NCBI GenBank assembly: GCA_020723765.1
Contig: DYIF01000005.1
Span: 64,713 to 128,712, forward strand
Origin: Elusimicrobium minutum
GTDB taxonomy: Bacteria; Elusimicrobiota; Elusimicrobia; Elusimicrobiales; UBA9959
Direction of reading: 5' to 3'
Length of the DNA stretch: 64,000 bases
Shown here: piece after piece, positions 1 to 64,000 of the stretch
Layout: each line of letters starts with the position of its first letter
How positions within the stretch are numbered: the first letter of the stretch is position 1
The notes under the pieces: model-generated
The model's input: the letters and a program-made list of their open reading frames with translations, nothing else
Database searches by the model: none
Told to the model about the DNA's origin: nothing
Made by a program: the position numbers and the translations under genes

Positions 1-1901
1 CTTCTGGATATAATCCATTTATCGCTAAGGTCCATCTTCGACTCTACCGCTTCGTATTTTTCTCCTTCTTTTAAATTCATCTGGATAAATCTCGATACGT
101 TATACAATTTGTTTACGAAATTTCTGCCACCTATTATGGAGTTTTCGGAAAACGGAATATCCTTTCCGCCTAAAGCCCCTATGGCTAAAGAAAACCTCAT
201 GGCGTCGGTTCCGTATTTTTCCATCATGTCCAGCGGATCTATTACGTTGCCCTTGGATTTAGACATTTTCTGTCCGTGTTTATCCCTTACTATGCCGTGA
301 ACGTAAACCTTTGAAAAAGGAATTCGATTGAGATGAAAAAGCCCGCTTGTAATCATTCTCAAAACCCATAAATAAAGTATCTCATAACCGGTGACAAGCG
401 CCGAGGTCGGATAAAAATAACTAAGCTCTTCGGTTTTTCTCGGCCAGCCGAAAACCGAAAAAGGCCAAAGCGCCGAAGAAAACCAGGTATCCAAAACATC
501 GGGGTCCTGAACAAAATCCGCCCCTCCGCAGTCCGGACAGGAAGAGGGCTTTTCAAAAGATATTATCGGTTTTGCTCCGTTTTTAATCGAAACCTTTACT
601 ATCTCTCCTTTTTCGTTGTAAATCAAGCCTTTTCCCGAGCATTTCTTGCAATAAAAAGCCGGGATTCTGTGTCCCCACCATATTTGCCTTGAAATGCACC
701 AGTCCTGAATATTGTTAAGCCAATCCAACATCGGTTTTACCCATCTCTCCGGATAAAACTTAACCTCTCCGTTTTTTATTACATTTAAAGTATTTTCGGA
801 TATCGGTTTATATTTTACAAACCACTGCTCGCTTATCATAGGCTCTATATGATTATCGCATCTATAACACTTCCCCACATTATGAACATACGGCTCTTCT
901 TTAACCAGATACCCTTGCTCCGACAAGTCTTTTACGATTTCTTCCCTCGCTTTTAAAACCTTTAAGCCCGAATATTTTTCCGGCGAATTTATTATCTTTC
1001 CGTCGTCGGATATTACTTTTATAAACTCAAGATTATGCCCCTCTCCCATCTCCATATCTAACGGGTCGTGAGCCGGGGTAACCTTAACCGCTCCGGTTCC
1101 AAAACCCATTTCCACTTTCTTGTCGGCTATCAATCTTATTTTTCTTCCGACAAGAGGAAGAATTAAAAATTTGCCTATTAATTTTTTATATCTTTTATCC
1201 TCTGGATTTACGGCTACGGCCGTATCTCCGAGCATGGTCTCGGGTCTTGTGGTGGCCACTACTATAAAATCATCCGAACCGTCTATGGGATATTTTATAT
1301 GCCATAGTTTGGATTTTTCTTCTTCGTATTCGACCTCTATGTCGCTTAAAGCGGTATAACACCGGGGGCACCAGTTTATCATCCTCTCGCCCCTGTAAAT
1401 AAGGCCTTTTTCCCAGAGCTCTTTAAAAGCCCAAAAAACCGAATAGGCTCTTTCCTTATCCATGGTAAATCTGACGTTTTCTTTCGAGAAATCTATGGAA
1501 CATCCCAATTTTTTAAGCTGATTTAGTATCGTGTGGCCGCATTCCTCATACCACTTCCACATTCTTTCCAAAAACTTTTCTCTTCCTATGTCGGTTTTTT
1601 TTACCCCTTCGTTTTTAAGAATTTTTTCCAATACGTTTTGAGTGGCGATTCCCCCGTGGTCTGTTCCGACAACCCAGTAAGCGTTTTCTCCGCTCATCCT
1701 CTTATATCTTATCAGTATATCCTGAAGAGTATTGTTTAAAGCGTGGCCCATATGAAGCGCCCCGGTTATGTTGGGCGGAGGGATGACTACGGTAAACGGT
1801 TTTTTCGATTTATCTATTTTAGGAAAAAATATTTTTTCTTTCTGCCATATATCTATCCATTTGTTTTCGACCGATTTCGGCTCATAAACCTTGGGTAACA
1901 T
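1..1901 (-). CDS. valS: Valine--tRNA ligase, partial (C-terminus beyond window start)
   Basis: Frame read by hand on minus strand from ATG at 1901: MLPKVYEPKSVENKWIDIWQKEKIFFPK...PPPNITGALHMGHALNNTLQD...; HMGH and KMSKSKGNVIDP signatures; open to base 1. Missing from ORF track because no stop lies in the window. Confidence 0.95.
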   Translation of the reverse strand, partial: MLPKVYEPKSVENKWIDIWQKEKIFFPKIDKSKKPFTVVIPPPNITGALHMGHALNNTLQDILIRYKRMSGENAYWVVGTDHGGIATQNVLEKILKNEGVKKTDIGREKFLERMWKWYEECGHTILNQLKKLGCSIDFSKENVRFTMDKERAYSVFWAFKELWEKGLIYRGERMINWCPRCYTALSDIEVEYEEEKSKLWHIKYPIDGSDDFIVVATTRPETMLGDTAVAVNPEDKRYKKLIGKFLILPLVGRKIRLIADKKVEMGFGTGAVKVTPAHDPLDMEMGEGHNLEFIKVISDDGKIINSPEKYSGLKVLKAREEIVKDLSEQGYLVKEEPYVHNVGKCYRCDNHIEPMISEQWFVKYKPISENTLNVIKNGEVKFYPERWVKPMLDWLNNIQDWCISRQIWWGHRIPAFYCKKCSGKGLIYNEKGEIVKVSIKNGAKPIISFEKPSSCPDCGGADFVQDPDVLDTWFSSALWPFSVFGWPRKTEELSYFYPTSALVTGYEILYLWVLRMITSGLFHLNRIPFSKVYVHGIVRDKHGQKMSKSKGNVIDPLDMMEKYGTDAMRFSLAIGALGGKDIPFSENSIIGGRNFVNKLYNVSRFIQMNLKEGEKYEAVESKMDLSDKWIISR

Positions 1902-1911
1902 AAAAACTCCT

Positions 1912-3012
1912 TTAAAACATTGTATCCGAAATTATTTTATTTGAGACAAACAAAAAATCTTTTTTTATTTTAACCTTTCCGTTTAATATTTCCATATAAC
2001 CTTTTTTTATCTGTTCCTCAATTTTCTCTTTAAAAACATTATAAACTTCGGAATTTAAATCCAAACCTTCCATTTTCCTAAGCTCTAACATCAGTTTTTC
2101 GTTTAATTCGTCTTTTTCGTCGAGCTCTTCCATATGCTCAAATTCTATTTTACCATTATTTAAACCTCTTATGTAAGCTTTCAAATCGGATTTGTTTTTC
2201 CATCTTTTGTTAGAAATAAAAGAAGAAGCCGATGGACCCAACCCCAGATACTCCCCTCTATCCCAGTAATTAAGATTATGTTTTGAGAAATATCCGTTTA
2301 AAGCGAAATTGGATATTTCGTAATGGATATATCCTTTGCCGACCAAAAAATCTCTTATCAAAAAATAGTAATCCGACTGTTTCTCTTCGTCTATTTTTAA
2401 ATTTTCAAAAAAAGTATTCTTATGAGTTTCTAAAGCGTATAAAGAAATGTGTTTTGGAGAAAGAGAGGTTATATTATCCAGATCTTTTAATAAATCTTTT
2501 TCGCTTTGTCCGGGAATACCGTATATTAGATCGAGCGAAACGTTTTCAAAGTATTTCGTTATAATATCGTATTTTTTCAAAAAATCTTTATAACTATGAA
2601 CCCTTCCTAAAAAATTTAAAATCTCATCGTTTGAGCTTTGAACGCCTATAGAAACTCTATTTATACCGAAGTCTTTTAAAATTTTAAGTTTATCCTCGGA
2701 AACCGACTCCGGATTAAGCTCGAAATCCGCTTCATCCATATTTTTTAACGGTTTTATTTTGTTAAACAAATCCAACAAATACTCCGTTTCGTTCAGGCTT
2801 AAAAAAGAAGGGGTTCCTCCTCCGAAATAAATAGTTTTATATTTATCTTTTTTTTCAGTTAATAAATCTTTATAAAGATTTATCTCTTTATTAACGGAAT
2901 TTAAATACTCGTCTGTTAAAGAGTTATCCGTTAAAGAATAAAAAGAACAGTAATTGCATTTCTTTTTACAGAAAGGTATATGAACGTAAACGGAAAAGAA
3001 AGGATCTATCAT
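1912..3012 (-). CDS. hemW: HemW-like radical SAM protein (coproporphyrinogen III oxidase-like)
   Basis: VYVHIPFCKKKCNYCSFYS (CX3CX2C), YFGGGTPSFL, GxGPSASS motifs; ATG at 3012 (track uses TTG at 3015). Confidence 0.9.
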   Translation of the reverse strand: MIDPFFSVYVHIPFCKKKCNYCSFYSLTDNSLTDEYLNSVNKEINLYKDLLTEKKDKYKTIYFGGGTPSFLSLNETEYLLDLFNKIKPLKNMDEADFELNPESVSEDKLKILKDFGINRVSIGVQSSNDEILNFLGRVHSYKDFLKKYDIITKYFENVSLDLIYGIPGQSEKDLLKDLDNITSLSPKHISLYALETHKNTFFENLKIDEEKQSDYYFLIRDFLVGKGYIHYEISNFALNGYFSKHNLNYWDRGEYLGLGPSASSFISNKRWKNKSDLKAYIRGLNNGKIEFEHMEELDEKDELNEKLMLELRKMEGLDLNSEVYNVFKEKIEEQIKKGYMEILNGKVKIKKDFLFVSNKIISDTMF

Positions 3013-3020
3013 CAAAACAA

Positions 3021-3052
3021 TAACGGCCGATTCAAATTAGAATCGGCCGTTA
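3021..3052 (-). terminator. Perfect 13-bp hairpin (TAACGGCCGATTC-6 nt-GAATCGGCCGTTA) followed by TTGTTTT on minus strand
   Basis: Direct reading; lies after the SPFH gene and directly before the hemW start. Confidence 0.8.
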
Positions 3053-3061
3053 AACAAAAAA

Positions 3062-3802
3062 CTAATTCTTTTTCTCGCCTAAAGCTTTAAGCAGTTCTAT
3101 AGGCAGAGGGAAAATAATGGTCTGATTGTTTTCCGAAGATATCTCGACCATCGTTTGCAGATATCTTAACTGTAAAGCCACAGGATTTTGAGATATTATA
3201 TTGGAAGCGTCCGCCAATTTTTGAGCGGCCTGATATTCGCCGTCAGCATTTATTATTTTGGCTCTTCTTTCTCTTTCGGCTTCCGCTTGTCTTGCTATGG
3301 CTCTTTGCATTTCCTGAGGTATATCTACGTTTTTAACCTCCACCGCGCTTACTTTTATTCCCCAGGGTTCGGTATGCTGGTCGAGTATTTGTTGCAAACT
3401 CTGGTTTATTTTATCTCTATTTGTCAATAAGTCGTCCAATTCCTGCTGACCCAAAACGCTTCTTAAAGTCGTTTGAGCTAACTGGCTTGTTGAATACATA
3501 TATCTTTCCACATTTAATACCGCTTTGTCCGGATATATGACTCTAAAATAAACTACCGCATTAACCTTAACCGGTATGTTGTCTCTGGTTATTATATCCT
3601 GAGCAGGAACGTCGAATGTAACGACTCTGGTGTCTATTTTAACCATTTTTTGAATGATCGGAATTATTATTATAAGACCGGGGCCTTTTACTCCGGTGTA
3701 TCTTCCGACCGTAAAGACTACTCCTCTTTCGTATTCGTTTAACACATTTATGGCGCTAAACAACAAAAACAATAGTATGATAATTAAAGGTAACATTGAC
3801 AT
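3062..3802 (-). CDS. SPFH/stomatin-like (slipin) membrane protein
   Basis: N-terminal [75 protein letters not shown]. Confidence 0.92.
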
Positions 3803-4226
3803 AAAAACCTCCTATTTAAATATTATACCTATTTATAAGACGCATTGGATAAAAAATATGTCATTGAAATTATTAATATTAACTTTAAAAATGTAAAATT
3901 AAAAATTTATAAAAAGACATTATTAATACATTTTATTTCTGTTATATTATTTTTGAATCGAGATTGAAAAAACTTTTTTAATTCTATATGTTTAATAAAT
4001 TATTTAATAACACACCAAACGTTTTTTTATCCTAACCACTCATACGAACGATCGTCTCTATAAATGGTTACTATAATTTAATTAAAATTAAATGACTAAT
4101 AGAAATAAAATAAGATTTCTAAATTTTAATCCGATGGAGTTTAAAAAAAGAAGAAAAATGTTATTTTAAAAAGAGTAAAGGGCGAAGTTTATGCTTGATG
4201 ACATAATATTTTGTCTAACATCGGGA

Positions 4227-5225
4227 TTACCTTTTTTTAAAACAGCACTCGTTTCCCCACAAATCGAGGTATCCAACTTTATCCTCCGATTTTACCTCGG
4301 CTATACCGTAAAAAAAAGAAGAAGCGTAATCGTATTTTAAAGGAATGACAAATTCTCCTTTTTTATTTATAAAACCGAATTTTTTGTTCGACTCCACCAT
4401 CGCAAATCCTTCGGAAAAGTTATTAACGTAATCGTAGGCCGGCTTTATTACCTCTACGCCGTTTTTATCGACAAATCCCCATTTGTCCTTAACCTTCACT
4501 CTCGCCATATCTTCATAAAACAAATCTACCTCGTCGTATTTAAAATCTATTATTTTTTTATCTTTTTTATTTATCGCTCCCCATTTGCCGTTAAGTTTTA
4601 CCCATGCCATATCTTCGACAAAACCCATTGTAGCCTGGTATTTCAAAGGTATCAGCTCTTTATCGTATTTGTCTATAAAACCCCACAAGCCGCCGACATT
4701 GTAAGCTATGTAATCGTCTTTTGTTATCTCTCTTTTCTGGTATCTTGTTTCAAAAGTGTCCACGTACGGATTTTTTATGTTTTTTTTTCTGAACTCCTCT
4801 ATAAGTTTTTTGGCTTCTTTTTTGTCGTAAGATATCTCTATTATTATGTTTCCCTTCTTATCTATGCCTCCCCATTTCTCTCCCATATTTACCATTGCGT
4901 ATCCGTTATAAAAAGGCCCGGCGTAATCGTATGAAGGATTTATGGCGAGGCTGCCGTCGTAATAACAATATCCCATAAGATCGTTTCTTATGCATCTTTT
5001 CATTATATAATCCGAAACATCTTTATAATAAAAATTCTTTTCCCCGTACTTGTTTATAAACTCCTGAGCCGTTTCGTCTTTTTGAGCCGGAGAAATAGAA
5101 GACGATTTTAAAATAACCATTGTTTTTTCAAAATCTTTTTTAACCTCTTCTTTAAAATCCGTTTTCTCCGAAGAAAAAAGAAAAATGGGCGTCGAGCATA
5201 ACAAAAAAACTAACGATTTATTCAT
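4227..5225 (-). CDS. Exported WG-repeat protein
   Basis: Signal peptide-like N-terminus; repeated WGxIDKxGxxxIxxxYD units (WGFIDKYDKELIPLKY, WGAINKKDKKIIDFKYD, WGFVDKNGVEVIKPAYD, FGFINKKGEFVIPLKYD). Confidence 0.88.
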   Translation of the reverse strand: MNKSLVFLLCSTPIFLFSSEKTDFKEEVKKDFEKTMVILKSSSISPAQKDETAQEFINKYGEKNFYYKDVSDYIMKRCIRNDLMGYCYYDGSLAINPSYDYAGPFYNGYAMVNMGEKWGGIDKKGNIIIEISYDKKEAKKLIEEFRKKNIKNPYVDTFETRYQKREITKDDYIAYNVGGLWGFIDKYDKELIPLKYQATMGFVEDMAWVKLNGKWGAINKKDKKIIDFKYDEVDLFYEDMARVKVKDKWGFVDKNGVEVIKPAYDYVNNFSEGFAMVESNKKFGFINKKGEFVIPLKYDYASSFFYGIAEVKSEDKVGYLDLWGNECCFKKR

Positions 5226-5234
5226 AGCGAAAAT

Positions 5235-5729
5235 TTATCTATAATTTGTAAATATCAAACTTACTCCGAAATCTTTCGATTTTAACATGGATATTACGGC
5301 CTGCAATTCGTCTTTCGACCTTGAAAAAACTCTTACTGTATCTCCCTGTATCTGAGGGGTTACCTTAAACTTTGCGTCTTTTATAAGTTTAACCATTTCT
5401 TTGGCCTTCTCCGAAGGGATTCCCTGTTGTATCTTGACTATCATTCTGGCTCTTGAACCCAAGGCGTTTTCTATTTTTTCGACGGTAAAATTTTTTAAAG
5501 GAAGCCCTCTTTTGCTCATTCTGGTCAAAAGAACGTCGTATAAAGATTTGACCTTGTATTCGTCTGAAGAGGTAAGATATATTTTATTTTCTTTTTTATC
5601 CACGGTTATCTCCGAGTTTGAGTCTTTAAAGTCGTATCTGTTGGAAACCTCTTTCAAAGCTATATTAACCGACTCGTCCACAAGCGTCATATCGACTTTG
5701 GATACCACATCGAAACTAAAATCCGCCAT
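5235..5729 (-). CDS. yajQ: YajQ family nucleotide-binding protein
   Basis: MADFSFDVVSKVDMTLVDESVNIALKEVSNRYDFKDSNSEI; GGAGG upstream. Confidence 0.93.
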   Translation of the reverse strand: MADFSFDVVSKVDMTLVDESVNIALKEVSNRYDFKDSNSEITVDKKENKIYLTSSDEYKVKSLYDVLLTRMSKRGLPLKNFTVEKIENALGSRARMIVKIQQGIPSEKAKEMVKLIKDAKFKVTPQIQGDTVRVFSRSKDELQAVISMLKSKDFGVSLIFTNYR

Positions 5730-5738
5730 ACCGCCTCC

Positions 5739-6743
5739 TTATTTAATCCTCGATATTTCTTCGGATACCCTGCAGGCTTCTTCGTAGACATAACAAGCGT
5801 CTTTACCGTAAAGCCAGGAAATACCGGGGCATCTCGAGCATATCGTTCTATAATTACATTTAATACATTTTTTAGGCTCCATTTCAAGTTTTTTCCTCAG
5901 TTTAATCGCTTGCTCGGATTTCAAAATATCCTTTATCTTCTTTTCTTTTAAACTTCCCAAAGAAAAAGGGAAAGCTAAACACGGCAAAACATTTCCGTAA
6001 GAGTCTATTCCTATAACGCTTTTCGCCGCTCCGCAGGAAACATAGTCGATTTTATCGAACGATTTATCGTAAGATTTTAAAATTCCTTTTTTAAAATTCT
6101 TTAAAAACTTAAAATCCGAAACCGATAATTCGGCGCAAGAAAGATCTCCGTCGTTTCGAGGGGTTATTATCGGGTCTATTTTAAAATCCAAATTATTGTC
6201 TTTGGCGAATTTCTTTATCCATTTTAACTCTCCGGCGTTTTGCCTCATAACGGGGGTTTTAACGGTTATCCTAAAACCCAATTTCCGGGCCTTTTTAATG
6301 TTATCTACGGTCAAATCGAAGCTGTCGTTGCCGGTAATTTTGTTATGTATGGTCTTTGAGCCGTAAAGGCTTACGTCCATATCTCTAAGTCCAAGATCAT
6401 AAATATCCTTTATTTTTTTAAAATCGCAGTTTAGAGAAGAAAAAAGCTTAACATAGAACTTATGCTTTAACGCCAGTTTAATTATATTTGAAATGTCTTT
6501 TCTCAAAAGAGGCTCTCCGCCCGTTATGTTTATAAATATGGTTCCGATTTCTTTTAATTCTTTGAATATTCTTTTTATTTCCCCTAAAGACAACTCTCTC
6601 TCCGGCTTATAATTTTTATTATGAGTTTCTACAAGATAGCAATGAAGGCAGGAGTTAACGCATCTTCTGGTAACCTCCAGGCTTACAAACAAAGGGATAT
6701 TATTTTTGAAATAAAAAGAATAAAGCTTTTCGGATAATCTCAT
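5739..6743 (-). CDS. Radical SAM/SPASM domain protein, putative peptide maturase
   Basis: SLEVTRRCVNSCLHCYLVE (CX3CX2C), NITGGEPLLRKDI; C-terminal SPASM-like Cys set (CGAAKSVIGIDSYGNVLPC...KKCIKCNYRTICSRCPG). Confidence 0.92.
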   Translation of the reverse strand: MRLSEKLYSFYFKNNIPLFVSLEVTRRCVNSCLHCYLVETHNKNYKPERELSLGEIKRIFKELKEIGTIFINITGGEPLLRKDISNIIKLALKHKFYVKLFSSLNCDFKKIKDIYDLGLRDMDVSLYGSKTIHNKITGNDSFDLTVDNIKKARKLGFRITVKTPVMRQNAGELKWIKKFAKDNNLDFKIDPIITPRNDGDLSCAELSVSDFKFLKNFKKGILKSYDKSFDKIDYVSCGAAKSVIGIDSYGNVLPCLAFPFSLGSLKEKKIKDILKSEQAIKLRKKLEMEPKKCIKCNYRTICSRCPGISWLYGKDACYVYEEACRVSEEISRIK

Positions 6744-7063
6744 CTTAATTTTCTTTTAAAAAATCTTATATTTTTTATAATAATATGAGCAAGATACCCC
6801 GGATATCCGTTAAAAAAAGAGCAAACCCTTCCCAAAACGTCTTTTTTTTCTATAAAATGCGTCTCCATATCGTCGTCGTTTGAAATCCATATTTTTTCTT
6901 TTTCCAAACCGATTATTCTATGGACATATAGATTATCCGAATATCTGTATAAAATCATATCTCCCAATTTAAGAGACGATAAACATTCTTCGTAAAAAAC
7001 CAAATCCCCGTCTTTTAAAAACGGGCGCATACTCGTACCTTTAAGTTTTACCGCTTTTAACAT
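6740..7063 (-). CDS. S26-type (SipW/Sec11-like, Ser/His) peptidase, putative leader peptidase
   Basis: MLKAVKLKGTSMRPFLKDGDLVFYEE...GDMILYRYSDNLYVHRIIG; ATG at 7063 is preferred over the track start at 7123, which overlaps the upstream peptide ORF. Confidence 0.82.
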   Translation of the reverse strand: MLKAVKLKGTSMRPFLKDGDLVFYEECLSSLKLGDMILYRYSDNLYVHRIIGLEKEKIWISNDDDMETHFIEKKDVLGRVCSFFNGYPGYLAHIIIKNIRFFKRKLR

Positions 7064-7065
7064 TT

Positions 7066-7203
7066 TTAAGATTTTTTTCTTATCGTTTTGCAGGCAAGCT
7101 GGTTTATGGGTCCCGTCTGGCATTTACCGCACGCCAGAGCCGCGGTTTCAAAAACCTTTTGAGTCTTCATTTTAGGCTTTATATATCTCTTTTTTTTACT
7201 CAT
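7066..7203 (-). CDS. Putative RiPP precursor peptide, 45 aa, three Cys (not in supplied ORF track)
   Basis: Hand translation: MSKKKRYIKPKMKTQKVFETAALACGKCQTGPINQLACKTIRKKS*. Start overlaps the pqqD-like stop by 8 nt; stop is 2 nt before the peptidase ATG. Confidence 0.78.
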   Translation of the reverse strand: MSKKKRYIKPKMKTQKVFETAALACGKCQTGPINQLACKTIRKKS

Positions 7204-7447
7204 CTATTATCCCCTTATCTTTAAACTCCGATATCAAATCCTCTAAATCTTTATCTACCGTCCGTTTATCGGCGTCGTAATTTGACAATATCTTTTCCGA
7301 TATTTTTTTGCGATCTAAACCTTTATCTATCGATTTAAAAACAAAGGAAGCCGTTTCGTTTAACTCGTGTATCTTTTCATTCGAAGGGTCTATTATAAAA
7401 ATTTCTCCATCGATTTCTCTCCATATTATTTTATCGGATATCTTCAT
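7196..7447 (-). CDS. PqqD-like peptide chaperone / RiPP recognition element
   Basis: 83 aa: MKISDKIIWREIDGEIFIIDPSNEKIHELNETASFVFKSIDKG...ILSNYD...DLEDLISEFKDKGII, the PqqD-family pattern. Confidence 0.88.
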   Translation of the reverse strand: MKISDKIIWREIDGEIFIIDPSNEKIHELNETASFVFKSIDKGLDRKKISEKILSNYDADKRTVDKDLEDLISEFKDKGIIDE

Positions 7448-7527
7448 AATTTAATTATATCAAATTGAAGTTTCATTTTAGGACCTTTGGCACTTGATTA
7501 AAATCAAATAAAAATTAAAATATAATT

Positions 7528-8451
7528 ATGAGATTTGAGTTAATTTTTTTTGCGTTTTTATTTTTTCATCCAAACATTTACTCTCAGGAACTTACCGAGA
7601 TAACCTGCGACGATATAAAAGATACCCAGACCGTAAGCACCCCGCCTCCTACATTTGAAATAAAAAACTACGACATACCCGAAAATCTCTCGGGATCCGA
7701 ACTATTCGACTATATACACGACATAACGAAAGCGAAATATGTTTTAACATACTCGGAGGCTAAAAAGAAGATGTTTTACGACGTGGACAATACAGTATGT
7801 CCCAACGGAGAAAACGGTGTATGGGCTTTTTATTCAAACATATGCGTTAACGGAAAGTATGAGACCGGAGACAAATACATAGAATATACGGACATAAACT
7901 TAGACGGATACATAGATTCGAAAGGAATGAATACCGAACATATATGGCCTCAGTCTTTTTTTAACTCAAACTCACCCATGGTATCGGACTTAAATCATCT
8001 AAGGCCGACATTTACAACTCCGAATAACAAAAGGGCAAACCTTCCTTTTTATTATGTTTCAAACCCTACCTACGAGGTCAAATCGAGCGGCGCAAAATTA
8101 GGAAACGGATATTTCGAACCGCCGGATAGCGTAAAAGGAGATGTGGCAAGGGCCGTTTTTTATTTTGTAGCCAGATATTACGATAGAAGCGTAACGGTAT
8201 CCATGAACTACGACAATTTTTTCGTATCTAAGATAAAAACATATATGTTATGGAACCAAATGGACCCGCCCGACGAAAAAGAAAAAAGAAGAAACAATCT
8301 CGTATACAAATATCAAGGTAACAGAAATCCCTTCATAGACAACCCGTCTTTAATAGAAAAAATAGGAGAAGTTGTTTGGGCAAATAAGAAACCCAAAAAT
8401 ATCGAAGAAAGCCTTGAGCAACCTGCGGATACTACCTTAACGGAAAGATAA
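7528..8451 (+). CDS. Secreted endonuclease I family nuclease
   Basis: Signal peptide; MNTEHIWPQSFFNSNSPMVSDLNHLRPTFTTPNNKRANLPF; VKGDVARAVFYFVARY. Confidence 0.9.
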   Translation: MRFELIFFAFLFFHPNIYSQELTEITCDDIKDTQTVSTPPPTFEIKNYDIPENLSGSELFDYIHDITKAKYVLTYSEAKKKMFYDVDNTVCPNGENGVWAFYSNICVNGKYETGDKYIEYTDINLDGYIDSKGMNTEHIWPQSFFNSNSPMVSDLNHLRPTFTTPNNKRANLPFYYVSNPTYEVKSSGAKLGNGYFEPPDSVKGDVARAVFYFVARYYDRSVTVSMNYDNFFVSKIKTYMLWNQMDPPDEKEKRRNNLVYKYQGNRNPFIDNPSLIEKIGEVVWANKKPKNIEESLEQPADTTLTER

Positions 8452-8459
8452 AATAAAAC

Positions 8460-8530
8460 CTCCCGGGCATGGATTCGAACCATGAACAACGCCTCCAAAG
8501 GGCGCTGTGTTACCGTTACACCACCCGGGA
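8460..8530 (-). tRNA. tRNA-Gln (anticodon TTG)
   Basis: Minus strand TCCCGGGTGGTGTAACGGTAACACAGCGCCCTTTGGAGGCGTTGTTCATGGTTCGAATCCATGCCCGGGAG; acceptor pairs 7 bp, anticodon loop CTTTGGA, GGTTCGAATCC T-arm; CCA not encoded. Confidence 0.95.
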
Positions 8531-8562
8531 ATAGTCAGGGTAAATGTTTTTTTCCCTAAACC

Positions 8563-8844
8563 CTATTTGTTTTCTTGAGAAGCGCCTTTTTCGCTGAGCG
8601 CTTTGTTATATGCGTCAAGAACCGCTTTTTCGAGTTTGCTTCTGAACTCGTTGGTTATAGGATGAGCTATATCTTTAAAACTTCCATCCTTTACTTTCCT
8701 CGACGGCATAGACACAACAAGGCCGCTTTTGCCGGTAACTATTTTAACGTTATGAACGACAAAAGTGTTGTCGAATGTTATGGTCGCAAACGCTTTAAGC
8801 TTTTCCTCCGGCCTTAGATGTATTCTGACTTCTGTTATTTCCAT
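8563..8844 (-). CDS. spoVG: SpoVG family protein
   Basis: MEITEVRIHLRPEEKLKAFATITFDNTFVVHNVKIVTGKSGLVVSMPSRK...IAHPITNEFR. Confidence 0.95.
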   Translation of the reverse strand: MEITEVRIHLRPEEKLKAFATITFDNTFVVHNVKIVTGKSGLVVSMPSRKVKDGSFKDIAHPITNEFRSKLEKAVLDAYNKALSEKGASQENK

Positions 8845-8928
8845 ACTAATACACTCCTGTTAACCAGCAAACAATGCTGTAAATAAAGGCTTAAGAAACC
8901 CCTAATGTTTCCTAAAACCTTATATATA

Positions 8929-9786
8929 TTATATAAATTTTGAAAGATAAACAAAATTATATTTCTTTTTCATTTCGAGATACGCTTTATTTATTTTATC
9001 GTAATCGTACGAAACGGCGAATACGCTGGAACCGGAGCCGCTCATAAGGACGGCTTTAAGGAATTGGCTCATATATTCTTTTACTTTTAAAACTTCGGGA
9101 TAGATTTTAAAGGTGGTTTCCTCAAGTCTATTGAAAAGAAACGAAGAAAAATCTATTTCTCCGCCCTTTTCCGTCAATTCCATGAAAACTCTAAGCTTAT
9201 CTTCCGCTATTTTATAACCGTATTTCATGCTTTGATAAATCTCTTTGGTGGAAACATTTATGCCGGGAAAAACCAAAAGAATATGAGGCATAACGGCTTT
9301 TGAGTTTAGAGGAGAGACGATTTCTCCCCTTCCTTCGCATAAAGCAAAAGATACGTTTTTTAAAAAAAACGGGACATCGCTACCCAAAGATTTTCCTATT
9401 TCAAATATTTCTTTCTCTTTTTTTATATTAAAAAGCTCCGACATACCGAGAAGAGCCGTAGCGCAATCCGATGAACCTCCCCCAAGCCCCGCGCCAAGAG
9501 GAATGTTTTTTTCAAGAATTATATCCACGCCTTGTTTTATACCGAAAGTATTTTTAAAAAGTTTTACAGCTTTATATACCAGATTTGACTCCGTCGGAAT
9601 ATCGTAAGCGTTAACGTTATTTTTAACGGTAATTTTTATCTCTTCGTCGCTTCTTTTATTAAAAACAAGATTATCGTAAAGGCCTATTTTTGCGAAAACG
9701 CTTTTTATGTTATGATAGCCGTCCTCTCTTTTGTTTAAAACCTCAAGATATAGATTTAGTTTGGCGTAAGCTTTTTTACTTACCAT
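8929..9786 (-). CDS. ispE: 4-diphosphocytidyl-2-C-methyl-D-erythritol kinase
   Basis: AYAKLNLYLEVLNKREDGYHNI; IPLGAGLGGGSSDCA; MSGSGSSVFAV. Confidence 0.95.
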   Translation of the reverse strand: MVSKKAYAKLNLYLEVLNKREDGYHNIKSVFAKIGLYDNLVFNKRSDEEIKITVKNNVNAYDIPTESNLVYKAVKLFKNTFGIKQGVDIILEKNIPLGAGLGGGSSDCATALLGMSELFNIKKEKEIFEIGKSLGSDVPFFLKNVSFALCEGRGEIVSPLNSKAVMPHILLVFPGINVSTKEIYQSMKYGYKIAEDKLRVFMELTEKGGEIDFSSFLFNRLEETTFKIYPEVLKVKEYMSQFLKAVLMSGSGSSVFAVSYDYDKINKAYLEMKKKYNFVYLSKFI

Positions 9787-11959
9787 ACTCTATCTTAATC
9801 TCCTCGGATTTAAGTCTTATTAAAGCTTTTGGGAATTCAAACTCCGCGGAATAAGGCATATAATAATTTAAAAAATCGGAGTAATCCTGTTTGGTAGGCC
9901 TAAAATCGGAAAATCTTATTTTCATATTTATATCGGATTCGTAATCTATTAAATCTAACGCAAACGGATTTTTATCCATACATAGCTTTACCTTATCCCC
10001 TTTCTTAAAAATATCCGAATAATAAAAACATCCGTTTTCATACTTAACGGATTTTATTTCTTTTTTAAAATCCCAGTAATAAAGCGCCTGAGAGTACCAC
10101 CTGAAAATAAAAGACATCAAAACGGAATATCTTTCAATATCCGAAGCCGATATTCTTTCGTCTCCGATTTCGGAGTTAAAATTATATTTGTTTTTATTCA
10201 TTTCTATTTCAAGAATAGGGGTAAATAAAGGGCCCAATACTTTAAAAGAAATATATTTTTCCTTCGGAATAGATATTAAAAATCCGTTAAAAGTAAATTT
10301 GATATTTTTCTTTTTTAAAAATTTCCTGTATTCCGCGTTAAATTCCAGATTGAAATTGGAGTTGTTTTTAAACTCAGGGCAATTTAAAACCGAATCCGAA
10401 AATAAGTAATAAGGTTCCAATTTATCCAGAAAAGAAAAAACCTTCGAATTTATCTGTTCCGAGTTTTTGGCCCCGTTAATGACGGATATTTTATAGTTTT
10501 GATAAGCATCCTGGTATCTTGAAAGCTTTAAAAGTATATCGGCGTAATGCTCGTATATCAGAGGATCGTTTTCCCTATTATATTTGGATATTAAGGATAT
10601 GGATTTTTCCATATAAGAAAGAGCCTTCTCATAATCTCCTTTTTTATAATAACCCCAGGCTAAAGAATCCAGATAAGCCGAGTTTTCTTTATCCAAGGAG
10701 ACCGCTTTTTCCACCATTTCTATCGCCTCGTCCAGTTTTATTCCTCTGTCTATCAACGAATAACCCAAATAGTTTAAAACGGAATGGTCGTTCGGATTTT
10801 TGACCAGAAGCTCTCTAAAGTTTTTTTCAAAACAATCTATTTCGTTTAACCTTTCGCAAACCACCGCCAAATTATATTTAGCCTCGTAATTGTTGGGATT
10901 GGTCGAAACGACGAGTTCAAACAATTTTTTTATCTCTTTATCGTTTTCTTTTTTCCCTTCGTCCATTAAACCCAAAGCTAAATAATAGGCTATCTCGTTA
11001 TTGTCCGGCCACTTTTTGTTTGCGTTTCTTAAGATTTCTACGGCTGATTTCAAATCCCCCATCATTATGTCGAAATAACTCATTTTCAAAACCGCATCGA
11101 CATCTTCGTCCCATCCTTTTATTCGCAAAAGATATTTTTTGGCCGAAGCGTAATCTTTTCTTTCCTCGGCCAGCAAAGAAAGCCACCATAAGGCCTTCGA
11201 ATTTAAAGGATTTATCTCAAGCGTCTTTGAAAAATAATTTTCGGCTAACTGATATTTTTTTTGCGAGAGATATATCTCGGCTATTCTGTTTGCGACCTCC
11301 GCGGTCGGCTCGACCGAAAAAAGCCTTTCATACCATTTTATCGCGTTATCCCACTCCCCCTTTTCGTCGTAATATGTGGCCATAAAATAATAAGGTTTTA
11401 GATTATACTGATCCGCCTTTATGGCAAGCTCCATATATTCTTTGGTCTTTTTTTCGTCTTTTTTCATTGAGTATAAAACCCCGATGTTATAATAAGCGTC
11501 CGCCTTAAAAGAAGGATCTATCTCTATTATCTTTTTAAAATATTTTTCGGACTCGAATATGTTATCGCTTGAAAGAACGGCAAGTTGATAATAAGCGTCT
11601 ATGTTTTCGGGGTCCAACTCTACGGCTTTTTTATACGCTTTATAAGCCTCTTCCCTTTTCCCCTCTCCGGCTAAAGAATTGCCGTATATTATCCAGTTAT
11701 CGGCCGTAGTGGAATCCACCTCGACAATCTTGGAAGCTATATCTCCGCTGCGATTATTCATACCCGCCCTTACCGATATCATATATAAATATTTATAAAG
11801 ATAAGGATCTTTATCTATTTTTGTTATATTATCTACTATGTCGAAACTTTTTTTATAATCTCCTATCTTTTCGTAATACAAAGCATCTACGAAATCCGAA
11901 TATTTGGAAGCGTCTAAAAGGCAGGGGATAAAAAACACAAACCAAATAAATTTTCTCAT
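9776..11959 (-). CDS. TPR-repeat protein, probably exported
   Basis: Signal peptide-like N-terminus and many TPR units (YNIGVLYSMKKDEKKTKEYMELAIKAD, AYYQLAVLSSD...). Confidence 0.85.
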   Translation of the reverse strand: MRKFIWFVFFIPCLLDASKYSDFVDALYYEKIGDYKKSFDIVDNITKIDKDPYLYKYLYMISVRAGMNNRSGDIASKIVEVDSTTADNWIIYGNSLAGEGKREEAYKAYKKAVELDPENIDAYYQLAVLSSDNIFESEKYFKKIIEIDPSFKADAYYNIGVLYSMKKDEKKTKEYMELAIKADQYNLKPYYFMATYYDEKGEWDNAIKWYERLFSVEPTAEVANRIAEIYLSQKKYQLAENYFSKTLEINPLNSKALWWLSLLAEERKDYASAKKYLLRIKGWDEDVDAVLKMSYFDIMMGDLKSAVEILRNANKKWPDNNEIAYYLALGLMDEGKKENDKEIKKLFELVVSTNPNNYEAKYNLAVVCERLNEIDCFEKNFRELLVKNPNDHSVLNYLGYSLIDRGIKLDEAIEMVEKAVSLDKENSAYLDSLAWGYYKKGDYEKALSYMEKSISLISKYNRENDPLIYEHYADILLKLSRYQDAYQNYKISVINGAKNSEQINSKVFSFLDKLEPYYLFSDSVLNCPEFKNNSNFNLEFNAEYRKFLKKKNIKFTFNGFLISIPKEKYISFKVLGPLFTPILEIEMNKNKYNFNSEIGDERISASDIERYSVLMSFIFRWYSQALYYWDFKKEIKSVKYENGCFYYSDIFKKGDKVKLCMDKNPFALDLIDYESDINMKIRFSDFRPTKQDYSDFLNYYMPYSAEFEFPKALIRLKSEEIKIEYGK

Positions 11960-12387
11960 ACAATCTCCTTTCTCATTAAAAGAGCGTCATACTTTAAATC
12001 ATAGTATTTTTTTCTCAAGTTATAAACCTCAAAACCGAATTTTTTATAAAGAGAAATGGCAGGTTCGTTTTTTTCGTTTACCTCAAGCAATATCCTTTTT
12101 ACGCCGTTATTTTTGGCATATGACAGAGCATACTCCATCAGCTTAAAACCTATCCCATGGCCGATATTCGATTTTGAAACCACCAGAGTATTTATTTCCA
12201 TCTCTTCTTTAAAATCCCATATGTTTATAAACCCTTTTACCCCTCCGTCGTCGTAAACGAAAATTTTAGAATAATCCTTTTCAAATTCCTTTAAAAAACC
12301 GACCTCTCCCCATTTTGGATAATCGGGCCATTGGTTTTCTATATCCGTTATTTTTTTTATGTCTTCTTTTTTAGCCGTTCTTATCAT
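11956..12387 (-). CDS. rimI: GNAT acetyltransferase, RimI-like
   Basis: NTLVVSKSNIGHGIGFKLMEYALSYAKNNGVKRILLEVNEKNEPAISLYKKFGFE; adjacent to tsaB. Confidence 0.85.
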   Translation of the reverse strand: MIRTAKKEDIKKITDIENQWPDYPKWGEVGFLKEFEKDYSKIFVYDDGGVKGFINIWDFKEEMEINTLVVSKSNIGHGIGFKLMEYALSYAKNNGVKRILLEVNEKNEPAISLYKKFGFEVYNLRKKYYDLKYDALLMRKEIV

Positions 12388-13037
12388 AACTCAAACTTAG
12401 CCGGCTTTAAATAAAAAGGCGATATGTCTTTTTTGTCAAAATAATTTGCGGCTTTTATTATGTTTTCGCAAATTACTTTAGATAAGCTCAAATCCGCTTT
12501 TTTATACTCCGAAAATAAATCGTAAACGCTCGGGTTATCTTCATTGTCGGTTATTAAAAGGCCGTCGAAACCTTTCATTTTTTTAAAAAGGTTCTCTTTG
12601 GAAATCCATACCGGAGTTTCTTTTAAAAAAATCTTTTCTTTTTTTATCTCGTAATCCGCTAAGTAATACTCGTCCTTAAAAGCGTTAAGCACCGCTCTTA
12701 TTCTTCTGTCTCTTTTATCTTTTTCAAAAACATTATATGTCAAAAGCTCAAAAACATCCACTCCACTTACCTCGCAACCGGACAAAGCGGTATAGACCGA
12801 AGCGAAAGCGTAAGCAGAACGTATTCCGGTAAACCTTCCCGGACCTCTTACAAGACATATCTTCGATATATCTTTAAAATCGCATTTAAAAATTTTAACC
12901 ATTTTTTTTATCCTCTCAAACATTACCTCTTCGAAGTTGGTTATTTTTTGAGAATAATTCAGATATTTTTCTCCGTTTGTCAAAGAAATCTTCAAAAAAG
13001 AAGAATAAGAAGAAACTCCCAATGTTATTTTATTCAT
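12384..13037 (-). CDS. tsaB: tRNA t6A biosynthesis protein TsaB
   Basis: ICLVRGPGRFTGIRSAYAFASVYTALSGCEVSGVDVFELL; next to tsaE. Confidence 0.9.
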   Translation of the reverse strand: MNKITLGVSSYSSFLKISLTNGEKYLNYSQKITNFEEVMFERIKKMVKIFKCDFKDISKICLVRGPGRFTGIRSAYAFASVYTALSGCEVSGVDVFELLTYNVFEKDKRDRRIRAVLNAFKDEYYLADYEIKKEKIFLKETPVWISKENLFKKMKGFDGLLITDNEDNPSVYDLFSEYKKADLSLSKVICENIIKAANYFDKKDISPFYLKPAKFEL

Positions 13038-13464
13038 ATTTTTTTATTTTTATCTCCCTTTCATCGTTTTTAATCATTTTAATCTCTACGGAATAAGGTT
13101 TGAACATAAAATACTTTTCAATATCGTAAGGCCACTCTATGGCGACGATATTGTTTTCGTTCACATATTCTATTAGTTCTTCAAAATCGAATTTCCCGTT
13201 TATTCTGTAGAAATCGAAATGTATTAAATTCAATCTTTCGGCTTTATAAACGGACATCAAAGAAAAACTCGAACTTATAACCCTTTTGTCCGAGCCGAGT
13301 CCCTTTAAAACCCCGTTTAAAAAAGTGGTTTTGCCAGCTCCTATCTCTCCGCTTAAAAGAATCATATCAGCGGGTTTAAGAGTTAAAGAAAAATCGAAAG
13401 CCTGTTTTTTAGTTTCTTCGGGACTTTTAGTTTTTAAAATGTTCAAAATTTTTAATCTTCCCAT
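13030..13464 (-). CDS. tsaE: tRNA t6A biosynthesis ATPase TsaE (start uncertain)
   Basis: LLSGEIGAGKTTFLNGVLKGLGSDKRVISSSFSLMSVYKAERLNLIHFDFYRI; IEWPYDIEKY. Confidence 0.92.
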   Translation of the reverse strand: MGRLKILNILKTKSPEETKKQAFDFSLTLKPADMILLSGEIGAGKTTFLNGVLKGLGSDKRVISSSFSLMSVYKAERLNLIHFDFYRINGKFDFEELIEYVNENNIVAIEWPYDIEKYFMFKPYSVEIKMIKNDEREIKIKKYE

Positions 13465-14398
13465 GGTAATTTAAAACCTCTACTCCGACGCCATTGTCGC
13501 AAAAACCCAAGATATTCAAATCTTTTATTTTTTTAGAAAGAGAGTTAAATTTTTCTTCAGGTATTGTAAAGATAAGATTGTAATCTTCTCCTCCGAAAAG
13601 AGCGTATTTACGCGCATCTTTTTTTTCCTTTTCGGCCCATTTAATTAAAACCGGGTGAGCGGATTTTAACAGTTTATCGTAGTAAATTTTAACCTTAATA
13701 TTATTTAAGCCGGCCAGTATCTCCGCGCTTTTATATAAACCGTCCGAGTTATCTATCATCGCCGAAGCGTAATTTGAAATTTCCGCGGCCTCTAAAGAGT
13801 ATATTCTGGGCTTTACAAATAAAGAAACAAGTTTTTTTTCAATCTCGCTCAAGGACTCTCTTTTCCTATTAACCATAATATCAACGGCGGCTGCGGAAAA
13901 TCCCATTTTGCCGACGGAACACAATAAATGACCGGGGGTTGCTCCCGATCTTTTTATTAATTTGTTTTTTTTAACTTCCCCAACCAATGTCATAGAAAAA
14001 AATATATCTTTGCTTTTTGTGAGATTTCCGCCTATGTTAATAATCGAAAAAAAATCAAGCTCTTTTTTAAGCCCGTTTAAAAATTCGCTAACCCATATAT
14101 CGTTTACTTTATCGAAATTTATGCCTCCGCTTACAAGACAATAAAGAGGCTTAGCGTCCCCCATAGAATAAATATCGCTTACGTTCATCCTGACAAGTTT
14201 CGACGCTATTTCTTTAGGCTTTAAAAAAGAAAGGATAAAATGAGTATTTTCTACTATCTCATCCACGGTAAAAAGAAAATATTTTTTTTTATCTTTAAAA
14301 TCTATTACCGCGGTATCGTCCCCGGGCCCCAATACGATACTCTTATCTTTTTTTGAAAAAAGCTTTATTATTTTATCTATAAGTTTAGATTCTTTCAT
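13427..14398 (-). CDS. thiL: Thiamine-monophosphate kinase
   Basis: IVLGPGDDTAVIDF; MNVSDIYSMGDAKPLYCLVSGGI; AMIDNSDGLYKSAEIL; LFGGEDYNLIFT. Confidence 0.9.
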   Translation of the reverse strand: MKESKLIDKIIKLFSKKDKSIVLGPGDDTAVIDFKDKKKYFLFTVDEIVENTHFILSFLKPKEIASKLVRMNVSDIYSMGDAKPLYCLVSGGINFDKVNDIWVSEFLNGLKKELDFFSIINIGGNLTKSKDIFFSMTLVGEVKKNKLIKRSGATPGHLLCSVGKMGFSAAAVDIMVNRKRESLSEIEKKLVSLFVKPRIYSLEAAEISNYASAMIDNSDGLYKSAEILAGLNNIKVKIYYDKLLKSAHPVLIKWAEKEKKDARKYALFGGEDYNLIFTIPEEKFNSLSKKIKDLNILGFCDNGVGVEVLNYHGKIKNFEHFKN

Positions 14399-14399
14399 C

Positions 14400-15272
14400 T
14401 CATCCTTTTATTTTTTTAAAAGCCTTCCCTAAACTTTCAAGTATATCTATTGCGGTAACCGAATATTCAGAGCCTTCGGATAGCGCTATCTCGCCCGCTA
14501 ATGAATGAATATAAACTCCGCAAATGGAAGCTTTGAGAGCCGTGGTTTTATCAAAACCCTCTTGTTTTCCCATCTGAGCCCATATGCCGGCTATAATTCC
14601 GCAAAGAACATCCCCGGATCCCGCTTTTGAAAGAGCGGAGTTGGGTTTATCCAAAACAAATGTCTCTTTCCCGTCGGTTATTATCGTCTTATAGTCTTTT
14701 AAAACCACGACTCCCCCCGTCTTTTCGGCCATACAAACGGCCGCCTTCTCACCTTTGAAACCGCAAAACCTTTCGGCTTCGCCGGTATGAGGAGTCAGTA
14801 TTGAGGGAATTTTTTTCATAAAAGAAATATCCTTCGTTTTGCCTAAAGCGTTTATGCCGTCCGCATCTATCACCGAAGGCAAAGATAACTTTCTTATTAT
14901 TTTTACCGCCGTTTTAACTGCCTCTTTATCGTCTCCCAAACCGGGTCCCAATAAAAGCAGGTCAAACTTCTTTTTCTTTGAAATTTCTTCGATTTTATCA
15001 AAAACGCTATCGTCCATATAATCGGTTTTTTTATCGGAAGAATAAACTATGGCTTCGGGAACCATTTGAGAAACAATCGGTTTTAATTTATCGGTTACAA
15101 CCGATACCGCAAGCCCCGCTCCCGCTTTTAAAGAAGATTTTAAGCAAAGAAAACAAGCTCCCGCCATAGGATAAGAGCCGGCTATTACCAGAATTTTTCC
15201 AAAGTCGTATTTATTGGATTTATCGTCTCTTTTAGGAAGTAACTTTTTCGCATATTCTTTTGTTATATTCAT
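14400..15272 (-). CDS. nnrD: NAD(P)H-hydrate dehydratase (ADP/ATP-dependent), without NnrE domain
   Basis: GKILVIAGSYPMAGACFLCLKSSLKAGAGL; LLLGPGLG; IDADGINAL; LTPHTGEAERF; AGSGDVLCGIIAG. Start at 15272 avoids the acpS overlap. Confidence 0.88.
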   Translation of the reverse strand: MNITKEYAKKLLPKRDDKSNKYDFGKILVIAGSYPMAGACFLCLKSSLKAGAGLAVSVVTDKLKPIVSQMVPEAIVYSSDKKTDYMDDSVFDKIEEISKKKKFDLLLLGPGLGDDKEAVKTAVKIIRKLSLPSVIDADGINALGKTKDISFMKKIPSILTPHTGEAERFCGFKGEKAAVCMAEKTGGVVVLKDYKTIITDGKETFVLDKPNSALSKAGSGDVLCGIIAGIWAQMGKQEGFDKTTALKASICGVYIHSLAGEIALSEGSEYSVTAIDILESLGKAFKKIKG

Positions 15273-15279
15273 ATCGGTT

Positions 15280-15639
15280 TCAATCTTCCCAAACAAATAC
15301 CGCACAGGCGTAAGAAGCCGTATGAGAGACGCTCAGTTTTCCTTTTATTTTTAAACCTTTTACGAAAACAAAAGGCATACCGTTTTCTTTGTTTACTATT
15401 TTAATATCTTTAAGAGAAATTTTGTTTATCAAATGGAATATTTTTTTATTATCCGAAGATTTTAAAGCTTTTATAAAAGCCTCTTTGGCTGCGAACTTCC
15501 CCGAGTATCTTTCATCTTTGTTTTTAAATCTTTCGCAGTAATCTATTTCTTCTTTTGAAAAAACCTTATTTACAAACTTCTGGTTTTTTATTAATTTTTT
15601 TATTCTTTTTACTTCGACGATATCAATGCCTATATTCAT
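15280..15639 (-). CDS. acpS: Holo-[acyl-carrier-protein] synthase
   Basis: MNIGIDIVEVKRIKKLI...VFSKEEIDYCERFKNKDERYSGKFAAKEAFIKAL; LSVSHTASYACA. Confidence 0.95.
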   Translation of the reverse strand: MNIGIDIVEVKRIKKLIKNQKFVNKVFSKEEIDYCERFKNKDERYSGKFAAKEAFIKALKSSDNKKIFHLINKISLKDIKIVNKENGMPFVFVKGLKIKGKLSVSHTASYACAVFVWED

Positions 15640-17507
15640 CTTACGGTAACGCTCTTGGCTAAGTTTCTCGGTTTATCTATGTCTCTTCCTCTTTTCAAGG
15701 CGGTATAATAAGCGAAAAGCTGAAGAGGTATTACGGTTAAAACGGGAGCGAAATATTCGGAAACCTTGGGTATTTTTATATAAAAATCGGGCCTTATGAA
15801 TTTTTTGGAATCCTCGTCGGCTATGGCTATGACTTTCCCGCCTCTGGCTTTGGTTTCTTCTATATTACCTTTAATCAAATCCAGCTCCGTCTGGGTTGTG
15901 GCTATCGCGACGACGGGCATACCATCGCTTATAATGGCTATCGGCCCATGCTTCATTTCCCCCGCCGCATAACCCTCCGCGTGGAGATAAGATATCTCTT
16001 TAAGTTTAAGAGCCCCTTCAAGGGCTATCGGATAGTTAATCCCTCTGGCTATAAATAGATAATCGTTTCTGTCTTCAAATTTATCCACTATCTCTTTAAC
16101 ATATTCCTCGCATTCTAAAGTTTTTTTAATCAATTTGGGAATTTCCAAAAGCTCCTCGGCAAATTCCCTCGCCTTTGTTATGAGAAGATTTCCTTTTATG
16201 TAAGAGAAATGAAGAGCGAGAACATATAAAGCCGCAAGTTGAGCGGTAAAGGCTTTGGTTGAGGCCACCGCTATCTCCGGACCGCAATGGGTGTATATCA
16301 CGTAATCGGACTCTCTGGATATGGTCGAGCCCACGGTATTTGTAATCGCGAATATTTTATTTCCGTTTTTCTTTGCCGATCTTATGGCCTCTAATGTATC
16401 CGCGGTCTCACCGGATTGGCTTATCGCTATTACCAAAGCTTTTTTGTCTATTATTTTTGCCCTTTGAGGAAATTCACTTGCAAGATCTATATCGGATTTA
16501 ATTCCCAATTTTTCAAAAAGATATTTACCGACATAGGCCGCATGATACGCCGTTCCGCATGCGATAAACTGAATGGAAGAAAAGTTTTTAATCTCTTCTA
16601 TCGTAAGGTTTATCTCTTTATTTAAAATATACTCTCCGACCGGCAAAACTCTTCTGGCTATGGTATTTTCAAAACCCATCTCCTGCTCGTGTATTTCTTT
16701 AAGCATGAAATGTTTATATCCGCCCTTCTCCGCCATTTTTATGTCCCAGTCTATCTTTTTTATGTCCTTGTTTTTTTTCTTTCCGTTGAAATCGAAAAAA
16801 ACTATATTGTTTTTATCTATGAAAGCGATCTCGTCGTCGTCCATAAAATAAACGTTATTTGTATATTCCAGAAAACCCGCCACATCCGAACTTAAAAAAT
16901 TTTCCCCTTCTCCTTTTCCTATCACAAGCGGACTGAATCGTCTTGCCGCAAGTATAACACCGGGAACTTTATTCCATATAACCGCGATTGCGAAACTTCC
17001 TTTTAATTTATTTAACGTATTTAAAAAAGCCTGAAAAAAAATGGGATGGAGCATTTCCAATCTGTTCGATTTTCCGCCTTTGTTCAGCTTCTTGATATTA
17101 TCTTCTATAAGATGGACTATCACCTCGGTATCGGTGTCGGATTTAAAATTATGATCTTTCAACTCGTTTTTTATTTCTATGTAATTTTCGATTATGCCGT
17201 TATGGACTATGACTATGGAACCGTCGCAGTCGGTATGAGGATGAGCGTTTTCTTCGTTTGGAACTCCGTGAGTGGCCCATCTGGTATGAGCTATTCCGGC
17301 GGATATGTTTTTATATTTTTTATTCGATATTTTTTCGCTCAACGCCTCGACCCTTCCCTTTACGCGATCCAAAAAAAGTTCCCCTTTAGAGCTTTCAATG
17401 GCTATACCGCAGGAATCGTATCCTCTATACTCGAGTCTTTTAAGCCCTTTTAAAAGGACTTCCCAGGCGTTATTTTTTTCTCCGGCATAGCCGACTATAC
17501 CGCACAT
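15636..17507 (-). CDS. glmS: Glutamine--fructose-6-phosphate aminotransferase
   Basis: MCGIVGYAGEKNNAWEVLLKGLKRLEYRGYDSCGIAIE; HTRWATHGVPNEENAHPH; C-terminal SIS domains; DKPRNLAKSVTVR. Confidence 0.98.
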   Translation of the reverse strand: MCGIVGYAGEKNNAWEVLLKGLKRLEYRGYDSCGIAIESSKGELFLDRVKGRVEALSEKISNKKYKNISAGIAHTRWATHGVPNEENAHPHTDCDGSIVIVHNGIIENYIEIKNELKDHNFKSDTDTEVIVHLIEDNIKKLNKGGKSNRLEMLHPIFFQAFLNTLNKLKGSFAIAVIWNKVPGVILAARRFSPLVIGKGEGENFLSSDVAGFLEYTNNVYFMDDDEIAFIDKNNIVFFDFNGKKKNKDIKKIDWDIKMAEKGGYKHFMLKEIHEQEMGFENTIARRVLPVGEYILNKEINLTIEEIKNFSSIQFIACGTAYHAAYVGKYLFEKLGIKSDIDLASEFPQRAKIIDKKALVIAISQSGETADTLEAIRSAKKNGNKIFAITNTVGSTISRESDYVIYTHCGPEIAVASTKAFTAQLAALYVLALHFSYIKGNLLITKAREFAEELLEIPKLIKKTLECEEYVKEIVDKFEDRNDYLFIARGINYPIALEGALKLKEISYLHAEGYAAGEMKHGPIAIISDGMPVVAIATTQTELDLIKGNIEETKARGGKVIAIADEDSKKFIRPDFYIKIPKVSEYFAPVLTVIPLQLFAYYTALKRGRDIDKPRNLAKSVTVR

Positions 17508-17516
17508 CTAAAACCT

Positions 17517-18242
17517 CTAACCTATTATTTCTTTCATCTGAGAAACCGCCGTTTTAAGGCCGACGAAAACGGCTCTTGAAATTATGGAAAAACCGATGTT
17601 CAAGCACTCCATGCCTTCTATCTGAGCCACCGGTCTTACGTTATAATAATCTAAGCCGTGACCGGAATGAAGATTCATATTAAGTTCCTTTACAAGATAA
17701 GACGCAAGCTGGAGTCTTTCAAGCTCTTTGGCCTGATTTTTCTTTCCCCAGCTTTCGGAATAAGCTTTTGTGCAAAGCTCCACGGTATCCGCTCCTATTT
17801 TATATCCGGTTCTTATATCGTCCGCGTTAGGATCTAAAAACAAACTGACTTCTATACCTTTGTCGGAAAGTGTCTTTATTGTTTTTTCAACCTCTTTTAC
17901 CATCGATTTATCCTTTAAGTTAAGACCGCCTTCGGTGGTAAGTTCCCCCGGCTTTTCGGGAACTATGCAGACCGAATCGGGCTTGTGTTTTAAAGCGATA
18001 TTTCTCATCTCGTCGTTTGCCGCCATTTCTAAATGAATAAAACATCTTACTTCCTTTCTCATCCTTTCCAGATCTTCTTCCTGCATATGCCTTCTGTCGC
18101 CTCTTATATGCATTACTATCATATCGGCTCCGGATGTCAAAGCGACTCTCGCCGCCTCTATGGGGTCGGGATTCGATATCATTCTGGCCTGCCTTAAAGT
18201 CGCTATATGGTCCAGATTGACTCCTAATTTTACATCGGACAT
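17517..18242 (-). CDS. pdxJ: Pyridoxine 5'-phosphate synthase
   Basis: LGVNLDHIATLRQARMISNPDPIEAARVALTSGADMIVMHIRGDRRHMQ; LHSGHGLDYYNV; NIGFSIISRAVFVGL. Confidence 0.97.
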   Translation of the reverse strand: MSDVKLGVNLDHIATLRQARMISNPDPIEAARVALTSGADMIVMHIRGDRRHMQEEDLERMRKEVRCFIHLEMAANDEMRNIALKHKPDSVCIVPEKPGELTTEGGLNLKDKSMVKEVEKTIKTLSDKGIEVSLFLDPNADDIRTGYKIGADTVELCTKAYSESWGKKNQAKELERLQLASYLVKELNMNLHSGHGLDYYNVRPVAQIEGMECLNIGFSIISRAVFVGLKTAVSQMKEIIG

Positions 18243-18270
18243 AAAACCTCCCTAAAAATACTTTACAAAA

Positions 18271-19605
18271 TTAAATTAAAATGTTTAATTTTTTAGCCGC
18301 ATTGTTATAAATATCGAATATTTTCAAAGATATCTCTTCAAGCTCTCTACGTTCTTTATCGGCTTCTATCAAAACTCTCAGAACCGGCTCGGTTCCTGAG
18401 TATCTTACGAAAATCCTTCCGTTTATTTTTTCTTCCATGTTTTTGACTTCTTTTAAAAATCCGTCGAGCTTTTTCATATCGGGTCTCGATTTGACCGAAT
18501 AAGATTTTAAGTGACTTGGAAATCTTTTCCACATTTTTTTGACATCTCCGACTTTTATTCCGGTTTTTGTAACGGCTTTTAAAAATTCAAGAGATGTTAT
18601 AATCCCGTCTCCCGTAGGAAGATATTTCTTTATTATTATATGGCCGCTCGGCTCTCCGCCCAAAACCGAACCGTATTTATCCATAGCATGGCTTACGTTT
18701 CTATCCCCAACGTCCACCGAAATTACTTTTACTTTATTTTCTTTTAAAAACCTCAATAACCCGTAATTGGACATATGAGTCAAAACCACGCAGTTATTTT
18801 TTAATGTTCTATTTTTTTTATAATAAACGGAAAGAAAAGCTATTATATCGTCACCATCTACGATATCTCCGTTTTCGTCGGATATCATACACCTATCGGA
18901 ATCTCCGTCGTAGCTTATACCGCAAAAGGCTTTGAGTTTTAAAACGTTTTTTACCATAAGTTTGGTATCCAAAGCTCCGCAACCTATGTTTATGTTATTA
19001 CCGTTCGGCTTGGAACCTATCAGATGAAATTTGAGGTTTAAATTTTTAAATATATAAGGAGCTATTTTATAAGCCGAACCGTTGGAACAGTCTAAAACCG
19101 CATCTATATCTTTTATTTCTCCTTTAAAAGCGGAAACGACATAATCGCAATAAACAAAACTCATATCTTTTTTATTCGAGATTTTTTTCGCCGTTTTTAT
19201 CTCATCGCATAAATCTATGAGTTTCTCAATCTCTTCCTCCGTCTTTTCGCTTATCTTTTCGCCTTTTGAGTTTAATACCTTTATCCCGTTAAATTCCGGA
19301 GGATTATGGCTTGCGGAGACCATGATACCGAAAGAAACTTTGTTTTTGGAAAGAATGTAAGACAACGACGGGGTGGTTATTATACCCAAATCCAAAACCT
19401 TAAGGCCGGCGCTATTTATTCCCGAAGACAAATAATCTATTATTTTTGTCCCGCTTTTTCTCGTATCTCTTGCGATAAAAACGGTTTTAGCCGAATTTTT
19501 AAGTTTTTTAGATACCGCATATCCTATTTTTTTTATAAAATCGGGCTCCAATGGAAATTTAAAAGGAATACCTCTTATTCCGTCTGTACCGAAATACTTT
19601 GGCAT
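18271..19605 (-). CDS. glmM: Phosphoglucosamine mutase
   Basis: MPKYFGTDGIRGIPF; GIMVSASHNPPEFNGIKVLN; SYDGDSDRCMISDENG; GGEPSGHIII; RYSGTEPVLRV. Confidence 0.95.
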   Translation of the reverse strand: MPKYFGTDGIRGIPFKFPLEPDFIKKIGYAVSKKLKNSAKTVFIARDTRKSGTKIIDYLSSGINSAGLKVLDLGIITTPSLSYILSKNKVSFGIMVSASHNPPEFNGIKVLNSKGEKISEKTEEEIEKLIDLCDEIKTAKKISNKKDMSFVYCDYVVSAFKGEIKDIDAVLDCSNGSAYKIAPYIFKNLNLKFHLIGSKPNGNNINIGCGALDTKLMVKNVLKLKAFCGISYDGDSDRCMISDENGDIVDGDDIIAFLSVYYKKNRTLKNNCVVLTHMSNYGLLRFLKENKVKVISVDVGDRNVSHAMDKYGSVLGGEPSGHIIIKKYLPTGDGIITSLEFLKAVTKTGIKVGDVKKMWKRFPSHLKSYSVKSRPDMKKLDGFLKEVKNMEEKINGRIFVRYSGTEPVLRVLIEADKERRELEEISLKIFDIYNNAAKKLNILI

Positions 19606-19663
19606 AATAAAATTATATCATTTTTATAATATTCGTCGGGCTAAAAGTCGATAAAAAGTCTTT

Positions 19664-21130
19664 TTAAACTTTTGGAATATTTCTCGATAAAGCCCATTTC
19701 CTCATAGCTTCAAACTCGGAGTTTTTGATTACAGAAAGAGGGGTTGTTTTTTTAATCTCCGAAACCACGCTTTCAAAACCGACATTTAACGAGGCGGAAT
19801 AAACCGAAGACAATACCGCCTGCTCGATTTCCGAACCGGAAAATCCTTCGGTCAATTCGGAAAGTTTTTTAAGGTCGAAACCAGAATAATTTATTCCCCT
19901 TTTTCTAAAATGTATTTTAAATATTTCCATTCTTTCGTTAAAATCGGGAAGATCCGAAAAAAAGATTTCGTCAAACCTTCCTTTTCTTATAAACTCGGGC
20001 GGAAGCTTTTCTATGTTATTTGAAGTGGCTACCACAAAAGTTTTGTTTTTCCTTTCGCCAAACCACACCAAAAACATGGAAAATATTCTTTTGGAAACTC
20101 CGGCGTCGGAGGATGAATCGTCGGTAAAAAAAATTTTTTCTATTTCGTCTATCCACAAACACACGGGGGAAAGGCGGTCTATGGTTTCAAAAATTTTTCT
20201 TACGTTCTCTTCGCTTTCTCCTATATACTTCGAATATACGGAAGAGGGGTCGAATCTGTAAATGGGATATTCCAATATTTTTCCTATAACCTTAGCGGAA
20301 AGGCTCTTGCCGCATCCGGGTATTCCGGTTAGTAAAACCCCTTTGGGAGAAGGGATATTTATTTTAGAGTCGCTATCAATAATCTTCTTTCTATCGTAAA
20401 TCCATTTTTTAAGATTATTAAATCCCGCTATATCCTCGGCCACCTCCCCTTCGTAGTACTCTAAAAAACCGCTTCTATCGAATATCTCTTTTTTTACCTT
20501 TTCCACTTTTGAAATATCCGAGACATCTATCTTAAAATCGTCGACAAGGCATCTCAAAACTATGTTTCTTATCTGTTTTTCGGTAAGCCCTTTAAGCGCT
20601 TCTATAAATCTCTTAGATTGTCTTCTATCGAGATATATTCTTAAATCGGAAGATTTTAAAAAATTTGAAATTTCACTGTTTACTATATTTACTATTTCTT
20701 CTTCGCTCGGGAATGCGCCGGTTATTTTGGAAACATAGTTATCGAAATCCTTTATATTAAGAGGGTTGGGAGATATCCCGATTAAAGTTACGGAATTGTT
20801 TTTTATGTTGGAGAGTATGTCTTTTATGTATCTGACTATTATGGGTTTGTCGAAGTATTTGTCTATGTCGTACAAAACAAACAATGCCTCGGAAGAATCT
20901 TTTATAATGTCGGCTATAAGTTTAAGAGCTTTTATCGGCTCGTTGGAATCGTAAAAACTATCGCTTGACCCCCCCACCCATAAACCTTTTGTAACGGACC
21001 AGAAGTATAGTTTATACCCGGAAGAAACCTCCGTTATATTGGAAGTCACATAATCCTCATCCTGAGTTTCTATCCATATGAGAGAATATCTGGATTTGAT
21101 AAGAAGCTTTAATTCTTCTTTGAATTTCAT
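19664..21130 (-). CDS. AAA ATPase, Ycf46/SpoVK-like
   Basis: PKGVLLTGIPGCGKSLSAKVIG (Walker A), VCLWIDEIEKIF (Walker B), FVVATSNNIEKLPPEFIRKGRFDEIFF; N-terminus LLIKSRYSLIWIETQDEDYV. Confidence 0.85.
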   Translation of the reverse strand: MKFKEELKLLIKSRYSLIWIETQDEDYVTSNITEVSSGYKLYFWSVTKGLWVGGSSDSFYDSNEPIKALKLIADIIKDSSEALFVLYDIDKYFDKPIIVRYIKDILSNIKNNSVTLIGISPNPLNIKDFDNYVSKITGAFPSEEEIVNIVNSEISNFLKSSDLRIYLDRRQSKRFIEALKGLTEKQIRNIVLRCLVDDFKIDVSDISKVEKVKKEIFDRSGFLEYYEGEVAEDIAGFNNLKKWIYDRKKIIDSDSKINIPSPKGVLLTGIPGCGKSLSAKVIGKILEYPIYRFDPSSVYSKYIGESEENVRKIFETIDRLSPVCLWIDEIEKIFFTDDSSSDAGVSKRIFSMFLVWFGERKNKTFVVATSNNIEKLPPEFIRKGRFDEIFFSDLPDFNERMEIFKIHFRKRGINYSGFDLKKLSELTEGFSGSEIEQAVLSSVYSASLNVGFESVVSEIKKTTPLSVIKNSEFEAMRKWALSRNIPKV

Positions 21131-23490
21131 TATCTTAGTTTAGCTCCGAAAGAATCGGAAAGAACTTTTATTACCTCTTCTATTTTCTTATTTAACTCTT
21201 CATCGGTAAATGTTTTTTCCATGGATGAAAATATGAATCTGAAAGTAAAGCTTTTCTTGCCTTTTTCTATTCTTTCCCCTTCATAAACGTCTATGAGCCT
21301 GAGGTCCAGTAAATCTTTTGTTTTAGAAATAGATTCGTATATGTCCCGATAAGCGTATTTTTTATCCACTATAAACGAAAGATCTCTTATCCCGTATTGA
21401 AACTGAGATACGGATTTCGGTTTTTTTGCCATGGAAGCGAAATCGGTTTTATAACTTGAGCAAAGAGTATCGAAATCAAAATCGAAATAAAATATTTTGT
21501 CGGCCTTAACGTCGAATAACTTATTTATCTCCGGGTTTAACATACCGAAAAAACCCGTTTTTTTCCCGTTTAAAAAAACCTCCGAAGAAACGTCCTCCAC
21601 CATATATTTTTCTTCGGATTTTCCGTTTATTTTTAACGACTCAAAATCGGACAGCAGGTGATTTACGACGGTTTTTAAATAAAAATAATCCATGCTTTCT
21701 TCTTTTTCTTTCCAATACTCCCACTCGTCTTTAATACCGCTTATAATTCCCGCAAATCTTCTGTTCTCGTATGGTTTACCCGCTCTATTTTCAAAAACCG
21801 TTCCAAACTCGCATATCTTTAAACTTTTTATTCCTCTGTTCAAATTGTATCTTAAATTTTTAAGAAGAGAAACAAGCAATGAAGGCCTTAAAAATTCAAA
21901 TTCTTTTGAAAGAGGATTTGCGAGTTTTATGGAGTTTTTTATATCAAACCCCAAATTGGTTATATCTTTTTCGGATACCAGATCGTAATTTAAAGCCTCA
22001 TTGAAACCGAATACAGAAATTTTTTGTAAAAATCTATTTTTAAGAACCAAATAAGGATCCGTATTCGACTTCATAACCTTCATATCGGTTTTAGATTCTA
22101 TTATTTCGTATCCCAAATATCTCGCTACTTCCTCCGCCAAATCCCATATGCTTTCTATATCCGAGCGGTACGATGGAACCTTAAATTTTATACCGTCGAA
22201 GCTCTCGTCGATTTTTTTAAACACCTTCGTCATTTCCTCGCGGCTAATTTTAGTTCCGAGTATGGAGTTGATTTTATCCGCATCTATGTCTATTATTTTC
22301 GTTTCTTTATCGGCTCTTTTTACGTCCCCGTAAAAAGAAATTAAACAATCGGGATTTGAGGATTTTATTATCTCTACCATTCTTTTAGAAACGATTTCGA
22401 CTAAATTGAAATCCACTCCTCTTTCAAACCTGTAAGAAGAATCGGTTTTTATGTTTAAATATTTCGACGATTTTCTAACCGCCGAAGGCTTAAAGTTGGC
22501 TATCTCTATTAAAATATCGGAAGTTTTTTCGTTTATAGAACTATAATACCCGCCTATCACTCCGGCTACCGCAAGCGGTTTTTTCAAATCCGCTATAACC
22601 GTTACGTCTTCTTTCAATTCGTATTCGTTTGAGTCCAGGGCTTTTATCTTTTCCCCCGCTCTTGCGTTTCTCACGATTATTCCTCTTTCTACGTTATTTA
22701 AATCGAAACAGTGAGTGGGCTGACCAAACTCAAACATAACATAATTGGAGACGTCTATCAAAATATTGTTCTTAGGATTAACTCCGATTTTTTTAAGTCT
22801 CTGAGATATGAAATCCGGGGTCTGAGTGTTTTTTATGTTTCTTATTATTATGCCGCAGTATCTCAGGCAGTTGTCGGTCTCTATTTTTATTTCAAAATTG
22901 TCTTTACCCGCCGTAAAATCGGGAATTTTTATTTCTTTTAAATCGTAACCGCAAAATATGGAAAGCTCTCTGGCAAGCGAATAATGGGAAAGGCAGTATG
23001 CCAGATTCGGAGTTATTTCAAGCTCGAAAACATAATCGGGATTATAAATCTTTTTAATGTCCAAACCCAAAGGAGTCTTTGGATCTAAAACCATTATACC
23101 TTCGGAATTTTCTTCAAGCCCCAATTCCTGAGCCGAACATATCATCCCGTTAGATTCCACTCCCCTTATCTTCGCTTTTTTTAGCACTCCCCCGCCAATC
23201 TTCGCTCCCGCTAAGGCTAAAGGAACCACCTGTCCCGCGTCTACGTTTTTGGCGCCGCAAACTACGGTATAAGCGTTTGAACCGTCGGAAACTTCGCACA
23301 AAGAAAGCTTGTCGGCGTTTGGATGTTTTTCTTTTTTTAATACCTTTGCCGTAATTACGCCTTCGGCGTCCACTCCTATTTTTTTAACATCATCTACCGA
23401 AAAACCTATTTTTGTAAGATTGGAAATAAGAGAATCGAAATCGGGCGGATTATTAAGATACTCGCAAAGCCAGGAATATAAAACTTTCAT
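21130..23490 (-). CDS. pheT: Phenylalanine--tRNA ligase beta subunit
   Basis: MKVLYSWLCEYL; tRNA-binding domain KKEKHPNADKLSLCEVSDG; GGYYSSINEKTSDILIEIANF; SYRFERGVDFN. Confidence 0.97.
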   Translation of the reverse strand: MKVLYSWLCEYLNNPPDFDSLISNLTKIGFSVDDVKKIGVDAEGVITAKVLKKEKHPNADKLSLCEVSDGSNAYTVVCGAKNVDAGQVVPLALAGAKIGGGVLKKAKIRGVESNGMICSAQELGLEENSEGIMVLDPKTPLGLDIKKIYNPDYVFELEITPNLAYCLSHYSLARELSIFCGYDLKEIKIPDFTAGKDNFEIKIETDNCLRYCGIIIRNIKNTQTPDFISQRLKKIGVNPKNNILIDVSNYVMFEFGQPTHCFDLNNVERGIIVRNARAGEKIKALDSNEYELKEDVTVIADLKKPLAVAGVIGGYYSSINEKTSDILIEIANFKPSAVRKSSKYLNIKTDSSYRFERGVDFNLVEIVSKRMVEIIKSSNPDCLISFYGDVKRADKETKIIDIDADKINSILGTKISREEMTKVFKKIDESFDGIKFKVPSYRSDIESIWDLAEEVARYLGYEIIESKTDMKVMKSNTDPYLVLKNRFLQKISVFGFNEALNYDLVSEKDITNLGFDIKNSIKLANPLSKEFEFLRPSLLVSLLKNLRYNLNRGIKSLKICEFGTVFENRAGKPYENRRFAGIISGIKDEWEYWKEKEESMDYFYLKTVVNHLLSDFESLKINGKSEEKYMVEDVSSEVFLNGKKTGFFGMLNPEINKLFDVKADKIFYFDFDFDTLCSSYKTDFASMAKKPKSVSQFQYGIRDLSFIVDKKYAYRDIYESISKTKDLLDLRLIDVYEGERIEKGKKSFTFRFIFSSMEKTFTDEELNKKIEEVIKVLSDSFGAKLR

Positions 23491-23502
23491 AGTATTTTCC
23501 TA

Positions 23503-24543
23503 TCAATAAATTTGTCTTAAAATTCTCAAATCGTTTTCGTACAAAACTCTTAAATCGTCTATTCCAAACAATAGCATCGTAAATCTTTCTATGCCGGCCC
23601 CGAAAGCAAATCCGGAAAAAACATTCGGGTCGTACCCGCAATTTTCCAGTACTTTAGGATGAATCATGCCGGCTCCGAGCATCTCGAGCCATCCTCTGCC
23701 CTTGCACACTCTGCAGTTTTGGTCTTTTCCGCCGCAAAAAACGCAACTTACCTCCACCTGCGCCCCCGGTTCCACAAAAGGGAAATAAGAAGGAGAAAAC
23801 TTTAAATCCGCTTTTTGGCCGAAAAGGTCTTTTATGAAACTTTCCAGAGTCCATTTAAGGTCCGACATAGAAACGTTTTTATCCACATAAAAACCTTCTA
23901 TCTGATTAAATACGAACGAATGTGTGGCATCCACGGCTTCCGATCTGAAAACTTTACCCGGAGATATTATTCTCATCGGCGGTTTATACTTAAGCATCGA
24001 TCTTATCTGAACCGGTGAGGTATGAGTTCTTAATAGATAATTCTTATCCTTTTCGTCTTTCAACTCGGTATAAAAAGTATCCTGCATGTCTCTGGCCGGG
24101 TGATCGGGAGGAAAGTTCAATGCCTCGAAATTATAATAATCTTTTTCCACCAGAGGTCCCCATTCGACCGAAAATCCCAGTTTTTCGAAACTTTCTATTA
24201 TTCTGTTAAGAGTAACGGTAAGAGGATGAGCGCATGAAAGATTTAGCTTTTTCGGCGGCAGAGTTACGTCTATATCAAAGGAATATTTTTTAAATCCGCC
24301 AAATTTGTTTTTATTTTCCTCTAAAAACTTTACTATCTTTTCTTTAAGTTCGTTTCCTTTTCTGCCCAATAGTTTTTTATCATCCGGAGAAAACTCTCCC
24401 AATTTTCTTAAGAGAAGAGTAAGTTCCCCTTTCTTACCCAAAAAAGACTCGAAAATATTATCAAAATCGGGATTTTCCTTTACAGCGGAAACAAACCTCT
24501 CCTCTATCTTAGAGAGTTCCTCCAGCCACTCGGAAACGTTCAT
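23503..24543 (-). CDS. pheS: Phenylalanine--tRNA ligase alpha subunit
   Basis: HPARDMQDTFYTE; LLRTHTSPVQIRSML; GRGWLEMLGAGMIHPKVLENCGYD; GFAFGAGIERFTMLLFGIDDLR. Confidence 0.98.
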   Translation of the reverse strand: MNVSEWLEELSKIEERFVSAVKENPDFDNIFESFLGKKGELTLLLRKLGEFSPDDKKLLGRKGNELKEKIVKFLEENKNKFGGFKKYSFDIDVTLPPKKLNLSCAHPLTVTLNRIIESFEKLGFSVEWGPLVEKDYYNFEALNFPPDHPARDMQDTFYTELKDEKDKNYLLRTHTSPVQIRSMLKYKPPMRIISPGKVFRSEAVDATHSFVFNQIEGFYVDKNVSMSDLKWTLESFIKDLFGQKADLKFSPSYFPFVEPGAQVEVSCVFCGGKDQNCRVCKGRGWLEMLGAGMIHPKVLENCGYDPNVFSGFAFGAGIERFTMLLFGIDDLRVLYENDLRILRQIY

Positions 24544-24544
24544 T

Positions 24545-24904
24545 TTAATTGGAAGTTATATTTTTTTTGGCTATCTCTACAAGAGCTTTGAACGAGTTAG
24601 GATCGTTTATCGCCATCTCGGAAAGCATCTTTTTATTAAGTTCGATATTGGCTTTCTTAAGACCGCCTATAAACTTGCTGTAACTTAACCCGTATTCTCT
24701 AACCGCGGCGTTAAGTCTTACAACCCACAAAGACCTCATATCTCTTTTTTTCTTTCTTCTGTCTATGTAAGCTCTCATCAGCGACTTTTTAACCTGCTGA
24801 GTCGCCATCCTTAGTCTTCTGGATTTGTCTCCATAATATCCTTTGGCAAGTTTTAACACTCTTTTTTTTCTTTTGTTTCTGGCTACGGCGTATTTTATTC
24901 TCAT
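24545..24904 (-). CDS. rplT: 50S ribosomal protein L20
   Basis: MRIKYAVARNKRKKRVLKLAKGYYGDKSRRLRMATQQVKKSLMRAYIDRRKKKRDMRSLWVVRLNAA. Confidence 0.98.
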   Translation of the reverse strand: MRIKYAVARNKRKKRVLKLAKGYYGDKSRRLRMATQQVKKSLMRAYIDRRKKKRDMRSLWVVRLNAAVREYGLSYSKFIGGLKKANIELNKKMLSEMAINDPNSFKALVEIAKKNITSN

Positions 24905-24923
24905 AACTTCTCCTTAGATCTTT

Positions 24924-25127
24924 CTATTCGTAGGGAAGATAAGTTTTTATCAACTTGGCTTTGGTGGAATTGGATTCCAAAACCTTGGCTTTCTTTAAGT
25001 TTCTCCCTCTTTTGGCGGACATCGGGGTCAAAAGGTGCCTTAATCCGGATCTCTTCCATTTTATCTTGCCGGTTTTAGTAACCTTTATCCTTTTCTTCGC
25101 GCCGCTATGATTTTTCATCTTAGGCAT
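24924..25127 (-). CDS. rpmI: 50S ribosomal protein L35
   Basis: MPKMKNHSGAKKRIKVTKTGKIKWKRSGLRHLLTPMSAKRGRNLKK. Confidence 0.97.
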   Translation of the reverse strand: MPKMKNHSGAKKRIKVTKTGKIKWKRSGLRHLLTPMSAKRGRNLKKAKVLESNSTKAKLIKTYLPYE

Positions 25128-25239
25128 AAAATCTCCTTATTAAAACAAAACTCCAAACAAACTCTTTATCGTCGAAAAGATCGACTCTATATATTATATA
25201 TTTTTTTTAAGAAAAAATTAAATTTTGTAAAATACAATT

Positions 25240-26367
25240 ATGGCTCAAACGCTTGAATTTAAAGACGCGGAAAACAAGATAAGCGAACTCATAAAATTAT
25301 CCGAAGAGATAAAAAACATATATTCCGTAACCGAAAAAAAAGAAAAAATAAAAGAAATAGAAGAGAAATCCAATTCTCAAGACTTCTGGTCCGATCAAAA
25401 ATCCGCCCAGCAAGCGGTAAAAGAAATGAACGACATGAAACAAAAAATATCCACCATAGAAGAAGCAAACAGACAAATAGAAGATTTTAAAGTTCATCTG
25501 GAACTCACCAGAGAAGCAAACGACACGGAAGAGTTAAAAGTATTATTCGAAGAATTAAAACATTTAGAAAGAAAACTAAAATCTTTAGAATTCGAGTTAA
25601 AACTCTCGGATCCCTTAGATAAAAGCGACGCCATACTTTCGATTCACGCGGGCGCCGGGGGAACGGAAGCATGCGACTGGGCGAGCATGATAATGAGAAT
25701 GTATATGAAATGGGCAAGCTCCAAAGGATTTCAATTCGTAATAACCGATATGATATCCGGAGAGGAGGCCGGAATTAAAAGCATGACCGCGTTTGTCAAA
25801 GGAAAATACGCCTACGGATATTTAAAAAGCGAAATAGGAGTTCATAGGCTCGTTAGAATTTCTCCTTTCGACGCCAACAAAAGAAGACACACGTCTTTTG
25901 CAAGCGTGGATGTCTTGGCGGATATAGAAGAAGACATAGACATAAAAATAGAAGACAAAGACATAGAGATGGAAACCTACAGAGCCGGCGGACACGGCGG
26001 GCAAAACGTAAACAAGGTGGAAACCGCGGTGAGGATAAGACACATACCGACGGGAATAGTGGTGGCATGCCAGGTTGAAAGATCTCAACATCAAAACAAA
26101 CTAAACGCTCTCAAAATGCTAAAAGCCAAACTTTACGAAATAGAAATGGATAAAAAAAGGTCTCAAATGGAAAAAAGATACGACGAAAAAGGAGACATAG
26201 GCTGGGGGTATCAGATAAGGTCTTATGTTTTTATGCCTTATCAGCTCGTAAAGGACTTAAGAACCGATTACGAAACCTCGCAGGTTGAAGATGTTTTAAA
26301 CGGCAAATTGGACGATTTTATGCATAGTTATTTAAGCTGGAAGGCCAAACAAAAATCCAAAAACTAA
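25240..26367 (+). CDS. prfB: Peptide chain release factor 2
   Basis: SPF motif ([20 protein letters not shown]) and GGQ ([22 protein letters not shown]); continuous 375-aa frame. Confidence 0.96.
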
Positions 26368-26374
26368 CCCGTAT

Positions 26375-27148
26375 ATGATAGATTCTCATACTCACCTTTC
26401 GGACGAAAAATTCGATTCCGATAGAAACGAAGTAATAAAAAAATCGATATCTTTGGGAGTAAATATTTTTCTGGAAGTTTTATGTTCCGAAAAAGAATGG
26501 GATAGAAAAAAGTATTTCGATTCTTATCCGGATAATTTTTATTTTTCTTTCGGAATTCACCCGCATTATACAGACGAAAATACCCTTTCGAATTTAGAAA
26601 AATTAAAGCGCCAATTTTCCGACTCAAAATGCGTGGCGGTAGGAGAAATAGGCTTGGATTTATGGTACTACCCGGACAAACTAAAAGACCAGCTCAGTCT
26701 TTTGGAAAACCAGATATCCATAGCAAACGAATTAGATAAACCGACGATATTTCACATAAGAAACTCGAAATCAGGCAATGACGCTTACGACGAATTTTTC
26801 AATTTTATAAAAGGAAAGATTAAAAAAAGAGCAATAATACACTCTTTTTCAGCCAGAATGGAAGACGCGAAAAAAGCGGCGGATATGGGATTTTTAATAG
26901 GAGTAAACGCGACCGTAACTTATCCTAAAAACCACGAATTGAGACAAGCCCTAAAGACCGTGGGGATAGATAACATTCTTTGCGAAACCGATTCCCCATA
27001 CCTCCCCCCTCAAAGAATAAGAGGGAAAAGAAACGACCCCTCGAGCGTAAAAGATATAATACAATCGCTATCTCTATTAACCGACGAAAAAACCGAAAAA
27101 ATAGAGGAGAAAATTTCTAAAAACTTTTTTGATTTTATAAATCAATAG
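26375..27148 (+). CDS. TatD family hydrolase
   Basis: MIDSHTHLSDEKFDSDRNEVI; GIHPHYT; VGEIGLDLWYY; FHIRNS; CETDSPYLPPQRIRGKRNDPSSV. Confidence 0.95.
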   Translation: MIDSHTHLSDEKFDSDRNEVIKKSISLGVNIFLEVLCSEKEWDRKKYFDSYPDNFYFSFGIHPHYTDENTLSNLEKLKRQFSDSKCVAVGEIGLDLWYYPDKLKDQLSLLENQISIANELDKPTIFHIRNSKSGNDAYDEFFNFIKGKIKKRAIIHSFSARMEDAKKAADMGFLIGVNATVTYPKNHELRQALKTVGIDNILCETDSPYLPPQRIRGKRNDPSSVKDIIQSLSLLTDEKTEKIEEKISKNFFDFINQ

Positions 27149-27711
27149 ACTTTGATTATAGAAAAAGAAAGGTTTAACATATTGGAAGAGCCTATATCCA
27201 GATTTTTGCCGCTCATATTAAACATATGATTCCACTCCAAATTCGCTCCCCAGTCTAAACTTTTATATAATTTTTTCTTAAAACCGAAGCCCACTCTAAA
27301 ACCGCCCTCGGTAGAGGAAGAAGAAGAAAAAGAAGCGCTTTTTGGCTGTGACCAGTGATAAATTCCCGGACCAAAATAAATATATTTTTCTCTTTCAGAT
27401 AGCCCTAACCACGAAAACACAACCGGGGTAAAAGAAAATATTCTGATTTTCATATCGATTTTTCTGTTTTCATAATACCTGTGAGAAGAAATAAAAAATC
27501 CCAATGAAAGCGCATCGTCTATGTCTTTGACATACCCCCCCGAAAATCCGAATGCTTTTTTAAATCCGCTATCAGAGTCTCCGAAATCTCCGTAAACCGG
27601 GAAAGAAAAACCAGTATTTATAAAAACATATTTGCGAGAATCATTTATTTCTTCGGAGACGGAATTTGCCGTTAAAACAAGAAAAAGTAAAAATAAAAAC
27701 CTAAATTTCAT
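27142..27711 (-). CDS. Predicted exported outer-membrane beta-barrel protein
   Basis: Signal peptide, alternating aromatic/glycine strands (YVFINTGFSFPVYGDFG, YFGPGIYHW, GGFRVGFGFKKKL), C-terminal LNLSFSIIKVY. Confidence 0.6.
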   Translation of the reverse strand: MKFRFLFLLFLVLTANSVSEEINDSRKYVFINTGFSFPVYGDFGDSDSGFKKAFGFSGGYVKDIDDALSLGFFISSHRYYENRKIDMKIRIFSFTPVVFSWLGLSEREKYIYFGPGIYHWSQPKSASFSSSSSTEGGFRVGFGFKKKLYKSLDWGANLEWNHMFNMSGKNLDIGSSNMLNLSFSIIKVY

Positions 27712-27715
27712 AAAT

Positions 27716-28852
27716 TTAAATTTCTTTAACCCCGTCTATTTTATTTCTAGCCGTAACCATAACTATTACTATTATTATAAAAATTAAAAAGACCTCAAAA
27801 AAGCTCAATACAGTTTCGACAAATTCGTCTTTGACGACAACCCTCGCGGCTATTGAACCCAAAATTAAATTTAAAAGCGATATAAAGACCACCGCGCTTT
27901 TAACAGAAAAACCCACCGATAATAGCCTGTGGTGGAAATGGTCCTTGCCGGTGTATTCGAGCCACTCGGTTATATTTCTTACAAGCCCGTTCTTTATTCT
28001 CGAAACGGTTATGTATATTATGTCGAAAATGGGAATGGATAATATTATAATCGGAACGGATAAGGATATGAAAGGATTGTCAGAAGAATAAGAACCGTAG
28101 ATCCCAAGACAGGCAAGTATAAACCCTATAAGGGTTGAGCCACCGTCGCCTAAAAAAATTTTTGCGGGACTCCAGTTGTATATCAAAAAGCCGAATACCG
28201 AACCGCAAAGACTTGCCGTAATGAACATAACTTTGTACTGCGCGGTATTTACGGTAATTATTAAAAATATAACGCTTATTACAAGACCCATGGAGGCCGC
28301 AAGCCCGTCTATTCCGTCCATAAAATTAAAAGCGTTTATTATGCCGACTATCCATAAAACCGAAACGAGCCAGGAGATAATCTGGCCGTATAAACCCCAA
28401 CCTAAAGTATAAGTTATTTTAACTCCGCCGGCTACCACTATGCAAGCCGAAAGTACTTGAAAAAACAATCTTGATTTTGCGCTAAGTCCTTTAACATCGT
28501 CTATAAACCCGACTATAAAAATAACGCTCGAACCTATAAGTATAGAAATTATTTCCGATGAAAATTGAAAATTTCTAATAATAGTAAATATAAAAGCCAG
28601 ATATACGCCCAACCCGCCTATTCTCGGTACGGGTTTTAAATGAACCTTCCTCGAATCGGGGATATCTATCGCGTTTATTTTCCAAGCAAGCCTGAATATG
28701 AAAGGATAAGAAATATTAAAAATAAGAAAAGAAACCAAAAAAAGGTAAAGCCACCTTACCCCGCTTTCAAAACTCCATGCTGAAAAACCTCCCGGAGGAA
28801 TTATATATAAAAGGATGAAAAGAGAAACGAAAAGAGCTATTTTTCCAAACAT
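27716..28852 (-). CDS. WecA/MraY-family UDP-sugar:undecaprenyl-phosphate sugar-1-phosphate transferase
   Basis: Multi-TM; IDIPDSRKVHLKPVPRIGGLGVYLAF; GFIDDVKGL; NAFNFMDGIDGLAA; KIFLGDGGSTLIGFILA; DHFHHRLL. Confidence 0.92.
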   Translation of the reverse strand: MFGKIALFVSLFILLYIIPPGGFSAWSFESGVRWLYLFLVSFLIFNISYPFIFRLAWKINAIDIPDSRKVHLKPVPRIGGLGVYLAFIFTIIRNFQFSSEIISILIGSSVIFIVGFIDDVKGLSAKSRLFFQVLSACIVVAGGVKITYTLGWGLYGQIISWLVSVLWIVGIINAFNFMDGIDGLAASMGLVISVIFLIITVNTAQYKVMFITASLCGSVFGFLIYNWSPAKIFLGDGGSTLIGFILACLGIYGSYSSDNPFISLSVPIIILSIPIFDIIYITVSRIKNGLVRNITEWLEYTGKDHFHHRLLSVGFSVKSAVVFISLLNLILGSIAARVVVKDEFVETVLSFFEVFLIFIIIVIVMVTARNKIDGVKEI

Positions 28853-29466
28853 ATGAGGTTTAAAAGGATTCTTTGAGCCATAAAAGCTTCCGCGTATTTT
28901 ACTCTCGCCTGATAACCCCTGAAAACCGCCGTGCTTTTTGCGCTTTCTATTATCGACAGATTTTCAACCCTTGTTTTATTTAATTGGGAAAAATGGGATT
29001 TTAAAAGCCTTATCTTCAAGTTTATATTTTCGGTTATGTCGAAAAAAATGTTTGGAGAAAAATCTATGGAGGTGGGCGTTTCGTAAAAAATAACGTTATT
29101 GGCGTATCTTGCGGCGGTTATTGTGGCTTTGGATACCGCCACATGATCCTGATGAGTATCGTTATGATAATTGACAATTATTAAATTCGGTTTAACTTTT
29201 TTTATTACCGATTCTATCTCTTCTATAAGCTCTCTGTTAAAAGAAACTTGAGTATCTTTAAAACTTCCCCATATTATTTTAGCGCCTATTAGACCGGCAG
29301 ATTTTTCCTGTTCTTTAACTCTTATTTTCCAATCCGCCCCGGCCTCTCCTTTAGTAGCGACATATATCGTTATATCGAATTTCTTTCGGGAAAATTTTAT
29401 CAAACTTCCGCCGCAACCGAATTCAAGATCGTCCGGGTGAGGCCCTATAACCAAAATCTTTTTCAT
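28837..29466 (-). CDS. PIG-L/LmbE family deacetylase (BshB1-like)
   Basis: MKKILVIGPHPDDLEFGCGGSLIKFS; YHNDTHQDHVAVSKATITAAR. Confidence 0.9.
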   Translation of the reverse strand: MKKILVIGPHPDDLEFGCGGSLIKFSRKKFDITIYVATKGEAGADWKIRVKEQEKSAGLIGAKIIWGSFKDTQVSFNRELIEEIESVIKKVKPNLIIVNYHNDTHQDHVAVSKATITAARYANNVIFYETPTSIDFSPNIFFDITENINLKIRLLKSHFSQLNKTRVENLSIIESAKSTAVFRGYQARVKYAEAFMAQRILLNLICLEK

Positions 29467-30266
29467 ACCTCTCCTTTTATTCCGGCGTACGCTTCTTTTA
29501 TTATATCCGAATTTATTTTTTTCACTCCTTTTGAAAAAGCCGTAAGCAAAGCCATAGAAGCTATGTTATTTATCCACCTGGGTATTCCCCCGCTCAAATC
29601 GTACAAGGTATCGAAACATTCCTCTTCAAATATATCGTCTCTTCCGCTTATCTTTAATCTGTGAATGACATAACTTCTGGTCTCGTTTTTATCGAAAGGT
29701 CTGATATCGTAGCTTAAAAAAACCCGCTGTATCAATTGTTTATTGGAAGATATTCTATCGGAAAGCTCGCTCTGGCCGGACAAAATCAAAGTTAAAAGAG
29801 GTTTTGAGTTTATCTGGTAATTTAAAAGCATTCTCAATTCCTCAAATACACTTTCGGAGGTTATGCTTTGGGCCTCGTCTATTATCACAACGCAATACTT
29901 TCCGTCTCTATGAGTGTCTTTTAAAAACTTTTCGATTAAAATCAAAAGGTCAGCCTTATTATCCGGTAGTTTGTAACTTACTAAATTATGAGCTATCAAT
30001 TTTAATATTCCAAGCTCGTCCACGCCGGGATTGGAGACGAACGAAAAAACATATCCTTTTTTGGAGTAATCCGTTTCTATGGATTTTAAAACGAACGTTT
30101 TCCCGGTTCCATACGCACCGGTAATCACGGATAAAGGTTTTTTTTCATCTATAACATAAGAAACTCTCGAATAGGCTTCTTTATGAGAATCAGATTCAAA
30201 AAAAAACTCTCTCTCCGTAGTATTCTCAAAGGGTTTTCGCTTAAACCCGAAAAAATCAAGATACAT
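29463..30266 (-). CDS. ExeA/GspA-like AAA ATPase
   Basis: MYLDFFGFKRKPFENTTEREFFFESDSHKEAYSRV; VITGAYGTGKTFVLKSI; VVIIDEAQSITSESVFEELRMLLNYQ; LILSGQSEL. Confidence 0.88.
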   Translation of the reverse strand: MYLDFFGFKRKPFENTTEREFFFESDSHKEAYSRVSYVIDEKKPLSVITGAYGTGKTFVLKSIETDYSKKGYVFSFVSNPGVDELGILKLIAHNLVSYKLPDNKADLLILIEKFLKDTHRDGKYCVVIIDEAQSITSESVFEELRMLLNYQINSKPLLTLILSGQSELSDRISSNKQLIQRVFLSYDIRPFDKNETRSYVIHRLKISGRDDIFEEECFDTLYDLSGGIPRWINNIASMALLTAFSKGVKKINSDIIKEAYAGIKGEV

Positions 30267-30442
30267 ACAATTTATTATAGCAAAAATAATAATTACGCTT
30301 TCAAAATTAAAAATTTCTTAAATTAACTCAAAAAATAAAATTAGGACTAAAGTACCCTTTTTTGTGGGACAAAAGATTCTTTATCTCTTAATCCTTTTAT
30401 GTTAAAATATTAATTGTGGAAATATTAACACGGAGGGATAGT

Positions 30443-31294
30443 ATGAAATTAATGATAAGTGTTGTTTTGTTTTCTTTTTTAAATGCATATTCGCTTGAGT
30501 TTATAAATAAGAAAGAATTTGAGAATATAAAGTCTAATATTTCTATGCCAGAAACAAACGTTTCACCTAAAACTCTATCGAACAATTATGGTATAGCCGA
30601 GATTTCTAAACCACATCTTATAGCCAACGCGAGCAAAAAAATATTATTCGGTTACGTAAAAGACGACAATCAGTATAAAGAGTTCGTTGAAATGTATACT
30701 AAAATATTAAAGGATAATGGATTTAAAATATCTGAGATAAAAAGAGAAGGAGAAATGGCAATTATAACCTATCTTGCTCATAACGAAATGGGGATAAGAA
30801 GATTTATCGGAGACCAGCTTAATTATAACGCGAAAGACGACAAAGAGATAATAAAACTTATGGACGAGGTGGTTTCAAAACTGGAAGAAAACAATATGAA
30901 AGTGGTGGCAAAATATATAGTCAAAACCGATTTTTTAAGACCGACTTTTATGATTTACTATCTTACGGAAGTAAAAGATTTTCAGGAAAAAGAAATGAGA
31001 TTAAGACAACTTAAAAAAGGCGAGGACATAGATTTTGAACTTCTGGAAAATTCCGTAAAAATAATAAAAAAAGATTCAAGCTTTTCTATGCTTTATATCG
31101 GCAAAGAATTGGGGTTTGTATCAAAACTGGCCGTAGACGAGAATTCGGCTATTAAAAAACTTGAAGATTATAAACAGTTTTTAAAGGAAAACAAAAAAGA
31201 ATTTATAAATTATAATATAAAAAAATTGGACAAACCCTTTACTTCGGGAGAAGCCACTTTTAATTTTCTTTTAAATATTTATTTCTTCCAATAA
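30443..31294 (+). CDS. Hypothetical exported protein
   Basis: GGAGG RBS followed by ATG at 30443; MKLMISVVLFSFLNAYSLEF signal peptide; no recognised domain. Confidence 0.7.
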   Translation: MKLMISVVLFSFLNAYSLEFINKKEFENIKSNISMPETNVSPKTLSNNYGIAEISKPHLIANASKKILFGYVKDDNQYKEFVEMYTKILKDNGFKISEIKREGEMAIITYLAHNEMGIRRFIGDQLNYNAKDDKEIIKLMDEVVSKLEENNMKVVAKYIVKTDFLRPTFMIYYLTEVKDFQEKEMRLRQLKKGEDIDFELLENSVKIIKKDSSFSMLYIGKELGFVSKLAVDENSAIKKLEDYKQFLKENKKEFINYNIKKLDKPFTSGEATFNFLLNIYFFQ

Positions 31295-31363
31295 AGAAAA
31301 CCTTTCGACATCGATTAATAATAGCCCCATCTAATTTGGTATCATATTATTAAGGAGTTTATT

Positions 31364-32365
31364 ATGGAAGAAAAGCTTTTTGTCGTCGGAATAATCTCGG
31401 GAATATATCTTTTTTTTACGGAACATTTTAAAGACAAGAAAAAATTCGATACTCTAAGTTTTGCGGTTTTATGGCACAGAGTATTTCTCGCCATGGCCGG
31501 ATTTATAGTGGGATTTCTTTTAATGGTAATAATAGACAATAGGTTCGGAGAAATAGTAACCGCATCGTTTATAACTTTAAAACAATTTATGTTTGCCATG
31601 TTGTTTGCGGTAATCGGATGGTTTTATCCCAAAACGCCGTTTTTCGTCCCCGACGCGAAAATCGACGAAAAAACAAAACTTCCTAAATTCATAAAAACCG
31701 ACCGCGAATGGGGAGATACTTTTTTTACCGCTTTTGTTTTAGCTTCGATAGTAATGTATTGCTTCCTTCAAGCTTTTAAAATACCGAGCGGCTCTATGAG
31801 AAATACATTAATAGAAGGAGACCACCTTTTCGTAAACAAATTTATCTACGGCATAAGAATACCTTTTACTCAAAAAAAGGTTTTGAAAATTAAAGAGGTG
31901 AAAAGGGGAGACATAGTTGTTTTTAGGTTCCCAAGCGACGATCCGGACGAGTTTCACTGCGGAGGCAAACAATACGGGAAGGACTTTGTAAAAAGAGTAA
32001 TAGGTCTTCCGGGCGAAAAAATAGAGATGAGAAACGGGATACCTTTCATAAACGGGGTGGCTATAGGAGTAGAAAAATACGCTCAATATCTGGACGGCAA
32101 AAGAATGCCCGAACTGACCGACAAGGTCGAACAAAAAATAGTTCAGGAAATATGGGAAAAAAGGCAAAGCGGGAAATATTTTTCAGATTATGTAAGAGAC
32201 AACTTCGGACCGATAATAGTTCCGCCAAATTCTTATTTCGTTTTAGGAGACAATAGAGACAGATCCTGCGACTCGAGATACTGGGGTCCGGTTCCGGAAA
32301 AGGAAATAAAAGGCACTCCTTTGTTTATCTACTGGCCGCCGTCCAGAATCGGCCTTCCTAAATGA
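31364..32365 (+). CDS. lepB: Signal peptidase I, with N-terminal membrane extension
   Basis: FKIPSGSMRNTLIEGDHLFVNKFIYG; RGDIVVFRFP; KDFVKRVIGLPGEKI; YFVLGDNRDRSCDSRYWGPVP. Confidence 0.93.
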   Translation: MEEKLFVVGIISGIYLFFTEHFKDKKKFDTLSFAVLWHRVFLAMAGFIVGFLLMVIIDNRFGEIVTASFITLKQFMFAMLFAVIGWFYPKTPFFVPDAKIDEKTKLPKFIKTDREWGDTFFTAFVLASIVMYCFLQAFKIPSGSMRNTLIEGDHLFVNKFIYGIRIPFTQKKVLKIKEVKRGDIVVFRFPSDDPDEFHCGGKQYGKDFVKRVIGLPGEKIEMRNGIPFINGVAIGVEKYAQYLDGKRMPELTDKVEQKIVQEIWEKRQSGKYFSDYVRDNFGPIIVPPNSYFVLGDNRDRSCDSRYWGPVPEKEIKGTPLFIYWPPSRIGLPK

Positions 32366-33204
32366 AAATAATAGAGATACTCAAAAACAAAAAGACTTTG
32401 TCTTTCGAGTTTTTCCCGCCCAAAGGGGAAGAAGAGTTTGAGCTTTTTATAGAAACCGTCAAAGATCTAAAAATATACAATCCGGATTTTGTTTCGGTTA
32501 CAGACTCTCAAATATCCGCCAAGATGAAACACATCGCTTTATCCAAGTTTTTAAAAGAAAAGTTGAAGCTAAATCCGATGGTTCATCTTACCTGCATAAA
32601 TAACACTTCCAAAGAAATAAAAAATTCATTGGATGCCATAGAAGAAAACGGCATAAGAAACATACTCGCATTAAGAGGAGACAAAAAAAATTTTTCAAAA
32701 ACATCCGACGAGTTTAAACATTCGACGGATCTTTTAATCAAAATACCGAAAGAAAAATTTTCCTTAGCCGTAGCCGTCCATCCAGAAGGACATCCCGACG
32801 GATCGTTACCCGAGGAATTTTATTACCTTAAAATGAAAAGGGAACTGGGAGCGGAATTTGCGATAACCCAAATATTCTTCGACAATAATGTTTTTCTAAA
32901 GTTTAGAGACAGGGCGAAAAAAGAAACGGAAATGCCCATACTCTGCGGAATAATGGCCGTAACCACTCCTCAAATGATTGAGAATATACTTAAAAAAACT
33001 GGAAAAATAAAAATACCCAAAAAACTTTCAAAGATACTTAATATGAAACTTAACAATAAAGATTTTATCAAATACAGCATAGATTTTTCGACCGAACAAA
33101 TTTTGGAACTTTTAAAAAACGGGGCGGAAGGAATACATTTTTTTACTTTTAACAGAGCTTTCGCCGTAAAAAAAATAATAAAAAACATAGGGGAAAAGAG
33201 ATGA
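32362..33204 (+). CDS. metF: Methylenetetrahydrofolate reductase family
   Basis: LSFEFFPPKGEEEFELFIETV; FVSVTDSQIS; HLTCINNTSKEI; NILALRGDKKN; EFAITQIFFDN; EGIHFFTFNR. Confidence 0.92.
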   Translation: MKIIEILKNKKTLSFEFFPPKGEEEFELFIETVKDLKIYNPDFVSVTDSQISAKMKHIALSKFLKEKLKLNPMVHLTCINNTSKEIKNSLDAIEENGIRNILALRGDKKNFSKTSDEFKHSTDLLIKIPKEKFSLAVAVHPEGHPDGSLPEEFYYLKMKRELGAEFAITQIFFDNNVFLKFRDRAKKETEMPILCGIMAVTTPQMIENILKKTGKIKIPKKLSKILNMKLNNKDFIKYSIDFSTEQILELLKNGAEGIHFFTFNRAFAVKKIIKNIGEKR

Positions 33205-33779
33205 ACGATTTTGAAATAAAGAAAAAATTAATTAAGATTTGTAAAAAATTAAAAAATTTAAATATACTTCCCGGAACCAGCGGAAATTTAAGCGTAATAA
33301 AAAAGGATACGATATTTATAACGCCGAGCGGAATAAACAAAGAAGAATTGAAGCCGACCGATATATCTCAAATAACGATAAACGGCCATCTAATGAAAGG
33401 TCCCAAACAGTCTTCCGAGTATATGCTTCACACGCATATATACTCCAAAAGAAAAGACGTAAAAGCCATAATACACACTCACCCCCCTTATACCTTAGCC
33501 TATTCCATAACGGGATTAAAGCCGGATTACGATATTACCGTAGAATTTAAAATGGCAGTAGGAAAACTCGAATTTTGTCCTTTTATAACCCCCGGAACAC
33601 AAGAACTTGCTCAAAAAGCGGCGGAAAAATTAAAAGACTCGAATGTTCTGGTGCTTAGAAATCACGGACTTGTATGCGTTAGCGATAGCCTGGAAAAAGC
33701 GGCGGAAATGACCGAAGAAGTGGAAAACTTCTTTAAAATAAATTTTTTGGTTTCGATTTTAAAACAAATCAAAAGATAA
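33201..33779 (+). CDS. Class II aldolase/adducin family protein
   Basis: LPGTSGNLSVIKKDTIFITPSGINKEEL; AIIHTHPPYTLAYS; VLRNHGLVCVSDSLEKA. Confidence 0.9.
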   Translation: MNDFEIKKKLIKICKKLKNLNILPGTSGNLSVIKKDTIFITPSGINKEELKPTDISQITINGHLMKGPKQSSEYMLHTHIYSKRKDVKAIIHTHPPYTLAYSITGLKPDYDITVEFKMAVGKLEFCPFITPGTQELAQKAAEKLKDSNVLVLRNHGLVCVSDSLEKAAEMTEEVENFFKINFLVSILKQIKR

Positions 33780-33780
33780 C

Positions 33781-35661
33781 TTAAACATTCTGCTGTTGTA
33801 ACAACTCGTTTGAAATCGGAAGATAAAGTTTAAAACATGTTCCCTTCCCGACCTCGCTTATTATTTCCACTTTCCCCTTATGCCTTTCTATGACCTTCTT
33901 AACGACGGCAAGCCCAAGCCCGGTGCCTCTCGCTTTTGTCGTGAAAAAAGGAGTAAACAATTTTTCTAAAACGTCCTTCGGTATTCCGGGGCCGGTATCT
34001 TCTATTTCTATTTTAGCCATATTTTCCGTCGTAACATCCGTTCTTATTATTATTTTTCCTCTTTCCGGCATTACCTCTATCGCGTTTTTTATAAGATTTC
34101 TTATCACCTGGTTCATCTCGTCCTGGTCTATGTTAACGTTAATCTGAGAAGGATAAAATTTTTTTTCAAGTTCTATATGTTGCGGGAAAGGATAGGTGGA
34201 AACAAGGTCCTCTAAATAAGAATTTAAATGAGTAAGCTTCGGTTTTAATTCTCTGGTTCTTGCGAAACTAAGTATCTCGTCTATTATACCGTTAGCCTGT
34301 CTTATCTCGGATTCTATTATAGATATGTGTTTTGAAATTTTTGCGTCCGCCTGAGCGCCCAATTTGGTTTTTATAAAATATATGGAATTATTCATAACCG
34401 CTAAAGGATTTCTTATCTCATGACTTACCACAGAAGCCATCTGTCCCATAGCCGCAAGTCTTTCTTTTTTAATCAACTCTTCCTGAGCGGATTTCAATTC
34501 CCTGGTTCTCGCTTCAACTCTATTTTCGAGGGTTCTATTAAGTTTTTCAAGCTGTTCTTTGGCCAATAATATTTCGGAAGTTTTTATTTTAAGCGATTCG
34601 CTCATTTCAAGAAATGTATGGGCAAGCTCCCCTATCTCGTCGTTTGGAATTATAAGATCCGGCTCGAAATCGAAGTTCCCCTCCGCTATTTTGGCGGCGG
34701 CCTCTCTTAACGCCTGTATGGGTTGAGTTATTACCACCGAAACCGCATAACCCAAAAACAAAACGAAAACCGTTACGAATATCATAACCTTCCACGTCTT
34801 TGAAAGCATATCCTGAGAAGCCTGATAAGCGACGTTTATGGAACGCTCTATATATATAATCCAATCTAATTCCGAAACGGTGCTAAAAGCGCCCAAAACT
34901 CTTTCGCCAGTCTGAAGTATTATCTCCCCGCCCCCGCTTTTGGCGTCGTTTCCCAAAAGTATTTTAAGTATTTCGTCGTTCAATTTTGCGTTGGGCTTTT
35001 CCGCCTCCTCGGGGACAGAATGAGCCACTATAAATCCGTTTACGTCTATTACGGCAACTCTTGTGTGATTGGCATCCGGGAAACTCGCCTTTAATAGTCC
35101 GGAAAGAGTGGCCAGACTTAGTTTCGCCATAAGTATTCCGCTGGAATAGTTGGGATTTTTTGGGTTTACTATGCTTACGGCTATTGTAATAGCAGGGTAT
35201 CTTCCTTTATATCTTTCAAAACCGCCTATAAACTCGCCGGATTTTATGGTTTTTTGATAAACGGAAGAATTTAAAAAATCCCTGAGTCCAGAATCATCAC
35301 CGTATCTTACCACTCTTATTACTTCCTGGCCCAAAGGGTTTAATACCGACATCTCGAGAAACGCGGAATGTATCTGCATCATATTGTTTACCAAAGCCTT
35401 CACCTTTTCCGTGTTCATCGAATAAAAATCTTCTAAGTGAGCCGAATCGTAAAGTATGTTTCTAAATGAAATGACGTAGTTTGTAACCGTATCGGCAAAA
35501 GCCAACGCCAACGCTTCCTGGTCTCTTATTATGGATTTATTCAGAGTAGTTTGAGTCAAATTGACCAGGTAATAGCTGACTATGCCTAAAGGCAGCAACG
35601 AAACCACAAGAAATATAAAAAGCAGTTTATAAAAAAGCTTTCCTCTTTTTTTTCTCGTCAT
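33781..35661 (-). CDS. Transmembrane sensor histidine kinase (extracytoplasmic sensor, HAMP, HisKA, HATPase_c)
   Basis: Two TM segments flanking about 250 aa; MASVVSHEIRNPLAVMNNSIYF (H box); NLIKNAIEVMP; IEDTGPGIPKDVLEKLFTPFFTTKARGTGLGLAVVKKVIERHKG. Confidence 0.93.
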   Translation of the reverse strand: MTRKKRGKLFYKLLFIFLVVSLLPLGIVSYYLVNLTQTTLNKSIIRDQEALALAFADTVTNYVISFRNILYDSAHLEDFYSMNTEKVKALVNNMMQIHSAFLEMSVLNPLGQEVIRVVRYGDDSGLRDFLNSSVYQKTIKSGEFIGGFERYKGRYPAITIAVSIVNPKNPNYSSGILMAKLSLATLSGLLKASFPDANHTRVAVIDVNGFIVAHSVPEEAEKPNAKLNDEILKILLGNDAKSGGGEIILQTGERVLGAFSTVSELDWIIYIERSINVAYQASQDMLSKTWKVMIFVTVFVLFLGYAVSVVITQPIQALREAAAKIAEGNFDFEPDLIIPNDEIGELAHTFLEMSESLKIKTSEILLAKEQLEKLNRTLENRVEARTRELKSAQEELIKKERLAAMGQMASVVSHEIRNPLAVMNNSIYFIKTKLGAQADAKISKHISIIESEIRQANGIIDEILSFARTRELKPKLTHLNSYLEDLVSTYPFPQHIELEKKFYPSQINVNIDQDEMNQVIRNLIKNAIEVMPERGKIIIRTDVTTENMAKIEIEDTGPGIPKDVLEKLFTPFFTTKARGTGLGLAVVKKVIERHKGKVEIISEVGKGTCFKLYLPISNELLQQQNV

Positions 35662-35712
35662 AAAAATATTTTAAAAAATTTATGTTAAATAATTATTTTA
35701 TACTTATTAAAA

Positions 35713-37143
35713 TTATTTTCCGCATCCGCCCTGGTTTCCGGTCTGCGACATTTCAATATCCTTATAATCCTCAAAAGACTTAAGCTGAGAAAGCCCCACA
35801 ACCAAAATATTCCCGTCCACTATAAAAGTGGGAGAAACGTTTATATTTAAAGAATTTACATATTTAAAATCTTCTGCTAAAAGCTCTTTCGCCTCATCGA
35901 ATCTTTTTTCCACTACCTCCGGATTAACCCCGGCTTTTTTGGCCGCTTCCTTCCACTCGGGCGAAGAATAATTTTTATTTCTTTCTTTAAGATAAGCGAA
36001 GTATTTTTCAGGATAAATCTTTTTTATAAGAATCTGCCTTGCGTTTTCCTTCCACTCCTCGTCTCCATGGAGTGAATGAAACTTCATATTTCCGTCCGGA
36101 TCTTTAAAAACGTCTCCTATATAATGAATTTCCAGTTTAACGTCTTTAGAAATCTTTGAGTTTTCAACCGCATTTATAACGGAATTTTCCGCCATAACTC
36201 CGAAAGGACATTGAGACATTACAAACATCTCTAATTTTTTCTTTTCGCTTTTTTTATTCAACATTAAAACTTTGGAATTTTGATTGTAATAGACGTAATA
36301 ATTTTCAAGATTATCGAAAGCGTTTTGCTCTATGGCCCCGGAGAGCATCTCTTTCACTTCCGATGTTTTTTCTATCATATATGCGGGAAGCATTTTTAAT
36401 TTTTCTTTTTCTTTCTCGCCCAATTTCGATAGCTCTATTTTTTCCACATCTAACGAAGAAAACAATCTCTTAAATGTTTCGGTTATATTCTGGTCTACCC
36501 AATCCTTTGTCACATCGTCGTAAACTATCTTAAACTTAGGCCCTTTAATAGACGACATTTCGCTTTTATAAAGATTTATTTTTTTATCGCCGGATAAATA
36601 ATTATTTACGCTTTCCATTACGTCCGTTATTTTAACGGAACCGGAATAAGGGTTGGAGTTTATAAAAACGGACATCCCGCTTATTTTTTTATCCGACGCT
36701 CTTTTATAAGCTTTAGCCAGAAGCGCTTCTTTGTTTTTTTGCACATAATCGTCAAACTCTACGGGATTTATACCGGCGTATATAAGAGATTCTTTCCAGC
36801 CGTCGGGGTACATATTAAGCGAACGAGCTATCAAATAATCGTTTAGCTTATCGGGATTTTTCGAGATTATCGCTTCGATTCTGGCGACTTCGGTCGTTTC
36901 TATTTCGCCTCTCGAGCTAAAATACTTCCCTTCCTGATTTTTATTTATCAAAGGATAAACGCTTAATCTTACGCTTTTAACCTTTTTTCTTACAAGATCG
37001 AAGTTAAGATAGCTCTGCCACCCCTGGGTATCGAATGGTTCGAAATACATTTCCACTTTTATTTCTTTCGTTTGTTGCGGAGACTGAGCAAAGCAATAAA
37101 AAGACGCAAAAAAAGCAAAGATGAAGATTTTTAATTTTTTCAT
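35713..37143 (-). CDS. Exported protein with duplicated thioredoxin/DsbA-like modules
   Basis: AAAGGAG before ATG at 37143; signal peptide MKKLKIFIFAFFASFYCFAQ; C-terminal LEMFVMSQCPFGVMAENSVINAVE...VSPTFIVDGNILVVG; ends GNQGGCGK. Confidence 0.78.
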   Translation of the reverse strand: MKKLKIFIFAFFASFYCFAQSPQQTKEIKVEMYFEPFDTQGWQSYLNFDLVRKKVKSVRLSVYPLINKNQEGKYFSSRGEIETTEVARIEAIISKNPDKLNDYLIARSLNMYPDGWKESLIYAGINPVEFDDYVQKNKEALLAKAYKRASDKKISGMSVFINSNPYSGSVKITDVMESVNNYLSGDKKINLYKSEMSSIKGPKFKIVYDDVTKDWVDQNITETFKRLFSSLDVEKIELSKLGEKEKEKLKMLPAYMIEKTSEVKEMLSGAIEQNAFDNLENYYVYYNQNSKVLMLNKKSEKKKLEMFVMSQCPFGVMAENSVINAVENSKISKDVKLEIHYIGDVFKDPDGNMKFHSLHGDEEWKENARQILIKKIYPEKYFAYLKERNKNYSSPEWKEAAKKAGVNPEVVEKRFDEAKELLAEDFKYVNSLNINVSPTFIVDGNILVVGLSQLKSFEDYKDIEMSQTGNQGGCGK

Positions 37144-37174
37144 AAAAACTCCTTTAAAATTCATATTAAAAATA

Positions 37175-37552
37175 TCAGTTTTTCCCCTTTCTAGACAAAA
37201 GTTGTTTTATTCTTATGGAAAGTTCCTGTATGTCGAAGGGTTTGGTAAGATACTCGTCAGCCCCTAAAGTAAAACCTTGAGTTTTTTCGTCGGAGGATAA
37301 AAATCTTCCGCTCATCATTATTATAACCGCGTCTTTGGATATCTTTCTTATTTCCTGGCAAAGCTGAAATCCTATGGAATCCGGAAGCTGTATATCCATT
37401 ATAACCACATCCGGGTTATTTTTTTTGGCGAGTTCAAATCCCTCTTTGGCGTTTTTCGCTTCTATGCAAGAAAATCCGAAAAGCTCAAGCGTTTCGCTCA
37501 AACTTTCCCTTAAATTGGAATCGTCATCCACTATTAAAATCTTTCTCTCCAT
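37175..37552 (-). CDS. Single-domain response regulator receiver
   Basis: KILIVDDDSNLRESLSETLE; PDVVIMDIQLPD; IIMMSGR; LGADEYLTKPFDIQEL: all canonical residues present. Confidence 0.93.
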   Translation of the reverse strand: MERKILIVDDDSNLRESLSETLELFGFSCIEAKNAKEGFELAKKNNPDVVIMDIQLPDSIGFQLCQEIRKISKDAVIIMMSGRFLSSDEKTQGFTLGADEYLTKPFDIQELSIRIKQLLSRKGKN

Positions 37553-37563
37553 TTTCCCTCCGA

Positions 37564-38331
37564 TTAAGGAATAAACTTATAACCCACGCAGGAAACCGTA
37601 TGAATATACTTGGCGGCTTTCCCCATTTTCGCTCTTAATCTTCTTATATGAACGTCCACGGTTCTGGGCGAACCGAAATAATTAAAACCCCATATTCTTT
37701 CAAGAAGATACGGTCTTGATAAAACTCTATTGGGAGAGCTTAAAAAGACATATAAAAGGTCGAACTCTTTGGCCGTGACCTTAACCTCTTTCCCGCCTAT
37801 TTTAACGGTGTAACTGGCCATATCCAGTTCTATTTCGTTGGCTTTTATTATTTCTTCCGGTTCGTTTGGAACCACTCTTCTTATTACCGCTTTTATCCTG
37901 GCTACGCTTTCGTGAAGATCCTGGTCGTAGCTTAAGCACTCATCCGCCCCCAACTGAAAAAAAGCAAGCTTATAAGTTATCGAAGGACTTTGAGTTTTGC
38001 CTTTAGGGGCCGAACCGAATGACAAATTCAGATCCGATGAAAGTTCTCTTGGAATCGTTTCAAGGACCTCGTTAAAAGAATCGACCATGGCTATTACCGG
38101 CATATTTTTATATTGGGAGTTTCGGATTTGTTTTAAAAAGATTAAGCCGTTAGAATCGGCAAGTTCCTGCGAAACTATAAGCAAATCTATTTTTCTATCC
38201 TCCATTATAGCCATGGAATCTTTGGCTCTTGTCGATGTTATAACGGAATAACCCTGTCTTTTTAGCATCTCTATAAGCAATGACGATTTAATGAAATCCT
38301 TGGCGACAAACAATATATTAATTTTAATCAT
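37564..38331 (-). CDS. OmpR/PhoB-type winged-helix regulator with degenerate receiver
   Basis: C-terminal EIELDMASYTVKIGGKEVKVTAKEFDLLYVFLSSPNRVLSRPYLLERIWGFNYFGSPRTVDVHIRRLRAKMGKAAKYIHTVSCVGYKF; receiver-like N-terminus lacking active residues. Confidence 0.9.
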   Translation of the reverse strand: MIKINILFVAKDFIKSSLLIEMLKRQGYSVITSTRAKDSMAIMEDRKIDLLIVSQELADSNGLIFLKQIRNSQYKNMPVIAMVDSFNEVLETIPRELSSDLNLSFGSAPKGKTQSPSITYKLAFFQLGADECLSYDQDLHESVARIKAVIRRVVPNEPEEIIKANEIELDMASYTVKIGGKEVKVTAKEFDLLYVFLSSPNRVLSRPYLLERIWGFNYFGSPRTVDVHIRRLRAKMGKAAKYIHTVSCVGYKFIP

Positions 38332-38344
38332 TTCTAACTCCGAA

Positions 38345-38641
38345 TTATTTTTCGGCGGATTCCTCTACCTCTATTTTTAATCCGCTCATTCCTATCACCC
38401 CTATGAAAAAGTTATATATAAAAACGAGAAAAGAAAGATAAGCCAATGTTATTAAGAAAAACGTAAAAGTATAAAAAAAACATCCTATAAACTTCGCTTT
38501 GAAGGGCTCTCCAAGCCATATGGGATTCGGGGTTACGAATATGGCTATTATTGCCACTATCAAAGAAACGAAGAAAAGAGCTATGGTAAAGCCCGAAAAA
38601 ACTATGGAAGATATATCTAATTTTTTTATTTCCAATTTCAT
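38345..38641 (-). CDS. Small membrane protein of unknown function
   Basis: 98 aa with two hydrophobic segments; upstream of and co-directional with the OmpR-type gene. Confidence 0.6.
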   Translation of the reverse strand: MKLEIKKLDISSIVFSGFTIALFFVSLIVAIIAIFVTPNPIWLGEPFKAKFIGCFFYTFTFFLITLAYLSFLVFIYNFFIGVIGMSGLKIEVEESAEK

Positions 38642-38709
38642 ATTAAACCTCCCTTATATGACCGCATATTATAATTATATATAATTTATTTATAAAATAT
38701 AAACCGAAA

Positions 38710-39099
38710 CTATTTGGTCTCAACAAGGTATTTTTTAGCTTCCTCGTCTATGTATTTTATGGCAAGGCCCGAAAAATAACATTTTTCTTCGGGCAAAGCG
38801 TAAGGATCTTTTTCTCCGAAATCGAAATAATATATTATGCCGTTTGCGCCGGTTTCCGCGGCTTTCTTTTTAGCTAAAGATATTATCTGTTTTTGTTTTT
38901 TAACGGAACAATCGAATTTATCGCTGTGAAGTATGGCTACGGCCCCGAAAGGGTACTCGACCCCGTTTTTGTCGGTATAAAGCTTTATATCTTTGTCTTT
39001 TTTAGGCGGGAAATAAGGACCGCTTTGAATCACGTCTATGTTGAGGGTAGAACAGGAGCAAAAAGCAAAAAAGAAAAAAAACGAAACTATTCGAAACAT
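38710..39099 (-). CDS. Putative lipoprotein
   Basis: MFRIVSFFFFFAFCSCSTLN hydrophobic signal with Cys near a lipobox; AAETGANGIIYYF segment. Confidence 0.65.
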   Translation of the reverse strand: MFRIVSFFFFFAFCSCSTLNIDVIQSGPYFPPKKDKDIKLYTDKNGVEYPFGAVAILHSDKFDCSVKKQKQIISLAKKKAAETGANGIIYYFDFGEKDPYALPEEKCYFSGLAIKYIDEEAKKYLVETK

Positions 39100-39100
39100 T

Positions 39101-39289
39101 TTAATTGGGCGGATTTATACCTAACTCTTTGCAAATTTTTTTAGCCGCAAAATCGGCTATTTCGTTATGCCTGGTAACGGGAACTTCTTTTTTATTTGTC
39201 GGATTCATAAAAACGGAATACTTTCCCCCTTCTCTTACTAAAACGCAACCCTCTTTATTTAAATGTCTTATCAAATCTTTTCTTTTCAT
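39101..39289 (-). CDS. hicA: HicA-like toxin (mRNA interferase family)
   Basis: MKRKDLIRHLNKEGCVLVREGGKYSVFMNPTNKKEVPVTRHNEIADFAAKKICKELGI: conserved HicA pattern. Confidence 0.88.
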   Translation of the reverse strand: MKRKDLIRHLNKEGCVLVREGGKYSVFMNPTNKKEVPVTRHNEIADFAAKKICKELGINPPN

Positions 39290-39311
39290 AAAACCTCCGT
39301 AAAAATCAAAA

Positions 39312-39782
39312 TTAATAACTTCTTTTAATCTTTCCGTAAATCTTCCATTTCATTTTACCCCTATCGTTATAAACATATATAAAATTTATGGTTCCATCGT
39401 CGCTCTCCAAAACAAGTATATTTTTGCCTTCCGAGTTAATAACCCCTTTTATAACGCCGTAAGAATAAGGGAGAGCGTCCGGGTCTATGGTATCTTGATT
39501 TTCTTCCCCATAAGAATAACCCGCACTTTCCGTATCGAAATTCATTTTATCCACTAAAACCTCAGACTGGGAATAATCTTCAGTCTGTTCTTGTTTTTGA
39601 TTTTTTTCCAATTCAGATTTCGGATTTTTATAATCTGCGATATTTGCGCTTTGAGTTTGAGTAGATATGGTTACGTTTTGTTTAGTATCTTTTTGAGTTT
39701 GAACCTTGGAACCGGTTTTGGTTTGAGAAAAAGAAACCGAAACAAACAAAGCCATAAACAAAAAAACGATCGAATATTTCAT
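39312..39782 (-). CDS. Hypothetical exported protein
   Basis: Signal peptide MKYSIVFLFMALFVSVSFSQ; K/Q/T-rich middle; C-terminal GVINSEGKNILVLESDDGTINFIYVYND. Confidence 0.6.
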   Translation of the reverse strand: MKYSIVFLFMALFVSVSFSQTKTGSKVQTQKDTKQNVTISTQTQSANIADYKNPKSELEKNQKQEQTEDYSQSEVLVDKMNFDTESAGYSYGEENQDTIDPDALPYSYGVIKGVINSEGKNILVLESDDGTINFIYVYNDRGKMKWKIYGKIKRSY

Positions 39783-39791
39783 ATATCCTCC

Positions 39792-40598
39792 TTAAAACCT
39801 CTTAATATTTATTTTACATATTTTAACGCCGGCTAATCTATAAGCCAATTCTTTAAAGTTCTGAGGCATATCGCTTACGTAAAATTCGGTGCTTCCTTCT
39901 TTCCTTTTATCCGAAAGCATATTTTTTTTATAAAGGAAATCCTTTACGAAATAAGCGCAGGCCTTTGAAGAATCTATTATGTTTATTTTAGGAAGCGCTT
40001 TTTTAATGACATTTTTCAATAAAGGATAATGGGTGCAACCCAGTATTATTGAATCGTAATCGGTATTTTTAAACTCTCCGAGATATTCTTCGACTATTAA
40101 TCCGGCGGATTTGTGGCGTATGAAATTTTCTTCGACTATAGGGACAAAAAGAGGACAGGCCTTTTCTACGACTTTTATTTTACTATTTTCTTCCATTATT
40201 TTGGTTTTATAAGCGTGGCTGTTAACAGTGGCTCTGGTGCCTATTACTATTATCTTCCCGGTTCTGGTCCGCTTTAGAGCAAACTTTACTCCTGGCTCTA
40301 TCACCCCGAATACCGTGTCCACCCCGAATTTCCTTACCACATCCAGAGCTATGGAGGAAACGGTATTGCAAGCGACCACTATGGTTTTAACCCCCAGACC
40401 TTTTAAGAAAATAGATATTTCTTTGGCGAAAGTTCTTATATTATCCGGAGACTTATTGCCGTAAGGAACTCTCATGGTATCTCCGAAGTATACTATATCT
40501 TCGTTTGGAAGTATCTTTCGTATCTCCCTGTATACGGTCAATCCTCCAAGGCCAGAATCGAATATTCCTATAGGAGATTCATTTATGCTGTTTTTCAT
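39792..40598 (-). CDS. murI: Glutamate racemase
   Basis: IGIFDSGLGGLTVYREIRKILPNEDIVYFGDTMRVPYGNKS; VVACNTVSSIAL; ILGCTHYPLL. Confidence 0.96.
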   Translation of the reverse strand: MKNSINESPIGIFDSGLGGLTVYREIRKILPNEDIVYFGDTMRVPYGNKSPDNIRTFAKEISIFLKGLGVKTIVVACNTVSSIALDVVRKFGVDTVFGVIEPGVKFALKRTRTGKIIVIGTRATVNSHAYKTKIMEENSKIKVVEKACPLFVPIVEENFIRHKSAGLIVEEYLGEFKNTDYDSIILGCTHYPLLKNVIKKALPKINIIDSSKACAYFVKDFLYKKNMLSDKRKEGSTEFYVSDMPQNFKELAYRLAGVKICKINIKRF

Positions 40599-42084
40599 AC
40601 TCCGCTATTCCCTTATATATAGAACGAGCCACTTTCTCCTGTACGGAAGAGTTGTCCAGATTGGCTTTATCCTTTTTATTTGTCATAAAACCGACTTCCA
40701 CCAAAACTCCTGGACAGTAAGTGCCTCTTAAAACATAAAAAGCCGCCTGTTTTATTCCTCTGTTGGCAAAAGGAGTATTCTTGGATATTTCTTTTGTTAT
40801 ATAAGCCGCTATTTTGCTTCCTTCGTTTATATACTCGTTTCTCGCCAGAGAATGAAGCACCAAAGCCGCGCCGGTATAGTCGAAAACCTTATCTTCATAC
40901 TCCACGGAAGCGTTTTCGTAATCCGCCACATCGCTTGCCCACGGATCGGTCGCTTTTTCGGAAAGAAAATAAATTTCGTAGCCGTTTTCGTTTTTGTTTT
41001 TATGAGCGTTTGAGTGTATGGAAACGAATATGTCGCATTTCAGGTCGTTTGCTTTTTTGCTTCTTTCATAAAGCGGAATAAATTCGTCCGAATCTCTTGT
41101 GAGAACCGGCTCGAAATTGGGATCCTTCTTAAACAACTCGTAGACTTTTTTGGCTATCTCTAAATTTATCTGCTTTTCTTTTTTGCCGAATAAAACTCTC
41201 CCTCCGGGGTCTTTTCCGCCGTGTCCCGCGTCTATCACTATTACTTTTTTATCATAGTTTTTTTTAATCTTATCCGGAAGAACAAAAGTGGCGCTGGACT
41301 GAGAAGCTGAAGATGTCGGCTCTATTACTTTGCCTATTCTGTTTTCTTCCGCTTCGACCTTCGGTTTTATGTCTATCACTATTCTGTCCGGATCTTTAAG
41401 CGTAAAAATATCGTAGCTTCCGTAGTTTTCTCCCATATTTATGGCGACTTTCAAAGTTTTTTTATCTTGAGACACGTTTATGTCTTTTATGTTCCCGTCG
41501 GAAACGTTTAAATTTTCATTTTGAGTTATGTAAGAGCCTTCAAAAACGGTTAAAATAACGCTTCTACCAACAACATCGGTATTGTATTTCAATTCTTTCG
41601 ACATATAAATTACGACTCTTGTTTTTTCGATATAAGAAAAGAATTTTATTCCCGTAACGTTTATGTCTTCGTATATGCCCATTATCTTACTTTTGTTATC
41701 CAGATCCACTTTAATCTCAAATACTTTTGAGAAAAGAGGATTTATAAATATATCCGACAATACGAAATATCTGCTCGCTCTTATGATAACGGGTTTTGAA
41801 ACGTTTATACTTTCAAGATTATCGTAATTAACGCTATCTTTCGATATGTTTAATTTTTTTCCGTTTAAATATATTATTACCCTGGAAGAAACGGAATAAA
41901 CGTCTTTTCTAGCGTTTAGAATCTTTACGGCATCGTTCAAATCAAAATATATTTTTTCATTAACCTCGTAATAATTAATTGCGCCTATATATTTATCTTT
42001 TTTAAATACCTTATATTTTCCAACCCCGCAATATAAAGAAATCGAAAACAGAAAAACAGACAAAACAGAAAATATTTTCTTCAT
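40579..42084 (-). CDS. N-acetylmuramoyl-L-alanine amidase (Amidase_3) with N-terminal AMIN-like region
   Basis: KVIVIDAGHGGKDPGGRVLFGKKEKQINLEIAKKV; LTRDSDEFIPLYERSKKAN; DIFVSIHSNAH; PGVLVEVGFMTNKKD. Confidence 0.93.
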   Translation of the reverse strand: MKKIFSVLSVFLFSISLYCGVGKYKVFKKDKYIGAINYYEVNEKIYFDLNDAVKILNARKDVYSVSSRVIIYLNGKKLNISKDSVNYDNLESINVSKPVIIRASRYFVLSDIFINPLFSKVFEIKVDLDNKSKIMGIYEDINVTGIKFFSYIEKTRVVIYMSKELKYNTDVVGRSVILTVFEGSYITQNENLNVSDGNIKDINVSQDKKTLKVAINMGENYGSYDIFTLKDPDRIVIDIKPKVEAEENRIGKVIEPTSSASQSSATFVLPDKIKKNYDKKVIVIDAGHGGKDPGGRVLFGKKEKQINLEIAKKVYELFKKDPNFEPVLTRDSDEFIPLYERSKKANDLKCDIFVSIHSNAHKNKNENGYEIYFLSEKATDPWASDVADYENASVEYEDKVFDYTGAALVLHSLARNEYINEGSKIAAYITKEISKNTPFANRGIKQAAFYVLRGTYCPGVLVEVGFMTNKKDKANLDNSSVQEKVARSIYKGIAEYEKQHK

Positions 42085-42131
42085 AACGACTCCGTTAAAA
42101 CGAGTTCACAATATAAATTTTAGCATTTATA

Positions 42132-43574
42132 TCACTCTATAATTATTCTATAATCTTCCCAGACAAGCTGAGGATCCGAAACGATCTTTACGCTTCTGTG
42201 GACGTTTTTTTCTATCAAATAAATTTTAGATTTAAGCCCGTCCATAACATGAGGATGAACGACCACCCTCAGATTGCCGCCGGGTCTTCCCATCGTAAGA
42301 TTCAGTATATCTCTCTGTATTTTTATTCTTATGCTTTCTATGGATAAAACTCTTCCGGATCCCTGGCACTGAGGGCACTCTTCGCTTATCATATTAAACG
42401 TGCTTTCTCTTCTTCTTTCCCTGGTCATTTCTATAAGACCTAATCTCGTTATCGGAAGTATTTTTATCTTCGCTCTGTCTTTGCTTACCGCATCCTCTAA
42501 AGCTTTCATAACCTTGTGCCTGTTGGACGCTTTTTTCATATCTATAAAATCTATCACTATTATACCGCCTATATTTCTAAGTCTTAACTGCCTCGCTATC
42601 TCATAAGCCGCTTCTATGTTGGTTTGAGTAACGGTATCTTCCTGAGATTTGGAACCGGTGTATCTGCCGGTATTTACGTCTATTGCGCATAAAGATTCGG
42701 CTTCCTGTATTATTATGCTTCCGCCGCTCGGAAGCTCAACCTTTACCTTTCTAAGCTCATCTATCTCCTGCTCTATGTTAAAAGCCTTGAATATGGGAGT
42801 TTTGCCGTCGTAAAATTTAATCTTATCCTTAAACTCCGGAGAAGTTTTTGTCACGAAATCCAAAACGTTATAATAGTCTTCTTTATTGTCTAACATGTAT
42901 ATGGAAACATCTTTGGATAATAAGTCTCTGGCAACCTGAAGAGTTATATCCATATCTTTGTATAAAAGACAAGGAGCTTTGTTCGTTTCGTATTTTTTTA
43001 ATATGCTTTCCCACAGCCTTATCAAATACTTATACTCTTTTCTTATTTCCTCTTCGCTTATCCCTTCGGCTTCCGTTCTGACCACGCACCCGTATTTCTT
43101 TGAGCTTTCCACCACCGAATTTATTATCTTCGATAACCTTTCTCTTTCTTCGTGATTATCTATATTTTTGGAAACTCCGACATGCTCTTGATAAGGAGTT
43201 AAAACTATGTATCTTCCTGGCAAAGATATATCCATGGTAACCTTCATTCCTTTTGTGCTTATCGCGTCTTTTATTATCTGGACCATAACCTCCTGATCCT
43301 TTCTTAACACTTTGTCTATTCCCCCTCTCGAGTCTCCTATTACGTCGGAAATATAGATATACGCGTTTTTATCGAAACCTATATTTATAAAAGCGCTGGA
43401 TATTCCGGGCAAAACATTTTCGACAACCCCTTTATATATATTTCCCACAAGGCTTACGTTGTTGTTTCTCTCCCAGAACAAATCGGACAGCTTTGAGTTT
43501 TCTAAAACCGCTATCCTTACCTCTTCGAAAGACCTATTCGCGTATATTTCTCTTATATCGTTGTTTTCGCTCAT
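42132..43574 (-). CDS. rng: Ribonuclease E/G family (RNase G)
   Basis: GNIYKGVVENVLPGISSAFINIGFDKNAYIYISDV; LPSGGSIIIQEAESLCAIDVNTGRYTG; GGIIVIDFIDM; CPQCQGSGRV. Confidence 0.95.
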   Translation of the reverse strand: MSENNDIREIYANRSFEEVRIAVLENSKLSDLFWERNNNVSLVGNIYKGVVENVLPGISSAFINIGFDKNAYIYISDVIGDSRGGIDKVLRKDQEVMVQIIKDAISTKGMKVTMDISLPGRYIVLTPYQEHVGVSKNIDNHEERERLSKIINSVVESSKKYGCVVRTEAEGISEEEIRKEYKYLIRLWESILKKYETNKAPCLLYKDMDITLQVARDLLSKDVSIYMLDNKEDYYNVLDFVTKTSPEFKDKIKFYDGKTPIFKAFNIEQEIDELRKVKVELPSGGSIIIQEAESLCAIDVNTGRYTGSKSQEDTVTQTNIEAAYEIARQLRLRNIGGIIVIDFIDMKKASNRHKVMKALEDAVSKDRAKIKILPITRLGLIEMTRERRRESTFNMISEECPQCQGSGRVLSIESIRIKIQRDILNLTMGRPGGNLRVVVHPHVMDGLKSKIYLIEKNVHRSVKIVSDPQLVWEDYRIIIE

Positions 43575-43600
43575 AATCTCTCCTTTTCCCTAAAAAAGGG

Positions 43601-44164
43601 TTAAATTATTTTAAAAACTCCAGACAAATCCTGCCAGTAGAGTTTTTTCCTGACTATTTTTTTAAATTTTACGTCTTTCATCAATTTTTCAATCATAGTT
43701 TTTAAGCTAAGCTCCTTTTTCAAAACAACTCTTAAAATATCTTTTTCTTGCGTAAAATTTAAAATCTGTTTTTTTTCAAAATACTCGGATTTTAAAATCA
43801 AATCCGCATCGATTTTTTCTTCAGGATAAATCTCGTATTCTATGGCGTCGGTTACCGACTCTACGGAAGGGAAATGAACCGGTATCGTCTTAAAAGATAA
43901 CAACGAATAACCAAATCCAATATTTTTATCTATTATCGTTTTAACTTCTTCTTCTTTCATCCTATTTTTTAATAATACATCCACATACTCGCACTCGCTT
44001 TCATACCCGAAGGGCAGAGCCGGCCCGAAAGAAAATTTGGTTTTCTTTCCGTTATGCAAATCGAAATTGGAGACGAAAAAATCTCTAAAATATTCTATTT
44101 GTTTTAAAAAGCTTGTTATAGGGCAATCCGCGCTTTTAGAAAAAATAAACCTATATCTTATCAT
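43601..44164 (-). CDS. DUF2344 (radical SAM-linked) family protein
   Basis: MIRYRFIFSKSADCPITSFLKQIEYFRD...KTKFSFGPALPFGYESECEYVDVLL. Confidence 0.8.
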   Translation of the reverse strand: MIRYRFIFSKSADCPITSFLKQIEYFRDFFVSNFDLHNGKKTKFSFGPALPFGYESECEYVDVLLKNRMKEEEVKTIIDKNIGFGYSLLSFKTIPVHFPSVESVTDAIEYEIYPEEKIDADLILKSEYFEKKQILNFTQEKDILRVVLKKELSLKTMIEKLMKDVKFKKIVRKKLYWQDLSGVFKII

Positions 44165-45489
44165 GCTATCAAAAGTCTCCTTGTGTATATGGATTGAAGT
44201 ATTCCGATTATTATAAAAGAAGCGACCATGTTTGTGCCGCCGTAGGAAACAAAAGCTAAAGGCACTCCGGCGACCGGGAAAAAACCGAGTATCATTCCTA
44301 TATTAACGAAAAAATATCCCATAAATAGTCCGGCAAACCCGGCGCTTAAAAAATAACCGAAAGAGGTTCTTGAAAGAATCGCTATTTTTTTAATTCTATT
44401 TATTATCACCGCATAAGCCCAAAACAACAAAAATACTCCGAAAATTCCCATCTCTTCTCCTACGACCGAAAATATGAAGTCGGTATGACGTTCGGGGACA
44501 AAACCTAACCTCGACTGCGTTCCGGAAAAAAGACCTTTTCCTTTTACGCCCCCGGATCCCAGAGCGACTCTCGCCTGTATTATGTTATAACCGGCCCCTT
44601 TTGGGTCGGAACCGGGATTTATAAAGCTCTCTATTCTTTTATACTGATAATCTTTTATCTGATTTTTAACAAACACCCCGGAAAAATATCCCGAAACTAT
44701 TATCGCATATATCAATATAAAATACGAATATTCTACGACCGGATTTAGTTTATGAATTATCTTCCACAATAAAAACAAGAATACTCCGAGTCCCACTCCG
44801 AACAATAGCATATTGATATTGAAATAAGATATCTCGTATAAAAATTCGATTACCGGATTATTAAGATAAGAGGGATAAAGGTTTACTACCACTCCCACCA
44901 TAGGGATTATTAAAACCACGAATATGTAAAACAAAAACATATATAAATAACTCATATTAACGCCGGCTACGATAAACATAACGGCAAGAGGAAAAAACGT
45001 TATTAAAATCCCTGAGAAATCCGGTTGTTTCATCATAAGTATAAAAAACGGAAGTATCATCAAAAAAACCTTTATTATGCCGTAAAAATCTTTTAATACG
45101 TTTTTGTTTTTCGAAAAATAAGAAGCCAAAAAAATTATCAAAGAGATTCTCGCTATTTCGCTCGGCTGAACGGAAAAGAAAGGAAGCCTGAACCATGACC
45201 TCGATCCTTTATCCACAACGCCTATAAAAAGCACTAAAAGCAAAAGGAAAAGAGAAAAAATGTAAATTTTTTCTGAATACTCCTCCAATACCTGATAATC
45301 CAAAATCCACATAAATATCATAGCCGCCACTCCTATAGCCACAGCAAGTATATGGGTTCTTATTATTCTTTCTTTAAAATCCAACATCATTATAGAAGAA
45401 AATATAGAAACCGTGCCTATGGAAACTAATATTGTAACCGCAAGTATTAACCACATATCCACTTTTCTTTTTTTATCTACCGTAATCAT
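44161..45489 (-). CDS. rodA: Rod shape-determining protein RodA (SEDS glycosyltransferase)
   Basis: Multi-TM; DKGSRSWFRLPFFSVQPSEIARI; QPDFSGILITFFPLA; GSGGVKGKGLFSGTQSRLGFVPERHTDFIFSVVGEEMG; FVSYGGTNMVASF. Confidence 0.95.
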   Translation of the reverse strand: MITVDKKRKVDMWLILAVTILVSIGTVSIFSSIMMLDFKERIIRTHILAVAIGVAAMIFMWILDYQVLEEYSEKIYIFSLFLLLLVLFIGVVDKGSRSWFRLPFFSVQPSEIARISLIIFLASYFSKNKNVLKDFYGIIKVFLMILPFFILMMKQPDFSGILITFFPLAVMFIVAGVNMSYLYMFLFYIFVVLIIPMVGVVVNLYPSYLNNPVIEFLYEISYFNINMLLFGVGLGVFLFLLWKIIHKLNPVVEYSYFILIYAIIVSGYFSGVFVKNQIKDYQYKRIESFINPGSDPKGAGYNIIQARVALGSGGVKGKGLFSGTQSRLGFVPERHTDFIFSVVGEEMGIFGVFLLFWAYAVIINRIKKIAILSRTSFGYFLSAGFAGLFMGYFFVNIGMILGFFPVAGVPLAFVSYGGTNMVASFIIIGILQSIYTRRLLIA

Positions 45490-47276
45490 TCTATTATCAT
45501 TTTCTCGTTAACCGATTCGTTTTTATCCGAATTTGTTTTATAATAAGCTTTAATAATATCTCTGGCCACGGGGGCGGCGGCGCTTGAGCCGTGTTCTCCG
45601 TGTTCGACCAAAACGCTTACAGCTATTGGGTTTTTACCTTCTTTTTCGGCAAAAGCGACAAACCACGCGTGATCTTTCCCATGAGGATTTTGAGCCGTTC
45701 CGGTTTTACCGTAAACATCCACCCCTTTTATGTCGCATATTCTGCCGGTCCCGTCGGTTACCACTTTCCTCATCGCTTTTTTCACAATATCATAAGTTTC
45801 TTCCTTAAGTTCTATTCTGCCCATAAATTCTTTTTCGTTTTTTAATAAAACCTTTCCGTCCGATTTTATTATGCTATCCACATAATAAGGCTTATAAAAA
45901 ATTCCGCCGTTAGATAAAGCCATCATAACCATAGCCATTCCAATCGGAGTTACAAGGGTTTCCCCCTGGCCTATGGCCATATTCAAAGTATCCCCAACAA
46001 ACCAGTATCCTTTGGAATCCATCCTGGATTTGGGACCGAATATTTTTCCGGATTTTTCGTAGGGAAGGTCTATCCCGGTTTTTTCGTTTAATCTGAATTT
46101 TCTTGCTACGTTTTCTATTTCGTAAGGTCCTATTACGTAACCTACGTTATAATAATAAACATCGCAGGAATTGGCAAGCGCGTCTATTAAATTTTGCTCT
46201 TTATGACCTTTTTTCTCCCAACATTTAAAAACTCTGTTTCCCGCATCGTAAAAACCGGGACAGTAAAATTTTGTATCTTCTTTTATTTTTCCGCTTTCTA
46301 CTGCCGCAATCGTAGTTATTATCTTAAATGTCGAAGCCGGTGGATAAAGGCCGGATATGGGGATATTAAACTCGTCTATATTTTCGCTTTTCTTATCTTC
46401 TCTGTAAGAACTAAAATAATTAAGATCGTAACCCGGTTTTACCGCATAAGCCAAGACTTTCCCAGTATTTGAATCTAAGCAAACTGCTGCTCCCCTTTTA
46501 TAAGGAAGTTTATTAAGAGCATCTTCCGCCGCTTTTTGAACCGAATAATCTATAGTTAATTTTACATCGTTTCCCTTTTCCCATTTCTCAAAACCCATTA
46601 TTCTTACAAGCCTTCCCCTGTTATCGACTTCCATAAAAAGCCCGCCGTTTTTACCTTTTAAGTACTCTTCATATTTTTTCTCAACTCCGGTCTTGCCCAC
46701 TAAAGCGTCGAAAGAGTATCCTTTCGCCGAATAATACTTCCAATCGTTTTCATCCATCTTTGCGGTATATCCTATAATATGGCTGAGCATATTGTTCATA
46801 GGATAATATCTTATATTCTCTTCCATTATTTCTATTTCGGGAAATACGTTTTTAACTTCGTAAAGATACATTGCGGTTTTAACGCTCAAACCGTCCACTA
46901 TTTTGGCCGGTTTTAAACCTTTTTGTATTTTTTCTATCGATTTTAAAACGGCGTTATACTCCGTCGAAGATATTTTTGAAATTTGCTTTGAAAGATTTTT
47001 AATATACTCGCCGTCTATTTTTTCTCTCGGGAAATACATAACGCTATACGATATTTTATTTTTAGCTAATACTTCACCGTCCGAACTTATAATATTTCCC
47101 CTCGGCCCCAATTTGGCCACCGTTCTAATTCTATTTTTTTCGGACAATTCCAGATAATAGGAGTGATTTACTATCTGTATGTTTATTATTTTTATTATAA
47201 AAAAAAACAAAACTATATAGAAAACCTTATATACTTTATCGAGTTTTTCGCTATCTTTATTATCATATCCTAACAT
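45486..47276 (-). CDS. mrdA: Penicillin-binding protein 2
   Basis: PRGNIISSDGEVLAKNKISYSV; ISGLYPPASTFKIITTIAA (SXXK); YGKTGTAQNPHGKDHAWFVAF. Confidence 0.95.
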   Translation of the reverse strand: MLGYDNKDSEKLDKVYKVFYIVLFFFIIKIINIQIVNHSYYLELSEKNRIRTVAKLGPRGNIISSDGEVLAKNKISYSVMYFPREKIDGEYIKNLSKQISKISSTEYNAVLKSIEKIQKGLKPAKIVDGLSVKTAMYLYEVKNVFPEIEIMEENIRYYPMNNMLSHIIGYTAKMDENDWKYYSAKGYSFDALVGKTGVEKKYEEYLKGKNGGLFMEVDNRGRLVRIMGFEKWEKGNDVKLTIDYSVQKAAEDALNKLPYKRGAAVCLDSNTGKVLAYAVKPGYDLNYFSSYREDKKSENIDEFNIPISGLYPPASTFKIITTIAAVESGKIKEDTKFYCPGFYDAGNRVFKCWEKKGHKEQNLIDALANSCDVYYYNVGYVIGPYEIENVARKFRLNEKTGIDLPYEKSGKIFGPKSRMDSKGYWFVGDTLNMAIGQGETLVTPIGMAMVMMALSNGGIFYKPYYVDSIIKSDGKVLLKNEKEFMGRIELKEETYDIVKKAMRKVVTDGTGRICDIKGVDVYGKTGTAQNPHGKDHAWFVAFAEKEGKNPIAVSVLVEHGEHGSSAAAPVARDIIKAYYKTNSDKNESVNEKMIIE

Positions 47277-47736
47277 AATCTATTCTTCTTTTAAAGACAA
47301 ACAAAAAAAGTTTATTGAATAATTCGAAAAATATTATATTTAAAATCGGTTGAACCATTAATCTAAAATCGAAACCGAAACTTTGAGTCATAATAAAATT
47401 TAAAAAGATTAAAAAAAATACAATCGAATAATTTGAAATAGTAAAATTAACGATTCTCGGCAAAAACGAATCTATTTCGATGTTTTTTCTAACCGAGTTT
47501 ATAATAAAAGACATAAGAGAAAATGCAAGCGCGTGAGTTCCGAAAGGCAGAGTATAATAAAAATCGGCGTAAATTCCGCAAAAGAAGGAAAATGTTAGGG
47601 AAAGGCAAGGAGAGAAGTAATAATTTGCCCAAAAAACATATATGAAAATTATATCCGGCCCTATACTTAATATATTTACTCCGTAAGAAAAAAACCAGTG
47701 AAAAAACAACATGCTTATAAAAAAAATAAAAATCAT
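47263..47736 (-). CDS. mreD: MreD-like rod shape protein
   Basis: Hydrophobic multi-TM 157 aa between mreC and PBP2; FFCGIYADFYYTLPFGTHALAF. Confidence 0.82.
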   Translation of the reverse strand: MIFIFFISMLFFHWFFSYGVNILSIGPDIIFIYVFWANYYFSPCLSLTFSFFCGIYADFYYTLPFGTHALAFSLMSFIINSVRKNIEIDSFLPRIVNFTISNYSIVFFLIFLNFIMTQSFGFDFRLMVQPILNIIFFELFNKLFLFVFKRRIDYVRI

Positions 47737-48551
47737 ATCTCCTGTTCCGTATCCTTATAAGGCTTAAAATTTATCACATAGACCAAATCGACGTCCTTTA
47801 TATTAAAAACCGAAACTTTTGCGTAGATAAGAGAAGGATCCGGGTTAAAAGCTACATCGGCAATTTTACCTATCTTAATAAAAGGCGGAAAAGTCATCGA
47901 AGCTTTGGAAGTAAAGACCTCGTCTCCCAATTTTACCTCTCCGTCTATATACCTGTAATTTAGCGAATTGGAAAAATCTCCCGTTAAAAGACCTCTGCTT
48001 TTTCCGCTATCCGCTATGAAAGAAAAATTTGAGTTTGTTATGAGAATAACTTTGGAATAATCGTCGTAAACCTCGGTTATTCGCCCTATCAAAACCCACT
48101 CTTTATTTAAATAGCTTACTACCGGATTATATAACTCAATTCCGTCGTTTTTGCCTTTGTCTATGTATATAAAAGAATAAGGTTTTCTGGGATTTGTAGA
48201 TATTACTTTGGAAAATTTTCCTTGATACCCGACCCTTTTTTTAACATCCAAAATTTCTTTAAGCTCCAAGTTTTCCTTTTCCAATCTTTCAAAATCCATT
48301 AAACGGGCTTTAAGCGTTCTATTTTCTTCTTGAAGTTTTATATTGTTCATTTCGGTTTCCAATAACGAGCGTATTTTATAATTTATATCTTTAAACTTAT
48401 TTATGGTTCCGACCGAAAAAGAAGGATCGAACAAATACGAAACGAAAATTCTTACGTTATTTATTAGCGGATCTATTTTTAATATAAGGAAGGATAAAGA
48501 TAGGAAAAGATACAGATAAAACAAAAATTTAAAAAACTTGTCTCTTTCCAT
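47733..48551 (-). CDS. mreC: Rod shape-determining protein MreC
   Basis: N-terminal TM, coiled coil, VISTNPRKPYSFIYIDKGKNDGIELYNPVVS; VILITNSNFSFIADSGKSRGLLTG. Confidence 0.93.
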   Translation of the reverse strand: MERDKFFKFLFYLYLFLSLSFLILKIDPLINNVRIFVSYLFDPSFSVGTINKFKDINYKIRSLLETEMNNIKLQEENRTLKARLMDFERLEKENLELKEILDVKKRVGYQGKFSKVISTNPRKPYSFIYIDKGKNDGIELYNPVVSYLNKEWVLIGRITEVYDDYSKVILITNSNFSFIADSGKSRGLLTGDFSNSLNYRYIDGEVKLGDEVFTSKASMTFPPFIKIGKIADVAFNPDPSLIYAKVSVFNIKDVDLVYVINFKPYKDTEQEI

Positions 48552-48571
48552 ACCCGCTTTAAAAAGAGCTC

Positions 48572-49603
48572 TTATTTATAAAAAGGAACGGAAGATACTT
48601 TCACGTTGTCGAGTATCTCTAAATATTTTCCGCATCCAAGCGCAACGCAACTTAACGGGTCGGCGGCTCTGTGAACCGGGAGTTCCGTCTCCTGTCTTAT
48701 CAGTTCACAAAACCCTTTAAGAAGAGATCCTCCGCCTGCCAGAACCATTCCTCTATCCACGAGGTCCGCGCTTAGTTCCGGAGGGGTTTCCTCTAAAACC
48801 TGTTTTATAGAATCGACTATCAGATTTATCGGTTCCATTAATGCCTGTCTTATCTCGTCCGAAGTGACGTTAACGGTTTTAGGCAAACCTTTGGACTGGT
48901 CCCTGCCTTTAACTTCCATGGTCACTTCCTCTTTTAACGGAAAAACGGAACCTATTTTAATCTTAACCTCTTCCGCAGTTGATTCTCCTATCACAAGATT
49001 GTATTTCCTTCTAAAATACTGAATTATAACATCATCCATCTCGTCGCCCGCTATGTCGGTGGATTTTGCTACGACTATTCCGCCTAAAGATATTACGGCT
49101 ATTTCCGTCGTTCCACCGCCTATATCGCATATCATACTCGCGCTCGGTTCGGATATCGGCAACTCCGCTCCTATCGCGGCGGCCATGGGTTCTTCTATCA
49201 AATAAACTTCCCTCGCCCCCGCCTGCTGCGCCGATTCGTGAACGGCTCTTTTTTCTACCTCCGTTATACCCGAAGGAATCCCGATTACTATTCTCGGTCT
49301 TAAAAGACCTTTTTTAGTATTAACCTTATGTATAAAATATTTTATCATCTGATGGGTAACTTCGAAATCGGCTATGACCCCGTTTCTCAAAGGCCTTACG
49401 GCCACTATACTATTTGGGGTTTTTCCTATCATTTGCTTGGCTTCGTTACCCACCGCAAGCACTTTTCTGGTGTTCTTATCAATGGCGACAACGGAAGTCT
49501 CCCTTAGAACTATGCCTTTACCTTTGAGATAAACAAGGGTATTGGCCGTTCCTAAGTCCATCCCGATATCGTTTGAAAAGATGTTAAATATTTTATCGAA
49601 CAT
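48572..49603 (-). CDS. mreB: Rod shape-determining protein MreB
   Basis: [67 protein letters not shown]. Confidence 0.98.
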
Positions 49604-49605
49604 CG

Positions 49606-49950
49606 TCAGTCCACAAGCTTTATCATTGTAAGAAGAGTATTATCTCCTTTTCTATACCCTACGTTTATAAGCGAGGTGTATCCGGAATTTCTTTCTTTAA
49701 ACCTTTGAGCCAAAACTTTTGTAAGTTTTTCAAAGGCTTCTTTTCCGTTTATTCCGCTTCTGACTCTGGAATAGTTATTCTTTTTAGCGTCGTTTATCAA
49801 CGTATCGAAGAATCTTCTCAACTCCTTCGCTTTTGCGTTCGTTGTAACCAGTTTTTCGTTCATCACAAGGCTGGTCATCATATTTCTAAACATAGAAGCC
49901 CTATGGGAACCGGTTTTGGAAAGCTTCTTGTCTCCGTAACTTTTTATCAT
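49606..49950 (-). CDS. rplQ: 50S ribosomal protein L17
   Basis: [44 protein letters not shown]. Confidence 0.97.
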
Positions 49951-49962
49951 AAAATCCTCCGA

Positions 49963-50934
49963 TTATTTAAGCATTCCTAATTTTAATCCCATTTCGTCCA
50001 ATTTTTCTTTTATCTCGTCGAGAGATTTCTGTCCGAAATTTTTAACGGCCAACAAATCCTCTTCGCTCTTGGAAACCAATTCTCTTATAGTTTTTATGTT
50101 GGCTATTTTAAGACAATTGCTCGCCCTTTGAGATAATTCTATTATCTCGACGGACTGATTTAAAATCTCTTCCAACTCATGGTCGGTAGATTCTTCCTGC
50201 TCTTCTACGGTCTCGGCATCCGAAGTCTCGGTCGAGGAAAACGGAAGGATGGAATACTTTAATAAAGTTCCCGCTCTGTCTAAAGCGTCTTTGGGAGTTA
50301 TAGTGGCGTCCGTCCAAATTTCTATGACAAGTTTGTCGTAATCTGTTTCCTGTCCGACTCTCGCGTTTTCGACTTTATAATTGACTTTCTTTACCGGAGA
50401 AAACAAAGCGTCCATCATTATATAATCGGACGGAAGAGTAATTTTTTCTCTCATCTGTTCGGAAGTAAGATATCCGACGCCCCTCGATATTTCTATCTCG
50501 GCTTCAAAACTAGCCCCACTCTCAAGAGTTGCTATCTCGAGGTCTTTATTAACTATTTCTACTCCTGCCACAGTTTTTATATCTGATCCTTTAACCACTT
50601 TTTTTCCTTTTTCGGATATATGAAGGGTAAGTCTATCTGAAGCTTCCATTCTAATTCTTAACTTTTTCAAGTTCATTACTATTGTTAAGACATCTTCTTT
50701 TATGCCTTCTATGGTGGTATATTCGTGAGTAACCCCTTTTATTCTAACGGCTATTACCGCCGCTCCGTCTATGCTCGAAAGGAGAACCCTTCTTAAAGAA
50801 TTTCCTATGGTATGGCCGTAGCCTTTTTCGTAAGGCTCGCAAACAAACTTGGCGTAATGTTCGTTTTCGTTTTGCTTTTCTTCGACCAAAACCACTTTGC
50901 TCGGTATTATTATATCTTTTACGAAATTAGACAT
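49963..50934 (-). CDS. rpoA: DNA-directed RNA polymerase subunit alpha
   Basis: EPYEKGYGHTIGNSLRRVLLSSIDGAAVIAVRIKGVTHEYTTIEGIKEDV; alpha-CTD ELSQRASNCLKIANIKTIRELV. Confidence 0.98.
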   Translation of the reverse strand: MSNFVKDIIIPSKVVLVEEKQNENEHYAKFVCEPYEKGYGHTIGNSLRRVLLSSIDGAAVIAVRIKGVTHEYTTIEGIKEDVLTIVMNLKKLRIRMEASDRLTLHISEKGKKVVKGSDIKTVAGVEIVNKDLEIATLESGASFEAEIEISRGVGYLTSEQMREKITLPSDYIMMDALFSPVKKVNYKVENARVGQETDYDKLVIEIWTDATITPKDALDRAGTLLKYSILPFSSTETSDAETVEEQEESTDHELEEILNQSVEIIELSQRASNCLKIANIKTIRELVSKSEEDLLAVKNFGQKSLDEIKEKLDEMGLKLGMLK

Positions 50935-50944
50935 CTACTCCTCC

Positions 50945-51556
50945 TTATTTAGAGTAAAACTCCACTATCAACTGTTCGTTTACTTTTGTCGTTAGTTCCG
51001 ATCTTTCCGGAATTCTCGTAACCTTAGCGGACTGAGTTTCCGGATTATAAACTATATAATTCGGTCTGAGCCCGTTTTTATCGGTATTTTCCATCGATTT
51101 TTTTATATTGACGTTTTCCAAAAGAGCCGGATTTTTAAGAGATATTTCGTCGCCCTCTTTAACTATGTAAGAAGGAACCTTTATTACTCTTCCGTTAACT
51201 TTTATGTTTCCGTGAGAAACTATCTGTCTTGCGGTTTTTATGGACATGGCAAACCCTATTCTTCTTACCACGTTATCAAGCCTCATCTCCAAAAGCTTCA
51301 ACATCGTTTCTCCGGTTCTTCCTTTGGCTTTCGAAGCTATCGAGAAATATCTTCTAAACTGAGCTTCGCTCATAAGATATGAGTCTCTTAAAATTTGCTT
51401 TTCTCTTAAGTGCTTCCCGTAGTCGGATAGTTTTCTTTGCTTTATCGACGATTTTCTTCTATCGATCGTGCAGTTGGAAAAACATTTATCTCCTTTAAGA
51501 AAAAGTTTTTCGTTAAGGCTTCTGCATTTTTTACATACCGCTTCGGTGTATTTCAT
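50945..51556 (-). CDS. rpsD: 30S ribosomal protein S4
   Basis: SDYGKHLREKQILRDSYLMSEAQFRRYF; LEMRLDNVVRRIGFAMSIKTARQIVSHGNIKVNGRVI; N-terminal zinc-ligand-like CKKC. Confidence 0.96.
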   Translation of the reverse strand: MKYTEAVCKKCRSLNEKLFLKGDKCFSNCTIDRRKSSIKQRKLSDYGKHLREKQILRDSYLMSEAQFRRYFSIASKAKGRTGETMLKLLEMRLDNVVRRIGFAMSIKTARQIVSHGNIKVNGRVIKVPSYIVKEGDEISLKNPALLENVNIKKSMENTDKNGLRPNYIVYNPETQSAKVTRIPERSELTTKVNEQLIVEFYSK

Positions 51557-51571
51557 TAAATCCTCCTTAAA

Positions 51572-51955
51572 TTATACTCTTCTCGGTTTGGGCGGTCTGC
51601 AACCGTTATGCGGAATAGGCGTAATGTCTTTTATCGAAAGTATCCTTACTCCGCTATGAGCTATGGCTCTTAAAGCCGTTTCTCTTCCGGGTCCGGGACC
51701 GCTAACGAAAACGTTTACCTGTTTAAGACCCAAAGAAAGACCTTTCTCAAGAACCTTGTTCATCGTTATCTGAGCGGCAAATGGAGTTCCTTTCTTTGTT
51801 CCTCTAAATCCGTTTGAGCCGGAAGTCGACCATGCCACCACGTTACCGTGATCGTCGGTAAGCGTTATTATGGTATTGTTAAAACTGCAAGTGATATACA
51901 TCCTTCCGGAGGATACGTGAATATGTTTTTTTCTTTGATTTCCCTTTTTTTCCAT
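51572..51955 (-). CDS. rpsK: 30S ribosomal protein S11
   Basis: ITCSFNNTIITLTDDHGNVVAWSTSGSNGFRGTKKGTPFAAQ; DITPIPHNGCRPPKPRRV. Confidence 0.98.
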   Translation of the reverse strand: MEKKGNQRKKHIHVSSGRMYITCSFNNTIITLTDDHGNVVAWSTSGSNGFRGTKKGTPFAAQITMNKVLEKGLSLGLKQVNVFVSGPGPGRETALRAIAHSGVRILSIKDITPIPHNGCRPPKPRRV

Positions 51956-51971
51956 AACTTCTCCTTAAGAT

Positions 51972-52379
51972 TTATTTTTTAGCCGGAGCTGCTTGAACCG
52001 TAGACTTGGTTACGGCTCCTACGGTTTTTCTTCTTCCTCTTCTGGTTCTTCCGTTTGTTCTCGTTCTCTGACCTCTTACGGGAAGACTTCTTCTATGTCT
52101 ATAACCTCTATAACAACCTATTTCGACATATCTTTTTATATTGGACTGCACCTCTCTTCTAAGTTCTCCTTCCACTTTATAATTTTTAGAAATCACCGCG
52201 TTTAAAAGACCTACCTCTTCTTCGGTAAGTTCTTTAACTCTTTTATCGGGATTTATCTTGCCTTCAAGATCTTTTTCCAGTATTTTTTTCGCAAGCGACC
52301 TTCCTATCCCGTAAATATAGCCTAACGCTATAATAACCTTCTTTTCTCTCGGTAAATCAACGCCTACTATTCTTGCCAT
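51972..52379 (-). CDS. rpsM: 30S ribosomal protein S13
   Basis: [66 protein letters not shown]. Confidence 0.98.
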
Positions 52380-52391
52380 ACTTTTCTCCTT

Positions 52392-52505
52392 TTATCCTTG
52401 TTTTTGTTTGTGTTTCGGATTTTCGCAAAGAACTCTGACTATGCCGTTTCTTTTAACTATTTTGCATTTCTCGCATATTTTTTTTACGCTCGCTCTTACT
52501 TTCAT
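52392..52505 (-). CDS. rpmJ: 50S ribosomal protein L36 (not in supplied ORF track)
   Basis: Hand translation: [37 protein letters not shown]. Confidence 0.96.
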
Positions 52506-52522
52506 AAAACACCTCTTAATAT

Positions 52523-52744
52523 TTATTTCTCTCTGAAAACTATTCTGCCTTTGGTCAGGTCGTAAGGGGAAAGCTCCAATCTTACCTTATCTCCCGGAAG
52601 TATTCTTATGTGATTTACTCTCATCTTCCCGGAGACGACTCCCAAAATAGTTTTTCCGGAACCAACATCCACTCTAAAAGTGGCGTTGGGCAAAGCTTCT
52701 TTAACAATTCCTTCTATTTCTATCTTTTCAGAATTATCAGACAT
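52523..52744 (-). CDS. infA: Translation initiation factor IF-1
   Basis: [63 protein letters not shown]. Confidence 0.97.
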
Positions 52745-52853
52745 AAATACAATACGTATCTTCTCCTTAAAAAGAACTTATATATAAAATGTCATTTTAA
52801 GAAAAAAATGACCTTTCATATATTATACAAATTTATAATTAAAATACAAAATC

Positions 52854-53597
52854 TCATACGGAATATTCTTTTAAAATAACCGAAAATATATTATAAAGAG
52901 AATCTTTTACTTTTTTAGAATTAAAATCTCTATACCACTTATTTTCGCATACGATATCGCTTATCACAAAAACAGAAGCCGATTTTATTTTATAATAATC
53001 GGCTACGGAAAAAACCGCCGAGGCTTCCATTTCTACCGTTAAAATTCCTTCTTTAAAATATTTTTTTATCTCGACATTAGTTTCTCTATAAGGAGCGTCA
53101 GTTGTCCAGGAAGAAGCTTCTTTAAATTTGACGTCGTTTTTATAAAGTATTTTTTTTATATAAGAATTAAGATCTAAAGAAGGATATGCGAATTTGTTCG
53201 GTTTTATATAGTGATAAGAAACTCCTTCGTCTCTTAAAGCCTTATCGCACAAAACTATATCTCCTATTTTCGTTTCTAAAGATAAGGAGCCGGCTACGCC
53301 TATATTTATAACGCTTTCGCATCCCAAAGCCGCCATTTCGTCCACACAGGCAGCGGCGTTTGGAGCTGAAGCGGGAGATACTCCTACCGCAAGTTTATTT
53401 TCAACCGAAAGAAATCTTTTAAATTTTTCAAATTTAAATTTATATTTTTCTAAAACCTCTTTTAAAATCCCAAACTCGTAAGGATAAATAATAATACCTT
53501 TTTTGGGAAGTTTGCTTATGCCGTATTCTTCTTTAGCATAATCTAAAGATTTAACTACGCTCTCGTAAAGATATTTGTTGTTTAAAATGGGAGGCAT
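52854..53597 (-). CDS. Nucleoside phosphorylase family (uridine/purine phosphorylase-like)
   Basis: LGCESVINIGVAGSLSLETKIGDIVLCDKALRDEGVSYHY; GILTVEMEASAVFSVADYY. Confidence 0.85.
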   Translation of the reverse strand: MPPILNNKYLYESVVKSLDYAKEEYGISKLPKKGIIIYPYEFGILKEVLEKYKFKFEKFKRFLSVENKLAVGVSPASAPNAAACVDEMAALGCESVINIGVAGSLSLETKIGDIVLCDKALRDEGVSYHYIKPNKFAYPSLDLNSYIKKILYKNDVKFKEASSWTTDAPYRETNVEIKKYFKEGILTVEMEASAVFSVADYYKIKSASVFVISDIVCENKWYRDFNSKKVKDSLYNIFSVILKEYSV

Positions 53598-53598
53598 A

Positions 53599-55701
53599 TC
53601 AATGAGATATATCGCAAAATTCGGTCGGCTCGGTGCCGGATATAAAAGCTTCCATTATTTTATTTTTACATTTTGGTCCGGCTATCTTTCCGCTATCCTC
53701 GTCTATGCTTACAAAGGTTATTTTATCCGGAACGGTAAAATCTCTTACGGGATATTCTTTCAAAACCTCTTCCATTATATCCGTCCACCACGGCGCGACG
53801 GTAGAACCTCCCGTCCAGTCGCTCATGGTAATTTTTGAAAAATCGTCATACCCCATCCATGCGCCAGCGGTTATATCGGGCGAAAATCCTATAAACCAGG
53901 TATCTTTGGAATCCTGAGTAGTTCCGGTTTTTCCGGCTATCGGTCTTTTAAGCCTGGATACGACTTTTCCGGTACCTCTCTGAACCACACCTTTCATCAT
54001 ATTTACAAGAAGATAAACTTCCTGTGGCCTGAAAACCTCGGTTTCCTTGGGAAAATTTTCTTCCAAAACCTTTCCGTTATTATCGGTCACCTTCAAAATG
54101 GCAAAAGGATCGACCTGTATTCCTCCGTTTGCAAATGTATTAAAAGCGCTGGTCATCTCCATAACGCTTACAAGCGAAGTCCCAAGCCCTATAGAAGGAA
54201 CGGGTTCAAGTTTGCTTTTTATTCCGGCTCTATAAGCCACATCTATTACGGAATTCGGGCTTAGTTTATTTACGAGATATACCGAGGAAAGATTTCGAGA
54301 TTTTTCAAGAGCTTTTCTCAAAGTAATTTGCCCCAAGAATTTTCCGTCGAAATTGGAAGGCATCCATATTTTAAATTCGGGATTTTCAAGGAAAGGTTCT
54401 ATAGCCTCGTTTATCGTAGCCTGATCGGTGGCATCCTCGATCAAATGCCAGTTCATTTTTGAATCGGAATAAAAAACCATCGGAGAATCGTTTATCATTG
54501 TGGCCGGCGTATAACCGTTCATTAAAGCGCAAAACCATACGAAAGGTTTAAAAGTGGAACCGGCCTGCCTTTTAGCCTGAGTGGCTCTATTAAACTGGCT
54601 TTCTTTATAATTCCTTCCGCCTATCATTATTTTTATCGCCCCGGTTTTGGATTCCATCGCGATAAAAGCTCCTTGCAAGGTGGAGGTGGAAGAATTTTGA
54701 GAATCTTTGGAAACATTTTTGGATTCGTATTCGGAAAGTTTTTTTTCAAATATTTCTTCCGCTTTTTTTTGCATATTTAAATCAAGCGTTGTATATATTC
54801 TCAATCCCCCTTTCCAGAACATATCTACGCCGTATTTCGGTTCAAGCTGCTGTCTTATATACTCGGTAAAATAAGGGGCATTGGACGCATATATAACCGA
54901 TTTTTTATCCGGAAGCGGCTCCTCTTTGGCTTTTTGATATTCTTCCTTAGTTATGTATTTTTCTTCATACATTCTTAAAAGAACGAGATTCCTTCTTCTT
55001 CTGGCAAGATCCGGATTTACAAACGGAGAATATCGCTCCGGCGCCGGTATTATTCCTATCAAAAGAGCGGACTCCGAAAGAGTAAGATTTTCGACGTCTT
55101 TGCCGAAATAAATTTTAGAGGCGGTCTGAACCCCGTAAACTCCCCCTCCGAAGTATATTTGATTAAAATACATTTGTAAAATTTCTTGTTTTGAAAAATT
55201 TTTTTCTATTTGAAGAGCTATGAAAATTTCTTTTATCTTTCTGGATATTGTTCTCTCAGGTTTTAAAAATATAAGTTTGGATAACTGCTGGGTTATGGTA
55301 GACCCGCCCTGTTTTACTTTTCTGTGAAGTATATCTCTTGCTACCGCTCTTAAAATACCTTTTACCGATATTCCCCAGTGTTTAAAAAAATCGTTATCCT
55401 CCATTGCTATAAGGGCGTTTTGTAAATCCAAGGGTATTTTATCCAGAGTAAGAAAAGACCTTCTCTCTACGGAGTATTCCGTTATGACGTTTCCGTTTAT
55501 GTCGTAAACAAAAGTAGTCAATAGAGGAGTATATTCGGCGAGTTTATCAACCGAAGGAAGGTCAGAAAAAACCCTCCTCATAAGAATGGAAACGCCGAAT
55601 ATTAAAATAAAGGCTATAACTCCGAAGATGTAAAACATCCGGAGGATAGCCTTATGGGGATTTTCCAAAAGATTTGATAATATTTTTTTTAAAAAAACCA
55701 C
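53599..55701 (-). CDS. Class A penicillin-binding protein 1A
   Basis: Transglycosylase ALIAMEDNDFFKHWGISVKGILRAVARDI...GGSTITQQLSK; transpeptidase RQAGSTFKPFVW; IAGKTGTTQDSKDTWFIGFSPDI. Confidence 0.95.
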   Translation of the reverse strand: MVFLKKILSNLLENPHKAILRMFYIFGVIAFILIFGVSILMRRVFSDLPSVDKLAEYTPLLTTFVYDINGNVITEYSVERRSFLTLDKIPLDLQNALIAMEDNDFFKHWGISVKGILRAVARDILHRKVKQGGSTITQQLSKLIFLKPERTISRKIKEIFIALQIEKNFSKQEILQMYFNQIYFGGGVYGVQTASKIYFGKDVENLTLSESALLIGIIPAPERYSPFVNPDLARRRRNLVLLRMYEEKYITKEEYQKAKEEPLPDKKSVIYASNAPYFTEYIRQQLEPKYGVDMFWKGGLRIYTTLDLNMQKKAEEIFEKKLSEYESKNVSKDSQNSSTSTLQGAFIAMESKTGAIKIMIGGRNYKESQFNRATQAKRQAGSTFKPFVWFCALMNGYTPATMINDSPMVFYSDSKMNWHLIEDATDQATINEAIEPFLENPEFKIWMPSNFDGKFLGQITLRKALEKSRNLSSVYLVNKLSPNSVIDVAYRAGIKSKLEPVPSIGLGTSLVSVMEMTSAFNTFANGGIQVDPFAILKVTDNNGKVLEENFPKETEVFRPQEVYLLVNMMKGVVQRGTGKVVSRLKRPIAGKTGTTQDSKDTWFIGFSPDITAGAWMGYDDFSKITMSDWTGGSTVAPWWTDIMEEVLKEYPVRDFTVPDKITFVSIDEDSGKIAGPKCKNKIMEAFISGTEPTEFCDISH

Positions 55702-55708
55702 TTAAAGG

Positions 55709-56038
55709 TCACACGTTTTGTATTTTAAACTGAACCTTAACGTCGCTCGGAAGATCTACCGAATTTAAAGCGTCGGTAGTTTTTGAAGTGGAATTGATTA
55801 TATCTATGAGCCTTACATGCTTTCTTATCTCAAACTGCTCTCTCGATTTTTTATCCACATGAACCGACCTGTTTACGGTATACTTTCTTATTTTTCTCGG
55901 CAAAAAAACGGGGCCGGAAACTATGGCCCCGCTTCTTCTAATCGCGTCTATTATTTTGGAAAGCGACTGGTCCAACAAAGCGCTATCCGAAGATTCAAGT
56001 TTAATTCTCATTATTTGTTTTGGATTGTTTTCGCTCAT
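55709..56038 (-). CDS. rpsJ: 30S ribosomal protein S10
   Basis: MRIKLESSDSALLDQSLSKIIDAIRRSGAIVSGPVFLPRKIRKYTVNRSVHVDKKSREQFEIRKHVRLIDI. Confidence 0.96.
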   Translation of the reverse strand: MSENNPKQIMRIKLESSDSALLDQSLSKIIDAIRRSGAIVSGPVFLPRKIRKYTVNRSVHVDKKSREQFEIRKHVRLIDIINSTSKTTDALNSVDLPSDVKVQFKIQNV

Positions 56039-56042
56039 ATTA

Positions 56043-57239
56043 TTACTCCACTATATCCGTTACTACGCCCGCGCCTATAGTGCATCCGCCTTCTCTTATA
56101 GCAAACCTTAATCCCTTCTCCATCGCTATCGGCGTTATCAACTCCACGTTTATCTCGGTATGATCCCCGGGCATTACCATCTCTACACCGGGCTTCAATT
56201 CAACACTACCGGTCACGTCAGTCGTCCTGAAATAAAACTGCGGTTTGTACCCTTTGAAAAACGGAGTATGTCTTCCGCCTTCGTCTTTAGTCAATACGTA
56301 CACTTCCGCTTTAAATTTCTTATGCGGCGTTACGCTCTTAGGGGCCGCTATAACCATTCCTCTTTCCACCTGGTCCTTCTCTATCCCTCTTAGTAACATA
56401 CCTATGTTGTCTCCAGCCATCGCTTCATCTAATAGCTTCCTGAACATTTCAAGTCCAGTAGCAACGGACTGATATGTCTTTCCAAATCCGATTATCTCAA
56501 CAGCATCCCCTACTTTTATCTTACCTCTTTCCACCCTTCCGGTAGCCACTGTTCCTCTTCCGGTTATCGAAAATACGTCTTCAACAGCCATTAAGAACGG
56601 TTTGTCGGTCTCCCTCTTGGGCTCCGGGATGTTCTTGTCCAAAGCTTCCATCAGCTTCATTATCGCAGGCTCCCCATATTCGCCCTGGTCCCCTTCCAAT
56701 GCCTTTAACGCGCTCCCTCTTACTATCGTTATCTTGTCACCGTCAAATTCGTATTTCTTTAACAAGTCCCTTATTTCCACTTCAACTAAGTCCAAAAGTT
56801 CCTTGTCGTCAACTAAGTCCGATTTGTTTAAAAATACCACTAAGTTCGGTACGTTCACTTGTCTGGCCAGTAATACATGCTCCCTCGTTTGAGGCATCGG
56901 CCCGTCGGCCGCGCTTACCACCAATATCGCTCCGTCCATCTGCGCAGCTCCGGTTATCATGTTCTTTATGTAGTCGGCGTGTCCGGGACAGTCTATGTGC
57001 GCATAGTGTCTGTTATCGGTCTCATACTCAACATGGCTTACTGCCACGGTTAAAATCTTTGAGGAGTCTCTCACTACTCCGCCCTTCGCTATCTCGGCGT
57101 ACTGCATCTCCTTAGCTCGCCCTTTCTTCGATAATACCTTCGTTATCGCCGCGGTTAATGTGGTCTTACCGTGGTCAACGTGTCCTATAGTTCCTACGTT
57201 TACGTGCGGTTTCGTCCTTTCAAACTTAGCTTTTGACAT
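56043..57239 (-). CDS. tuf: Elongation factor Tu
   Basis: [75 protein letters not shown]. Confidence 0.99.
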
Positions 57240-57299
57240 AAATTCCTCCTAAATTCTCGCTAAAATAAGATTATATATTTTTTTAAAGAACATATCAAA

Positions 57300-59396
57300 T
57301 TACTTCGCCTGAGCCTGAGTGGATCTTTTTTCTATTATAGTCTTTGATACGTTCGATGGAACTTCCTCGTAATGAGAAGGTTCTAAGTTAAAAGAAGCTC
57401 TTCCCTGAGAAAGCGATCTTACCGTAGTGGCATAACCGAACATTTCGGAAAGAGGAACGGTGCCTCTTACAAACCTGACGTTTCCTCTATTTCCCATCTC
57501 GGTAATCTTGGCTCTTCTGGAGTTTAAGTCGCCTATAATGTCTCCGATATTTTCGTCGGGACAAACAACCTCAAACTTCATTATAGGTTCCAGTATATAC
57601 GGATTTGCTTTTTTACAACCGCTTCTTAAAGCCATTGCGGCCGCAATCTTAAAAGCTATTTCAGAAGAGTCTACCTCATGGAAAGAACCGTCGAAAAGCG
57701 TAACCTTAAGATCTACCAGAGGATATCCGGCAAGAACTCCGCTTGAAAGAGCTTCCTCGCATCCTTTTTCTACGGCAGGTATATACTCTTTCGGTATTCT
57801 TCCCTGAGTTATGGCGTTTACAAACTCAAAACCTTTTCCCTTCTCAAGCGGTTCTATCTTAAGCCATACATGACCGTACTGACCTCTACCGCCTGATTGC
57901 CTTATAAACTTACCCTCTTCCTCAACCGAGCCTTTTATAGATTCTCTATAAGCTACCTGAGGCTGACCGACATTGACGTTGACTTTAAACTCTCTTTTAA
58001 GCCTATCGACGAGAATATCTAAGTGCAACTCTCCCATACCGGATAATATCGTCTGGCCCGTCTCCTCGTCCGTCTTTATTCTAAAAGTCTGGTCTTCCTC
58101 CGCCAATCTTGAAAGAGCAAGAGATAATTTTTCTTCCTCTTCTTTGGTCTTTGGCTCTACCGCTATCGATATAACCGGTTCCGGGAATTTCATACCTTCA
58201 AGCTCTATGGGAGCAGAAGGATCGCACATAGTCTCTCCGACGCTTGCGTTTTTAACACCGACAACCGCGGCTATGTCTCCCGCCTGAATTTCTTTTATTT
58301 CCTCTCTTTTATCGGCAAACATTCTGACCATTCTTCCTATTCTCTCAGTAGTTCTTTTCTTAACGAAATAAACCGAATCTCCCGTTCTTAAAACTCCAGA
58401 GTAAACTCTAACATAAGTCAATTTACCTACAAACGGGTCCGCCTGAATCTTAAACATCAACGCGCAAAAAGGCGCTTTATTGTTGGTTTCTCTTTTTAAC
58501 TCTTCGCCTGTATTCGGGTCTTTACCTCTGACCGCCGCTATATCGAGCGGGGACGGAAGATAAGAGACTACCGCGTCAAGCATTGGCTGAACGCCTTTGT
58601 TTTTATAAGAAGATCCGCAAAGCACGGGGAAGAATTTACAGGATATAACCCCTTTTCTTATGGCGGATTTTATTTCTTCTTCCGTAAAATTGGTATCGCC
58701 GTTTAAATATCTCTCCATTAATTTCTCGTCGAAATCGCAAACTTTTTCTAAAAGCTTTTCTCTGTATTCTTTTGCTTCATCGACCAGATCCGACGGGATA
58801 TTATCGGTAACGTCGAAATGAGCTCCTAACTGGTCTCCTGTCCAGACATAAGCTTTCATCGATATCAAATCAACAAGACCGATAAATTTATCTTCTCTTC
58901 CTATCGGAAGTTGTATGGGCCATGCGTTTGCTCCCAATTTTTCTATTATGGATTTATAAGACATGTAAAAATCCGCGCCGGTTCTGTCCATTTTATTTAC
59001 GTAAGCGATTCTCGGAACGTTGTATCTATCCGCCTGTCTCCAAACCGTTTCGGACTGCGGCTCAACCCCTTGAACTCCGTCGAAAACCGTAACCGCACCG
59101 TCCAATACTCTCAAGCTTCTTTCGACTTCCGCGGTAAAGTCGACGTGTCCTGGGGTATCTATTATGTTTATGGAATGCCCTTTCCATTCGGTAGAAATGG
59201 CCGCCGCGGTAATGGTTATACCTCTTTCTCTTTCTTGAGGCATCCAGTCGGTTATCGTGTCTCCTTCGTGGACCTCTCCGATTTTATGAATCTTTCCGGT
59301 ATAATAAAGTATTCTTTCGGTCGTAGTAGTTTTACCGGCGTCTATATGAGCTATGATTCCTATGTTTCTAAGTTTCGCTAAATTAATATCGGCCAT
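57300..59396 (-). CDS. fusA: Elongation factor G
   Basis: [58 protein letters not shown]; full-length 698 aa. Confidence 0.99.
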
Positions 59397-59450
59397 TTTT
59401 TTTCTCCTTTTTTATATGATTTTTAATAAACGAGATTTGTCAGAAGATGA

Positions 59451-59930
59451 TTACCACCTGTAATGAGCAAACGCTCTGTTGGCTTCGGCCATCTTATGAA
59501 CATCTTCTCTTTTTTTAATAACTCCGCCTTCCTTTTTATAAGCGGAGAGTATTTCTTCGGCTAACCTTTCGTGAAAATTCTTAGACCCTCTGTTTCTTGC
59601 CGCTTCTATTATCCATATCATAGCAAGGCTGGTGCTTCTCATATTAGGAACTTCCACAGGAACCTGATAAGTCGCACCGCCGACTCTTCTGGGTTTCACT
59701 TCGAGCAACGGTCTTGCGTTTTCTATGGCTTGATTGAAAACTTTTAACGGATCCTCTCCGGTTTTTTCTTTTATCAAATCGAAAGCGGTATAAACTATTT
59801 TTTCCGCTAAAGATTTTTGGCCTCTATGATTTATTTTGTTTATAAATCTCGCCACAAGTATGGAATTATATTTATTGTCCGGCGGCGGAAGAGGTCTTCT
59901 TTCGTTCGGTTTTAAAGCTTTTCTCGGCAT
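59451..59930 (-). CDS. rpsG: 30S ribosomal protein S7
   Basis: [29 protein letters not shown]...[38 protein letters not shown]. Confidence 0.98.
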
Positions 59931-59940
59931 ATTTCACTCC

Positions 59941-60327
59941 TTATTTTTTTGCTTGCTGTTTGGCTTTTTTGGCGCCGTAGAGGGATCTTCCCTGTTTTCT
60001 ATTCTCTACACCCGCGCAGTCAAGCGCCCCTCTTATTATATGATATCTCACACCGGGAAGGTCTTTAACCCTTCCACCTCTAACTAAAACGATAGAGTGT
60101 TCCTGAAGATTATGTCCTTCTCCGCCTATATAAGCGGTAACCTCTATCTTGGAGCTAAGTTTCACACGGGCGACTTTTCTCAGCGCTGAGTTAGGTTTTT
60201 TCGGCGTCGTAGTATAAACCCTGGTGCAAACTCCTCTTTTCTGAGGAGAACCTACCAAAGCGGGAGATTTGCTCTTCCTTATTTTCTGAGTTCTTCCTAA
60301 TCTTATCAACTGATTTACTGTAGCCAT
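59941..60327 (-). CDS. rpsL: 30S ribosomal protein S12
   Basis: [78 protein letters not shown]. Confidence 0.99.
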
Positions 60328-60351
60328 TTTAATCTATTAAGAGATAAACTC

Positions 60352-63300
60352 TTAATCCTCCTTTTTATCGTTTTTTAATAAATTCGGGTTCCTTGCGGCA
60401 AGACCTGTACCACAGGGCACCAAATGACCTATTATAACATTTTCTTTAAGACCTTTCAAATAGTCCAATTTATTCAGCACCGCGGCTTCGGTTAAAACCT
60501 TGGTGGTTTCCTGAAAGCTTGCGGCCGATATAAAAGACTCGCTTGAAAGGGAAGCTTTGCTTATTCCCAAAAGAACCGGCTCGTAGCTCGCTTCCTCAAG
60601 CCCCTTTTCTTTAAGCTTTTTATTTTCCTCTCTTATAACCGCTTTGGAAACTATTTCGCCGGCTATGAAAGAAGAAGCTCCGGGGTTTGTAATCTTAACA
60701 TTTGAAAGCATTTGTCTTACTATTATTTCTATATATTTATCGTTTATCGAAACACCCTGGCTTCTATAAACTTCCTGTATCGCGTTTACAAGATAAGACT
60801 GAACTTCCTGAGTCCCTTTTACTTGTAATAGGTCGTATATATCTACCGCCCCATCGGTCAAAGATTCGCCGACGCTGACTCTATCTCCGTCGTAAACCAT
60901 CAGGTGCTTACCGAAAGGTATATCGTAACTTTCCACCTGGCCGGTCTCTTCGTTCTTAACCTCGACTACAACCTGACCTTTGGTGTTTTGCTTTAACGAA
61001 ACGACCCCGTCTATTCTGGTTATAACGGCGGCGTTTGCGGGCCTTCTTACCTCGAACAACTCGGCGACTCTCGGCAAACCTCCGGTGATGTCTTTCGTTT
61101 TTATCGAAGTTTTTTCCATTTTTGCTATGATATCGCCCTGTTCTACCTGCTCGCCGTCGTCGACCGTTATTATACAATTGACGGGAAGTATGTAAGAATC
61201 TACGACTTTACTATTTTCAATTATTTCTATCCTCGGAATAAGGTTTTTACCTCTATGTTCTATTATTCTGTTTTCTATTATACCGGTTACCTTATTTCTT
61301 TCCCTATGCAAAGTTTTTCCTTCCTCGATATCCGCATATCTCGCATATCCCGATTTTTTGGTTATTATAGGCATTGAATGCGGATCCGACTTCGCTATTA
61401 TATCCCCTTTCTTAACTTCTTTTTTGTTTAAAATTTCTATTCTTGAGCCGTAAGGAATTTTTATCTCGCTCGATTTGTCTTTGGATTTTATAACCGCTAC
61501 GGCGTTTCTCGATATGCAAAGATGCTCCCCGTTTCTGTTCTTTATCGTTTCCAGATTTTTAAATTCAAGCGTTCCGTCTCTTTCCGCTTTTATTTCGGAC
61601 CTGCTGGCCTCGGCCGCCGCGGTTCCGCCTATATGGAATGTTCTAAGAGTAAGCTGGGTTCCCGGTTCTCCTATCGACTGAGCAGCTATTATTCCTACCG
61701 CCTCTCCTATTTCCACTTCCTTATCCGTTGCCAAATTCTTACCGTAACATTTCGCGCAGACTCCGTCCTCGGCTTCGCACGTTAAAACGCTTCTAACCAT
61801 AACTCTTTCTATTTGATGTTCTTTAATTCTCTTGGCAGCGTCCTTATTTATATACTCTCCGGATTTGACTATAACTTCACCGTCGGTGTCTATTATGTCT
61901 TCCTGAGCAACTCTTCCGACTATTCTATCTTCCAAAGGCTCTATAACATCCTCTCCTATTCTTATCTCTTCCACATATATCCCGTTTGTGGTCTGACAGT
62001 CTTTCATTGTAACTACCACGTTATGAGCCACATCCACAAGCCTTCTAGTAAGATATCCGGCATCCGCGGTTTTTAATGCGGTGTCGGAAAGACCTTTTCT
62101 TCCTCCGTGAGTGGATATAAAATATTCCAAAACGGTAAGACCTTCTCTAAAGTTGGATATGATCGGGTTTTCTATAATTTCGCCTTTACCTCCGGTAAGT
62201 TTCTTCTGAGGTTTGGCCATAAGACCTCTCATACCGCAAAGCTGTCTTACCTGTTGTTTGGAACCTCTCGCTCCGGAGTCCGCCATCATAAAAACGCTGT
62301 TAAACCTCGGTTTAGAAGGATCGTAATCGGTTTTTTCGTCCTTTGACATCTCGTCGAAAAGATGTTTGGATACTTTTTCAGTAACATCCGTCCATTGGTT
62401 TATGACCTGGTTGTATCTTTCCGCTTCCGTAATAATACCTTCTTTGGAAAGCTCTTCTATCTTTTTAACCTCTTTACTCGCTTTTTCTATAAGTTCTTTT
62501 TTCTGCTCCGGGATTTTCATGTCGGCTATGGATATGGATATTCCGCTCAATGTGGCGTAATGAAAACCAAGCTCAACCAGTTTATCCAATAACTGAACCG
62601 TTTTATAGGGTCCTATTTTATCAGATTTGTAACAAGTATCTACAAGAGTCACTATTTCTTTTTTGCCTAAAGGCTTGTTGTAATCTTTTAAGTTAACACC
62701 TTCTGGCAGTATGGAGAAAAATATTATTCTTCCGACCGTAGTGTAATCTTCCCATGTTTTATAATTTTTTATATCATATTTATCGTTATTTTTTTCGTCG
62801 AATTCGTTAAAGCCTCTGACTTTTATTGGAGCATGAATGTCTAAAATACCTCTTTGATAAGCAGCCATAACATCATCGAAATCGACAAAAAGCTTTCCAC
62901 TTCCTTTTTCGCCTTTTTTTACCTTGGTAAGGTAATTTACTCCCAAAATCATGTCGTGAGAAGGAACGGCTAATGGTTTTCCGCTTGCCGGGGAAAGTAT
63001 GTTATTGGTGGACATCATCAAAGCTCTCGCTTCCATCTGAGCTTGAGGAGAAAGCGGAACATGAACCGCCATCTGGTCCCCGTCAAAGTCAGCGTTGAAA
63101 GCAGCGCATACCAATGGATGCAGTTGTATCGCCAAACCTTCTATCAATACAGGTTCGAAAGCCTGTATTGAAACTCTGTGCAAAGTCGGGGCTCTGTTTA
63201 ACAGAACAGGATGTTTCTTTGTTACCTTTTCAAGTATATCCCATACCTCGTTATCCGGAGATTCTATTTTCTTTCTGGCCACCTTTAAAGTTATGTTTTC

Positions 63301-64000
63301 TTTCTTGACAAGTTCCGATAATACAAAAGGTTTAAAAAGTTCCAGAGCCATTCCTTTCGGAAGACCGCACTGATTTAACTTCAGATTAGGACCTATTACT
63401 ATAACGGATCTTCCCGAATAGTCAACTCTTTTCCCCAAAAGATTTTGTCTAAATCTTCCTTGTTTTCCTTTAAGCACGTCAGACAGCGATTTTAATGGTC
63501 TTCCAGTGGATGCCGTTACCGATTTTCCTCTGGCTCCGTTTTCTATTAAAGCGTCTACGGCTTCCTGCAACAATCTCTTTTCGTTGAATATCATCACCTG
63601 AGGAGCTCTTAAAGCCTCTATATGTTTTAACCTGTTGTTTCTGTTTATTATTCTTCTGTAAAGATCGTTTAAATCCGAGCTTGCGAATCTTCCGCCGTCA
63701 AGCTGTACCAACGGCCTTAAATCCGGCGGGATAACCGGCAATGTGGTTAAAATCATCCACTCGGGCCTTACCTGGTTTTCATAAAAACTTTCAAGAACCT
63801 GAAGCCTTTTTACTATTTTATTTTTCTCTTCCGGATTTTTTTGAATCTTTAAATCTTCCACAAGTTTATTTATCTCTTTTTCTAAATCCACGGACTCCAA
63901 AAGCTCTTTTATGGCTCCGGCGCCTATGTTAGCTTTAACTTTAGGAAGGCTTTTTCTTATGCTCGATAACTGATCCTCAAGTATAACGTCGCCTTTTCTA
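60352..64000 (-). CDS. rpoC: DNA-directed RNA polymerase subunit beta', partial (N-terminus beyond window end)
   Basis: NADFDGDQMAVHVPLS; GKRVDYSGRSVIVIGPNL; GEAVGIIAAQSIGEPGTQLTLRTFHIGG; same frame is open through base 64000 (RKGDVILEDQLSSIRKSLPKVKANIGAGAIKELLESVDL...), so the track start at 63900 is artificial. Confidence 0.98.
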   Translation of the reverse strand, partial: RKGDVILEDQLSSIRKSLPKVKANIGAGAIKELLESVDLEKEINKLVEDLKIQKNPEEKNKIVKRLQVLESFYENQVRPEWMILTTLPVIPPDLRPLVQLDGGRFASSDLNDLYRRIINRNNRLKHIEALRAPQVMIFNEKRLLQEAVDALIENGARGKSVTASTGRPLKSLSDVLKGKQGRFRQNLLGKRVDYSGRSVIVIGPNLKLNQCGLPKGMALELFKPFVLSELVKKENITLKVARKKIESPDNEVWDILEKVTKKHPVLLNRAPTLHRVSIQAFEPVLIEGLAIQLHPLVCAAFNADFDGDQMAVHVPLSPQAQMEARALMMSTNNILSPASGKPLAVPSHDMILGVNYLTKVKKGEKGSGKLFVDFDDVMAAYQRGILDIHAPIKVRGFNEFDEKNNDKYDIKNYKTWEDYTTVGRIIFFSILPEGVNLKDYNKPLGKKEIVTLVDTCYKSDKIGPYKTVQLLDKLVELGFHYATLSGISISIADMKIPEQKKELIEKASKEVKKIEELSKEGIITEAERYNQVINQWTDVTEKVSKHLFDEMSKDEKTDYDPSKPRFNSVFMMADSGARGSKQQVRQLCGMRGLMAKPQKKLTGGKGEIIENPIISNFREGLTVLEYFISTHGGRKGLSDTALKTADAGYLTRRLVDVAHNVVVTMKDCQTTNGIYVEEIRIGEDVIEPLEDRIVGRVAQEDIIDTDGEVIVKSGEYINKDAAKRIKEHQIERVMVRSVLTCEAEDGVCAKCYGKNLATDKEVEIGEAVGIIAAQSIGEPGTQLTLRTFHIGGTAAAEASRSEIKAERDGTLEFKNLETIKNRNGEHLCISRNAVAVIKSKDKSSEIKIPYGSRIEILNKKEVKKGDIIAKSDPHSMPIITKKSGYARYADIEEGKTLHRERNKVTGIIENRIIEHRGKNLIPRIEIIENSKVVDSYILPVNCIITVDDGEQVEQGDIIAKMEKTSIKTKDITGGLPRVAELFEVRRPANAAVITRIDGVVSLKQNTKGQVVVEVKNEETGQVESYDIPFGKHLMVYDGDRVSVGESLTDGAVDIYDLLQVKGTQEVQSYLVNAIQEVYRSQGVSINDKYIEIIVRQMLSNVKITNPGASSFIAGEIVSKAVIREENKKLKEKGLEEASYEPVLLGISKASLSSESFISAASFQETTKVLTEAAVLNKLDYLKGLKENVIIGHLVPCGTGLAARNPNLLKNDKKED

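Follow-up and report, generated by a model that had tools for sequence, protein, structure and literature searches.

A nearly invariant peptide encoded with PqqD-like, S26 and radical SAM/SPASM proteins in Elusimicrobiota points to an undescribed modified-peptide system

The window, a stretch of 64,000 nucleotides from an Elusimicrobiota MAG (2.1 Mb, 98% complete), contained a cassette of four open reading frames on the minus strand, in which neighbouring frames overlapped by 8 and 4 nt or, in one case, stood 2 nt apart. PqqD proteins are leader-binding RREs, and the first frame (7447-7196, 83 aa) encoded such a PqqD-like RRE protein, the predicted leader-peptide binder (PF05402, 3.5e-13). The second (7066-7203, 45 aa) encoded the precursor peptide MSKKKRYIKPKMKTQKVFETAALACGKCQTGPINQLACKTIRKKS, which had no Pfam match and consisted of a leader with a YxxPxM motif, a predicted cut at ALA|C, and a 21-aa tail with three Cys and a terminal Ser. 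The codons of Ala24 and Cys25 (7129-7134, minus strand) border the bond whose cleavage is suggested by the -3/-1 pattern. The third frame (6740-7063, 107 aa, open further upstream to an ATG at 7123) encoded an S26B-type peptidase (PF00717/PF10502; Peptidase_S24 2.3e-8, Peptidase_S26 6e-6) with the candidate triad Ser11, His48, and Asp63. The fourth (5739-6743, 334 aa) encoded a radical SAM (rSAM)/SPASM enzyme (PF04055, 7.6e-22; PF13186, 9e-10) with CX3CX2C and SPASM cysteines. For all four, the coordinates and parts list of the initial annotation were right, with ORF positions and overlaps exact to the base, and the three enzymes have Pfam support.

Downstream of the cassette on the same strand, yajQ (DUF520; 5235-5729; PF04461, 2.7e-56) starts 9 nt past the rSAM stop and is possibly co-transcribed with it. 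In relatives, yajQ was not among the recurring neighbours and is therefore not part of the system there. A WG-repeat protein with a signal-like N-terminus was encoded further downstream on the same strand (4227-5225), and an endonuclease I gene lay upstream of the cassette on the opposite strand. As had been noted from the sequence at the outset, no exporter, other transporter or immunity gene was found in the flanks. Scans for promoters and terminators yielded no more hits than shuffled sequences did, and the Rfam scan of the window detected a tRNA only.

The peptide is a genuine gene and not a chance ORF. Across the same GTDB family, ~30 loci repeated the order PqqD-peptide-S26-rSAM and encoded a highly conserved peptide, which shows that the cassette did not arise by chance. 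The peptide profile matched 55 of 341 Elusimicrobiota genomes and, with clearly significant scores, ~11 of 291 Armatimonadota genomes. Family members shared a median pairwise identity of 76% in the peptide, compared with 46% in PqqD, 46% in S26, and 49% in rSAM, and the window peptide shared 73% identity with its relatives as against 28-32% for the enzymes. An alignment of 23 peptide sequences contained 16 invariant columns, and the peptide has hardly diverged between the two phyla.

The motifs were counted in 67 distinct peptides, a set that does not include the divergent Armatimonadota paralogue L242, which ends in Tyr. Exactly three Cys were present within the 21-23-aa tail of every peptide, and all 67 ended in Ser, though the penultimate residue took 11 different values. 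In the leader, Y7 and P10 were invariant and the residue after YxxPx was hydrophobic throughout (I, M, V, or L, with one F), so that a YxxPxL-type motif occurs here together with a PqqD-like RRE; YxxPxL is a conserved leader motif of lasso precursors, in which variants of it have been tested (PMC10368454). Around the predicted cut, Ala occupied -3 in 65 of the 67 peptides and Ala or Gly occupied -1 in all of them. We considered a LexA/UmuD-like cut at C|G less probable, because Gly followed the Cys in 62 of 67 peptides, not invariantly, whereas small residues were nearly always present at -1 and -3. Reading ALAC as a lipobox was rejected because a hydrophobic signal was missing from the peptide and -3 was Ala instead of Leu, Val, or Ile.

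In addition to the order of the window, distant Elusimicrobiota families had the order PqqD-rSAM-peptide-S26, and the S26 gene lay directly 3' of the peptide gene in both arrangements. Most Armatimonadota loci had the peptide in an operon S26-PqqD-peptide, with the rSAM gene elsewhere; in genome G051 the rSAM gene was unlinked from the peptide too, and in G239 the peptide-S26 pair stood apart from PqqD-rSAM-kinase. Such separations would suit a peptide that serves as a structural or regulatory element, metal-binding or phosphorylated, with no rSAM chemistry and with an rSAM enzyme whose substrate is another molecule. We regard this as highly improbable, since the rSAM gene was adjacent in nearly all Elusimicrobiota loci, and a distinct close rSAM was found, mostly on other contigs, in 10 of the 11 peptide-positive Armatimonadota (325-375 bits, compared with 442 bits for the window enzyme and at most ~165 bits for other copies) and was scarce in Armatimonadota without the peptide. 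The loci L230-L237 had suggested that rSAM was absent from Armatimonadota, which was rejected when these close unlinked enzymes were found.

Two further sets of loci were observed. A second, divergent copy of the cassette (L048, G003:C40:1-2100) contained an S26 frame that looks broken after ~50 residues. Distant rSAM loci in the phylum of G341 (L272-L276 and L269) carried an HprK-like kinase, S26, PqqD, or NTP_transf_5 with no recognised peptide, and they probably represent a wider superfamily with other precursors.

The S26 protein begins just before its catalytic motif and has no N-terminal membrane helix, the anchor of signal peptidase I; its score with the signal peptidase I model TIGR02227 was 43.2 of 47 bits, below the cut-off. 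Its profile aligned with human SEC11A at the SM.P and HRV motifs, and its model (pLDDT 91.5) matched the LexA and signal peptidase folds, so that the fold of signal peptidase I was found together with catalytic Ser and His. The Ser/His assignment made in the initial annotation was right: His48 was invariant, Asp63 nearly so, and position 11 was Ser except in several distant relatives, where it was Cys. In the latter, which comprise Endomicrobia and others (L151-L153, L158-L162, L165), the nucleophile was replaced by Cys (GGCMRP) and the His was kept. In L149, L150, L155, and L163, the S26 domain was fused in frame to large exported proteins (900 to >2,600 aa), continuing into a hydrophobic segment and then the large exported part; one of the four fusions was to a BNR/FlgD-like exported protein, and these fusions are a possible Rosetta-stone link to large exported proteins.

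Cys28/32/35 and Cys237/255/293/296/302/305 of the rSAM enzyme were invariant across relatives, and its nearest solved structures were SkfB, PqqE, and 5wgg. A SPASM rSAM encoded with a short precursor and an RRE, as found here, is the general arrangement of rSAM-modified RiPPs. No NCBIfam rSAM family reached its cut-off, the best being TIGR04053 (111 of 395 bits), with 78.2 of 400 bits for the rSAM model of the ACGX system (TIGR04340), 51.7 of 300 for SkfB, 79.9 of 381 for the PQQ equivalog PqqE, and 78.5 of 265 for the mycofactocin maturase equivalog. The PqqD protein likewise remained below cut-off with the PQQ equivalog PqqD (21.9 of 46 bits), with ScmD (17.4 of 100 bits), and with its best NCBIfam model, the lasso PqqD chaperone model. 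The caution that the combination corresponds to no named RiPP class therefore stands. Elsewhere in this genome (C20:96000-155500; L079, L178) many radical SAM genes were clustered, which are only distant kin of the window enzyme.

The CxxC...C tail, the proximity of the SPASM enzyme to SkfB, PqqE, and 5wgg, and the typical RiPP components would also fit an antimicrobial or signalling peptide of the sactipeptide or ranthipeptide type, with S26 as leader peptidase and the giant exported proteins described below as incidental neighbours. This explanation appears unlikely, because exporter and immunity genes were missing from the flanks, the tail hardly varies between the two phyla, unlike that of bacteriocins, no maturase model came near its cut-off, and a kinase was strictly co-inherited with the peptide.

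This kinase, a protein of ~270 aa related to HprK and usually encoded directly upstream of pqqD, was a conserved neighbour in 41 loci. The kinase of L045 matched HprK_rel_A at 2.9e-8 with 33.1 of 200 bits and ScmC with 23.6 of 125 bits, both far below the cut-offs. HPr kinases share the PEPCK fold, which the kinase model (pLDDT 93.9) matched. The His, the P-loop Gly/Lys, and an Asp-Glu pair were kept, whereas lasso kinases have Asp-Asp; in the comparison with the lasso-kinase set His-Lys-Asp-Asp, the His, Lys, and Asp were invariant and the last residue was Glu. Prepilin-like proteins (neighbour clusters c5, c7, and c9, with an N_methyl motif in c7) recurred upstream of the kinase in ~20 family members (L044-L074).

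The window itself contained no kinase gene; the kinase of this genome was encoded on another contig (C6:106885-107634, 1.5e-64), and no kinase was found in the genome of a congener without the peptide. Among the 341 genomes, 52 had both peptide and kinase, 3 had the peptide without the kinase, and 5 had the kinase without the peptide, the last counted at E below 1e-28 (Fisher ~1e-51, uncorrected for relatedness). In two of the three peptide-only genomes a contig begins at the locus, and among the kinase-only cases several were at contig ends or in incomplete genomes. The kinase was also present in all 11 peptide-positive Armatimonadota genomes. The strongest evidence for one pathway is that the genes are inherited together even where they are unlinked. 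A strict four-gene unit, the set given by the initial annotation, is rejected, since the kinase lies elsewhere in the genome and is inherited with the peptide; the kinase and probably more components are encoded outside the cassette. In lasso precursors of the paeninodin type, HprK homologues transfer phosphate to the C-terminal Ser, and PsmN adds a hexose to that Ser phosphate (PMC9266682, PMC8498205).

Exported proteins were encoded downstream in many loci. Among them, the giant family A3, with open frames of up to 10,482 aa, occurred in 25 of the 341 genomes, comprising 23 peptide-positive and 2 kinase-positive ones, and its gene was often followed by genes for a PQQ-like propeller and a UPF0164/PorV-like protein and in some cases for NTP_transf_5. 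One scanned propeller protein carried a Por_Secre_tail domain (1.7e-9). In this genome, NTP_transf_5, Rrf2, giant, propeller, and PorV-like genes were found at ~138.7-162.5 kb of contig C6, where a giant gene of ~18 kb containing an assembly gap (N run) preceded the propeller and PorV-like genes (C6:142848-161222; L192, L206). The kinase here adjoins glycan genes and the giant gene is ~35 kb or more away, so that in this genome the link of the kinase with the giant protein is one of co-inheritance only. The Rrf2 regulator and the NTP_transf_5 protein were also associated with the system. NTP_transf_5 was present in 22 of 22 peptide-positive family members sampled, and this association is weaker since the protein also occurred in some genomes without the peptide.

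Some solo peptides of Armatimonadota adjoined secreted propellers or other secreted proteins. The propellers beside these peptides and beside the giants, together with the frozen core and the plan of PqqD, rSAM, and peptidase, raise the idea of a pathway like that of PQQ or mycofactocin, in which a small peptide-derived cofactor is made for an enzyme, perhaps a secreted PQQ-like beta-propeller. We consider this quite unlikely, since the PQQ and mycofactocin models remained below cut-off, neither pathway is known to feature a kinase or a terminal Ser, and the conserved neighbours did not include a dedicated oxidoreductase. The initial annotation had proposed a RiPP-like, cofactor-like, or non-exported role; this fits the nearly invariant peptide and the absence of an exporter, but the gene set is larger than the four genes it considered.

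Considered together, the gene set, its conservation and co-inheritance, the catalytic motifs, and the folds make it probable that the cassette forms the central part of a RiPP-like maturation pathway whose product is fixed and surface-linked and would then not be a variable bacteriocin. From these findings and by analogy with the lasso peptides, we infer the following reactions, cleavage site, and surface role. The PqqD protein would bind the leader motif YxKPx[MIL], and the rSAM/SPASM enzyme would modify the three-Cys tail, most likely via a Cys-based cross-link. The HprK-related kinase from the other contig would phosphorylate the C-terminal Ser45, and the NTP_transf_5 protein may extend the Ser phosphate, a step reported for pseudomycoidin. 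Cleavage at ALA|C by the S26B peptidase would remove the leader and release a product of ~21 aa. The product would act at the cell surface, in many relatives in connection with the giant exported proteins and secreted propellers. Against this maturation pathway stand the Asp-Glu of the kinase, its scores far below the HprK-model cut-offs, the terminal Tyr of L242, the rSAM gene outside the peptide operon in most Armatimonadota loci, the lack of a known exporter, and the distance between the kinase and giant-protein genes in this genome. More tentatively, the phosphorylated, rSAM-modified peptide of fixed sequence could assemble, anchor, or license giant exported proteins (~2,000-10,500 aa) as well as secreted beta-propellers, making this a RiPP pathway for cell-surface biogenesis, in line with the S26 fusions of four relatives and the distribution of family A3; if true, it would offer a handle on how giant surface proteins are built in poorly studied, mostly uncultured bacteria.

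RiPP cores mostly vary quickly, and few with a housekeeping-like role, such as PQQ and mycofactocin, are known; that this core stayed nearly the same in two phyla implies a role of this kind. An RRE, an rSAM, an S26 peptidase, and a kinase of the HprK type, combined with the invariant Ser at the C-terminus, constitute a small, directly testable pathway. No description of this gene combination was found in open-access papers, and the results point to a modified-peptide system that has a fixed product and has not been described before.

Several known systems share parts with it. The phosphorylated or phosphoglycosylated lasso peptides (paeninodin, pseudomycoidin; PadeK, ThcoK, PsmK, PsmN) have the same PqqD-like RRE, YxxPx-hydrophobic leader, C-terminal Ser, HprK-like kinase, and associated nucleotidyltransferase family, whereas the present system has rSAM/SPASM and S26 enzymes, a three-Cys tail, and Asp-Glu instead of Asp-Asp in the kinase, and no B2 protease or lasso cyclase was found in the window flanks or scanned conserved neighbours. 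Sactipeptides and ranthipeptides (SkfB) share the SPASM rSAM and a short Cys-containing core; the differences here are a stand-alone PqqD, a kinase partner, the lack of an exporter, a core frozen across phyla, and maturase models below cut-off. The SynChlorMet and HPr-rel-A/B systems (TIGR04248-04250, TIGR04352, 04353, 04355) likewise combine an HprK-related kinase with PqqD, and SynChlorMet also has an rSAM, but the scores were far below every cut-off, and to our knowledge these models do not include an S26 peptidase or this precursor. PQQ and mycofactocin follow the same plan of a PqqD-like chaperone, rSAM, peptidase, and invariant precursor, from which this system differs in the peptidase type, the added kinase, the unrelated precursor, and models that were not reached. 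The S26B signal peptidases SEC11 and SipW share the SxM motif, the His and Asp, and the LexA/signal-peptidase fold, whereas the enzyme here is ~110 aa long, lacks the N-terminal membrane helix, adjoins a soluble peptide gene, and has a Cys nucleophile in several relatives. Compared with these systems, known RiPP parts are combined here around a new, unusually conserved precursor family, which makes the system neither an ordinary annotated family nor categorically new.

Follow-up and report, generated by a model that had tools for sequence, protein, structure and literature searches.

Does the 45-codon open reading frame lodged between a PqqD-like gene and a peptidase gene in Elusimicrobium minutum encode a peptide and, if so, is that peptide the substrate of the radical SAM enzyme encoded beside it? 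The first-pass annotation of the window (the whole 64,000-nt stretch of DNA analysed) had proposed a RiPP precursor here, with the PqqD-like protein as its RRE and the radical SAM protein as its maturase. Our comparisons favour this reading with a probability of about 0.8: the frame would encode the precursor of a radical SAM RiPP served by an RRE, an S26 peptidase and a kinase, and the precursor would belong to a family absent from Pfam and NCBIfam.

The candidate precursor gene and its surroundings

The minus-strand frame at 7066-7203 translates to MSKKKRYIKPKMKTQKVFETAALACGKCQTGPINQLACKTIRKKS*. The frame overlaps the end of the PqqD-like gene by 8 nt, its ATG falling within the final codons there, and its stop codon is separated by two bases from the S26 ATG at 7063, exactly as first described. 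The S26 stop and the radical SAM start share an ATGA overlap, and pqqD, peptide, S26 and radical SAM genes form a tightly packed four-gene run in the window (Table 1), with a divergent endonuclease I gene (Pfam) upstream. A scan for promoters and terminators returned sites no more numerous than in shuffled sequence. The identities first given to the neighbours agreed with Pfam, which assigned them to PqqD, S24/S26 and Radical_SAM plus SPASM families, while the peptide had no fitting family in Pfam or NCBIfam.

On the same strand, yajQ (DUF520; window 5235-5729) starts about 10 nt past the radical SAM stop and may share a transcript with the cassette; the relatives tested did not have it next to their cassettes. 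Directly downstream of yajQ lies a minus-strand gene (4227-5225) whose product contains six WG repeats and has an N-terminus resembling a signal sequence.

Table 1. Features of the candidate RiPP locus, in window positions.
Feature	Position	Strand	Basis
Radical SAM/SPASM maturase (predicted)	5739..6743	-	PF04055 7.6e-22, PF13186 9e-10
S26-family Ser-His peptidase, predicted leader peptidase	6740..7063	-	PF00717/PF10502
Precursor peptide gene (predicted), 45 aa	7066..7203	-	Translation; relatives in two phyla; pN/pS 0.24
Predicted core AALACGKCQTGPINQLACKTIRKKS, 25 aa, with C25, C28, C38 and C-terminal S45	7069..7143	-	Alignment
FET, codons 18-20, predicted P3-P1 of leader cleavage FET|A	7144..7152	-	LppA analogy
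Putative RRE-recognition motif YxxPx[ILM] (YIKPKM), codons 7-12	7168..7185	-	Match to lasso/LPP leaders
PqqD-family discrete RRE, predicted leader-binding chaperone	7196..7447	-	PF05402 E=3.5e-13

Conservation and coding constraint

Forty-five codons alone prove little, and it is conservation that lifts the frame above chance. In 150 related genomes searched by tblastn, relatives of the peptide with 58-82% identity (E 9e-13 to 1e-20) turned up in 37 further genomes from the window's family, spanning 13 genera. A profile search, with presence thresholds of our own choice and mostly on MAGs, in which absences can reflect assembly gaps, recovered the peptide in 56 of 342 Elusimicrobiota genomes (E<=2e-8, one extra match at 6e-4 being set aside) and in 11 of 291 Armatimonadota genomes, with up to three copies in each. 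The named carriers are Elusimicrobia/Elusimicrobiota, Endomicrobia and one Armatimonadota MAG; no relative was found in viral contigs. A conserved small frame at the same position in orthologous loci, to be expected of a precursor gene, was thus looked for and found.

The substitution pattern is likewise that of a coding sequence. Over 780 codon-aligned pairs, synonymous change was near saturation and nonsynonymous change low (pS=0.713, pN=0.170, pN/pS 0.24), with pN<pS in every pair. No other gene of the cassette is as well conserved as the peptide: the 58-82% identity among its relatives compares with about 22-44% for PqqD, 25-44% for the S26 protein and 29-39% for the radical SAM protein.

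Anatomy of the peptide

The 63 distinct peptides from the two phyla share the consensus Y.KP....e..fEt.ALaCgKC..g.p..q..C......S, in which a leader of the layout Y7xxP10x[ILMV]12 followed by F18-E19-T20 precedes a conserved C-terminal half. Y7, K9, P10 and E19 are nearly invariant, and F18 and T20 mostly conserved. The three Cys residues reported at the outset are C25, C28 and C38, invariant in all 63 peptides; Leu23, at core position 3 after FET, is found throughout, and the C-terminal residue is Ser in 62 of the 63 and Tyr in the exception. Leaders of lasso and LPP precursors carry the motif [Y/W]xxPx[L/V/I..] (PMC13381572; PMC10368454; PMC12710340), in which YxxP has been characterised as the motif for lasso RREs (PMC12710340).

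Two sites could serve for removal of the leader. ALA24|C25, an earlier idea based on the AxA rule, likewise fits the (-3,-1) pattern of S26 enzymes. Cleavage after FET20 is ranked above it because of the parallel with LPP, and is the most likely by analogy, with ALA24|C25 as the alternative.

The predicted RRE, peptidase and maturase

The best NCBIfam match of the PqqD-like protein was lasso_PqqD_Strm (4.3e-9, below cut-off). The S26 protein matched the archaeal-type signal peptidase model (9.7e-11), and its best PDB match was SEC11A, with SpI matching too. Conservation of Ser in G[ST]SMxP, of His in HR[IV] and of a nearby Asp indicates that it is probably of the Ser-His type; no N-terminal membrane helix was evident in its sequence. 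The radical SAM protein retains CxxxCxxC and the SPASM residues C237, C255, C293, C296, C302 and C305. It scored far below every NCBIfam cut-off, and its AlphaFold model (pLDDT 90) had SkfB, SuiB, CteB and PqqE among its best PDB folds.

An HprK-like kinase as a fifth gene

Beyond what the first-pass annotation described, sequence comparison of related loci indicates that a fifth gene, for an HprK-like kinase, belongs to the system. In 43 of 49 related loci, the gene immediately upstream of pqqD encodes a P-loop protein some 250-280 aa long, and in four of the other six the contig end cuts the locus. In the window genome the kinase gene is intact on another contig (G000:C6:106888-107619), outside the window. 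The protein weakly matched the HprK-related models TIGR04352 (2e-9) and TIGR04249 (ScmC). A phmmer search of PDB gave nothing useful for it, and fold comparison of its AlphaFold model (pLDDT 93.6) matched structures of PEPCK and HPr kinase/phosphatase. The residues H110-G125-G128-G130-K131-S132-D148-E149 of this protein, all invariant or close to it, are spaced exactly like H148-G163-G166-G168-K169-S170-D186-D187 in BsfK, a lasso kinase (PMC10368454). At one locus (G525:C2:833341-834125) the kinase is split over two overlapping frames, through a frameshift or an assembly error.

Gene orders and co-occurrence

The order of the genes differs among lineages. In the window's family it is kinase-pqqD-peptide-S26-rSAM, and in Endomicrobia and relatives kinase-pqqD-rSAM-peptide-S26; one genome (G239) has kinase-pqqD-rSAM and peptide-S26 on separate contigs. 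In Armatimonadota, loci that show an order have S26-pqqD-peptide, and all nine genomes tested carry the same radical SAM subfamily (E<=3e-97) and the kinase, both unlinked.

Presence and absence of the genes were compared by Fisher tests on counts that are not corrected for shared ancestry. Among Elusimicrobiota, with radical SAM presence set at E<=1e-90, 54 genomes had both peptide and maturase, two the peptide only, two the maturase only and 284 neither; for peptide and kinase the counts were 55, one (peptide only), three (kinase only) and 283. Armatimonadota gave ten genomes with both peptide and maturase, one with each alone and 279 with neither. At threshold, then, three genomes, two of Elusimicrobiota and one of Armatimonadota, have the peptide but no maturase; in one of these (G053) the contig stops just past the S26 gene. 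The 59 genomes of the window's family include 21 without the peptide; at the thresholds applied, all 21 lack the radical SAM gene and 19 the kinase as well, and loss therefore appears to have been largely joint. Co-occurrence across whole genomes, unlinked genes included, supports the assignment of precursor, RRE and maturase that was first made from the window.

Comparison with known systems

In Paenibacillus alginolyticus, the lpp cluster offers the closest experimentally studied parallel to the front end of the cassette. Its discrete RRE recognises YxxPx[LVI], the SipW-like S26 enzyme LppS cuts LppA at FET|AQS in an RRE-dependent manner, with F-3, E-2 and T-1 mutants impaired, and the HprK-like kinase LppK phosphorylates Ser3 of the core (PMC13381572). 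The present system has the same kinds of component: a discrete PqqD-type RRE, an HprK-like kinase, a predicted leader peptidase of the S26 archaeal/SipW Ser-His type, and a leader with YxxPx[LVI] and FET|A. The leaders agree in part: the LPP motif, YxxPxVLxHQxIxFETxxS, also has HQ and a YxxP-FET spacing two residues longer than in the peptide here. The cassette could be read as a member or close offshoot of LPP, modified chiefly by phosphorylation, with the radical SAM enzyme in a minor or secondary part. Several differences make this unlikely. The LPP system uses an NTP transferase and an exporter where ours has a radical SAM/SPASM maturase, and no NTP transferase, MsbA-like exporter or other dedicated exporter was found in the cassette. 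LPP precursors end in a variable C-terminus, in contrast to the conserved Cys core found here, and the phosphorylated Ser at core position 3 is replaced by Leu. LPP is confined to Bacillota, and 'radical SAM' is absent from its account (PMC13381572), whereas the present family occurs in Elusimicrobiota and Armatimonadota. The maturase cannot easily be regarded as optional, because its co-occurrence with the peptide is almost perfect in both phyla, even where unlinked. Membership of LPP proper was rejected on the conserved core and the missing core Ser3.

Phosphorylated lasso peptides of the paeninodin and Bsf type also share a discrete RRE, a YxxPxL leader, a C-terminal Ser and, with equal spacing, the HprK-like kinase motif H-GxxGxGKS-D[DE] (PMC10368454). 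They differ in having lasso cyclase C and a B2 peptidase instead of an S26 protein, a radical SAM protein and three conserved Cys residues. Neither an Asn-synthetase-like macrolactam cyclase C nor a B2 peptidase was present in the window cluster or in the cassettes listed for its relatives, and a lasso peptide was rejected on this account.

The maturase side points elsewhere, its modelled fold being that of SPASM-type RiPP maturases such as CteB and SkfB, which act on SCIFF ranthipeptides and sactipeptides. A SCIFF-related thioether precursor of the sactipeptide or ranthipeptide kind, the kinase having some other substrate, would suit that fold, the ACGKCQTG stretch, which resembles the Cys-rich SCIFF core, and a peptide as widespread and conserved as SCIFF. 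TIGR03973 (SCIFF) was matched by two of 22 alignment-member peptides, but the best E-value of 0.0066 is weak for 22 queries; other matches at E<=10 were to unrelated models. SCIFF peptides have six Cys in about 45 residues as against three here, which led us to reject membership, and their RRE is fused to the maturase rather than discrete. SCIFF systems are not known to include a kinase or an S26 peptidase. With the nearly invariant C-terminal Ser and the tight co-occurrence of the kinase also against it, we regard a SCIFF-related precursor as improbable.

HprK-like and PqqD-like proteins also meet in the SynChlorMet and HPr-rel-A systems (TIGR04248-04250, TIGR04352), the former with a radical SAM protein as well. 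Matches to ScmC, ScmD and HprK_rel_A were weak and all far below cut-offs, the peptide matched no NCBIfam precursor, and the NCBIfam names of these systems include neither an S26 peptidase nor a CGKC core. No literature linking Elusimicrobia to such a system was found in a search that is thin on subscription journals. By the tests made, the cassette appears to be a member of none of these classes, with a front end like that of LPP and paeninodin and a maturase like those of sacti- and ranthipeptides. A second point that goes beyond the first-pass annotation is that the leader/core layout, with YxxPxL and FET|A, seems closely parallel to that of systems of the LPP/paeninodin type.

That the operon simply happens to contain a small peptide with a regulatory or metal-binding (CxxC...C) role is a very remote alternative. 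The three conserved Cys residues and the basic tail would allow metal binding, but the leader-type YxxPxL/FET motif, and the retention of RRE, S26 protein and maturase alongside the peptide in two gene orders and unlinked, speak for a RiPP precursor. A chance open reading frame, suggested by the shortness of the frame and its overlap with pqqD, was rejected as having a negligible probability in view of the coding constraint in all 780 pairs and the identity kept across 13 genera.

Proposed pathway and product

The sequences themselves show the gene, its coding constraint, its motifs, the cassette and the co-occurrence of its parts. From homology we infer a RiPP pathway in which the peptide would be the substrate of all the enzymes encoded with it. 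The PqqD-type RRE would bind the leader at Y7xxPxM12 and present the peptide to the other enzymes. The HprK-like kinase would phosphorylate a hydroxyl, most likely that of the C-terminal Ser45; this residue is proposed because it is conserved and because known lasso kinases, such as those of the paeninodin type, modify the C-terminal Ser (PMC10368454), while the site used by LppK is Leu23 here. The radical SAM/SPASM enzyme would modify the core at its invariant CGKC...C, with Cys-derived thioether cross-links as the most likely result; thioether or sactipeptide chemistry is plausible from the modelled fold. The S26 Ser-His peptidase would then cut, most likely after F18-E19-T20, and free a basic core of 25 residues. 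The binding, phosphorylation and cleavage sites are proposed on the strength of YxxPx[ILM], FET|A, the nearly invariant final Ser and the LPP and lasso precedents. In one precursor (L179, G401:C17), Tyr replaces the final Ser and CGMC replaces CGKC; this natural variant could be used to test C-terminal phosphorylation.

Widespread conserved peptides such as SCIFF have been argued to be non-antimicrobial (PMC8326336). Carried over to the present family, in which conservation of the core is unusually strong, this favours a product with a housekeeping, signal or cofactor-like role over a variable antibiotic. More tentatively, and with the odds somewhat against so specific a picture, the family may form a RiPP class of its own, defined by a SPASM-cross-linked CGKC...C core together with C-terminal Ser phosphorylation, whose product, preserved with little change in two phyla, would serve their physiology as a shared cofactor, signal or surface-associated factor and not as an antimicrobial.

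The precursor family is new to Pfam and NCBIfam, and few natural products have been characterised from the phyla in which it occurs. Two enzyme logics would meet in it: a front end of kinase, RRE and S26 peptidase, as in LPP and phosphorylated lasso peptides, and a maturase of the radical SAM/SPASM type. This combination was not found in the literature compared. Leader peptidases of the S26 type, which were reported in 2026 as a novelty in RiPP biosynthesis, would gain a second setting. That a tiny unannotated gene appears to feed a five-gene system kept almost unchanged in two phyla suggests an important modified peptide. Since the peptide outconserves the enzymes and the five genes are kept together even when dispersed, a physiological role is directly testable.

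Variant loci and neighbouring genes

Two Armatimonadota genomes, G342 (L106, L185, L175) and G401 (L177-L179), have three diverged precursors each and one strong maturase match; several of these precursors adjoin genes for secreted or beta-propeller proteins. In G342, the kinase and pqqD have as neighbour a gene (L159, G342:C358, 2326-3420, minus strand) whose product combines a domain of the S26/signal-peptidase-like kind and a GNAT acetyltransferase. The GNAT part is ArsN1-like (NCBIfam 3e-8), and such a protein might acetylate the core at the N-terminus that its release creates.

At three Elusimicrobiota loci (L107, 6159-12125; L111, 6171-9536; L154, 8857-11568, plus strand), the S26 frame runs through into a large secreted protein, and at other loci a secreted protein starting with RIKTVE[WY]NFG is encoded close downstream of the S26 gene or the cassette. 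In many relatives within the window's family (L071, L073, L074 and similar loci), pseudopilin-like genes with an N-methylation motif precede the kinase, and genes for an Rrf2-like regulator and a large Fn3 secreted protein follow the radical SAM gene. It is possible that the cassette is tied to a pilus or secretion system.
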